A DNA stretch of 38,240 bases, taken from positions 1 to 38,240 of the forward strand of contig CAMDKK010000038.1 in assembly GCA_945901045.1 (NCBI GenBank), written 5' to 3'. Source of the stretch: Limnohabitans sp. Rim8. Its GTDB lineage: Bacteria > Pseudomonadota > Gammaproteobacteria > Burkholderiales > Burkholderiaceae_C. The position numbers and the translations under genes are program-made. Positions 1 through 38,240 of the stretch are shown piece after piece. Positions within the stretch are counted from its first letter, which is position 1. Each line of letters opens with the position of its first letter. A model generated the notes under the pieces. It searched no databases, was not told the origin of the DNA, and worked only from the letters and a program-made list of their open reading frames with translations.

Positions 1-267
1 TGCCCCGTGCTGTATCCGGTGGCGGCCAAGTTCGGCATTGATCCGTACCATTTCTCAATGATTGTCGGCATCAATTTACTGATCGGTTTGATCACGCCGC
101 CGGTGGCAATCAGCCTGTCCATAGGCTCACTCATCGCTGGGGCGCGTTCTGACGAAGTGAACCGCGAGGTGTTGCCGTTTCTGGGCGCCGCCATTGCGGT
201 GGTGCTGATCGTGACCTTTGTGCCTGCGGTATCACTGTGGTTGCCTTCGCTCATCGGCGGGCGTTGA
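1..267 (+). CDS. TRAP transporter large permease (DctM-like), C-terminal part
   Basis: The frame is open from the first base and ends at TGA 265-267, so only the last 88 codons are present. The motif FGIDPYHFSMIVGINLLIGL followed by ITPPVAISL is characteristic of the last transmembrane segments of the DctM/TRAP large permease, which carries organic acids or similar solutes across the inner membrane using a sodium or proton gradient together with a small permease and a periplasmic binding protein. Two hydrophobic segments are visible. The internal GTG at 7 is a normal Val codon, not a start. The SDR gene begins 55 nt downstream on the same strand, suggesting a shared catabolic transcript. The substrate cannot be read from this fragment. 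Confidence 0.85.
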   Translation, partial: CPVLYPVAAKFGIDPYHFSMIVGINLLIGLITPPVAISLSIGSLIAGARSDEVNREVLPFLGAAIAVVLIVTFVPAVSLWLPSLIGGR

Positions 268-322
268 GCGGTTCTAGACGCAACGCGTCACGCTGTTTAT
301 CCATTTTCAAGGAGTGCAAGAC

Positions 323-1114
323 ATGTCTCGACGTTTTGATGGCCGAGTGGCCATGGTGTGTGGTGCTGGCGCTGTAGGCCCAGGGTGGGGCAATGGCAAG
401 GCGGCGGCCGTGCAATACGCCCGCGACGGCGCGATGGTTGCTGCCATTGACATCAATATCGAATCGGCCAATGAAACGGTCGAGATCATCCGCAGCGAAG
501 GTGGTACGGCTGTGGCTTGGTGCTGTGACGTGACGAAGCGGGACCCCATAACCCAGGTCGTGGCCGAAGTGTTGGCGCATTTTGGGCATATTGACGTGTT
601 GCACAACAACGTCGGCCTGCCTGCCATGGGCACCATGGAAACGCTGGACGAGGCCGAGTGGGATCACGCGATGAACATGAACCTGAAAACGGTTTTTCTC
701 ACCTGCCAAGCCGTTTTGCCCATCATGGTGCGACAGGGCAAGGGCGCGATTGTAAACATCTCGTCCCTTGCTGCGATTCGTTACACGGGCTACCCCTACC
801 CGGCGTATTACGCCAGCAAGGCTGCAGTGAACCATTTGACGGCATCGATGGCGCTTGAATACGCCAAAAAGGGCATCCGTGTGAATGCCATCATGCCCGG
901 CATGATGGACACGCCGCACATTTACAAGGCTATCGCTGGCCAATACGCATCGCATGAAGAGATGGTCGAAAAACGCAATGCCTTTTGTCCCACCGGCCGA
1001 ATGGGCACAGGATGGGATATTGCCAAGGCGGCTGCATTTTTGGCGTCCGATGAAGCCCAGTACATCACGGGCCAATGCCTCGCTGTCGATGGCGGGTTTT
1101 CCGTCAGGGCCTGA
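323..1114 (+). CDS. SDR family NAD(P)-dependent oxidoreductase
   Basis: A 263-residue protein, typical length for a classical short-chain dehydrogenase/reductase. Near residues 13-25 is a glycine-rich cofactor loop in the variant form GAGAVGPGWGNG. NNVG replaces the usual NNAG. A Ser pair lies in NISS at about 145-148, and the catalytic YxxxK is Y162/K166 in YYASK. The C-terminus ends with the common TGQCLAVDGGFSVRA signature. ATG 323 is chosen because AAGGAG at 308-313 is well spaced from it; the upstream in-frame GTG at 314 is less likely. It follows the TRAP permease end by 55 nt and may oxidise the imported compound or a product of it. The substrate is not determinable. Confidence 0.93.
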   Translation: MSRRFDGRVAMVCGAGAVGPGWGNGKAAAVQYARDGAMVAAIDINIESANETVEIIRSEGGTAVAWCCDVTKRDPITQVVAEVLAHFGHIDVLHNNVGLPAMGTMETLDEAEWDHAMNMNLKTVFLTCQAVLPIMVRQGKGAIVNISSLAAIRYTGYPYPAYYASKAAVNHLTASMALEYAKKGIRVNAIMPGMMDTPHIYKAIAGQYASHEEMVEKRNAFCPTGRMGTGWDIAKAAAFLASDEAQYITGQCLAVDGGFSVRA

Positions 1115-1173
1115 GGCGCGCAACCGATTTCTTGAGTCTGTCCTCTAAAGTGGGCAAAAACACGGGTTTTCCC

Positions 1174-1202
1174 TTGCTTTGATTTTGCTGCAGTGCAACA
1201 AT
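1174..1202 (+). promoter_or_regulatory. Candidate phasin promoter with PhaR-like operator
   Basis: TTGCTGCAGTGCAA at 1185-1198 has TTGC/GCAA outer arms and a TGCA core, resembling the TGC-rich sites bound by the PHA repressor PhaR. It lies between a possible -35 (TTGCTT, 1174-1179) and a weak -10 (AACAAT, 1197-1202), 37 nt before the phasin start, which would fit repression. Assignment is by eye only. Confidence 0.3.
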
Positions 1203-1238
1203 TCAGTCACTTCAACAACTTCTCACAAGGAAATCACC

Positions 1239-1796
1239 ATGTCTTTCAATACTGAACAATTTGCCGCCGCACAACAAGCCAACCTGGCTGCAGCCACTGA
1301 TATGTCCAAAACCGTGATGAGCGGCTTTGAGCGTTTGGTTGAGCTGAATATGGCGGCTTCCAAAGCGGCTTTCAGCGAGTCTTTCACGGGTCTGGAAACC
1401 CTCTTGGCTGTGAAAACTCCGCAAGACTTGATGGCTTTTCAAGCCAGCATGGGCCAACCTGTGTACGAAAAGTCGGTGGCGTACAGCCGTCATTTGGTGG
1501 ACATCGCCACATCGACGGGCGCTCAATTGACCAAAGCCACCGAAGGCAAAGCGGCCGAAGCCCAAAAGGCATTCTCCAACGTGCTGGAAACCAGCCTGAA
1601 GAACGCGCCTGCCGGTTCTGAGGCTGCTGTGGCCGCGATCAAATCCGCCATCGAAGTCGGTAACACAGCCATGGAAAGCGCACAAAAAGCCGTTAAGCAA
1701 GCGTCGCAAGTTGCTGAAACCAACTTCAAAGCGGCGACCAACCAAGCTGAAGCCGCTGTGAAAACAGCCATGACCAAAGTAAAAGCCAAAGCTTAA
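1239..1796 (+). CDS. phaP: Phasin family protein (PHA granule-associated)
   Basis: A 185-residue, Ala/Lys-rich, cysteine-free helical protein. It opens with MSFNTEQFAAAQQANLAAA and contains FERLVELNMAASKAAF, typical of the proteobacterial phasin family that coats polyhydroxyalkanoate granules and controls their number and size. Long amphipathic and coiled-coil-like segments dominate, and the C-terminus is a lysine-rich tail (TKVKAKA). ATG 1239 is preceded by AAGGAAATCACC; the longer frame from 1179 adds an atypical leader and is rejected. The gene stands alone, closed by a strong terminator at 1816-1841, and may be controlled by a PhaR-like site upstream. It implies that the host makes PHA storage polymer. 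Confidence 0.93.
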   Translation: MSFNTEQFAAAQQANLAAATDMSKTVMSGFERLVELNMAASKAAFSESFTGLETLLAVKTPQDLMAFQASMGQPVYEKSVAYSRHLVDIATSTGAQLTKATEGKAAEAQKAFSNVLETSLKNAPAGSEAAVAAIKSAIEVGNTAMESAQKAVKQASQVAETNFKAATNQAEAAVKTAMTKVKAKA

Positions 1797-1815
1797 TTCG
1801 CTTCAGCCTCACTGC

Positions 1816-1841
1816 AAAAAGGCGCCTAAGGGCGCCTTTTT
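1816..1841 (+). terminator. Rho-independent terminator after the phasin gene (likely bidirectional)
   Basis: GGCGCC/GGCGCC arms around a short TAAG loop, with AAAAA before and TTTTT after, form a classic intrinsic terminator 20 nt past the phasin stop. Because an A-run precedes and a T-run follows, it can work on both strands. The stop codon of the convergent EamA gene (1826-1828) lies inside the hairpin. Confidence 0.88.
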
Positions 1842-2671
1842 GCGTTGTAAGCGCAGCCGATGGAGGCGGCCATGATCAAACCCATCGCCAGCAGTTGTTG
1901 GGCACTCAATTGTTCAGACAAGACCAGCCAACCCGCCATCGCACCCACCGCGGGCTCCAAACTCAGCAAGACGCTGAAGGTGTGCTTGGGCAAATGTTGC
2001 AGGGCGTACATCTCAAGGCTGTAGGGCACAGCACTGGACACGAGTGCAACGACCAAGGCCGTCAGCAGCAAATGGCCGTCGAATAAGGCGCCACCTGCAA
2101 CGGTCAATCCGACTGGGGCCACAACCAGGGTCGCTATCAACATGCCCATGGGCGCGGCCATCGCACCATAGCGGGAGGCTACCCGCTGGCCGAACACGAT
2201 GTACAAAGCCCAACAACAGCCAGCACCCAGCGCAAAGCCCATGCCGATCGGGTCAAGTGCGTCGTTGCTGCCCTGCCAAGGCAGGAACAGGCCCAGGCCC
2301 GCAATGGCCAGCATCACCCACACATAGTCGAGTGGTTTGCGCGATGTCCACAAGGCCACAGCCAAGGGGCCGGTGAATTCAATGGCCACCGCCAAGCCGA
2401 AGGGAATGGTTTGAAGGGCGCAGTAAAACAGGAGGTTCATCACGCCCATGGGCACGCCGTACAGCGCCAAGGGCAGCAGATCGGCCCAGGCCCAGGTTCT
2501 GCGCCATGGTCGTAAAAAGAGCATCAGCAGCGCGGTAGAGAACACCAGGCGCAAGGTGGTGGTGCCCTCAGCACCGACAAAGGGGAACAGGCTTTTTGCA
2601 AAAGAAGTGCCGACACACAAAGACACCAGGCTGCCCATCAAGGCAGCCACAGGCAACACAGGAAAGCTCAA
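1826..2671 (-). CDS. EamA/RhtA-like DMT-superfamily exporter
   Basis: About 281 residues with roughly ten hydrophobic segments, as in the drug/metabolite transporter superfamily. The N-terminal stretch SFAKSLFPFVGAEGTTTLRL closely matches the RhtA (threonine/homoserine exporter) subgroup, and SLEPAVGAMAGWLVLSEQLS is the typical second-repeat signature. The start is uncertain: TTG 2671-2669 overlaps the TGA of the nitrile hydratase accessory gene (TTGA) and gives an RhtA-like N-terminus; ATG 2638 is the fallback. It is the last gene of the nitrile hydratase operon. An exporter here could remove an amide or amino-acid-like product, but that is inference. Its stop codon sits within the bidirectional terminator. 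Confidence 0.88.
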   Translation of the reverse strand: MSFPVLPVAALMGSLVSLCVGTSFAKSLFPFVGAEGTTTLRLVFSTALLMLFLRPWRRTWAWADLLPLALYGVPMGVMNLLFYCALQTIPFGLAVAIEFTGPLAVALWTSRKPLDYVWVMLAIAGLGLFLPWQGSNDALDPIGMGFALGAGCCWALYIVFGQRVASRYGAMAAPMGMLIATLVVAPVGLTVAGGALFDGHLLLTALVVALVSSAVPYSLEMYALQHLPKHTFSVLLSLEPAVGAMAGWLVLSEQLSAQQLLAMGLIMAASIGCAYNAKRRP

Positions 2672-3081
2672 AGTACAGCGTCCAGGGCAATCGGCTGACC
2701 ATGCGGGGTGCGGGCTGCAGCGTCTTCCCAAGCGTGTTCAAGATCGTGAATTTGATCGGGCGTGCCCAGCTTGTGCTGGATCACCATGTGCTCCAGTGCA
2801 TTCAGCCAATGCAGGTAGTAATGGTGTCCGTCGTCTGCGTCACCACGCGCTTGGGCGTCGCGTATAGCTTGCGTCAAGGCGGCGGCCCATTGTGGCCAGG
2901 TGAACAGGCCTTTTTCATGCAACTGCACGGTCATGGCAAAGGCGTGGGCTTGCCAGGGTTCGGCAAACACGACAGCGCCCGGTGCAGCCGATGTGCCATC
3001 CGATGCAGCAGGCAAGGGCATAGTGCCGGCACATTGCCTGGCAATGTCTTCCAGCGTCAAGTGCGTGGTGTTGGCGTTCAC
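2668..3081 (-). CDS. Nitrile hydratase accessory (activator) protein
   Basis: A 137-residue protein with the sequence FAEPWQAHAFAMTVQLHEKG then LFTWPQWAAAL, the hallmark of the small nitrile hydratase accessory/activator family. That family resembles the N-terminal part of the beta subunit and helps deliver cobalt to the alpha subunit. YYLHWLNALEHMV in the middle echoes the beta-subunit helix. The chosen start GTG 3081 overlaps the beta-subunit TGA (GTGA), a translational coupling seen at every junction of this operon; the longer ATG 3108 frame would run 31 nt into beta. The downstream exporter overlaps its stop by 4 nt. Confidence 0.9.
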   Translation of the reverse strand: MNANTTHLTLEDIARQCAGTMPLPAASDGTSAAPGAVVFAEPWQAHAFAMTVQLHEKGLFTWPQWAAALTQAIRDAQARGDADDGHHYYLHWLNALEHMVIQHKLGTPDQIHDLEHAWEDAAARTPHGQPIALDAVL

Positions 3082-3752
3082 AGCACCGCTTCCAAATACG
3101 ATTCCCAAGCGTCCACGCTGACCTGCACTTGCGGGTCGGCTGCATCACCCCACAGTTCTGCGCCATCAAACACCACGGTGTACAGCCATTCGGCATGGCT
3201 GTCGAAGGGCGGCAAGGACTGGCTGACGTGGCGGTCAGCAAACACATGGCTGCCGTGGGTCTGCACAACGGTGCCGCTGTGGCCGCGCACATAACGGGGC
3301 AAGCGTGTATGGCCTTGCGGGTGGATGTTGCGGGCCCGCACGCGCTGGCCCACCGCAAAAAGTGCAGGGCCGACAGACTCCCGAAGGGTCGGGCTGCCAG
3401 CGGCCAGGGCGGCGTCCACGGTCTGGGCATTGAGCACGCGCGCGATGGGCAGAGGCTGCGAATGCATGTGACCGGTTTGCAATTCAGTGGCGGTCACCAT
3501 GTCGCGTTCAAGCATCAGTTTTTCGAGCGCGCGAACCCAGATCTCGTAATAGCTGCTCGACAGATAGACCGCGGGGGGCAAGGATTCGCGGGCGGCGCGG
3601 GCCAGGTCGATGTTCCATTGGCCTGCCGCCCCCATGGCCACGTTCATGGCCATGGCCCGGCTTTCCCAGCCGGCATGAAACAGCGGTTCATGGGGCTCAG
3701 GCATGACCGGCCCGAAACCCTGCATCCCACCCATGTCGTGAACGCCGTTCAT
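3078..3752 (-). CDS. nthB: Nitrile hydratase beta subunit
   Basis: A 224-residue protein starting [15 protein letters not shown], the diagnostic N-terminus of nitrile hydratase beta. It continues with [18 protein letters not shown] (substrate channel and alpha contact). In the C-terminal SH3-like half are [16 protein letters not shown] and [10 protein letters not shown], with the conserved arginines that contact the oxidised cysteines of the metal site. Together with alpha it hydrates nitriles to amides in the cytoplasm. ATG 3752 overlaps the alpha stop (ATGA), favouring equal synthesis of the two subunits. Length is within family range and nothing appears truncated. Confidence 0.97.
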
Positions 3753-4402
3753 GTGGCCTCCTCAGCGGACAAGGCCAATCCCGTGCCGATCATTGCGTTG
3801 CGTGTGACCCGCTGGGCCAATTGAGCTTCGTCAAGATGCTCGGTGCCTTCAGGCCGCATGGGCAGCACCAAATAGCGAACCTCTGCGGTGGAATCCCAAA
3901 CTCTGAAGCGGGTGTGTTCGGGCAGGGTCAAGCCAAAGTCGGCCAGCACGCCGCGCGGGTCCATGACCGCTTTGGCGCGGTAGGCAGCGCTTTTGTACCA
4001 AACCGGGGGTAGACCCAAAATGGGCCATGGGTAACAACTGCACAGCGTGCAGACCACCATGTTATGGACCTCGGGGGTATTGGCCACAGCCACCACGTGT
4101 TCGCCTTGACGACCGGTGTAGCCCAGCGAGGCAATGGCCGCTGTGGCATCTGTCAGGAGCCATGCGTTGAAGTCCGGGTCGCTCCAGGCCTTGGCCACGA
4201 CACGGGCGCCATTGTGGGGGCCGATGTCGGTTTCATAGGTTTCAATGATGCGGTCCAGCGCGGCCGGATCTACATACCCTTTGCGGGTGAGCAAGGTTTC
4301 CAGGGCGCGCACCCGGATGTCCATTTCGCTCAAATGGCTGGGCTCGTCAGGACCGTGGGTGTGATGGTGACTGTGTTGATCGCTCAAAAGGGGTCTCCCC
4401 AT
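3749..4402 (-). CDS. nthA: Nitrile hydratase alpha subunit, cobalt type
   Basis: About 217 residues. The metal claw [17 protein letters not shown] lies near residues 117-133, with Cys118, Cys121, Ser122 and Cys123 (numbered from ATG 4402). Thr in CTLCSC marks the non-corrin Co(III) class; iron enzymes usually have CSLCSC. The N-terminus is His-rich (HSHHHTHG). [20 protein letters not shown] is the conserved N-terminal helix. Start choice is unsure: TTG 4426 lies only about 8 nt after the predicted transcription start, ATG 4402 fits better, and TTG 4387 has GGGGAG upstream. The enzyme hydrates nitriles to amides. No amidase gene is adjacent, unlike many nitrile hydratase loci. Confidence 0.95.
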
Positions 4403-4430
4403 GAAGGCATTGGCTTGAAAGGACAAGGAC

Positions 4431-4459
4431 TTTAGTGCGCATCATAGCCCGCATACAAT
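4431..4459. promoter_or_regulatory. Candidate overlapping divergent promoters, nitrile hydratase / yajC
   Basis: On the minus strand TATGAT (4446-4441) is a good -10 for the nitrile hydratase operon, placing its transcription start near 4434. On the plus strand TACAAT (4454-4459) lies 17 nt after TTTAGT (4431-4436), a plausible sigma70-type promoter for yajC-secD-secF. Both -35 boxes are weak. Confidence 0.33.
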
Positions 4460-4530
4460 CACGCGTTGACCTGCCCAGGCCGCGTTGGCCGTATGGAACA
4501 GGCTTTTAAAGAATTTACAGGAGATTGACG

Positions 4531-4866
4531 ATGTTTGCATCTGCTTTTGCACAAACCGCACCCGCCGTAGCCGCCTCTGGTGGCAGTGACATTCAGTCCT
4601 CATTGATGAGCATGCTGCCCTTGCTTTTGATGTTCGGGGTGCTGTACTTCGTGATGATTCGCCCTCAAATGAAAAAGCAAAAAGAACACAAAACCATGAT
4701 CGATGCCTTGGCCAAAGGCGACGAGATCATCACCGCCGGTGGTTTTTTGGGCAAAGTGAGCAAAATTGGTGATGGTTATTTGAGCGTCGAAGTGGCCACA
4801 GGTGTTGAGGTTCAAATGCAACGCTCGGCCGTGGTGCAGGTTTTGCCTAAAGGCACTGTCAAATAA
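4531..4866 (+). CDS. yajC: Preprotein translocase subunit YajC
   Basis: A 111-residue protein with one transmembrane helix (MLPLLLMFGVLYFVMIRP, residues about 30-47) followed by QMKKQKEHKTMIDALAKGDE and ITAGGFLGKV, the standard YajC signature. YajC associates with SecDF at the inner membrane and supports SecYEG-driven protein export. ATG 4531 is preceded by CAGGAGA at 4518-4524; the in-frame TTG at 4525 is too close to that site. It is the first gene of the yajC-secD-secF operon, 39 nt before secD. Confidence 0.97.
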   Translation: MFASAFAQTAPAVAASGGSDIQSSLMSMLPLLLMFGVLYFVMIRPQMKKQKEHKTMIDALAKGDEIITAGGFLGKVSKIGDGYLSVEVATGVEVQMQRSAVVQVLPKGTVK

Positions 4867-4905
4867 TTCAAATTCCACAATTCAACGTTTTAGACGCGAC
4901 CCACC

Positions 4906-6792
4906 ATGAACCGTTACCCAGTATGGAAATACGCAATCATCGTGATCGCGCTCTTGTTGGGGGTGGTCTACACCCTGCCCAACTTCTTCGGTGAAGCGCC
5001 TGCGGTGCAGGTGTCGTCAAGCAAGGTGTCGTTCAAGGTCGACAACGCCACGCTGGGCAAGGTTGAAGATGCCCTCAAGGCCGCTGGCGTACAAGCCACA
5101 TTGATCTCTTTGGAGGGCACATCGATTCGCGCTCGCTTTGAGACCACCGACGCCCAGCTCAAAGCCAAAGACATCATTCAAAAGGCCTTGGTGCCCGATG
5201 CGGCAGACCCGGCCTATGTGGTGGCCTTGAATTTGATTTCGCGCTCCCCCAACTGGTTGACGGCATTGCATTCGGCGCCCATGTATTTGGGGCTGGACTT
5301 GCGCGGTGGCGTTCACTTCATGCTGCAAGTGGACATGAAGGCGGCATTAACCCAAAAAACGGATTCAGTGGCTGGCGATATCCGCACCACCCTGCGCGAA
5401 AAAGACGTGCGTCATGGCGGCATTAACCGCAACGGTTTGGCGATTGAAATTCGCATGCGTGATGCGGCGCAGATCGAAGCTGCCACGAGCGTGTTGTCTG
5501 CGCAATTCCCTGATTTACTGGTGACCCAAAGCCCGGATGGCGCAGAGTTCAAGCTGTCTGCGACCATCAAACCCGAAGCGGCACGCAAGGTGCAAGAGCA
5601 GGCTTTGAAGCAAAACATCACCACTTTGCATAATCGGATCAACGAACTCGGCGTGGCCGAGCCGGTGATTCAACAGCAAGGCCTGGACCGCATCGTGGTG
5701 CAGTTGCCTGGTGTGCAAGACACCGCCAAAGCCAAAGACATTTTGGGTCGTACCGCCACGCTGGAAGTGCGCATGGTCGACGAAAGCACCGACGCCCGCA
5801 TGGCTGAACTGGGAACAGGGCCAGTGCCATTTGGTGCCGAGCGCTATCTGGAGCGTTCCGGTCAACCTGTGGTGGTCAAAAAACAAGTCATCCTGACCGG
5901 TGACAACCTGACCGATGCGCAGCCCGGCTTTGACAGCCAGACTCAAGAGCCGGTGGTTAATTTGTCGCTCGACGGCAAAGGTGCCCGGATTTTCAAAGAC
6001 GTGACCCGAGAGAACATTGGCAAGCGGATGGCGATCATCTTGTTTGAAAAAGGCAAGGGCGAGGTGGTCACCGCGCCGGTGATCCGCGCTGAAATCGGCG
6101 GCGGGCGTGTGCAAATTTCTGGCCGCATGACTTCGGTTGAAGCCAATGACACGGCGCTGCTGCTGCGCGCAGGCTCCTTGGCCGCCCCAATGGAGATCAT
6201 TGAAGAGCGCACCATCGGGCCCAGCTTGGGTGCCGAGAATATTGCCAAGGGTTTCAACAGTGTGACCTGGGGTTTCCTGGTGATCGTGGCCTTCATGTGC
6301 ATTTACTACATGGTCTTCGGCCTGGTCTCGGGTATCGCCTTGGGTGTGAACTTGCTGCTGCTGGTGGCCGTGTTGTCCATGCTGCAAGCCACCTTGACCT
6401 TGCCCGGTATGGCGGCGATGGCGCTGGCGCTGGGCATGGCGATTGACTCGAACGTGTTGATCAATGAACGCGTTCGCGAAGAGTTGCGCAATGGCGCCAA
6501 CCCGCAAGCCGCCATTGCGATTGGTTACGAGCGCGCATGGGCCACCATTTTGGACTCCAACATCACCACCTTGATCGCGGGTGTTGCTTTGTTGGCCTTT
6601 GGCTCGGGTCCGGTGCGGGGTTTTGCGGTGGTGCACTGCATCGGTATTTTGACCAGCATGTTTTCGGCCGTGTTTTTCTCGCGTGGTTTGGTCAACCTTT
6701 GGTATGGCCGCCAAAAGAAATTGCAGTCGGTGCGCATCGGTACGGTGTGGCGTCCCGAGTCCTCGGCTGTGGCCACCACTGACAAAGAATGA
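4906..6792 (+). CDS. secD: Protein translocase subunit SecD
   Basis: A 628-residue RND-superfamily protein. There is a first membrane helix at about residues 8-25, then a large periplasmic domain with LGLDLRGGVHF near 130 and the P1 repeat. The C-terminal five-helix bundle begins near SVTWGFLVIVAFMCIYYMVF and includes LALGMAIDSNVLINERVREE, the SecD signature. SecD uses the proton motive force with SecF to help pull exported proteins through SecYEG and release them into the periplasm. It lies between yajC (39 nt) and secF (15 nt) and is intact. Confidence 0.98.
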   Translation: MNRYPVWKYAIIVIALLLGVVYTLPNFFGEAPAVQVSSSKVSFKVDNATLGKVEDALKAAGVQATLISLEGTSIRARFETTDAQLKAKDIIQKALVPDAADPAYVVALNLISRSPNWLTALHSAPMYLGLDLRGGVHFMLQVDMKAALTQKTDSVAGDIRTTLREKDVRHGGINRNGLAIEIRMRDAAQIEAATSVLSAQFPDLLVTQSPDGAEFKLSATIKPEAARKVQEQALKQNITTLHNRINELGVAEPVIQQQGLDRIVVQLPGVQDTAKAKDILGRTATLEVRMVDESTDARMAELGTGPVPFGAERYLERSGQPVVVKKQVILTGDNLTDAQPGFDSQTQEPVVNLSLDGKGARIFKDVTRENIGKRMAIILFEKGKGEVVTAPVIRAEIGGGRVQISGRMTSVEANDTALLLRAGSLAAPMEIIEERTIGPSLGAENIAKGFNSVTWGFLVIVAFMCIYYMVFGLVSGIALGVNLLLLVAVLSMLQATLTLPGMAAMALALGMAIDSNVLINERVREELRNGANPQAAIAIGYERAWATILDSNITTLIAGVALLAFGSGPVRGFAVVHCIGILTSMFSAVFFSRGLVNLWYGRQKKLQSVRIGTVWRPESSAVATTDKE

Positions 6793-6807
6793 GCGGGAGC
6801 TTCAATC

Positions 6808-7761
6808 ATGGAATTTTTCAAGATCAAAAAAGACATCCCGTTCATGAAGAACGCGTTGGTGTTCAACGCCATTTCCTTCTTGACTTTCTTCCTGGCGGTG
6901 TTCTTTCTTTTTTCGCGTGGCTTGCACTTGTCGGTGGAGTTCACGGGCGGCACCGTCATGGAGGTGAGCTACACCCAGCCGGCTGATGTGAACAAGGTTC
7001 GCGGCATTGTGGCGGGCTTGGGTTTCAGTGATGTGCAAGTGCAAAACTTTGGCTCAGCGCGGGATGTGATGATCCGCCTGCCCGCACAAAAGGGTGTCAG
7101 CTCGGCGCAGCAAAGCGAAAGTGTGATGACCGCCTTGAAGGCCGATACCGCAGATGCGACGATGCGCCGCACCGAGTTTGTCGGGCCGCAAGTGGGCGAA
7201 GAGCTGGCCACCGATGGACTCAAAGCTTTGGCCTTTGTGGTGATCGGCATCATGCTCTATTTGGCCCTGCGTTTTGAGTGGAAGTTTGCGGTTGCTGCGA
7301 TTGTGGCCAACTTGCACGACGTCATCATTATTTTGGGTTTCTTTGCCTACTTTCAGTGGGAGTTTTCGCTGGCAGTGTTGGCTGCGGTGCTGGCTGTGCT
7401 GGGGTATTCGGTGAACGAGTCGGTGGTGATCTTCGACCGGATTCGCGAGAACTTTCGCCGCTTTCGCAAGTTGAACACGGTGCAGATCATTGACAACGCG
7501 ATCACCTCGACCATCAGTCGCACGATCATTACCCACGGGTGCACCCAAATCATGGTCTTGTCCATGTTGCTGTTCGGTGGCGAGACGCTGCATTACTTTG
7601 CTATGGCCCTGACGATTGGTATTTGCTTTGGTATTTACTCGTCTGTTTTTGTGGCTGCGGCCATTGCCATGTGGCTGGGCATCCAGCGCGAAGACTTGAT
7701 CAAACCGGTGATCAAAAAAGACGGTGACCAAGACGGCGAAAACGCGGGCGCTGTGGTTTAA
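6808..7761 (+). CDS. secF: Protein translocase subunit SecF
   Basis: A 317-residue partner of SecD. The N-terminal helix is followed by LSVEFTGGTVMEV, the short periplasmic domain, then the five-helix bundle with VLAVLGYSVNESVVIFDRIR and TISRTIITHGCTQIMVLSML, both classic SecF motifs. ATG 6808 follows GGGAG. It closes the yajC-secD-secF operon and is convergent with dprA, whose stop is only 13 nt away; no convincing intrinsic terminator was seen between them. Confidence 0.98.
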   Translation: MEFFKIKKDIPFMKNALVFNAISFLTFFLAVFFLFSRGLHLSVEFTGGTVMEVSYTQPADVNKVRGIVAGLGFSDVQVQNFGSARDVMIRLPAQKGVSSAQQSESVMTALKADTADATMRRTEFVGPQVGEELATDGLKALAFVVIGIMLYLALRFEWKFAVAAIVANLHDVIIILGFFAYFQWEFSLAVLAAVLAVLGYSVNESVVIFDRIRENFRRFRKLNTVQIIDNAITSTISRTIITHGCTQIMVLSMLLFGGETLHYFAMALTIGICFGIYSSVFVAAAIAMWLGIQREDLIKPVIKKDGDQDGENAGAVV

Positions 7762-7774
7762 GCGCAGGTTTGCC

Positions 7775-8926
7775 TCAAGCTTTCGCTATGCGCTGAAACA
7801 GACCGCCTGGCAAGCGACCGATCCGCCCAGCCAACTCCAAGGTCAACAACTGCGTTTGCAGCGAGGCGGTGTCCAAGCCGCAACGTGCTTGTAAAGCGTC
7901 GAGGCCCACGGGGTCAAAACCCATGCAGGCCAGCAATTGTGCCTCTGGCGTGAGCGCTGATTCTTTCTCCTCGGTTGAAGGGTTTTGACTTGATTTAAAG
8001 GGGTCGGGCACGCGCAGCTCTTCCAGCACGTCTTGAGCTGACTCCACCAGTTTGGCGCCTTGCTTGATCAGCGCATGGCAGCCCTTGGACTGGGTCGAGT
8101 GAATCGAGCCCGGAATGGCCAGCACCTCTTTGCCTTGCTCCAGTGATTGTTTGGCCGTGATCAAGGAGCCCGACTTCAAGGCCGCCTCCACCACCAGCGT
8201 GGCCTGCGACAAACCCGAGATGATCCGATTGCGTTTGGGAAAATTCGCATTCAAGGGGGGCGTACCCAAGGGGTATTCACTCAAGATCAATCCCCGTTGC
8301 GCGATCTGGTGGGCCAGTTGCAGATGGTGCTTGGGGTAGACCCTGTCCAGCCCCGTACCGACCACCGCGATGGTAGCCAAGGCCTCTGGGGCTGCACCTG
8401 CCAAGGCCCCTTGGTGTGCAGCGCCATCAACCCCCAATGCCATGCCGGACACCACGGTCAAACCCGCGCTACTCAAGACTTGTGCAAACGCTTTGGCGTT
8501 GTGTTCCCCTTGGGGTGTGGGGTTGCGACTGCCCACCACCGCAATGCACGAGGTGGCTTCGAGCTTGGCCAGCCAGTCTGTTTGTCCGATGGCGTACAGC
8601 ATCATGGGCGGGTCGGGCATTTGCAGCAGCGCGCTGGGGTATTCTTTGTCGCCGAGTGTCACGATGCTACGTTGTACCTTGGAGCCTGCAGGTGTTTGCA
8701 GCCATTCCCACGTGTCGTCCAGCAGGGTTTGCAAGCCTTCGGGCTCTTGCTGCAAAGCCAGTGCTTGCGCAGCAGAGACGACTTGCCGCAAAGTCGAACT
8801 GCTCTGTGTAAAGACGGCTTCAGGTAAGCCAAAAGCAGCCATCAAGCGGCGCATTGTTTCGTTGCCCACGCCGTGGGTCAAACTCAGGCGCAGCCAAGCG
8901 CTCAACTCTTCTTTCGAAGTGATCAT
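7775..8926 (-). CDS. dprA: DNA-processing protein DprA (Smf)
   Basis: A 383-residue protein. The Rossmann-like DNA-binding core shows VVGSRNPTPQGEHNA, VVSGMALGVDGAAHQGAL, GLILSEYPLGTPP, FPKRNRIISGLSQATLVVEA and GSLITAKQSLEQGKEVLAIPG, all standard for the Smf/DprA family. An N-terminal helical domain precedes it, and a C-terminal winged-helix-like region ends with GRIGRLPGGLFQRIA. DprA loads RecA on incoming single-stranded DNA during natural transformation. ATG 8926 is chosen because GGAGGAG lies just upstream; the longer frame to 9007 has no such site. Its presence is compatible with competence, but no other competence gene is in the window. Confidence 0.96.
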   Translation of the reverse strand: MITSKEELSAWLRLSLTHGVGNETMRRLMAAFGLPEAVFTQSSSTLRQVVSAAQALALQQEPEGLQTLLDDTWEWLQTPAGSKVQRSIVTLGDKEYPSALLQMPDPPMMLYAIGQTDWLAKLEATSCIAVVGSRNPTPQGEHNAKAFAQVLSSAGLTVVSGMALGVDGAAHQGALAGAAPEALATIAVVGTGLDRVYPKHHLQLAHQIAQRGLILSEYPLGTPPLNANFPKRNRIISGLSQATLVVEAALKSGSLITAKQSLEQGKEVLAIPGSIHSTQSKGCHALIKQGAKLVESAQDVLEELRVPDPFKSSQNPSTEEKESALTPEAQLLACMGFDPVGLDALQARCGLDTASLQTQLLTLELAGRIGRLPGGLFQRIAKA

Positions 8927-8993
8927 GTCTCCTCCCTGACTTATTTGTGATTCATTGTGAAGGCAAGGGGTGGGTGATGTCAAAATTACGGGC

Positions 8994-9674
8994 ATGAAAC
9001 TGTGCATTCTGGATAACGATGTGCTGGACCCCGAGATGGCTGCGGTCTACGGCAGCTACGCGGCCATGACAGAGCGCTTGTTGCGCCAAGCCGGTGCGCA
9101 AGGTGAAATCAACGTGTTTCACCCCTACCATGGCCACTATCCCGCCGATTGGGATGCCTTCGACGCGGTGTTGCTGACGGGCAGTCGAGCGGATGCTTTT
9201 TCGGATGTACCTTGGGTCGTGAACTTGCGTGCACAGGTGACGCACTTGTTGGCCGCACACAAAAAACTGGTCGGGATTTGTTTTGGCCATCAGCTCATTG
9301 CCCTGTGTCTGGGCGCGCCGGTGGGACGTGCGCCGCAAGGCTGGTGCATGGGCCGTATGAATTACACAAGGTTTGACGAGCCTGCGCAAACATGGTCTTT
9401 GTTGGCCAGCCATCAAGACCAAGTGCTGGCACTGCCGCCCGGCGCGCAGTTGCTGGCCAGCCACGCGCAGTGTCCAGTGGCCGCTTTCCGTGTGCAGGAC
9501 AGGGTGTGGTGTGTGCAACCCCACCCGGAGTTTGTGCCCGATTACAGCGCTTTTTTGCTTCACAAACGCCGTACCCAACTGGGGGAGCAGGCCTTTCAAA
9601 TGGGCATGGACAGTTTGTCGGAGGGCCATGATGGTTTGGCTTTGGGTCAGGAAATTGTGCGTTTTGTGGGCTGA
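8994..9674 (+). CDS. Class I glutamine amidotransferase-like protein
   Basis: A 226-residue stand-alone GATase1 domain. The nucleophile elbow VGICFGHQLIA has Cys96, and the catalytic His/Glu pair is His177/Glu179 in QPHPEF. LLTGSRADAF fits the oxyanion region of the stand-alone guaA-like group. Such proteins hydrolyse the gamma-glutamyl amide of glutamine or similar gamma-glutamyl compounds. ATG 8994 is chosen; the GTG 8970 extension is short and has no better ribosome site. It is divergent from dprA. A related type of protein (TdnT/AtdA2) acts in aniline degradation, but this gene is about 7 kb from the GS-like/Rieske operon, so a link is speculative. Confidence 0.9.
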   Translation: MKLCILDNDVLDPEMAAVYGSYAAMTERLLRQAGAQGEINVFHPYHGHYPADWDAFDAVLLTGSRADAFSDVPWVVNLRAQVTHLLAAHKKLVGICFGHQLIALCLGAPVGRAPQGWCMGRMNYTRFDEPAQTWSLLASHQDQVLALPPGAQLLASHAQCPVAAFRVQDRVWCVQPHPEFVPDYSAFLLHKRRTQLGEQAFQMGMDSLSEGHDGLALGQEIVRFVG

Positions 9675-9734
9675 GCCGACGAAGCACTCATAAATTGGCG
9701 AAAATACACGCTTACTCTGACCTTTTTTTGCGCC

Positions 9735-10244
9735 ATGGCCTTGCTTCATATTCTTCGTTACCCTGACCCTAAATTGCACACCGTGGCCAAGCCTGTGGTG
9801 GCCGTGGACGAACGCATTCGCGCGTTGATCGCCGACATGCTGGAGACCATGTACGAAGCCAGTGGCATTGGCTTGGCTGCGACCCAGGTCGATGTGCATG
9901 AGCGCGTGGTGGTGATCGATACCTCAGAAGACCGCAACCAACCGCTGGTGTTGATCAACCCCGAAATCACCTGGATGAGCGACGAACGCGTCAAAGGGGA
10001 TGAGGGTTGTTTGTCGGTGCCCGGTATTTACGACGGCGTGGAGCGTGCCGCCCAAGTCAAAGTCCAAGCCATGGACGCGCGAGGCCAGTTGCGCACCATT
10101 GAGGCGGACGAGTTGCTCGCCGTGTGCATTCAGCACGAACTCGACCATTTGATGGGCAAGGTGTTTGTCGAGTATCTGTCGCCCCTCAAACGAAACCGCA
10201 TCAAAACCAAACTTGTCAAAGCCTTGCGTGACGAAGACGACTGA
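9735..10244 (+). CDS. def: Peptide deformylase
   Basis: A 169-residue protein with all three deformylase motifs: GIGLAATQ (residues 44-51), EGCLS (90-94, with the metal ligand Cys92) and QHELDH (133-138, with His134 and His138 as ligands and Glu135 catalytic). It removes the formyl group from nascent proteins in the cytoplasm. It is 12 nt before fmt, the enzyme that adds the formyl group to initiator tRNA, forming the conserved def-fmt pair. Confidence 0.98.
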
Positions 10245-10256
10245 AAGCCCCCTGAG

Positions 10257-11225
10257 ATGCGTGTGATCTTTGCGGGTACGCCTGAATTTGCCAGCGTGGC
10301 GCTGGCACAGTTGCACGCTGCAGGGCATGAGGTCGTGTTGGTCCTGACCCAACCCGACCGGCCGGCCGGTCGCGGCATGAAGCTGCAAGCCTCGGCCGTC
10401 AAACAGTGGGCGGTGTCAAAGGACTTGGCGGTGTCACAGCCGCGCAGCCTGCGACACGATGGCAAATACCCCGATGATGCGCAGGCTGCGCAAAGGGCCA
10501 TCGCGGCGGCCAATGCCGATGTGATGGTGGTCGCGGCCTATGGTTTGATCTTGCCGCAGTGGGTGTTGGATGCGCCGCTTCATGGCTGCTTGAACATCCA
10601 TGCCTCCTTGTTGCCACGTTGGCGCGGTGCTGCGCCGATTCACCGTGCCATTGAAGCCGGCGACAGCGTGACCGGTGTGACCATCATGCAAATGGATGCG
10701 GGGCTGGACACCGGCGACATGCTGTTGACGCAAACTGTGAGCATCGCGCCGACAGACACCACTTCTGCGTTGCATGACAAATTGGCCGACTTGGGGGGTC
10801 GCCTGATCGTGCAGGCGCTGGGCAGCGTGGGGCAGTTCAAGCCACAAGTGCAGCCCGTCGAAGGCGTGACCTACGCGCACAAGATTGAAAAGTCCGAGTC
10901 GAGTGTGGACTGGACCTTGCCTGCGGCGGTGATTGAAAGACGCCTACGGGCCTTCGATCCTTTTCCTGGCGCGTCGTGTGTGATGCCCAACGCAACCGAA
11001 ACAGAGACGGTCAAAATCTGGCAAGCACAAGTGCTGCCAAATACAAGCCAAAGCCCAGCAGGCACGGTCTTAAGCGCTGATGCGCAGGGCGTTTGTGTGG
11101 CCTGTGGCGAAGATGCATTGCGCATCACCCAATTGCAACGGCCCGGTGGTAAACGCTTGAGTGCAGCAGATTTTATGCGCGGCTTTGCATTGCAGCATGG
11201 GCAAATGCTGGGCACTAAAGCGTAA
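10257..11225 (+). CDS. fmt: Methionyl-tRNA formyltransferase
   Basis: A 322-residue protein. [16 protein letters not shown] at the N-terminus, [32 protein letters not shown] (the formyl-folate binding site of the catalytic domain) and [11 protein letters not shown] are diagnostic; the C-terminal OB-like tRNA-binding domain follows around residue 210. It uses 10-formyltetrahydrofolate to formylate Met-tRNA(fMet). It lies directly after def, and azlC starts 9 nt after its stop, suggesting one transcript for four genes. Confidence 0.98.
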
Positions 11226-11234
11226 ATCCGATCC

Positions 11235-11954
11235 ATGTTTTTCCTGCCTTCTCTCTACAGACATCCTGAGTTTGCAAAAGGCGCCCGCGAGTTGGCGCCG
11301 CAAGCCTTGGGCATTGCCGCATGGGGCCTGGTGACGGGCGTGTCCATGGTCAAGTCGGGCATGAGCGTATTCGAATGTGTGGTCATGACCTTGGTGGTGT
11401 TTGCCGGCAGTTCACAATTAGCGGCCATTCCGCTGATCATTGCGGGTGCGCCTGCATGGGTGATTTTGGCTACCGGATTTTGTGTGAATTTGCGTTTCGT
11501 CGTGTTCAGCCTGCACCTTCGTCCGTACTTGATTCACTTGCCACTGTGGCGTCGCTTGGGTCATGGTTACATGACCGCCGATGTGAGTTATGTGCTGTTC
11601 ATCAAACGCTTTGCCCAACCCAGCACAAGCCCTCAGGACAGGCTGGCCCAAGAGGCCTATTTGGCAGGGAACGATGGCCTCAATTGGTTCAGTTGGGTTA
11701 CTTTCAGTTTGATCGGTATCACTTTGGCCAATGGCATTCCACCGGCTTGGGGCTTGGGTTTTGCTGGCATTCTGTGCTTGCTGGGCATCCTGTGTTCGCT
11801 GGCCAGTTCGCGCATGCGGGTCTTGTCGGGTTTGGTGGCCGGTGCAGCCGCCGTGGCGGCTTATGCTTTGCCGCTCAAGCTGAACATCGTGGTGGCCATT
11901 GCGGCCGCTGTGATCTTGTGCCTGACGGTTGAGCGTGTGCGGGGTGTGAAATGA
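11235..11954 (+). CDS. azlC: AzlC family branched-chain amino acid exporter subunit
   Basis: A 239-residue membrane protein. GIAAWGLVTGVSMVKSGMS, VFAGSSQLAAIPLI and NLRFVVFSLHLRPYL are typical AzlC motifs. AzlC and AzlD form the LIV-E type exporter of branched-chain amino acids and analogues. The gene sits 9 nt after fmt and overlaps azlD by ATGA (11951-11954). Several hydrophobic helices are visible and the length is normal. The substrate is inferred from the family only. Confidence 0.94.
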   Translation: MFFLPSLYRHPEFAKGARELAPQALGIAAWGLVTGVSMVKSGMSVFECVVMTLVVFAGSSQLAAIPLIIAGAPAWVILATGFCVNLRFVVFSLHLRPYLIHLPLWRRLGHGYMTADVSYVLFIKRFAQPSTSPQDRLAQEAYLAGNDGLNWFSWVTFSLIGITLANGIPPAWGLGFAGILCLLGILCSLASSRMRVLSGLVAGAAAVAAYALPLKLNIVVAIAAAVILCLTVERVRGVK

Positions 11955-12298
11955 CCGATTGGATGAACAGCACCGACTTGTGGACACTGGCAGTGATTCT
12001 TGGCTTGGCAGCGATGACGGTGGTGACACGGTGTTTTTTCTTGATCTCCAATGCCGAATGGCAACTGCCCCATTGGGCACAACGCGGCTTGCAGTACGCA
12101 CCGATTGCCGCGCTGTCGGCCGTGGTCATTCCTGAGGTCGTGATGCAGCAAGGCGAGCTGATCAGCACCTTGCAAGATGCCAGGCTGTATGCGGCCGCAG
12201 TGGGTGCGGCGGTGTACTTTTGGCGTCGCGACGTACTGCAAACGATCTTGTTGGGCATGGCGGTGTATTTGCCCTTGCATTTGGGCTGGGGCTGGTGA
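11951..12298 (+). CDS. azlD: AzlD family small exporter subunit
   Basis: A 115-residue protein with about four transmembrane helices. LAAMTVVTRCFFLIS and GLQYAPIAALSAVVIPEV match the AzlD family, the small partner of AzlC. Its start overlaps the azlC stop by 4 nt, supporting joint synthesis. It is the last gene of the def-fmt-azlC-azlD run; a tandem repeat follows at 12321-12360 before pgk. Confidence 0.92.
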   Translation: MTDWMNSTDLWTLAVILGLAAMTVVTRCFFLISNAEWQLPHWAQRGLQYAPIAALSAVVIPEVVMQQGELISTLQDARLYAAAVGAAVYFWRRDVLQTILLGMAVYLPLHLGWGW

Positions 12299-12320
12299 GC
12301 TAACCACAATCACAGCTCCC

Positions 12321-12360
12321 GTTAGTCTGCGTCAGTTCCCGTCAGTTGCCGTCAGTTGCG
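12321..12360. repeat. Four tandem 10-bp repeats upstream of pgk
   Basis: Four consecutive decamers are present: GTTAGTCTGC, GTCAGTTCCC, GTCAGTTGCC and GTCAGTTGCG. The last three differ at one or two positions and the first is more diverged. The array fills most of the azlD-pgk gap and ends 39 nt before the pgk start, where a promoter or activator array could lie. Confidence 0.8.
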
Positions 12361-12399
12361 GCTCTTAAAATGACAGATAAATTACCATTACAGTCCACC

Positions 12400-13593
12400 A
12401 TGAACGTCATTCGTTTTTCTGATTTGTGCGCCAGCGGCGCTGCCCAAGGCCAACGTGTTTTCATTCGCGCCGACCTGAACATACCGCAAAACGACGATGG
12501 CACCATCACCGAAGACACGCGCATTCGCGCATCGGTGCCTTGCATTCAAATGGCGCTCGACGCCGGCGCTGCCGTGATGGTGACCAGCCACCTGGGACGC
12601 CCCACTGAAGGTGAGTTCAAACCTGAAGACTCCTTAGCCCCCGTGGCCAAACGCCTGGGCGAGTTGCTCGGCCGTGAGGTGCCTTTGGTTGCCAACTGGG
12701 TGGACGGTGTGCACGTGGTACCGGGCCAATTGGTCGTGCTCGAAAACTGCCGCTTGAACAAAGGTGAGAAAAATAACACCCCTGAGTTGGCCCACAAACT
12801 CGGCGCCTTGTGCGATATTTTTGTGCACGACGCGTTCGGAACCGCCCACCGCGCCGAAGGCACCACCTACGGCATCGCGCAGTTCGCGCCTGTGGCCTGC
12901 GCAGGCCCCTTGTTGGCGGCCGAAATGGACGCGATCAGCAAGGCCTTGGCCTTGCCTCAGCGTCCACTGGCTGCCATTGTGGCGGGCAGCAAGGTGTCGA
13001 CCAAACTGACCATTTTGAAAAGCTTGGCCAACAAAGTGGACCAGTTGATTGTGGGCGGTGGCATTGCCAATACCTTCATGTTGGCTGTGGGATTGAACAT
13101 TGGCAAAAGCTTGGCCGAGCATGATTTGTTGGCCGAGGCCAAAGAAGTCATTCAGATCATGAAAGCGCGCGGTGCCGAGGTGCCTATTCCTACGGACGTG
13201 GTGACAGCCAAAACCTTTTCTGCCGATGCCGTGGCGACCGTGAAACAAGCCACCGAAGTGGCCGATGACGATTTGATTTTGGACATTGGCCCGGAGACTG
13301 CGGCCAGGCTGGCCGCGCAGCTCAAGCACGCCGGCACGATTGTGTGGAATGGTCCGGTGGGGGTGTTTGAGTTTCCTGCGTTTGAAAATGGCACCAAGCG
13401 CATTGCCCAGGCGATTGCCGAGTCCCGTGCTTTCAGCATTGCCGGCGGTGGTGACACCTTGGCCGCTATCGCCAAGTACGGTATCGAGCACCAGGTGGAT
13501 TACATCTCGACGGGGGGCGGCGCGTTTCTGGAAGTGCTGGAAGGCAAGACCTTGCCTGCATTTGAAATTTTGACCCGCCGCGCTGCGGGTTGA
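12400..13593 (+). CDS. pgk: Phosphoglycerate kinase
   Basis: A 397-residue protein, the usual bacterial length. Motifs include [90 protein letters not shown] and [12 protein letters not shown], together the substrate and nucleotide sites of the enzyme. It interconverts 1,3-bisphosphoglycerate and 3-phosphoglycerate with ATP formation. ATG 12400 gives the standard N-terminus MNVIRFSDL; the longer frame to 12346 reads into the repeat region. In many Burkholderiales pgk is next to pyk, but here pyk is about 18.8 kb downstream. Confidence 0.98.
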
Positions 13594-13614
13594 AGCTCAA
13601 AAAACGAAGAAAGA

Positions 13615-13665
13615 GCAGCCTACAGCCCGGCTCACGACGACGTTTGCATTCGTCCTTTAGGCTGC
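13615..13665. other. Composite inverted repeat between convergent pgk and desaturase genes
   Basis: GCAGCCTA (13615-13622) and TAGGCTGC (13658-13665) form an 8-bp outer stem enclosing a GACGA/TCGTC inner stem with a 9-nt loop. It spans the desaturase stop codon and lies just after pgk. It may be a weak bidirectional terminator, but there is no T-run. Confidence 0.25.
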
Positions 13666-14769
13666 AGTAACTTGTGGCAAATTACCCCGCACCGGACTGG
13701 TTTTTTTGCCGGCAAAGTCGGTCCAGCATTCGCGGGTGAAGTCGTACAGTTTGCAGTCACGGGCGGTTTGGAAATACCAGCGCCATGAGAAGGGCTGCAC
13801 GATGATGCGTCCAGGCAGCATTTCTTCGAGTTTGGCTTGCGCTTGCTTGAGTTTGTACAGCGGGATGCTCATGTCCACGTGGTGGGCGGTGTGCTCCATG
13901 ATGTGGTGCAGCATGGCGCCGATATTGAATTTGAAGGTCAGGTGCACCGTAGTGGACACGAAGGGCTGGGCCTTCATCCAGGCGCTTTTTTCGTTGTGCC
14001 AAGACACCTTCACATGGGTGTGGTGCACATACACCACAAAGCCGATCATGGAGTTCCAAAAGAAAAACGGCACCGCCACGCCGAGCAGCAAGCTCAAGGC
14101 CACGGATTGGTCGGTGGCCACAGCAGCGGCCGAAATGACGGCCACCCACAGAGCGCCGAAAATAGTGACCAACATGCTGTCTTTGAAGAAGATCGGGCGG
14201 CGCGTGGGCATGTGCGACTTGTTGGGGAAGAACTCGCGCTTCCACCAAATCTCAATCATGTAGTACAGGCCCGGTGCCCAGCCGCTGCGGTAAGCCCGCT
14301 CGAGCAGTCGTTGCATGGTCGGGAGGGCGGCAAACTCTTCGGTGGTCAGCGGCGTCCAGACAAAGTCCACGCCTTTGAGGTTGGTGTAGCCATGGTGCAC
14401 CACGTTGTGGCCGGTGTCCCACAGGCTGTAGGGTGTGAGTGAGGGCAAAAAGGCGATGCGGCCCAAGACCTTGTTCAGTTCGCGGTTGGGTGTCAGGCTT
14501 TGGTGGCAGGCGTCATGCCCAATGATGAACAAGCGGCCGATCACAAAACCGGCGACCAGGCCACAGACCAGCTTGGCCCAGGCGGCCTCGAACATCACTG
14601 TGCCGGTGATCAGCGCGAAAAACAACGCGTAGTCCATGAACAAAAAGAAAAAGGCGCTGAAATAAGTACGGCCTGACAAGGGGATCAACCATTCGCGCAA
14701 GACCTTGCGGTGGGGTACGGGCTGATCCAGCGGGATGGGCTGAGAAGAAGTCGTCAAAGGAGTGGTCAT
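13657..14769 (-). CDS. Membrane fatty acid desaturase
   Basis: A 370-residue membrane protein with the three histidine boxes of non-haem di-iron desaturases: HDACH (85-89), HNVVHH (121-126) and HTAHH (293-297). Hydrophobic pairs at about 38-75 and 200-248 place the boxes on the cytoplasmic face. It introduces a double bond into acyl chains, probably of membrane lipids; position and chain length cannot be inferred. It is convergent with pgk. The upstream 222-nt gap separates it from the divergent acyl-CoA dehydrogenase. Confidence 0.94.
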   Translation of the reverse strand: MTTPLTTSSQPIPLDQPVPHRKVLREWLIPLSGRTYFSAFFFLFMDYALFFALITGTVMFEAAWAKLVCGLVAGFVIGRLFIIGHDACHQSLTPNRELNKVLGRIAFLPSLTPYSLWDTGHNVVHHGYTNLKGVDFVWTPLTTEEFAALPTMQRLLERAYRSGWAPGLYYMIEIWWKREFFPNKSHMPTRRPIFFKDSMLVTIFGALWVAVISAAAVATDQSVALSLLLGVAVPFFFWNSMIGFVVYVHHTHVKVSWHNEKSAWMKAQPFVSTTVHLTFKFNIGAMLHHIMEHTAHHVDMSIPLYKLKQAQAKLEEMLPGRIIVQPFSWRWYFQTARDCKLYDFTRECWTDFAGKKTSPVRGNLPQVTAA

Positions 14770-14830
14770 AGCGCAGATGCAAGTCTTAAGATTTCAAAGT
14801 GTAGGTGCGGAATGGTTAACCGGAGATGAC

Positions 14831-14941
14831 ATGGATCAATCGAAGACTCAGGTCAAAATGTCGCTTATGCCGATTTTAAAGGAGCAGGGGCAAGATCAGT
14901 CACCTTCGCGGCCCAAGCCCTTGGATTTTGCAGAACTTTAA
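14831..14941 (+). CDS. Possible small ORF, 36 residues
   Basis: ATG 14831 is preceded by CGGAGATGAC, a good ribosome-binding sequence, and the frame runs 36 codons to TAA 14939-14941. The product is polar (begins MDQSKTQVKMSLMP, ends PSRPKPLDFAEL) with no signal peptide or known domain. It lies 50 nt upstream of the acyl-CoA dehydrogenase. It could be a small protein, a leader peptide or chance; I do not recognise it. Confidence 0.25.
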   Translation: MDQSKTQVKMSLMPILKEQGQDQSPSRPKPLDFAEL

Positions 14942-14991
14942 GCCCAAAAGACCGCACAATAGCAACTTCAAGATAGGAATGGTGACACGCA

Positions 14992-16131
14992 ATGGCCTTG
15001 ACGCGCAGCCTTTTTAACGATGACCATGAGCAGTACCGGGACGCTTTAAGGCGGTTTCTGGACAAAGAAGTTGTGCCGCATCACGCGCGCTGGGAGGATC
15101 AGCAGTATGTGGACCGCGAGGCCTGGCTCAAAGCCGCACAAGCGGGCTTTTTGTGCGGCACGATGCCCGAGGCTTACGGCGGTGCGGGCGGCGACAAGTT
15201 GTTCTCGGTGGTGTTGATGGAAGAAATTGCCCGCATCAATGCCACGGGCTTGGGCTGGAGTTTGCACTCCGAGATCGTGGCGCCGTATTTGCTGCATTAC
15301 GGCACTGAGGCGATCAAGGCCAAGTACCTGCCTGCCATGGCGCGGGGCGAGATGATCGGTGCCATTGCCATGACCGAACCTTCGGCAGGCTCGGACTTGC
15401 AAGGCATACGCACGACGGCCGTTTTAGAAGGCGATCATTACCGTTTGAATGGCTCCAAGACTTTCATCACCAACGGTTACTTGTCTGACTTTGTGATTGT
15501 GGTGGCCAAAACCAAGCCCGATGCGGGCGCCAAAGGCACGAGCTTGTTGCTGGTGGACGCCCATTTGGCTGGGTTTACCAAAGGCAAGCCCTTGAAAAAG
15601 GCCGGCTTGAAAGCCCAAGACACCTGCGAATTGTTCTTTGACAATGTGATGGTGCCTGCGGGCAATTTGCTGGGCGGTGAAAATCAGGGCTTCATTTACC
15701 TCATGCAAGAGTTGCCATGGGAGCGATTGCAAATAGCCATTTCCGGACTCGCCTGCGCCGAAGCCGCGCTGGCCCACACGGTGACCTATGCCCATGACCG
15801 GCATGCGTTCGGTCAAGAAATCGCCAAGTTCCAGAACATCAAGTTCCAACTGGCCGACATGAAGACCGAAATCCAAGTGGGCCGCGTGTTTGTCGACCGC
15901 TGTATAGAGTCTTTAATGAAGGGCGAACTGGACGCGGTGACCGCCTCCATGGCCAAGGCCTGGTGTACCGACATGCAATGCAAGGTGCTGGACACGTGTG
16001 TGCAAATTCACGGCGGCTACGGTTATATGTGGGAGACCTTTGTCACCCGCGCCTGGGCCGACGCGCGCGTGCAGCGCATTTACGGCGGCACCAATGAAAT
16101 CATGAAAGAGCTTATCGGCCGAAGCCTGTAG
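14992..16131 (+). CDS. Acyl-CoA dehydrogenase, LCAD-like
   Basis: A 379-residue FAD enzyme of the acyl-CoA dehydrogenase family, which introduces the alpha-beta double bond in acyl-CoAs. MTEPSAGSDLQGIRTTA (from about 127), GSKTFITNGYLSDFV, DNVMVPAGNLLGGENQGF, DRHAFGQEIAKFQNIKF and IHGGYGYMWE are standard. The C-terminal YGGTNEI has Gly where medium-chain enzymes carry the catalytic Glu. Glu244 in LPWERL occupies the alternative base position known from long-chain and isovaleryl-CoA dehydrogenases, so activity is likely retained. ATG 14992 is the obvious start. No beta-oxidation partner is adjacent. Confidence 0.96.
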   Translation: MALTRSLFNDDHEQYRDALRRFLDKEVVPHHARWEDQQYVDREAWLKAAQAGFLCGTMPEAYGGAGGDKLFSVVLMEEIARINATGLGWSLHSEIVAPYLLHYGTEAIKAKYLPAMARGEMIGAIAMTEPSAGSDLQGIRTTAVLEGDHYRLNGSKTFITNGYLSDFVIVVAKTKPDAGAKGTSLLLVDAHLAGFTKGKPLKKAGLKAQDTCELFFDNVMVPAGNLLGGENQGFIYLMQELPWERLQIAISGLACAEAALAHTVTYAHDRHAFGQEIAKFQNIKFQLADMKTEIQVGRVFVDRCIESLMKGELDAVTASMAKAWCTDMQCKVLDTCVQIHGGYGYMWETFVTRAWADARVQRIYGGTNEIMKELIGRSL

Positions 16132-16285
16132 AGCACAGCCTTACGGGCCGCCTTGATGCGTTCCATCAGACCCGCTGAGCAGGCCTTGGCAAAGCACGTT
16201 GTGCACGGCTGAGATCGGTTGGCGGCTACCGTTCAATCGGCAATCATTTCGGGCTGAATGTGTATCAGCCTGGCTGTACTTATCC

Positions 16286-17176
16286 TTATGAAGGGATAAA
16301 TTTAGCCGCAAATGTTCCCGATTTGTCTTCAATTTCTGTGACATGGGGCGCGCCGAAATGGGTCGGAAAAAGTTTGGCGCCGGTCTCTGCGCAATAGCAC
16401 AGCATGCGCCGACGTGTGGCCCGGGCTTGCTCAGGATTTTGACAAAACTGGGTGTTCCAATCAGGCGCGTAAATTTGGAGCGGGTGGTGAATGACGTCAC
16501 CACAAAATACACCCTGCCCCTTGGCATCGTTTAACTTGAGCAAGATGTGGCCTGGTGTGTGGCCCGGTGCGGGTTCGACCAACAGGTTGTCGTCAATTTG
16601 ATGGATGCCGTCGACCAATTGTGCTTGGCCTGCATCGATGACCGGAAGCACGCTGTCTACGTAGGCGATACGACGCGCCGGGTCATCGACAAGGCTTGGG
16701 TTTTTCGATGGGTCCCAGTAGTCGTTTTCAATGCGTGAAAAAAGGTACTTTGCGTTAGGGAAGGTGGGCACCCAGCGTCCATTTTGAAGGCACGTGTTCC
16801 AACCTATATGGTCTGCATGCAAATGCGTGCACAGCACCATGCTGATGTCGCTTGGCTGCACGCCTGCTTCGGCCAGTCGCTCTAAAAAAGGTGTGTTGAG
16901 TTGGTGAAATCGTGGCCACCAGTGGCGGTCCTTGTGGTTACCCGAGCAACTGTCAAGAAGGATGGTGTGATGCGGTGTTTGAATGAGCCAAGAATGCACG
17001 CTGGTAATAAGGGCGTCTTGCGAGGGAATGTAATGGTGCGGCACCAACCAATCCAAATTCTGATGCAGGACTTCGCGGTCGAAACCTGTGAAGTACTGCT
17101 CTGGGGGAAAGCTGCCTGCGCCGAGTTGCTCCTCGATGCGGGTCACCGTGGTGTTGCCGATGGTCCATTTTTGCAT
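16286..17176 (-). CDS. MBL-fold metallo-hydrolase
   Basis: A 296-residue protein. The metal motif CTHLHADHIGWNT gives His118, His120, Asp122 and His123; later ligands are in EPAPGHTPGHILL and VFCGDVIHHPLQI. This pattern fits the lactonase/organophosphate-hydrolase-like branch of the metallo-beta-lactamase superfamily. ATG 17176 is chosen over the 17212 frame because AGAGGTGCTC precedes it. It is the last gene of the nine-gene catabolic operon, 8 nt after the second permease. It may hydrolyse an ester, lactone or amide intermediate; the substrate is unknown. Confidence 0.92.
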   Translation of the reverse strand: MQKWTIGNTTVTRIEEQLGAGSFPPEQYFTGFDREVLHQNLDWLVPHHYIPSQDALITSVHSWLIQTPHHTILLDSCSGNHKDRHWWPRFHQLNTPFLERLAEAGVQPSDISMVLCTHLHADHIGWNTCLQNGRWVPTFPNAKYLFSRIENDYWDPSKNPSLVDDPARRIAYVDSVLPVIDAGQAQLVDGIHQIDDNLLVEPAPGHTPGHILLKLNDAKGQGVFCGDVIHHPLQIYAPDWNTQFCQNPEQARATRRRMLCYCAETGAKLFPTHFGAPHVTEIEDKSGTFAAKFIPS

Positions 17177-17184
17177 GAGCACCT

Positions 17185-17955
17185 CTAGGTTGTGGCGTTG
17201 CGGTGGTACCAATGTAGAACGTTGTGTTCTACAGACAAAATCAGCCGGTTGAGCAAGTAGCCCGTGGCCGCCAACAAGAAAATGGAGGCGTACATGTCGC
17301 TCGCTCGCATGGCGTACTGCATCGTCAAGATGTAATAACCAATGCCTGCTGAGCCAGCGATCATTTCAGCCACAACCGTGACGATCAGTGCGAGCGCCAA
17401 ACTCACCCTCATACCTGCCAAGATGTAAGGCAGGCTGGCAGGCACTGTGACTTTCAAAACAACCGCGATACGACTGTGTTTGAAAGTGCGAGCCACGGCC
17501 AGTGCGGTGGGTTCCACTGATCGGACGCCCGCCATGGTGTTGATCAACACGGGGAAAAATGCCGAAAAAGCCACCACAAAAATCTTCATTGCATCGTCAA
17601 TGCCCAAAATCAAAATCAGGGGCGGCACGATAGCGGGGATGGGAATGGGGCGAAGAAATTCGAGCATGGGCTCAAGTGATGCACGAACCCAGCGCATTGT
17701 GGCCATACACAATCCCAAGGCAACCGCGACAGAGACACCAGCAGCGTAGCCCAGCAACATACGGTAGAGGCTGGACCCAAAGACCTCGGGTAATTCACCA
17801 GAGCGCATGCCAGCGACCAAGGCTTTTGCAATCTCGGTGACGGGGGGCCAGTTGGTACTTTGCACCCAGTACAGTGAGGACAATTGCCACAACAACAACA
17901 AGCCTGCGACCATCACAAAGCCAGATGCGCGGGACAGCCACTTTTTAGACACCAT
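17185..17955 (-). CDS. ABC transporter permease, NitT/TauT type (second permease)
   Basis: A 256-residue inner-membrane protein with about six helices. The family motif FLRPIPIPAIVPPLILILG and the EAA-like loop ARTFKHSRIAVVLKVTVPAS (contact with the ATPase) are typical of SsuC/TauC-like permeases for sulfonates, nitrate, aromatic acids and similar small anions. It overlaps the amidohydrolase by 11 nt and is separated from the first permease by two genes. With only one ATPase in the operon, the two permeases may form a heterodimer, or this one may serve a related substrate. Confidence 0.93.
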   Translation of the reverse strand: MVSKKWLSRASGFVMVAGLLLLWQLSSLYWVQSTNWPPVTEIAKALVAGMRSGELPEVFGSSLYRMLLGYAAGVSVAVALGLCMATMRWVRASLEPMLEFLRPIPIPAIVPPLILILGIDDAMKIFVVAFSAFFPVLINTMAGVRSVEPTALAVARTFKHSRIAVVLKVTVPASLPYILAGMRVSLALALIVTVVAEMIAGSAGIGYYILTMQYAMRASDMYASIFLLAATGYLLNRLILSVEHNVLHWYHRNATT

Positions 17956-19555
17956 GCACCCACACTCCCCCTACGGCCGTGCCCAATACCTGTGCGTCGC
18001 GTAATGCATCAGGATCGCAGTCCACGGGATTGACCGAGAGCACAGTGAAGTCGGCCAAGAGCCCTGTTTTGATCATGCCACGCTCATGTTCTGAAAAACA
18101 CAAATAAGCGGCATCGCGGGTGTAAAGCGCTAAGGCTTCTTCACCGCTGATGGCCTGCAGACGGCCTACAGGCTCGTCACAGCCTGCAATGCTGCGACTG
18201 CGCGCTTGCCAAAGCCCGAGCAGTGGCTCAAAAGGGGTCACTGGAGAGTCTGAACCTCCGCCGACCTTCACGCCACCATCCAACCAACTGCGAACAGGCG
18301 TGGCCAAGGCCATCAGGGCTGCACCAAAGCGTTTCACCAAGATGGGGCCAAAGGTGTATTGCATGGAACACTGCGTTGCAACAGTGACCCCCAACTTGGC
18401 GGCCTGTTGGATGTTGCGGGCTTCTGGCCAAAGATAGGCGTGAATCAGCGAGAAGCGCAGATCACGCAGGGGGATCTCTTCGTTAATTTCGGAAAAAACA
18501 TCCAGCGCAATGTCGATAGCTTGACCCCCGACAACATGGACCCCCATGGACCAGCCTTGTTCAGCGCACCGCTTGGCAATCAGGAGAAATGTATCGGTAG
18601 ACGTGACCTGAATACCGCAGTTGCAGCGTTCATCCGGGTAGGGTTCTCGCATCAACGCTGTACCTAAGGATGCACCGCCATCCAAAAATAGTTTCACGCC
18701 ACCCAACTTCAGGGAGGCATCTCCAAAACCGGTACGCATTGCACTCGATGAAATTTGAGCCAGCGTCTCTTCGACTGGGCGGCTTGAATCTGCCAGGGGC
18801 ATGAGCACTGAGCGGACTGTGAGTTCGCCACGTGACCACAGTGACTGGTAAATTCGCATCATCTCAGGTGTGACGCCTGGGTCCATGATGCCGGTCAACC
18901 CGGCCTCATGGTAGCGCTTTTGGATGTTGCGCAATGCCAACTCTTGGTCTGTGGTCGAGGTGGGGGGCACCAATCGCGCAACGGGTTCAAAGGCGGGCGG
19001 CTCCATCAGAATGCCGTTGGGCACGCCCTGATTGTCACGCAGTATTTTTCCACCTTCGGGGTCGGGTGTGTGCAAATGGATACCCGCAAGTTCAAGTGCC
19101 AAGGTGTTGGCCACAGCGGCATGGCCAACACGAGGCAGGTACACAGGACGATCGGGGCAAGCGGCGTCGAGTTCTTGCCGTGTAGGGTAGCGCTGTTCCT
19201 GAAGATTCACCACATGCCAACCGCTACCGCTGCTGATCCAGGTTTCATGAGGGTAGGCTTGGGCGTAAGCGCGAATGGCTGATTGGATGTCGGCTATTGA
19301 GCGCGTTTGCGAGAGGTCAACCAGCCGGCTTTGCATTCCGGTCCAGTGCATGTGATTGTGCGTGTCAATAAGGCCTGGAACGAGGGTGCCCTTGATTTTT
19401 CGTGTTTCAGTCACGGCGCCCAAAATAGCGCGCACATCGGCTTCGCTACCCACAGCAACGATCTTACCCGCCACAATGCCTATGGCCTCAGCCCGAGGCT
19501 GAGCCGGGTCCATGGTGACGATCTCGCCCAGCAGTAACTGCGAGTGGCTTGGCAT
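17945..19555 (-). CDS. Amidohydrolase (YtcJ-like, amidohydrolase_3 family)
   Basis: A 536-residue protein. The N-terminal metal motif is LVPGLIDTHNHMHW, with His66 and His68. Later candidate ligands lie in VHVVGGQAID and FSLIHAYLWPEA, and GGSDSPVTPFEPLLGLW carries the conserved Asp. EHERGMIKTGLLADFTVLS is the typical C-terminal beta-sandwich signature of imidazolonepropionase-like amidohydrolases. It probably cleaves an amide, ring or N-acyl bond in the cytoplasm, as no signal peptide is seen. It lies between the binding protein (8-nt gap) and second permease (11-nt overlap), so it is part of the transport/catabolism unit. Confidence 0.92.
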   Translation of the reverse strand: MPSHSQLLLGEIVTMDPAQPRAEAIGIVAGKIVAVGSEADVRAILGAVTETRKIKGTLVPGLIDTHNHMHWTGMQSRLVDLSQTRSIADIQSAIRAYAQAYPHETWISSGSGWHVVNLQEQRYPTRQELDAACPDRPVYLPRVGHAAVANTLALELAGIHLHTPDPEGGKILRDNQGVPNGILMEPPAFEPVARLVPPTSTTDQELALRNIQKRYHEAGLTGIMDPGVTPEMMRIYQSLWSRGELTVRSVLMPLADSSRPVEETLAQISSSAMRTGFGDASLKLGGVKLFLDGGASLGTALMREPYPDERCNCGIQVTSTDTFLLIAKRCAEQGWSMGVHVVGGQAIDIALDVFSEINEEIPLRDLRFSLIHAYLWPEARNIQQAAKLGVTVATQCSMQYTFGPILVKRFGAALMALATPVRSWLDGGVKVGGGSDSPVTPFEPLLGLWQARSRSIAGCDEPVGRLQAISGEEALALYTRDAAYLCFSEHERGMIKTGLLADFTVLSVNPVDCDPDALRDAQVLGTAVGGVWVHGV

Positions 19556-19563
19556 GGCGTGCC

Positions 19564-20535
19564 TTACTTGACCGCAGTTCGGTAAAGCAAAGCTTTGCTG
19601 TCGAAAGGACCTTCGATCATTTTGTGCTTGCGCATCTGCTCGACAACCATGTCTATGCTTGCAGGGTCTACGGTCTTCTCATACGCGGGCAGGCTCAATG
19701 AACGGATCTGTTCGGGCGCCAAACGGGTGTAAGCAGAGATGATTTTGGTCCACTCTTCGGAGCCTTGGTTTTGGTTGGTCCAATCCACTGATTTGTTGTA
19801 GGCGCGAACCCAGCGATCGATCACGCCAGGGTTTTGCGTGATGAATGTTTTGGTCGCCGCATATTGACTCACAGGGATACGTTTTTGCACTGCGTTGTAG
19901 GGCCAAGCCACAATACTGACTGCATCAGACGCCACCCCTGCACTCAGGAAAGGCTCCACCACAAAAGCGGCATCTACGCGATCACCCTTGACGGCGTCGA
20001 CCATTTGTGGGAACGGGACCTCGAGGTAAGTCACGGCATCGGGGTTGCCGCCTGTGGCCTGCACCCAGGCGCGAGCGTACAGCCAGATGATGTTGTTGCG
20101 AGTGTTGACTGCAACGCGTTTACCTTCAAGGTCTTTGCCGGTCTTGATGGTGCTTCCTTTCTTGGCAATCAGGGCCGCAAGATCCGGTGTCTTGTCCCCC
20201 GTGTTGCTCCCTGCAGCGATGATTTCAAAGCCCAGACCCTGCTTGGCACCCAATACCACGGAGATGATATTGCTGAAGGTAATCTGGACCTGGCCTGCCG
20301 CCAGCGCAGGTAAACCCATTGCGCCGCCTGCAGTCGGCGTGGTGTCAACCTCCAAACCTTCGGCAGCAAAAAATCCCTTGGCGATGCCAACTTGCAAAGG
20401 GGCTGTGTCGATGATGGGGATGGTGCTGACCCGAATTTTTGTCGGTTGGGCTTGTGCGCCAGGCGTCAAGGCCAGCAGTCCACTGATCGCTAAAGTAGCG
20501 ACTTGCAGCAGTCGCTTGATTGAAGATGCATTCAT
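19564..20535 (-). CDS. ABC transporter periplasmic substrate-binding protein (NMT1/SsuA-like)
   Basis: A 323-residue protein with a clear signal peptide: KR near residue 7, a hydrophobic core and AQA ending near 29. The mature part begins TKIRVSTIPIIDTAPLQVGI. KGFFAAEGLEVDTTPTAGG, DLEGKRVAVN and FPQMVDAVKGDRVDAAFVVEPF are characteristic of the NMT1/SsuA/TauA family. It captures the operon's substrate in the periplasm. It lies 42 nt after the first permease, the largest gap in the operon. The ligand is not deducible; relatives bind sulfonates, nitrate, aromatic acids or pyrimidines. Confidence 0.94.
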   Translation of the reverse strand: MNASSIKRLLQVATLAISGLLALTPGAQAQPTKIRVSTIPIIDTAPLQVGIAKGFFAAEGLEVDTTPTAGGAMGLPALAAGQVQITFSNIISVVLGAKQGLGFEIIAAGSNTGDKTPDLAALIAKKGSTIKTGKDLEGKRVAVNTRNNIIWLYARAWVQATGGNPDAVTYLEVPFPQMVDAVKGDRVDAAFVVEPFLSAGVASDAVSIVAWPYNAVQKRIPVSQYAATKTFITQNPGVIDRWVRAYNKSVDWTNQNQGSEEWTKIISAYTRLAPEQIRSLSLPAYEKTVDPASIDMVVEQMRKHKMIEGPFDSKALLYRTAVK

Positions 20536-20577
20536 TTCAGACTCTCCTAATAAAGGTGGGTAAGTGGGGGTGATAAC

Positions 20578-21345
20578 TCAGGTTGAACTGGGAATGGCCC
20601 AAGGGATGGCTCTGCGCTCAAGTTGCAAAAACAAGTGATTGAGCGTAAAACCAAGAACGGCCAAAATCAAAATCCATGCGTACATATTGGCGACTTGGAA
20701 ACTGCGTTGCATGTCGATGATGAGGTAGCCGACCCCGCCTGTGCCCGCAAGCATCTCGGCGATAACGACCAGAATCAGGCCTAAGCCGAGACTGACACGA
20801 AGACCTGCAAAAATCATCGGCAAAGCGCTTGGTAAGACCACGGACATAAGTGCACTTGCGCTCGAATGTCCCAAGGTACGTGCGACAGCAAGCTTTACCG
20901 GGTCCGTCCCGCGCACACCTTGGATGGTGTTGACCAGCACAGGAAAAAAAACGCCCATTCCGACCACAGTCAGTTTCATCGCGTCACCCAATCCTAGAAA
21001 CAGAATGAGCGGTGGTAGCAGAGCCGGTTTTGGAAGAGGACGTAAAAATTCAATAAGGGGTTCAAACAAGTCATACAGCGCTTGAATGCGACCCATGAGC
21101 AGGCCTAAGCCAATCGCTAAAAAAGAGCCCAACAGATAAGCAGTGAACAGCAAATACAAGGTACTTCTGAGCGGCTCCCATAAACTGCCAGCAACAACAA
21201 TCCCAGCAGTTTTTGCAAGCACGACCGATGGCGAAGGTGTCAAAGCGACATTGACGTAACCCAAGCGAACAGCCATCTCGAGGGCGGCCAGAATGACGAC
21301 GATGGTCATTGCACCCAACGCTTTTTCAAGGGTCGATGATTTCAT
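20578..21345 (-). CDS. ABC transporter permease, NitT/TauT type (first permease)
   Basis: A 255-residue membrane protein with about six helices. FLRPLPKPALLPPLILFLGLG and the EAA-like loop ARTLGHSSASALMSVVLPSA match SsuC/TauC-type permeases. Its ATG overlaps the ATPase stop (ATGA, 21342-21345), indicating a coupled ATPase-permease pair. It is related to, but clearly different from, the second permease 2.6 kb further along the operon; both share the PxPxPAxxPPLILxLG stretch, suggesting an old duplication or a heterodimer. Confidence 0.94.
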   Translation of the reverse strand: MKSSTLEKALGAMTIVVILAALEMAVRLGYVNVALTPSPSVVLAKTAGIVVAGSLWEPLRSTLYLLFTAYLLGSFLAIGLGLLMGRIQALYDLFEPLIEFLRPLPKPALLPPLILFLGLGDAMKLTVVGMGVFFPVLVNTIQGVRGTDPVKLAVARTLGHSSASALMSVVLPSALPMIFAGLRVSLGLGLILVVIAEMLAGTGGVGYLIIDMQRSFQVANMYAWILILAVLGFTLNHLFLQLERRAIPWAIPSST

Positions 21346-22130
21346 GCCGGTCGCCCCAGAAGCATGGACAGAATCTCATGTCGAAGTGATAAAAATCGGG
21401 CAGACTCGCTGGTGCTGATACTGTCACGGGGACGAGGCAATGCCGTATCAATGACCTTGCTCACTTTGGAGGGACGCGAAGACAGCACCACAATGCGGTC
21501 AGCAAGAAAAACGGCCTCATCGACATCATGCGTGACAAGCACAGCGGTGAATCGGTGCCGAGTCCACAGGTCTAACACCAGGGCATGCAGTTCCAGGCGC
21601 GTCAGTGCGTCAACCGAGCTGAAAGGTTCGTCCATTAACAAAATGCGGGGTTCAGCTGCAAGTGCACGCGCTATGGTCACGCGCTGTTGCATGCCGCCGG
21701 ACAGTTGCCAAGGATAACGATGGGCGACATCTGCCAGCCCCACCATCTCCAGATAAAGAAGACTGTGCGCGCGAGCCCGATCGCGCGTCATGCCTGGCTT
21801 GTGTTCTACCGCAAAAGCTACATTGGCAAGCACAGTACGCCAAGGGAACAGTGAGTTGCCATACTGTTGAAACAGGTAAACGATGCCCGGTGGCGGCTCA
21901 TTGACTGCAAGACCATTGAAATGTACCGTGCCTGCAGATGCCGGGGTCAAACCAGCGGCGATTTGAAGCAGTGTGGATTTGCCGCAACCTGAAGGTCCCA
22001 CAATCGCTAAAAACTCTCCTTCCACAACGCTCAGGTCGATATGACCGAGTGCCTCAGTTTGCAAGAGGCCGGTACCAAATGTTTTTTGGATTCCGCTCAA
22101 TTCAAGATAAGGCTGGACCATATTGGGCAT
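21342..22130 (-). CDS. ABC transporter ATP-binding protein, NitT/TauT type
   Basis: A 262-residue ATPase. Walker A is GPSGCGKST (45-53), the Q-loop lies in LFQQYGNSLFPWRTV, the ABC signature is LSGGMQQR (143-150), Walker B is ILLMDEPFSSVD (Asp167, Glu168), and the switch His is in VLVTHDVDEAVFLADR. It powers import with the two permeases and the binding protein. Its start directly abuts the ferredoxin stop and its stop overlaps the first permease. ATG 22121 is a possible shorter start. It is the only ATPase in the operon. Confidence 0.96.
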   Translation of the reverse strand: MPNMVQPYLELSGIQKTFGTGLLQTEALGHIDLSVVEGEFLAIVGPSGCGKSTLLQIAAGLTPASAGTVHFNGLAVNEPPPGIVYLFQQYGNSLFPWRTVLANVAFAVEHKPGMTRDRARAHSLLYLEMVGLADVAHRYPWQLSGGMQQRVTIARALAAEPRILLMDEPFSSVDALTRLELHALVLDLWTRHRFTAVLVTHDVDEAVFLADRIVVLSSRPSKVSKVIDTALPRPRDSISTSESARFLSLRHEILSMLLGRPA

Positions 22131-22466
22131 TCAGTACTGTGTGGTGGGCAGTTGGACCGACAAACCGTTTAGGGCTGGGGTCAGCTGTATCTGGCAACTC
22201 AAGCGGCTGTTTTTATGGCGCAGTACCGCCGTAAATTCGAGCATGGCCTGTTCATCGTTGCTGGCTGGCGGCAATTGTTCTGTCCAATCTTCGTTCACTG
22301 TGACATGGCATGTGGCGCAGGTCAACAAGCCACCACAGTCTGCGGCAATACCGTCAAGGCCTGCATCGCTTGCGGCGTCCATCAGGCTGCGGCCTGGCCG
22401 GGTTTGCACAGCCGTTTCATGGCGAGCGCCATCGCTTGCAATCCTTACAAAGTAAACGGTGATCAT
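22131..22466 (-). CDS. [2Fe-2S] ferredoxin, adrenodoxin/putidaredoxin type
   Basis: A 111-residue ferredoxin. Cys44, Cys50, Cys53 and Cys91 give C-x5-C-x2-C-x37-C, the adrenodoxin-type cluster spacing, in DCGGLLTCATCHV and LSCQIQL. It is expected to carry single electrons to the Rieske oxygenase encoded two genes upstream. It abuts the GS-like gene (stop 22467-22469, start 22466) and the ATPase gene with no spacer. No ferredoxin reductase is encoded in the window, so the electron source must come from elsewhere. Phthalate-type Rieske oxygenases usually pair with a fused reductase rather than this kind of ferredoxin. Confidence 0.95.
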   Translation of the reverse strand: MITVYFVRIASDGARHETAVQTRPGRSLMDAASDAGLDGIAADCGGLLTCATCHVTVNEDWTEQLPPASNDEQAMLEFTAVLRHKNSRLSCQIQLTPALNGLSVQLPTTQY

Positions 22467-23945
22467 TCAAATCCTGCCAAAGTATTCACGACGGTGGAAC
22501 TCGGTTTTGTCCTCGGCCTGCTCAAAACGAAGTGCTTCTGCGCTTTTGATTTGGCTGTAATACGCGACAAAGTCGGCGCCAAAGGCGTTGACCAAGGCGG
22601 CGTCTTGGACAAGTGCTTCAAGCGCTTCACCCAGGCTGGAGGGCAGTTTGTGGGCTTGAGGGTTGTAGGGGTCGTCAGTGGCTTGCGGTGCACGCAGTTG
22701 GCGTTGGATGCCGTCCATCCCGGCATGGATTTGCGAGGCCATGTACAAATAGGGATTGGCGCCTGATTCGCCGAGTCGATTTTCAATGCGGGTGCTGCGG
22801 TCGCCGCACTCGCCAATCACGCGCAGCATTGCACCGCGGTTGTCCCGGCCCCACAAGACTGATTGCGGTGCCAATGCATTCGGTTTGAAACGCCCGAACC
22901 CGTTGGCTGTCGATGTACAAAAAACAGTCATGCCGGGGGCATGGGCCAGCAGGCCGGCCAGGTAGTGCTCACCCAAGTCGGACAGGCTGTAGCCCGCATC
23001 CAGTGGTGTACTGCCTTGAGCGGGCGCGTCGCGTTGAAATACATTGTGCCCGGTCGATGCGTCGACCAGTGATTGGTGCAGGTGCCAGCCACTGGACATG
23101 ATGTTGGGAAACGGTGGCCGACACATGAATGTGGCATGGTAGCCGGCGCGCCGCAAGGCCTGTTTGACGGCATTGCGAAACAGGACCATGTTGTCGGCTG
23201 CGGTCAGGGCATCGGAGACATCGAACACGGCTTCGACTTGGCTGGGGCCCATCTCGGCTTCCAGTGACAAAAGTGGCAGACCCAGCGCCTGCGCCGTCCG
23301 CTGCACGATGCGCATGGCCGGCTCGGCCATGTCAAACCAGGACTCGGTCAGCAAGTTGTAGCCGGGGTGGAGCATGCTCACGCGCGGCGCTTCGCCGGGC
23401 CAGGCGGCCAGCTCGGGGTTCATTTGCGCGTCGGTGTTTTCTATCTTGTAGATGTGGAACTCGACCTCCAGACCGCAGCGCATCGCCAGGCCCGCTGAAT
23501 GGAGGCGCTCCAGCGCGTGTTGCAACACCCGCCGTGTATCGAGTTCGACGGGGCGACCGTCCGGAAACCAGGGCTGGGCACGCAGCCAGCCGGTTGACTC
23601 GGCCCATGGCAGCAACTGAAAGCTGTCGGGGTCGGGCAGCAACACCAGATTGTTGGCTTGCCCAAAGCCCGGTAACGAGGCGGTGCCACCCGGCTCGAAC
23701 ACACTGAAGGCCGTGCGGTCTGAGCTGTCTTTGAGCATCAGCGTGCTGACCATGCCGACGCCATCGTCTAAAGCGCGCTGGAGCGCTGAGGCGACCAAGG
23801 TCTTGCCGCGGACCACACCATGCAGGTCGCACCAGCCCACGCGCACCAATTCCAGAGCACTGGCCTGCACGCGCTGCAGCAAACGTTCGACGGCCTGCGC
23901 ACGCGCTGCGTCATGCACGCCGCAAGAGATTGCGAATGCTGTCAC
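22467..23945 (-). CDS. Glutamine synthetase family protein (probable gamma-glutamyl-amine ligase)
   Basis: About 492 residues. The N-terminal domain has CDLHGVVRGKTL. The catalytic domain keeps GLEVEF (Glu160, Glu162), EMGPSQVE (Glu231, Glu238), SSGWHLHQSL (His288, His290), DNRGAMLR and TRIENRLGESGANPYL, matching metal, glutamate and ATP sites of glutamine synthetase. Such stand-alone paralogues (PuuA, IpuC, TdnQ/AtdA1) join glutamate to an amine rather than ammonia. The GTG start at 23945 overlaps the Rieske gene's TGA (GTGA); the longer frame to 24023 would run deep into that gene. Coupling to an oxygenase suggests it activates an amine substrate. The actual amine is unknown. Confidence 0.93.
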   Translation of the reverse strand: MTAFAISCGVHDAARAQAVERLLQRVQASALELVRVGWCDLHGVVRGKTLVASALQRALDDGVGMVSTLMLKDSSDRTAFSVFEPGGTASLPGFGQANNLVLLPDPDSFQLLPWAESTGWLRAQPWFPDGRPVELDTRRVLQHALERLHSAGLAMRCGLEVEFHIYKIENTDAQMNPELAAWPGEAPRVSMLHPGYNLLTESWFDMAEPAMRIVQRTAQALGLPLLSLEAEMGPSQVEAVFDVSDALTAADNMVLFRNAVKQALRRAGYHATFMCRPPFPNIMSSGWHLHQSLVDASTGHNVFQRDAPAQGSTPLDAGYSLSDLGEHYLAGLLAHAPGMTVFCTSTANGFGRFKPNALAPQSVLWGRDNRGAMLRVIGECGDRSTRIENRLGESGANPYLYMASQIHAGMDGIQRQLRAPQATDDPYNPQAHKLPSSLGEALEALVQDAALVNAFGADFVAYYSQIKSAEALRFEQAEDKTEFHRREYFGRI

Positions 23946-25315
23946 GCCGGAACTTTGTGGTGCTGTATCCACGGCGCCCCATCGCGCTTGGCCTGAGCTT
24001 GTGCTTTCCACCAAGTGCCCCAAGTGCCTGCGGGTGCAATGCCATCAACCGTGTCGGGTCCTTGTTGGTGTGCGGACTCTGCAGGATTGGCCATGAAAGG
24101 CGCAGAACCACCCGCCTGAACCGTGGCAATGGCCTGCAGCAAAAGGCGGCGATTGGCCATGATCACTTTGTCTGTGGTGCCCAGGTGTTCGCGGGTGCGG
24201 TCCTGGATGGCGCCCATGCTCTCTACCGCCCATTGGTCGTGCACATTGATATCGTCTTCACCCATCCCGAGGTAGGTGGACTCGCGTTGCTCTTGGGGGT
24301 TAAAACCCCAGCCGTTGTGGCGTCCCGATTTCGGGATGTACATCGGTGGCGGGATGTACTGAGTGCGCTGGTTGCGCATAGCTTGTTTGTCGACAGGGCC
24401 TGCAAAACTGGTGAAGAACGAGTACCAGTAGGTGTGCGTGTCATCGATCGGCACATGCATCTGGGTGATGGTGAGCGTCTCAGAAAGCGGGATCACAAAG
24501 GTCTGAGGGAAAATTTCATGCGTCACCCGCACATGCGTCAGTTCCTCGGTCATGGGCCTCAGCGTGGTGAGTTGTAAGCCCCATGGTTTTTGCTCGAAGC
24601 TGATCTCGGGTTGGCAGAACTCGCGCATGATGCGCGTCATCGGCCAGCGCTCGCCCTTGAACTCGCCCGCACTGGCACTGCGAAATTGTTTGCCGCCCGG
24701 GTTGTCGCCGATGCCTTCAAGGGATTCGTCGTTCAAAAAGCGGTGCAAAAAAGACGTGTGTGACGGATCGATACCGACTTCGAAGGCCTGAAGCCAATTG
24801 CATTGCCACATGCCCTTGAAGGCAAACACATGGCTCGACGGCGCAGCAAAACAATCGAATTTCGGAAATGGTGGCGCTTGGCCTTCTTCACCCATCCAGG
24901 CAAACAGAACGCCGCTTTGTTCCATCACCGGGTAGCTGCGTTGTTTGACGCGTTCACACAGTTTGCTGCCCACCGGCTCGCCCGGGGTCTCCAGGCATTG
25001 GCCTGAAGCGTCGAATTTCCAGCCATGAAAGGGGCAACGCACGCCATCGCCTTCATGCCGGCCAAAAGCCAGGTCGGCGCCGCGGTGCGGGCAGTCGCGA
25101 TCAATCAAGCCCCAACGACTCTGATCGTTTTTGAACAGCACCAAGTCTTGACCCAGCAGGCGAACGGCTTTCAAGGGGCGTTCAGCCATGCGTGGCTCCA
25201 ACAGGGGGTCAAACTCATCCAACAAAGCCACAGGCTGCCAGTACTGCCGCAGCAAGGCGCCACACGGTGTGCCTGGCCCAATCCGGGTCAAAAGCTCGTT
25301 TTGCTCTGCTTTCAT
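23942..25315 (-). CDS. Rieske non-haem iron oxygenase, phthalate-dioxygenase-like alpha subunit
   Basis: A 457-residue protein. The Rieske cluster motif is CPHRGAD then CPFHGW, with Cys75, His77, Cys94 and His97 (C-x-H-x16-C-x2-H). The mononuclear iron motif is EVGIDPSHTSFLH (Asp183, His186, His191). ESMGAIQDRTREHLGTTDK is typical of the phthalate 4,5-dioxygenase-like group, which is alpha-only. ATG 25315 is preceded by AGAGGA; TTG 25318 is an alternative. It is first in the nine-gene operon, with a GntR regulator divergent from it. It should hydroxylate or dealkylate an aromatic or N-containing compound; the exact reaction cannot be read. Confidence 0.95.
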   Translation of the reverse strand: MKAEQNELLTRIGPGTPCGALLRQYWQPVALLDEFDPLLEPRMAERPLKAVRLLGQDLVLFKNDQSRWGLIDRDCPHRGADLAFGRHEGDGVRCPFHGWKFDASGQCLETPGEPVGSKLCERVKQRSYPVMEQSGVLFAWMGEEGQAPPFPKFDCFAAPSSHVFAFKGMWQCNWLQAFEVGIDPSHTSFLHRFLNDESLEGIGDNPGGKQFRSASAGEFKGERWPMTRIMREFCQPEISFEQKPWGLQLTTLRPMTEELTHVRVTHEIFPQTFVIPLSETLTITQMHVPIDDTHTYWYSFFTSFAGPVDKQAMRNQRTQYIPPPMYIPKSGRHNGWGFNPQEQRESTYLGMGEDDINVHDQWAVESMGAIQDRTREHLGTTDKVIMANRRLLLQAIATVQAGGSAPFMANPAESAHQQGPDTVDGIAPAGTWGTWWKAQAQAKRDGAPWIQHHKVPA

Positions 25316-25339
25316 CAAGAGTTCCTCTGAATTTTAAAA

Positions 25340-25349
25340 CGGTATACCG
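25340..25349. promoter_or_regulatory. Perfect palindrome CGGTATACCG, candidate GntR/FCD operator
   Basis: A 10-bp perfect palindrome in the 63-nt gap between the divergent Rieske operon and the GntR regulator. The GGT-AT-ACC core resembles operators of the FadR/FCD branch of GntR regulators. It lies 24 nt before the Rieske start and 29 nt before the regulator start, well placed to control both. Confidence 0.6.
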
Positions 25350-25378
25350 AAATTTTGATTCAGTGTACAGTCAGGGGC

Positions 25379-26101
25379 ATGAGTTTGCAAGAAACCGTTT
25401 TACTGCAGTTGCGCGAATGCATTTTGCGTGGTGAGTTCGAGCCTGGGCGGCGTTTGGCGGAGCAGCAAATTGCCGAGCTTCTGGGTTCATCGCGCACGCC
25501 CGTTCGCGCTGCGCTGGTCACCTTGGAGCAAGAGGGCCTTGTGCAAGCCAATGACACGGGCGGCTTTGTGGTGCGCCAGTTTTCGGTGCGCGAGGTGACG
25601 GATGCGATCACAGTGCGTGGCCACCTGGAAGGACTTGCTGCAAGGCTGGTGGCCGAGCACGGGCTCTCGCGGCAAGTGGCACTCGACTTGCAATCTTGTC
25701 TGGACGAAGGCGATGTGGCGCTGGCACCCAACCCCTTGTCGATGGACGACTATGCCCGCTATGTCAGCATGAACGATCGCTTTCATGCCCTCATTTTGGA
25801 GGCCAGCGGCAATCGGGCCTTGCAACGTGCGGTGGCGATGAATGACAAGCTGCCTTTCGCGTCAGCCTCGGCCATGCTGCCCATGCAAGGCTCGATGGTG
25901 AAGGACCGTGACTGGATGCTGTATGCACACCGGCAACACCACATGCTGCTCGATGCGATGCGGCGCGGCGAAGGCGCGCGCGCCCAAGCCTTGGCGCAAG
26001 AACATACTGAAGTGGCCCAAATGAACATGCGACAAGCCTTGGAGCGGCGCAGCGAAGCCGAGCAACTGATGCCTGCGATGCGCTTGGTGGTCGGTCGTTA
26101 A
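25379..26101 (+). CDS. GntR family transcriptional regulator with FCD domain
   Basis: A 240-residue regulator. The N-terminal winged helix has EFEPGRRLAEQQIAELLGSS followed by RTPVRAALVTLEQEGLV, the GntR signature. The C-terminal FCD effector domain includes YVSMNDRFHALILEASGNRAL with a typical metal/ligand His. ATG 25379 is chosen; the 25355 frame would overlap the intergenic control region. It is divergent from the nine-gene operon and probably represses it until the pathway substrate or an intermediate binds. The palindrome at 25340-25349 is its likely site. MmgE/PrpD follows 93 nt downstream with its own promoter. Confidence 0.95.
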   Translation: MSLQETVLLQLRECILRGEFEPGRRLAEQQIAELLGSSRTPVRAALVTLEQEGLVQANDTGGFVVRQFSVREVTDAITVRGHLEGLAARLVAEHGLSRQVALDLQSCLDEGDVALAPNPLSMDDYARYVSMNDRFHALILEASGNRALQRAVAMNDKLPFASASAMLPMQGSMVKDRDWMLYAHRQHHMLLDAMRRGEGARAQALAQEHTEVAQMNMRQALERRSEAEQLMPAMRLVVGR

Positions 26102-26128
26102 AGCGGTCAGAAATACCCTCGCCAACTG

Positions 26129-26156
26129 TTGACAGTGGGTCGCCCCGTTTTATGAT
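26129..26156 (+). promoter_or_regulatory. Near-consensus sigma70 promoter for the MmgE/PrpD gene
   Basis: TTGACA (26129-26134), a 16-nt spacer, then TATGAT (26151-26156). The -35 is perfect and the -10 is 5/6. It lies 38 nt before the MmgE/PrpD start, so that gene can be transcribed independently of the regulator. Confidence 0.75.
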
Positions 26157-26194
26157 CCGCCCTTGTTTTCATTTCTCTCAAGGGATTCAACTGA

Positions 26195-27577
26195 ATGACC
26201 GCACGCAATACCACCGTCACAGCTGAAGCCAATGCGCCAGCTGTGACCGCCATGTTGGCCGATTTCGTGGCCAGCCATCCGTCTCAAGGCTGGAGCGACG
26301 AGGTCGAACAACAAGCGCACCGCACCTTTGCCAACTGGGCCGGTTGTGCTGTGGGCCCTAGCACCCACGAAACCGTGGAGGCCGCTTTGGCCGCTGTCCA
26401 AGAGCTCGAACCAGCGCCTCAAGCCGCATTGCTCGGCCGCAGTGAGCGCGTCGACATGGCCAATGCAGCCATGATCAACGGCATCAGCTCGCACACCTTT
26501 GACTTTGACGACACGCACCTGAAAACCATCATCCACCCCGCAGGTCCTGTGGCTTCGGCGGTATTGGCCTTGGGTGAGCATTTGGGGGCGTCAGGCCGCC
26601 AAGTGATTGACGCCTTGGTGCTTGGGGTGGAGGTCTCCTGCCGCGTTGGGAATGCGGTGTACCCGCATCACTACGACCGAGGTTGGCACATCACCGGCTC
26701 CACCGGCATGTTGGGCAGCGCCGCAGCGTGCGCACGCTTGCTCGGTTTGGACGCAGCGCACACGCAAATGGCCTTGGGCATTGCGGCTTCTCAGCCTGTG
26801 GGCTTGCGCGAGCAGTTCGGCACCATGACCAAGCCTTTCCATCCCGGCGCAGCGGCCAAAGCCGGTTTGATGTCTGCCCTCATGGCGCGCCATGGTTTCA
26901 CCTCTTCACGCCGTGCGCTGGAGGCACCGCGCGGTTTAATGCAGGTGTTTTCGGACAAAACCGATTGGGCCGAGATCACCGAAAACCTGGGCACAAGTTG
27001 GGAGATCGCCCTCAACACCTACAAGCCTTTTGCCTGCGGCATCGTGATTCACCCCGCTATCGATGCGTGTGTGCAATTGCGCAAGCAACACGGCCTGACC
27101 GCTGACCAGATCGCCCGCATCACTGTGCGCGCCCACCCGCTGGTGCAAGAGCTGACCGGCAAGAAAACCCCGCAAACAGGACTGGAAAGCAAGTTCAGCG
27201 TCTTCCATTCGTGTGCCGTGGCGATCATGAAGGGCCAAGCCGGTGAGCATGAGTATTCGGATGAGATGGTCTTGTCCCCCGCCACCATCGCCTTGCGCGA
27301 CCGCGTCGAGTTGGTTGTCGACCGGGCGATCCACGAAGCCTCGGTGGACGTGACCATCGAGACCACCGATGGGCGCAGTCTGCACATCTACATCGAGCGT
27401 GCGATAGGCAGTCTGGAAAAACCGATGACCGGCACCTTGCTGAAAGCTAAATTTGTCGATCAAAGCGCGCCCATCATTGGTCAGGCGCAGTCTGATACCG
27501 CTTGGGACTTGTGCATGAGTTTGGCAGCGCAGCCGGACTTGAAAGCGCTGCTGCAGAGTCTGACGCGTCAGGCTTGA
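26195..27577 (+). CDS. MmgE/PrpD family protein
   Basis: A 460-residue protein of the MmgE/PrpD family, which includes 2-methylcitrate dehydratase and cis-aconitate decarboxylase. Recognisable segments are ANAAMINGISSHTFDFDDTH (the conserved helix with DFDDTH), VSCRVGNAVYPHHYDRGWH, FGTMTKPFHPGAAAKAGL and TYKPFACGIVIHPAIDA. Family members act on carboxylic acids by dehydration, decarboxylation or isomerisation. It is preceded by a near-consensus promoter and by the GntR gene. It could process a late intermediate of the neighbouring pathway, but no other methylcitrate gene is present, so PrpD function proper is unlikely. Confidence 0.92.
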   Translation: MTARNTTVTAEANAPAVTAMLADFVASHPSQGWSDEVEQQAHRTFANWAGCAVGPSTHETVEAALAAVQELEPAPQAALLGRSERVDMANAAMINGISSHTFDFDDTHLKTIIHPAGPVASAVLALGEHLGASGRQVIDALVLGVEVSCRVGNAVYPHHYDRGWHITGSTGMLGSAAACARLLGLDAAHTQMALGIAASQPVGLREQFGTMTKPFHPGAAAKAGLMSALMARHGFTSSRRALEAPRGLMQVFSDKTDWAEITENLGTSWEIALNTYKPFACGIVIHPAIDACVQLRKQHGLTADQIARITVRAHPLVQELTGKKTPQTGLESKFSVFHSCAVAIMKGQAGEHEYSDEMVLSPATIALRDRVELVVDRAIHEASVDVTIETTDGRSLHIYIERAIGSLEKPMTGTLLKAKFVDQSAPIIGQAQSDTAWDLCMSLAAQPDLKALLQSLTRQA

Positions 27578-27685
27578 TGCTTGCTCGGGAGTCCTTGAAA
27601 TTTCACGCCATGAGGGCTGCGTTTTGCCCGGGCAAGATCGCGGTCTGCGTATGATGCATAACCATTAGCAGTTGAAAGTCATGTC

Positions 27686-28156
27686 ATGGAACGCATCACC
27701 ATTTCTATCGAACCTGAGTTGGCAGCCATTTTGGACCAATTGACCGAGAAGCATGGTTACACCTCCCGGTCTGAGGCGATGCGTGACCTGATCCGGGGCT
27801 GGCATTCGCAAGATGCTTTGCGGCAAAACGAGAGTTCGCATTGCATCGCGCACATTGGCTATGTGTACAACCACCATGACCGCACCATGGCCGAGCGCAT
27901 GGCCAACATTCAGCATGATCACCATGACCTGACGGTGTCCAGCATGCATGTGCATTTGGACCACGATCATTGTCTGGAAGTTGCATTTTTAAAAGGACCC
28001 ACCAAAGAGGTGCGGCAATTTGCAAACCGCTTGGTGGCGCAAACAGGCGTGCGTCACGGCTCGGTGAACATCGTACCCGTGCATTTGGCTTTAGGCGGCG
28101 AAGGACATGACCACGGGAATGGTGCTTACCATGTTCATCTTCAACCCGCGAGCTGA
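27686..28156 (+). CDS. nikR: Nickel-responsive regulator NikR
   Basis: A 156-residue protein with an N-terminal ribbon-helix-helix (ITISIEPELAAILDQL, YTSRSEAMRDLIRG) and a C-terminal ACT-like metal domain. Expected nickel ligands by alignment to the E. coli protein are His77, His88, His90 and Cys96 in QHDHHD and HVHLDHDHCLE, and RHGSVNIVPVHL follows. It has an extra His-rich tail (GEGHDHGNGAYHVH). It represses nickel uptake when nickel is plentiful. It is convergent with a NiCoT transporter, its likely target, with 14 nt between the stops. Confidence 0.97.
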   Translation: MERITISIEPELAAILDQLTEKHGYTSRSEAMRDLIRGWHSQDALRQNESSHCIAHIGYVYNHHDRTMAERMANIQHDHHDLTVSSMHVHLDHDHCLEVAFLKGPTKEVRQFANRLVAQTGVRHGSVNIVPVHLALGGEGHDHGNGAYHVHLQPAS

Positions 28157-28170
28157 GCTGACAGCCGCAT

Positions 28171-29028
28171 TCAATGCACAACAAAAGGTGGCGTTGTCTG
28201 GTGACCTGCAACCACTGCCCCGTGGGCATGAACATGGGCTGTTTTGACCTCAGCGTTTAGACGCCAGTGGCTCCAGCCGTACACACAAAGCAGAGACGCT
28301 GTAAGTCCCAGGCCAATCCAGCCGCCCCAGTCATCCCATACAGTTTCCAGCGCCGGCATGTGCTGACTGCCATGGCTGACCACCACCACGAGCAGCGCCA
28401 TGCAAGCGATCACGCCACTCATCCAGCGGCCCGCGTGCTTCGCCAGCTTGTCGTTTCGGCGCACCAGCCAGTGCATGACCAGGCCGTTAGCCGTGTCGGC
28501 CAGCATCATGCCCAAACCAAAGCAGAAGGCGAGCAAAACGATCACGCCCAAGCCCCCCAGTTCATGTCCCTTGGCGGCCATCAAGCCGGCTTGTGCCAAA
28601 GAGTCAAAAGAAATGGCAAATGCAAAACCCACACCCATCGGGTGCGCCAGCGGACCCATGGCCCGCAGGATCATGCTTTGAACCGGACCTGTGACATGGC
28701 TGTGCGCAGGCCCTGCCCAGCATTGGCGCAGATTGGCAGCCGCCAACCAAAGTAAAAAAACCGTTGAGACCCACAAGCCAATGGCGTCCAGCCATTGCGG
28801 TAATTGAATGCCTTGCCAGTAAAAAATCAGCGTCGCGAGCAAGAGGGTCAGGCTGTGACCGCAGGCAAACTGCAAGCCCGCCAAACGCGCAGACCCCAAG
28901 GCGTTGGCTTTGTAGCGCATACGGGTCAGACCGTCCACAGCAGCGATGTGATCGGGGTCCATGCCATGGCGAAATCCCAATGCGATCAGCAAGCCCAAAG
29001 TGACCCACAGTGAAGAGGAGGTGTTCAT
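28171..29028 (-). CDS. NiCoT family nickel/cobalt transporter (HoxN/NixA-like)
   Basis: A 285-residue membrane permease. RHGMDPDHIAAVDGLTR contains the NiCoT signature H-x4-D-H (His21, Asp26, His27). GLQFACGHSLTLLL and GFAFAISFDSLAQAGLMA match further conserved helices. NiCoT proteins are single-component, high-affinity importers of Ni2+ and/or Co2+. It is convergent with nikR. No nickel enzyme is present in the window, but the cobalt-type nitrile hydratase is, so cobalt supply is a possible role. A NikR-like half-site lies just upstream. Confidence 0.93.
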   Translation of the reverse strand: MNTSSSLWVTLGLLIALGFRHGMDPDHIAAVDGLTRMRYKANALGSARLAGLQFACGHSLTLLLATLIFYWQGIQLPQWLDAIGLWVSTVFLLWLAAANLRQCWAGPAHSHVTGPVQSMILRAMGPLAHPMGVGFAFAISFDSLAQAGLMAAKGHELGGLGVIVLLAFCFGLGMMLADTANGLVMHWLVRRNDKLAKHAGRWMSGVIACMALLVVVVSHGSQHMPALETVWDDWGGWIGLGLTASLLCVYGWSHWRLNAEVKTAHVHAHGAVVAGHQTTPPFVVH

Positions 29029-29029
29029 G

Positions 29030-29056
29030 GTGTGAAAAATCTAAATTTGTTCATAC
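29030..29056 (-). promoter_or_regulatory. Candidate NikR-type operator upstream of the NiCoT gene
   Basis: TCATAC at 29051-29056 is an exact E. coli-type NikR half-site. Its partner GTGTGA at 29030-29035 has one mismatch to GTATGA, and the spacing is 15 rather than 16. It abuts the transporter start. Plausible but imperfect. Confidence 0.3.
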
Positions 29057-29514
29057 TGAAAGATAAAAAAACGCGCGACAGTAAGCGTTTTTTCAAAAGG
29101 ATCGGTCATGCACACCCCCCTCTTGCGAGAAGCTTTTGAGCAGCCGCATTGCGGCTGCTGCCAAAGAAAGGCGGGAACTTTCAATCGTTATTGTTTCCGT
29201 GAGTAGCAAGCTGTAAGGCGTCGAAAATCCTGTTAACTCATTCCCGCTTCCAAGAAAATCGTTCCTTATAAAGAAAGGCTTTTTATTTTGCCAGAAACCC
29301 AATGGTGACGAAAGAACCACTTGCCTGCGGAAAATTGACACAAGGAAAAACCCGCCACGCCAGGGCAAGGGCGCAAGGCGCTGCAGGCTCGGTTGCGTTC
29401 GATGCCAAAGGGTTGGTGATGGCGCTGGGCTGGATGAACCTTGACCTTCATGCCTTGGTACCTGGCCAACGTCATGGTCATTTGGATTCCTGCACAAGAC
29501 AAACAGCGCACCGC
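29057..29514. other. Gene-poor interval between NiCoT and persulfide dioxygenase genes
   Basis: About 460 nt without a recognisable gene. It holds a 9-bp hairpin (AGCAGCCGC/GCGGCTGCT, 29139-29159) without a T-run and AT-rich sequence near 29040-29090 and 29265-29300. A weak minus-strand frame (29266-29511, GTG start, beginning RCLSCAGIQ) just follows the persulfide dioxygenase stop; its product matches nothing I recognise. It may be degenerate DNA or hold an RNA. Confidence 0.5.
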
Positions 29515-30393
29515 TTAAAGTGCATTGATTGGAATCTTGAAGTAACGCACGCCATTACTTTCGAGGGGTGGCATATCACCTGCTCGAATATTGAATTGAA
29601 TGGCCGGCAAAATCAGCACCGGCATTTCGAGGGTGGCGTCCCGCTGGGTGCGCATCGCCACAAATTGTGCTTCACTGATGCCCTCATGCACATGCACATT
29701 GTGTTCGCGTTGCGCACGCACGGTGGATTCAAAAGCAACAGGTCTTGCATTGTCAGGCGGGTAGTCATGGCACATGAACAAGCGCGTATCGCCGGGCAAA
29801 CTGAGGATTTTCTGAACCGAGGCGAACAAGGCTTGGGCATTGCCACCGGGAAAATCGCAACGTGCTGTGCCCACATCGGGCATGAACAGCGTATCGCCCA
29901 CAAAAACTGCATCGCCTATTTGAAAGGCCACACAGGCAGGCGTGTGGCCTGGCACATACAGCACTTTGCACGACAACGCACCAATCGGGAACACTTCATC
30001 GCTTTGCAGCAGACGGTCAAACTGTGAGCCGTCCCCTTTGAAGTCATCCCCGAGATTGAAAATACCTTGAAAGACCGATTGGATTTGGGTGATGTGTTCA
30101 CCTATGGCAATCTGACCGCCCAACTGCGCTTTCAGATAATGGGCCGCAGAAAGGTGGTCTGCGTGCGCATGGGTTTCCAAAATCCAGGCCACTTGCAATT
30201 GCTGGGACCTGACAAACGCGATCACCTTGTCAGCACTCGTGCGCCGGGTTCGCCCTGACTTGGGGTCGTAGTCCAGGACCGAGTCGATGATGGCGCAAGC
30301 CGACCCGGGCTTTTCGTAAACCACATAGGTGACGGTCCAGGTGTGCGGGTCAAAAATGCCGTGGACTTGCGGTGCAGGAGGATAGATATTCAT
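29515..30393 (-). CDS. MBL-fold persulfide dioxygenase-like protein (ETHE1/BlhA group)
   Basis: A 292-residue metallo-beta-lactamase-fold protein. ETHAHADHLSAAHYLK carries His75, His77, Asp79 and His80; VPGHTPACVAF and GDTLFMPDVGTARCDFPGGN are characteristic of the ETHE1/Blh group, which oxidises glutathione persulfide to sulfite with one Fe(II). MCHDYPPDNARPV near 225 is also typical. The rhodanese gene 57 nt upstream on the same strand strengthens a role in sulfide or persulfide detoxification. Confidence 0.93.
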   Translation of the reverse strand: MNIYPPAPQVHGIFDPHTWTVTYVVYEKPGSACAIIDSVLDYDPKSGRTRRTSADKVIAFVRSQQLQVAWILETHAHADHLSAAHYLKAQLGGQIAIGEHITQIQSVFQGIFNLGDDFKGDGSQFDRLLQSDEVFPIGALSCKVLYVPGHTPACVAFQIGDAVFVGDTLFMPDVGTARCDFPGGNAQALFASVQKILSLPGDTRLFMCHDYPPDNARPVAFESTVRAQREHNVHVHEGISEAQFVAMRTQRDATLEMPVLILPAIQFNIRAGDMPPLESNGVRYFKIPINAL

Positions 30394-30450
30394 GTAAAAA
30401 ACAGGGTCAATGCAGTGATGAGAATGACAGATGCTTTATTCAAATGAGGG

Positions 30451-30816
30451 TTACAGCGGCTTGACTACGGGTTTGCCTGCAGCCACCCAGGCGTCATATC
30501 CGCCGGCAATGGAGATGACATCGCGGTAACCCATTTCATGCATCACTTTGGCAGCCAAGGCGGCGCGACCGCTGGTTTTGCAATACAGCACAAAAGAAAG
30601 CGCGCGAGATGACAAATCGGGGCTGCCGCTGAGCTTGAACTCCAACAAACCGCGGGACACATGAATGGCCCCGGGCAGGTGACCGGCGGCAAACTCTTCG
30701 GCCTCACGCACATCCAGGACTACATTGGCGCTGCGTACGGCGTACTCTGCTTGGTCTAGCGGAATTTCGCGGACCGTGGATTTGGCTTCTGTAACGAGGT
30801 CGTGGGCCGTTTTCAT
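30451..30816 (-). CDS. Rhodanese-like sulfurtransferase
   Basis: A 121-residue single rhodanese domain. VVLDVREAEEFAAGHLPGAI is the conserved first half, and the active-site loop YCKTSGRAALAA has the persulfide-forming Cys79. GYRDVISIAGGYDAW closes the domain. It transfers sulfane sulfur between small thiols. It precedes the persulfide dioxygenase on the same strand, a frequent pairing in sulfide metabolism. No signal peptide, so cytoplasmic. Confidence 0.94.
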   Translation of the reverse strand: MKTAHDLVTEAKSTVREIPLDQAEYAVRSANVVLDVREAEEFAAGHLPGAIHVSRGLLEFKLSGSPDLSSRALSFVLYCKTSGRAALAAKVMHEMGYRDVISIAGGYDAWVAAGKPVVKPL

Positions 30817-30901
30817 GTCAATTTCAATTTCAAAAAAATAATTTAACCCGTCATTTTCTCAATCATGACGAGAGCTTGTGAGCTGGAGTTTCAGGGACGC
30901 T

Positions 30902-30921
30902 TGTTTTACCCTGGTAAAACA
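30902..30921. promoter_or_regulatory. Perfect 9-bp inverted repeat, candidate operator
   Basis: TGTTTTACC and GGTAAAACA face each other across CT. It lies 86 nt upstream of the rhodanese start on one side and 54 nt upstream of the small frame at 30975 on the other. No T-run follows, so it looks more like a regulator site than a terminator. The regulator is not known. Confidence 0.5.
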
Positions 30922-30974
30922 CCGTTCCTTCTAAAAGAACAGATGAAAATTAAGCAGCTGAGAAGGAGTTGGCA

Positions 30975-31100
30975 ATGTCGCACGGTAAAGACAATTATCA
31001 TCGGCACGAATTTGCCGCTGAAAAACAGAGCCGCAAGGCTTTGGCGACTTGGGTCTTGACAGCAATAATGTGCTGGGCTAAGCCAACAAAGCCGCTGTAA
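30975..31100 (+). pseudogene. Short frame resembling the N-terminus of a DmeF-type cation efflux protein
   Basis: ATG 30975 has a strong ribosome site, AGAAGGAG, eight nt upstream, and the frame runs 41 codons to TAA 31098-31100. The product starts MSHGKDNYHRHEF and continues AAEKQSRKALATWVLTAIM, resembling the His-containing N-terminus and start of the first helix of DmeF-like CDF cobalt/nickel exporters. After that the likeness stops (CWAKPTKPL) and the rest of the gene is absent; prolyl aminopeptidase begins 12 nt later. It is probably a deletion remnant, or less likely a genuine small protein. It sits in a region with NikR and NiCoT. Confidence 0.45.
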
Positions 31101-31112
31101 AGGTCTGACTGA

Positions 31113-32090
31113 ATGCCAAAACCCAAACTCTACCCCGCCATTGAACCTCACGCCCAAGGCCTGCTCGATGTGGGCCAAGGCCATCAGGTGTATTGGGAGG
31201 AATGCGGCAACCCCGAGGGTTTGCCGGTCGTGTTTTTGCACGGTGGGCCTGGAGGGGGGTGTTCGGATTATTCGCGCCGTTTTTTCAACCCTGCCGTGTA
31301 TCGGGTGGTGTTGTTTGACCAACGGGGCTGCGGGCGGTCTGTGCCGCATGCTTGCACCCAAGACAACTTTATCCACCATTTGGTGGGCGATATGGAACTG
31401 CTGCGCAACACCTTGTTCATCGACCAGTGGGTGTTGTGTGGGGGCTCCTGGGGCTGCACGCTGGCCTTGGCTTATGCGCAGCAGCATGCGGACAGGGTGC
31501 GCGGTATCGTGATGCGCGGCGTGTTTGCAGCGCGGACCTCAGAGATGAATTGGCTGTACCAAGCCGGCGGCGCCAGCCAGGTCTTTGCCAAAGAGTGGGC
31601 GCAGTTTGCATCCCACTTGGACAAAGGCCATGCCATGGGCCAGGACACGCATGTATTGAACGCCTATGAAGCCTTGTTGCAAAGCGATGATCCTGAGCAG
31701 CAAGCCCATGCGGCGGCGGCATGGTGCACATGGGAAGACAGTTTGTGCAGCGTTCACTCCTCGCTACCAAGCCAGCCCGACCCGCTGCGCGCACTGGCCA
31801 TGGCCCGCATCAGCGCGCACATGTTTGTCCATGACCCGGCTTTGAACCAAGCCCAGTGTTGGGGCTTAGGGGATGGGAAACCCTTGTCCTATTTGGCAGG
31901 TGTTGCGGGCATCATCGTGCAAGGTCAGTTTGACATGGTCACACCGGCGGTGACGGCTTGGCAGTTGCACCAGGTCTGGCTTGGCAGTCAATTGCGCATG
32001 GTGCATACGGCAGGCCACAGCAGCAGTGATCCCGCGTTGCAAGCAGCCTTGGTGGATGCCCTGAACGATATGGCAAGCCTGGCCCGATGA
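31113..32090 (+). CDS. pip: Prolyl aminopeptidase
   Basis: A 325-residue alpha/beta hydrolase. HGGPGGGCSDYSRRFFNP is the oxyanion region, DQRGCGRSVPHAC is conserved, and the nucleophile elbow GGSWGCTLALAYAQ has Ser112. The acid lies in GQFDMVTP and the catalytic His in HTAGHSSSDP. It removes N-terminal proline from peptides. The length is normal for the S33 family. One mildly unusual point is Cys instead of the common Ser after GGSWG. It stands between the metal/sulfur genes and pyk. Confidence 0.95.
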   Translation: MPKPKLYPAIEPHAQGLLDVGQGHQVYWEECGNPEGLPVVFLHGGPGGGCSDYSRRFFNPAVYRVVLFDQRGCGRSVPHACTQDNFIHHLVGDMELLRNTLFIDQWVLCGGSWGCTLALAYAQQHADRVRGIVMRGVFAARTSEMNWLYQAGGASQVFAKEWAQFASHLDKGHAMGQDTHVLNAYEALLQSDDPEQQAHAAAAWCTWEDSLCSVHSSLPSQPDPLRALAMARISAHMFVHDPALNQAQCWGLGDGKPLSYLAGVAGIIVQGQFDMVTPAVTAWQLHQVWLGSQLRMVHTAGHSSSDPALQAALVDALNDMASLAR

Positions 32091-32108
32091 GATTGAAAGC
32101 ATTCAGGC

Positions 32109-32231
32109 CACACCGGTGAGCCGGTGTATTTGTCCGAAGACGAAGCCGGCAACTCTGCAGAAACCTACGCCGGTCTAAGCGAGCGGCCTTGGGAATTTTT
32201 AAAGCGCAAACTGGCCTCTGTGCCGCTTTGA
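32109..32231 (+). pseudogene. Orphan coding-like fragment between pip and pyk
   Basis: An in-frame stretch of 40 codons ends at TGA 32229-32231 and reads HTGEPVYLSEDEAGNSAE then TYAGLSERPWEFLKRKL. Its composition looks protein-like, with a charged C-terminal helix, but no ATG is in frame and the frame is closed upstream by TGA 32094-32096. A GTG at 32124 is possible. It looks like the C-terminal remnant of a lost gene. The family is not recognised. Confidence 0.3.
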
Positions 32232-32358
32232 CCTTGACCCCCTAGTGCGTCTTCCCGTCACGCCCTGCCCCACGGCTGCAACTGATATTGAATTTGTTTT
32301 CAGGATGTCACAGTATTCATGTGAAAATTGAAATCAAATTACATGGAGATTCGCATTT

Positions 32359-33789
32359 ATGCCCCGCGCCACCAAAATTGTTGCCACCTTGGGACCTGCA
32401 TCCAGCGACCCTGCATTGCTTGAAGCCATGATCCGTGCCGGCGTGAACGTCGTGCGTTTGAACTTCAGCCACGGCAAAGCCCAAGACCACATTGACCGCG
32501 CCCGTATGGTGCGTGAAGTGGCTGCCCGTGCGGGCCGTGAAGTGGCCATCATGGCCGACTTGCAAGGCCCCAAAATCCGGGTGGGCAAGTTTGCCGAGGG
32601 CAAAGTCATGCTCGAGAACGGGGCCAAGTTTGTGCTCGACGCCTCCCGCAGCGAACCCGGTGACCTGCAGGGCGTGGGTCTGGATTACAAAGAGCTGCCG
32701 CGCGACGTCAAGTCCGGCGATCTTTTGTTGCTCAACGATGGCTTGATTGTTTTGACCGTGGACGTGGTCAAAGGTGAGCAGGTCCACACCACCGTGAAGA
32801 TCGGCGGCGAGTTGTCCAACAACAAAGGCATCAACAAACAGGGTGGCGGCTTGACCGCGCCCGCCTTGACCGGCAAGGACATGGACGATATCAAGACGGC
32901 CATGAGTTTCCAGGCCGATTATGTGGCGGTCAGTTTTCCGAAGAATGCCACCGACATGGAAATGGCCCGCCAGCTGTGCAATGTGGCCGGTGCGGAATTT
33001 GGGCACAAGCCCGGCATGATCGCCAAAATTGAACGCGCAGAGGCGATACCGCGCCTGGAAGAAATCCTCAAAGCCAGTGACGGCATCATGGTCGCGCGCG
33101 GTGATTTGGCTGTTGAAGTGGGCAATGCGGTGGTGCCCGCCTTGCAAAAACGAATGATCAAGCTGGCCCGTTTGAACGACAAAGTGGTGATCACCGCCAC
33201 GCAAATGATGGAAAGCATGATCACCAATCCGGTGCCCACCCGCGCTGAGGTGAGCGATGTGGCCAATGCGGTGCTCGACGGCACCGACGCGGTCATGCTG
33301 AGTGCCGAAACGGCTGCAGGCAAATACCCGCTTGAAACGGTCGTAGAAATGGCCAAAATTTGTGAAGCCGCCGAGAACGCCGAACATGTTGAGCTGGATG
33401 CCGACTTTTCGGGCCAAACCTTCAGCCGCATTGACCAGTCGATCGCCATGGGCGCATTGTTCACCGCGCACCATTTGGGCGCCAAAGCCATTGTGGCTTT
33501 GACAGAATCGGGTTCGACCGTGCTGTGGATGAGCCGTCACCGTGTGCAGATTCCGATTTACGCGTTGACCACCAAGGTCAGTTCTCAGCGCAAAATGGCT
33601 TTGTACCGCAATGTGCGCCCCCTGTTACTGGACACCAGCGCCGACCGAGACACCGCTTTGGTACAGGCTGAGGGGCATCTTAAAAAGCGCGGTATTGTGG
33701 CAACGGGTGACGTCTACGCCATCACCTGTGGCGAACCCATGGGGGCTCCAGGCGGCACCAACATGCTGAAGATCTGCCAGGTCAGCTGA
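32359..33789 (+). CDS. pyk: Pyruvate kinase
   Basis: A 476-residue protein. RATKIVATLGPASSDPALLE at the N-terminus, NFSHGK, MADLQGPKIRVG, the B-domain, MIAKIERAEAIPRLEEI (catalytic Lys and metal Glu), ARGDLAVEVG and MMESMITNPVPTRAEVSDVANA are all standard. It makes pyruvate and ATP from phosphoenolpyruvate. ATG 32359 follows GGAGATTCGC. fba and purC follow on the same strand, an order common in Burkholderiales, where pgk usually comes directly before. Confidence 0.98.
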   Translation: MPRATKIVATLGPASSDPALLEAMIRAGVNVVRLNFSHGKAQDHIDRARMVREVAARAGREVAIMADLQGPKIRVGKFAEGKVMLENGAKFVLDASRSEPGDLQGVGLDYKELPRDVKSGDLLLLNDGLIVLTVDVVKGEQVHTTVKIGGELSNNKGINKQGGGLTAPALTGKDMDDIKTAMSFQADYVAVSFPKNATDMEMARQLCNVAGAEFGHKPGMIAKIERAEAIPRLEEILKASDGIMVARGDLAVEVGNAVVPALQKRMIKLARLNDKVVITATQMMESMITNPVPTRAEVSDVANAVLDGTDAVMLSAETAAGKYPLETVVEMAKICEAAENAEHVELDADFSGQTFSRIDQSIAMGALFTAHHLGAKAIVALTESGSTVLWMSRHRVQIPIYALTTKVSSQRKMALYRNVRPLLLDTSADRDTALVQAEGHLKKRGIVATGDVYAITCGEPMGAPGGTNMLKICQVS

Positions 33790-33918
33790 AGTTCGGTGGG
33801 AATTCAGGTCAAGAACGCCGTGATGCCTTTAAAATCCAGATCAGTTACACAGCGGTTACAAGCAGTCTCAGGCCGCTTGTGAGCCGTCTTTCATTATTCA
33901 ACTTCTGGAAAATACACC

Positions 33919-34983
33919 ATGGCCCTCGTTTCAATGCGTGAATTGCTCGACCATGCCGCCGTCCATGCGTACGGTATTCCTGCCTTCAACGTCAACAATC
34001 TGGAGCAAGTCCAAGCCGTCATGACAGCCGCTGACGAAGTCGGCGCACCGGTCATCTTGCAAGCCAGTGCGGGTGCCCGGAAATACGCCGGTGAGCCCTT
34101 CATCAAGCATTTGATCCAGGCCGCCGTCGAGCAATGGCCGCATATTCCACTGGTCATGCACCAGGACCACGGCCAAAGTCCATCGATTTGTCAGGGCGCG
34201 ATCGACTTGGGTTTTTCCTCGGTCATGATGGACGGCTCTTTGCATGAAGACGGCAAAACGCCGGCCGACTTTGGCTACAACGTCGATGTGACGCGCCGCG
34301 TGGTCGACATGGCGCACGTGCTGGGCGTGTCGGTTGAGGGTGAATTGGGCTGCCTGGGCAACCTGGAAACTGGCGAAGCCGGTGAAGAAGATGGCATTGG
34401 CGCCGAAGGCAAACTGGACCACAGCCAGATGCTCACCGATCCCGAAGAAGCCGCGCAATTCGTCAAAGCCACTGGCCTGGACGCTTTGGCTATTGCCATT
34501 GGCACCAGCCACGGCGCCTACAAGTTCAGCCGCAAACCCACGGGCGATATTTTGGCCATCAGCCGCGTGAAAGAAATCCACGCCCGCATTCCCAATACCC
34601 ATTTGGTGATGCACGGCTCATCGAGCGTGCCGCAGGACCTGCTGGCGATCATCAACCAGTACGGCGGCAATATGAAGGAAACCTACGGCGTGCCGGTTGA
34701 GGAAATTCAGGAAGCCATCAAGCACGGCGTGCGCAAGATCAACATCGACACCGACATCCGTTTGGCCATGACCGCCGCCGTGCGTAAATTTTTGGCCGAA
34801 AACCCCGACAAGTTCGATGCCCGTGAATGGCTCAAACCCGCCCGCGAAGCGGCCAAGCAAATTTGCAAGCAGCGCTACCTGCAGTTCGGCTGCGAAGGCC
34901 AGGCCGGCAAAATCAAAGGTGACAGCTTGCAGGTGGTTGCCGCTCGCTACGCCAAGGGCGAGCTGGCGCAATGGGTGAACTGA
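33919..34983 (+). CDS. fba: Fructose-bisphosphate aldolase, class II (Calvin-type)
   Basis: A 354-residue zinc aldolase. [24 protein letters not shown] (zinc His), [25 protein letters not shown] (Glu/zinc site), [20 protein letters not shown] and [20 protein letters not shown] are diagnostic. Length and sequence fit the CbbA-like Calvin subtype common in beta-proteobacteria. It interconverts fructose-1,6-bisphosphate and two triose phosphates. It lies 129 nt after pyk and 6 nt before purC, so purC probably depends on the fba promoter. Confidence 0.98.
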
Positions 34984-34989
34984 TACGCA

Positions 34990-35892
34990 ATGACCTCTCT
35001 CCATACTTCGGCGCTCACTTCCCTCACCCTGCTCGCACGCGGCAAGGTGAGAGACAACTATGCGGTAGGCACCGACCGCATTCTCATGGTGGCCTCGGAC
35101 CGCATCAGCGCATTTGACGTGATCATGGGCGAGCCGATTCCGGGCAAGGGCGCATTGCTCACGCAGATGGCGTTGTTCTGGTTTGACAAGCTCGGCCCCC
35201 AAGGCCTGAACTTGTGCCCAATCCACCTGACGGGTGAGGTGCCTGAAAGCGCTGTGAGCGCGGCCGAAGCAGGTCAAGTCAAGGGCCGCTCCATGCTGGT
35301 CAAACGCTTGAAGCCGATTCCCGTCGAAGCGGTGGTGCGGGGTTACCTGGCCGGCAGCGGCTGGAAGGAATACCAAGACAACCAAGCCGTCTGCGGCGTC
35401 AAGTTACCCGCCGGATTGAAAAATGCCAGCAAGTTGCCCGCGCCCATTTACACCCCGGCCGCTAAAGCGGCGGTGGGTGAGCATGACGAGAACATCAGCT
35501 TCGAGCAAACGGTGGAAATGATCGGCGTGGACCTGGCGACCCGCATCCGCGACATCAGCATGGCCCTTTACCAGGCGGCCAGCGCCATGGCCTTTGACAA
35601 AGGCATCATCATTGCCGACACCAAGTTCGAATTCGGTCTTGACGACCATGGGACTTTGGTCCTGATGGACGAGGTCTTGACGCCAGATTCGTCGCGTTAC
35701 TGGCCCGTCGAAAGTTACCAGGTAGGCAGCAATCCGCCAAGCTACGACAAGCAGTTTTTACGTGATTGGCTGGAGGCACCCCACAACGGCAGGGTGTGGG
35801 ATAAAACCGCACCCGCCCCCCATTTGCCGCGGGATGTGATCGAAAAAACAGCCGCTAAATACCAGGAAGCCTTGCAACGCTTGACGACCTGA
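34990..35892 (+). CDS. purC: SAICAR synthase (phosphoribosylaminoimidazole-succinocarboxamide synthase)
   Basis: A 300-residue protein. [59 protein letters not shown] and [11 protein letters not shown] are the standard SAICAR synthase motifs. It ligates aspartate to CAIR in purine synthesis. It starts 6 nt after fba. purE and purK, often next in Burkholderiales, are not present; a DUF962 gene follows instead. Confidence 0.98.
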
Positions 35893-35964
35893 CTGCTGCA
35901 GCCTTGCGCTGCCCCTCTTCGCCTGTGACCCGTTGGCCATGGGTGTCCGTTTGAAAGTATTGAC

Positions 35965-36507
35965 ATGCTCAATTTGTTTCGCCCGGCCACTACCTTGATG
36001 GTGCAATACGCGCACTACCACCGCGATCGTCGCAACATCCTCACGCATGTGGTGGGCATCCCCTTGATCGTCATGTCGCTGGGCATGTTGTTGGTGCATC
36101 CCGTGTGGAGCTTGGGGGATTTTTGGTTCACGCCAGCAGGCGTCATTTGGTTTTTGTCCAGCCTTTGGTATGTAAGCCGGGGTTCTCTTTTGTTGGGGCT
36201 GGCCACCGTGATGGTGAACGGCGCTTTGATGTGGGCCGCCTACCGCACGCCGGTTTGGGTGGCGTGGTTGGGGTGGCCTGCGCTTGAGAATCAGCCGGTG
36301 TGGTTGCTGGGTGTGGGCGTGTTCATTGTGGGCTGGGCGATCCAGTTCATCGGTCATTGGTTTGAAGGCCGAAAACCGGCTTTTGTGGACGATGTGGTGG
36401 GCCTCATGATTGGCCCTATGTTCGTGGTCGGTGAGGTCTTGATGGCGTTTGGATTCTTGCGCCGCATGCACCACGACATCAACCGATTGGCCGGATCGAC
36501 TCGCTAG
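35965..36507 (+). CDS. Mpo1-like (DUF962/YGL010w) membrane protein
   Basis: A 180-residue protein with about four hydrophobic segments. YAHYHRDRRNILTHVVGIPL carries the family's conserved His, Arg and Asn-x3-His residues, and GWAIQFIGHWFEGRKPAFVDD near residue 115 is the second signature. Yeast Mpo1 is an Fe(II)-dependent dioxygenase of 2-hydroxy fatty acids; the bacterial function is not established. It follows purC by 72 nt on the same strand. The desaturase and acyl-CoA dehydrogenase elsewhere in the window also concern lipids, but no direct link is shown. Confidence 0.9.
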   Translation: MLNLFRPATTLMVQYAHYHRDRRNILTHVVGIPLIVMSLGMLLVHPVWSLGDFWFTPAGVIWFLSSLWYVSRGSLLLGLATVMVNGALMWAAYRTPVWVAWLGWPALENQPVWLLGVGVFIVGWAIQFIGHWFEGRKPAFVDDVVGLMIGPMFVVGEVLMAFGFLRRMHHDINRLAGSTR

Positions 36508-36648
36508 TCAAGCCCACCATGGATCCGGCCCGATGCTGTAGACATGTCAGCGCTGCCACTGTTTTTACGTCACCGACCGAGTTCAACAGGTGACATCTTG
36601 TCAAGCCGATCTGCGGTATCGTTCGGGCACTTTTTCAGAAGGCACCGA

Positions 36649-37263
36649 ATGTCGATTCACTTTTACGAACCCAAAGACGGCCACCGCTTGCCGCACGACC
36701 CTTTTAACGCGATCGTCGGCCCCCGGCCCATTGGCTGGGTCTCCACTTGCAGCGATGACGGCATCACCAACTTGGCGCCCTACAGTTTTTTCAATGCTTT
36801 CAATTACGTGCCGCCGATCATTGGCTTTTCAAGCGCGGGCTACAAAGACTCGGTGCGCAACATCGAGGCCAATGGTGAGTTCGCCTGGAATCTGGTCACG
36901 CGGCCCCTGGCCGAAGCCATGAACCAAACCTGCGCTCCCGTGCCACCCGAAGTCAGCGAGTTCGAGCTGGCGGGTTTGACCCCGGTGGCCTCGCGCTTGA
37001 TCAAGCCGCCGCGGGTGCTGGAAAGCCCGGTGACATTTGAATGCAAAGCCACTCAAATTTTTCAATTGCAAGGCATAGACGGCGTCAAAGTACAGACTTG
37101 GATGGTGCTGGGCGAAGTGATTGGCGTGCACATCCGGGAAGACCTGCTGGTCAACGGCGTCTACAACACCGCCGGTGCCGAGCACATTTTGCGCGGTGGC
37201 GGGCCAGCCGATTACTTCACCATTGGGCCGGAACAGTTGTTCAGGATGCACCGCCCGCGCTGA
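36649..37263 (+). CDS. Flavin reductase family protein (FMN-binding split barrel)
   Basis: A 204-residue protein. IVGPRPIGWVSTCSDDGITN and LAPYSFFNAFNYVPPIIGFS are characteristic of the DIM6/NTAB flavin reductase-like family, with GEFAWNLVTRPLAEAMNQTC in the middle. It binds FMN and may reduce flavin for a partner oxygenase, but many members have unknown roles. ATG 36649 is chosen because AGAAGG lies nearby; the frame from 36544 adds an atypical leader. No flavin monooxygenase is adjacent. Confidence 0.92.
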   Translation: MSIHFYEPKDGHRLPHDPFNAIVGPRPIGWVSTCSDDGITNLAPYSFFNAFNYVPPIIGFSSAGYKDSVRNIEANGEFAWNLVTRPLAEAMNQTCAPVPPEVSEFELAGLTPVASRLIKPPRVLESPVTFECKATQIFQLQGIDGVKVQTWMVLGEVIGVHIREDLLVNGVYNTAGAEHILRGGGPADYFTIGPEQLFRMHRPR

Positions 37264-37312
37264 AGTGCCCGACAATCGGTCTCTTTGACAGATCCGGTTG
37301 GTAGAGATTTTT

Positions 37313-38240
37313 ATGGCGATTCAATGGTTCCCTGGACACATGCACCTGACGCGCAAGGCGATCGGGGAGCGCATCAAAGACATTGACGTGGTCATTGAAA
37401 TGCTCGACGCGCGCTTGCCGGGCTCGAGCGCGAACCCGATGCTGGCCGAACTGATTCAAAGCAAACCCGGGCTCAAAGTGCTGAGCAAGCAAGATTTGGC
37501 CGATCCGGTGCGCACTGCGCTGTGGCTGGACCATTACAACGCCTTGCCCGGCGTGCGGGCGATAGGCCTGGACACCAGCATGGCCTCGCCCGCCAAAGCC
37601 CTGATCGACGCTTGCCAGCAACTCGCCCCTCTGCGCGGCGGCATGGTCAAACCGATGCGGGTGCTCATTTGCGGCATCCCCAACGTGGGCAAGTCAACCC
37701 TGATCAACACCCTCAAAGGCAAACGCGCCGCCAAGACCGGCGACGAAGCCGGCGTGACCAAGATGGAGCAGCGCATCACCTTGGCCGACGACTTTTATCT
37801 GTACGACACGCCGGGAGTCTTGTGGCCGCGCATCATCGTCGCGCAAAGCGGCTACAACCTGGCCGCCAGCGGCGCGATCGGCATCAACGCCTTTGACGAC
37901 GAAGAGGTGGCGCTGGAGTTGCTGAACTACCTGATTCCCAATTACCCCGAGGCGCTGACCAATCGCTACAAAATCACCGATGTGGTGGGTCGCACCGACG
38001 AAGACATGCTGGACGCGATTGGTCGCCAGCGCGGCGCGATCCAAAGCGGTGGGCGTATCAACACCATCAAAGCCGCTGACATCGTGATCCACGACTTTCG
38101 CTCGGCCGCACTCGGGCGCTTGACACTGGAAACCCCCACCGAATTCGCCGCTTGGCTGGCGCTGGGCGAGCAAGCCGATGCCGAACGGGCGGTGCGCAAA
38201 GAGGCCTTTGAAAAGGCCAAGAAGGCACCGGGCAAGAAAA
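37313..38240 (+). CDS. Ribosome biogenesis GTPase RbgA/YlqF, partial at right edge
   Basis: The frame from ATG 37313 is open through the last base, giving 309 codons so far. MAIQWFPGHMHLTRK is the YlqF/RbgA N-terminus. The G motifs are circularly permuted: SKQD (G4-like, residues 58-61) comes before GIPNVGKST (G1, 121-129) and DTPG (G3, 165-168). The C-terminal Lys-rich stretch FEKAKKAPGKK suggests the end is close. RbgA helps mature the 50S subunit. Because it has no stop in the window it could be missed by automated calling. Confidence 0.96.
   Translation, partial: MAIQWFPGHMHLTRKAIGERIKDIDVVIEMLDARLPGSSANPMLAELIQSKPGLKVLSKQDLADPVRTALWLDHYNALPGVRAIGLDTSMASPAKALIDACQQLAPLRGGMVKPMRVLICGIPNVGKSTLINTLKGKRAAKTGDEAGVTKMEQRITLADDFYLYDTPGVLWPRIIVAQSGYNLAASGAIGINAFDDEEVALELLNYLIPNYPEALTNRYKITDVVGRTDEDMLDAIGRQRGAIQSGGRINTIKAADIVIHDFRSAALGRLTLETPTEFAAWLALGEQADAERAVRKEAFEKAKKAPGKK

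Follow-up and report, generated by a model that had tools for sequence, protein, structure and literature searches.

The nine genes at 16286-25318 of the window (the whole 38,240-nt stretch of Limnohabitans sp. Rim8 DNA analyzed here) form an operon whose most likely role is to take up a charged aromatic amine, attach glutamate to it and oxidize it. Its core of oxygenase, ligase and ferredoxin, together with a divergent GntR gene, has the make-up of the sad operon, a tie drawn from gene make-up, genus and literature. As a whole, the locus is probably best explained as a catabolic operon that degrades a negatively charged aromatic amine under GntR control, with 4-aminobenzoate as the best single candidate. 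The comparison supplies this candidate substrate, a residue for mutation and natural clusters for testing.

Organization of the operon

The first-pass annotation had proposed a nine-gene minus-strand operon, and every ORF is indeed present in the ORF list, all on the minus strand, with intergenic distances along the operon of -82, 0, 0, -4, +42, +8, -11 and -28 nt. Pfam assigns Rieske and LigXa_C, Gln-synt_C, Fer2 and ABC_tran to the genes from the oxygenase to the ATPase, followed by BPD_transp_1, NMT1, Amidohydro_3, BPD_transp_1 and Lactamase_B from permease 1 to the MBL gene. The features are as follows.

25355..26101, plus strand: GntR/FCD regulator, divergent (ORF, Pfam; start from sequence and relatives)
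25341..25369, no strand: promoter/operator-like element between the Rieske and GntR genes (sequence, relatives)
23942..25318, minus strand: Rieske oxygenase, alpha-only, SadA-like (ORF, Pfam, motifs)
22467..24023, minus strand: GS-like organic-amine ligase, SadB-like (ORF, Pfam, solved-chain match, alignment, tree)
23730..23732, minus strand: codon of ligase Lys98, ORF numbering (alignment with NpaA1)
23715..23717, minus strand: codon of ligase Arg103, ORF numbering (alignment with NpaA1)
22131..22466, minus strand: 2Fe-2S ferredoxin (Fer2), likely electron carrier of the oxygenase (Pfam, profile models)
21342..22130, minus strand: ABC ATPase, nitrate/sulfonate/taurine type (Pfam, profile models)
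20578..21345, minus strand: ABC permease 1 (Pfam, profile models)
19564..20535, minus strand: periplasmic binding protein, NMT1, SsuA-like (Pfam, profile models, plasmid search)
17945..19555, minus strand: amidohydrolase, Amidohydro_3 family (Pfam)
17185..17955, minus strand: ABC permease 2 (Pfam, profile models)
16286..17212, minus strand: MBL-fold hydrolase, lactonase/organophosphate hydrolase branch (Pfam, profile models)

The first start of the Rieske ORF is a TTG at 25318, as against 25315 in the first-pass annotation. The TTG start of the ligase is uncertain, and 82 nt of its gene are shared with the Rieske gene. The promoter/operator-like element holds the palindromes TGTACA and GGTATACC, and its pattern TGTACACTG-N12-GGTATACC was found again in relatives. 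For the GntR gene, the ATG at 25379 appears the likelier start, since the TTG at 25355 lies inside this element.

The oxygenase carries the CxH-CxxH Rieske motif and the H-x4-H of the mononuclear iron site, and its closest solved structures include a phthalate 4,5-dioxygenase. The interval between the Rieske and ligase genes is free of any ORF, leaving the alpha subunit gene without a beta subunit gene behind it. Two traits of aniline-type clusters, an alpha-beta Rieske oxygenase and a class I glutamine amidotransferase, are absent from the families of the operon and present in the NpaA and pLME1 clusters.

Relation to sad and spread of the core

In Hydrogenophaga intermedia PBC, the sad operon comprises genes for an oxygenase, a glutamine synthetase and a ferredoxin; it encodes 4-aminobenzenesulfonate 3,4-dioxygenase and is described as conserved in every Hydrogenophaga genome then reported (excerpts of PMC5632844). 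The window belongs to the same bacterial family and likewise combines an alpha-only Rieske oxygenase, a GS-like ligase and a 2Fe-2S ferredoxin in one operon. It goes beyond sad in having genes for import, an amidohydrolase and an MBL hydrolase, and it contains no 4-sulfocatechol genes. The core as an undescribed combination is ruled out by the sad operon as given in those excerpts. The version with the added genes is rarer than the core (7 of 80 loci).

A window-type ligase is found in 53 of 67 genomes (41 of the 44 good ones) of the genus taken, from its matches to named loci, as Hydrogenophaga, and the L183 ligase from this inferred genus shares a 17-row ligase group with the window (support 100/100). 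In the 2012 cloning of sadABD, the ligase was reportedly required for activity in E. coli.

Because crude ORF calling misses genes and picks antisense ORFs, neighbor counts were taken from tblastn. The first-pass annotation had named rarity of the ligase and oxygenase as neighbors as telling against a shared pathway. Instead, the Rieske gene adjoins the ligase gene on the same strand in 142 of 148 distinct sad-type relatives, and the two lie side by side in 58/60 of a first set of loci. Divergence of the two proteins is correlated (r 0.89, 70 pairs). The Rieske search behind the pairing count took in four of 12 controls (L092, L096, L208 and L209), none of which gave a match; for L216, L217, L219 and L222, an alpha-beta oxygenase was taken from annotation. 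Ligase matches at E 1e-60, some of them of other types, are present in 88 of 399 sampled family genomes (Comamonadaceae). With the core present in many Comamonadaceae, the identity of its substrate would bear on how aromatic amines are turned over in freshwater and soil.

Ligase identity and the amine-binding loop

The nearest solved chain to the ligase is 8wwu (E 9e-104), taken here as NpaA1 because excerpts of PMC11335346 cite that code. The ligase scores far under the cut-offs of every GS equivalog model. These two results place what had been called a GS-like ligase in the organic-amine branch, not with glutamine synthetase proper. An alignment was built from the window ligase and 171 of 180 matches, rows with stops or with fewer than 400 aligned query residues being dropped; it includes 168 sad-type rows (148 distinct), with 12 other ligases as the comparison set. 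In a tree of 38 rows, a single branch parts the sad-type from the other ligases with support of 100/99.

In NpaA1, two glutamates of the amine pocket grip the amino group (PMC11335346, in part). This pair, a trait of organic-amine ligases (GoaS), is kept in all 148 distinct sad-type sequences. A second GoaS trait is a hydrophobic residue at the Glu-flap site, which is Leu in both the window ligase and NpaA1 and Glu in the GS chain, the glutamate of GS that forms the flap being the one we take it to be. The Gln-synt_C domain keeps its metal and ATP residues. The amine pocket sits at the interface of two subunits.

By alignment, Lys98 of the ligase corresponds to Phe75' and Arg103 to Ser80' of the NpaA1 amine-binding loop. 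Lysine occupies position 75' in 147/147 of the distinct sad-type ligases in which that position is filled and in 0/12 others, and it is present in 74/74 sad-type clusters at 80% identity. At 80', a basic residue is found in 146/147 sad-type ligases and in one of the 12 others. As far as sequence can indicate, the 75' lysine points to a charged aromatic amine as substrate.

The aniline and 1-naphthylamine systems (AtdA, TdnQ-TdnA, DcaQ and NpaA1-A5) resemble the window in that a GS-like ligase glutamylates an aryl amine ahead of Rieske dioxygenation (excerpts of PMC11335346). Unlike the window, they have an alpha-beta oxygenase and a class I amidotransferase. Their ligases are ~37-43% identical to the window ligase and carry Phe, Val or His at 75' in place of Lys.

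The importer and hydrolase cassette

The cassette of NitT/TauT importer, amidohydrolase and MBL genes occurs in seven of the 80 nearest named loci; the other 73 have the core without it. Co-occurrence of the nine families in this order, proposed as a check in the first-pass annotation, is seen in five loci (L098, L112, L133, L138 and L170), which is more than chance would give. L100 starts within the ligase gene and has the remainder of the operon, and L130 has five of the six cassette genes across the regulator from the core, with MBL not detectable. An importer block private to the window's genome is ruled out by the seven loci.

In the importer, an NMT1/SsuA-like binding protein is accompanied by permease and ATPase proteins of matching type. 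None of them reaches an equivalog cut-off, and their family membership therefore does not reveal a substrate. Importer type varies among lineages, in agreement with the earlier remark that the importer differs from known systems. At E 1e-100, the amidohydrolase was found in none of 398 other family genomes and none of 398 other genomes of the order (two overlapping draws, with three candidates scored in most genomes), and the phage collection gave distant matches only.

4-Aminobenzoate as candidate substrate

The gene neighborhoods of relatives suggest 4-aminobenzoate as substrate. Among 72,556 plasmid records, 10 carry a 4-hydroxylaminobenzoate lyase (PF16155) at 57% or more, and six of these also have a sad-type Rieske at 43% or more, which is found on 13 records in all, at distances of 2.2-10.3 kb from the lyase (record-overlap P 1.8e-21, with thresholds set once the data had been seen and with non-independent records). 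On the plasmid of Palleronia sp. LCG004, Rieske, NitT/TauT ABC, ligase and pcaGHCD genes are clustered. Like the window, this cluster has an alpha-only Rieske, a sad-type ligase with the loop lysine and a NitT/TauT importer, whose homologous binding protein is the best plasmid match (41%) of the window's own. It differs in gene order, in the adjoining protocatechuate 3,4-dioxygenase genes and in an unrelated CehA/McbA-type hydrolase that takes a place similar to that of Amidohydro_3. In N. resinovorum SA1, a degrader of 4-aminobenzenesulfonate (PMC5632844, in part), the Rieske/ligase pair lies on pSA3 near maleylacetate reductase. Plasmid clusters of Polaromonas JS666, Caballeronia insecticola and Cupriavidus pinatubonensis HN-2 share with the window GntR, Rieske, sad-type ligase, ferredoxin and loop lysine, but have their own FAD reductase, a class I amidotransferase or PuuD-like hydrolase and, where the window has its NitT/TauT cassette, a transporter of branched-chain or MFS type. 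LigK, LigA and LigB models score above cut-off on contig C6 of the window's genome. That contig is not the operon's, and LigAB and LigK serve many aromatics.

Other evidence runs against this candidate. The flanks of 140 ligase loci (four from a second ligase group, one aniline-type and the rest from the window's group, some duplicated) hold no PnbB (4-hydroxylaminobenzoate lyase), PcaGH or LigAB, and the lyase and pca links stem from the second group, which is 42-48% identical and is not resolved as one clade in the tree. The window's genome gave no homologue of the 4-aminobenzoate dioxygenase-reductase (best match 28%, partial), and no report of a Rieske/ligase pair for 4-aminobenzoate was found in a literature search that covered subscription journals thinly.

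The same chemistry could serve another charged aromatic amine native to the window's group, such as 3-aminobenzoate, aminosalicylate, aminobenzenesulfonate or a gentisate-route compound. The loop lysine suits any acidic aryl amine, and among the 140 loci a gentisate dioxygenase is found in 48 and a 3-hydroxybenzoate 6-hydroxylase homologue (E 1e-20) in 30, with gentisate-route representatives exceeding curated cut-offs. However, the gentisate genes follow their own MarR gene where order was read, further loci pair the core with a TRAP importer and have no gentisate genes, and both genes are missing from six of the seven loci with the cassette. A simple aminobenzoate that loses its amine through dioxygenation is not known to give gentisate. 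We regard another native amine as rather unlikely, and 4-aminobenzoate is retained as the best single candidate.

Proposed pathway

The NitT/TauT importer would take up the compound or its conjugate. The ligase, judging by the family it belongs to and by active-site residues that are conserved, would then couple glutamate to the aryl amine using ATP, and the family-wide pattern suggests that the loop lysine and arginine lining the amine pocket grip the carboxylate or sulfonate of the substrate. The alpha-only oxygenase would be supplied with electrons by the ferredoxin together with a reductase whose gene lies elsewhere and, by analogy with Sad and the aniline systems, would dioxygenate the nitrogen-bearing ring carbon to give a diol and glutamine. 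4-Aminobenzoate would in this way yield protocatechuate for cleavage by LigAB, the carboxylate counterpart of the conversion of 4-aminobenzenesulfonate to 4-sulfocatechol. In the weakest step of the scheme, the amidohydrolase and MBL protein may act earlier, releasing the amine by cleavage of an amide or ester.

The first-pass annotation had ordered the steps as import, glutamylation, oxygenation and hydrolysis; the first three are supported through analogy, and the placing of hydrolysis last is not. In that order, the amidohydrolase or MBL protein would strip glutamate after oxygenation. Both genes do lie within the operon, and a search run without a positive control found no gamma-glutamyl hydrolase homologue elsewhere in the genome. 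Yet the aniline oxygenase already converts the gamma-glutamyl amine into catechol, so that the diol is freed without such an enzyme and the class I amidotransferase serves only against excess conjugate (excerpts of PMC11335346). The core also stands without the cassette in 73/80 nearest loci, and the Palleronia hydrolase is unrelated. Late removal of glutamate is accordingly improbable.

With hydrolysis placed early, a broader proposal can be made tentatively: sad-type operons may constitute a widespread, unrecognized route for 4-aminobenzoate and its relatives in freshwater and soil bacteria, in which the ligase-loop lysine reads the acid group, the amine nitrogen is stored as glutamine at each turnover, the importer is swappable (TRAP, branched-chain, MFS or NitT/TauT) and the window's added hydrolases begin by releasing aminobenzoate from its conjugate, an amide or ester. 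The survey of the 140 loci makes this broader proposal less likely, and leaves the general reading of an operon for a charged aromatic amine as probable as before.

Isopropylamine is also activated through gamma-glutamylation (excerpts of PMC11335346), and the Rieske protein could by that precedent hydroxylate an alkyl gamma-glutamylamide. This aliphatic route is very improbable, given the phthalate 4,5-dioxygenase among the solved relatives of the oxygenase, the aromatic pathways that neighbor the genes elsewhere and the poor fit of a cationic alkylamine to a basic loop. Finally, an assimilatory glutamine synthetase beside an unrelated oxygenase would account for the conserved metal and ATP residues, but it is scarcely credible against the near-fixed pairing, the correlated divergence, the low GS equivalog scores and the presence in the same genome of two further ligases at ~30% identity.

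Gene content and conservation of the core

All nine open reading frames lie on the minus strand at the places claimed by the first-pass annotation, with intergenic gaps of -82 to +42 nt, and its gene labels agree at family level with Pfam and NCBIfam assignments.

Features of the operon and its flank
16286-25318, minus strand: Rieske oxygenase, glutamine-synthetase-like ligase, ferredoxin, ATPase, permease 1, binding protein, amidohydrolase, permease 2, MBL protein
From 25355 (start at 25379 likelier), opposite direction to the operon: GntR/FCD regulator gene
26195-27577, plus strand: MmgE/PrpD-family gene, immediately downstream of the regulator
27686-28156, plus strand: NikR-like nickel regulator gene, beside the operon's flank
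28171-29028, minus strand: NicO-family transporter gene, facing the NikR-like gene

The oxygenase, an alpha-only enzyme, combines a Rieske with a LigXa_C domain, and a phthalate 4,5-dioxygenase is among its closest solved relatives. For the ligase, the closest solved relative is chain 8wwu, a code cited in the accessible text on the 1-naphthylamine ligase NpaA1 (PMC11335346).

The core of Rieske oxygenase, ligase and ferredoxin had been called undescribed. This is wrong, since the sad operon of Hydrogenophaga intermedia PBC, as given in the accessible text of PMC5632844, already combines genes for a glutamine synthetase and a ferredoxin with that of 4-aminobenzenesulfonate 3,4-dioxygenase, the likeness being one of gene content. 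The core is a further occurrence of a known kind; what is new is the nine-gene variant, which brings an importer and hydrolases of its own. The same text reports that sad is kept in all Hydrogenophaga genomes known at publication, remarks that its original substrate was probably a natural look-alike, and names Novosphingobium resinovorum SA1 as a 4-aminobenzenesulfonate degrader. We found a window-type ligase in 53 of 67 genomes (41/44 among good-quality ones) of a genus taken as Hydrogenophaga because its loci best match named Hydrogenophaga loci. Near a maleylacetate reductase gene on pSA3 of strain SA1 lie a Rieske/ligase pair and genes for ferredoxin, FAD reductase and glutaminase.

The proposed fixed neighbourhood of ligase and oxygenase is borne out among sad-type ligases, with a Rieske gene at most 400 nt away on the same strand for 142 of 148 distinct sequences. 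Of the other six, one lies on a cut contig, one has the gene at 483 nt, one lacks a Rieske match and three are differently arranged. Among 60 loci around ligase homologues, mostly from the window's family, 58 have the Rieske gene immediately 5' of the ligase in the same orientation, and the ferredoxin gene follows in most loci. Ligase and oxygenase diverge in parallel (r 0.89, 70 pairs), a correlation that common ancestry by itself would also yield.

Several other genes were seen beside sad-type cores. In L034, L041, L043, L056, L130 and similar Comamonadaceae loci, a small ABM-domain gene follows the core, and beyond it lie a MarR gene and then 3-hydroxybenzoate, gentisate and TRAP genes. Three distant plasmids carry a small CHMI-family (tautomerase-like) gene immediately 3' of the ligase (L095 11596-11937, L213 9421-9774, L214 9368-9706). 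Upstream of the cluster on a Polaromonas JS666 plasmid are a CBASS oligonucleotide cyclase and neighbours (L093 2517-3422).

Ligase phylogeny and loop residues

In a 38-row tree, one branch (support 100/99) splits sad-type from other ligases. Among sad-type ligases, that of the window falls into one well-supported group with Hydrogenophaga, and the remaining ones (SA1, JS666, Caballeronia, Palleronia and others) form no single resolved clade. In NpaA1, the adjacent subunit contributes a loop to the lining of the amine pocket, and docking places Phe75' among the hydrophobic residues facing the ring (accessible text of PMC11335346). The aligned residue is Lys in all 147 distinct sad-type ligases having a residue there, and in 74/74 clusters at 80% identity. 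A basic residue (Arg, His or Lys) occupies position 80' in 146/147. The wider family contributed 12 further ligases to the comparison, several closely related to one another and some of no known function; in these, 75' is Phe (10), Val or His, and only one has a basic residue at 80'. On a Stutzerimonas stutzeri CSW02 plasmid (L096), a ligase 43% identical to the window's has His at the loop Lys position; an alpha-beta Rieske pair, a dioxygenase and maleylacetate reductase accompany it, perhaps as another glutamylation route.

Regulation and the importer/hydrolase cassette

In the divergent promoter region, the element TGTACACTG-N12-GGTATACC, with a spacer of 12 bases every time, occurs in 27 of 46 loci with a divergent GntR match near the Rieske gene, vs 5 of 92 without one, many of the latter being too short to reveal a regulator. 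Because TGTACA and TATACC in this divergent region are 17 bases apart, the element may be promoter and operator combined. The MmgE/PrpD-family gene may share the operon's regulon, since it is kept at 93-94% in L097, L098 and L101.

The six genes from ATPase to MBL protein are rarer than the core: they follow it in conserved order in L098, L100, L112, L133, L138 and L170, six of the 80 nearest named loci, and L130 (Polaromonas sp. 39-63-25) has five of them behind a divergent regulator. L097 and L101 lack this cassette although their flanking PrpD-like and acyl-CoA dehydrogenase genes match those of the window, so its presence varies at a single site. No amidohydrolase match at E 1e-100 was found in 398 other genomes of the family and 398 of the order (overlapping draws). 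An nfdA-like amidohydrolase, 27% identical to the window's, is on two 328-378 kb records named Acinetobacter phage MD-2021a (H87/H88), which may hold bacterial DNA.

Other importers adjoin the core elsewhere: branched-chain type in JS666, MFS in Caballeronia and NitT/TauT in Palleronia, and TRAP genes in many loci of the window's group (DctM homologue 45/140, DctP homologue 57/140). A charged compound would suit such importers; aniline itself would need none.

Candidate substrate and route

Members of the 4-hydroxylaminobenzoate lyase (PnbB) family convert 4-hydroxylaminobenzoate to protocatechuate. The Pfam model of this lyase matches proteins adjoining the Rieske/ligase pair in Methylobacterium nodulans and Caballeronia insecticola, and JS666 has a 34% PnbB match ~25 kb from its pair. 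Across 72,556 plasmid records, this neighbouring protein was matched 18 times at E 1e-15, and in 10 cases the identity was >=57%. A sad-type Rieske protein at >=43% occurs in 13 records, which include six of those 10, at distances of 2.2 to 10.3 kb. The formal overlap P of 1.8e-21 is not to be taken literally, the thresholds being post hoc and the records related. In Palleronia, whose binding protein is the best plasmid match to the window's (41%, among 8 records), the ligase is ~0.7 kb from a pcaGHCD cluster. Because the PnbB family makes protocatechuate and the Palleronia ligase adjoins pca genes, protocatechuate is suggested by both links, and with it 4-aminobenzoate as the starting compound; 4-aminobenzenesulfonate, the proven Sad substrate, is the corresponding sulfonate.

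A check of the flanking DNA in 140 loci (some duplicated, almost all belonging to the group of the window) argues against 4-aminobenzoate, since no PnbB, PcaGH or LigAB homologue was found there. The same flanks held gentisate dioxygenase in 48 loci and a 3-hydroxybenzoate 6-hydroxylase homologue in 30, and single representatives of these exceed curated cut-offs. Where gene order was read these genes are preceded by their own MarR gene, and they are absent from 6 of 7 cassette loci; we thus read them as neighbours, not as a product route, but because of them other acidic aryl amines are kept as rival candidates.

The window's genome has no PcaH over cut-off; its contig C6 encodes LigK, LigA and LigB, next to dehydrogenase-like and two amidohydrolase-like genes. 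The same genome gave only partial 27-28% matches to a JS666-like reductase and, in a search without positive control, no match to a PuuD-like hydrolase. Import, glutamylation and oxygenation, as first proposed, appear to be the right route, and hydrolysis as its last step is unsupported. Gene content, conservation, the arrangement of the regulator and the residue pattern are shown directly here, and every enzymatic step is inferred, as follows. The importer would take up the substrate, and the amidohydrolase or MBL protein would possibly split an amide or ester conjugate before glutamylation. The ligase would then glutamylate the amine at the expense of ATP, the Rieske enzyme would carry out 3,4-dioxygenation with loss of glutamine, and LigAB would cleave the ring.
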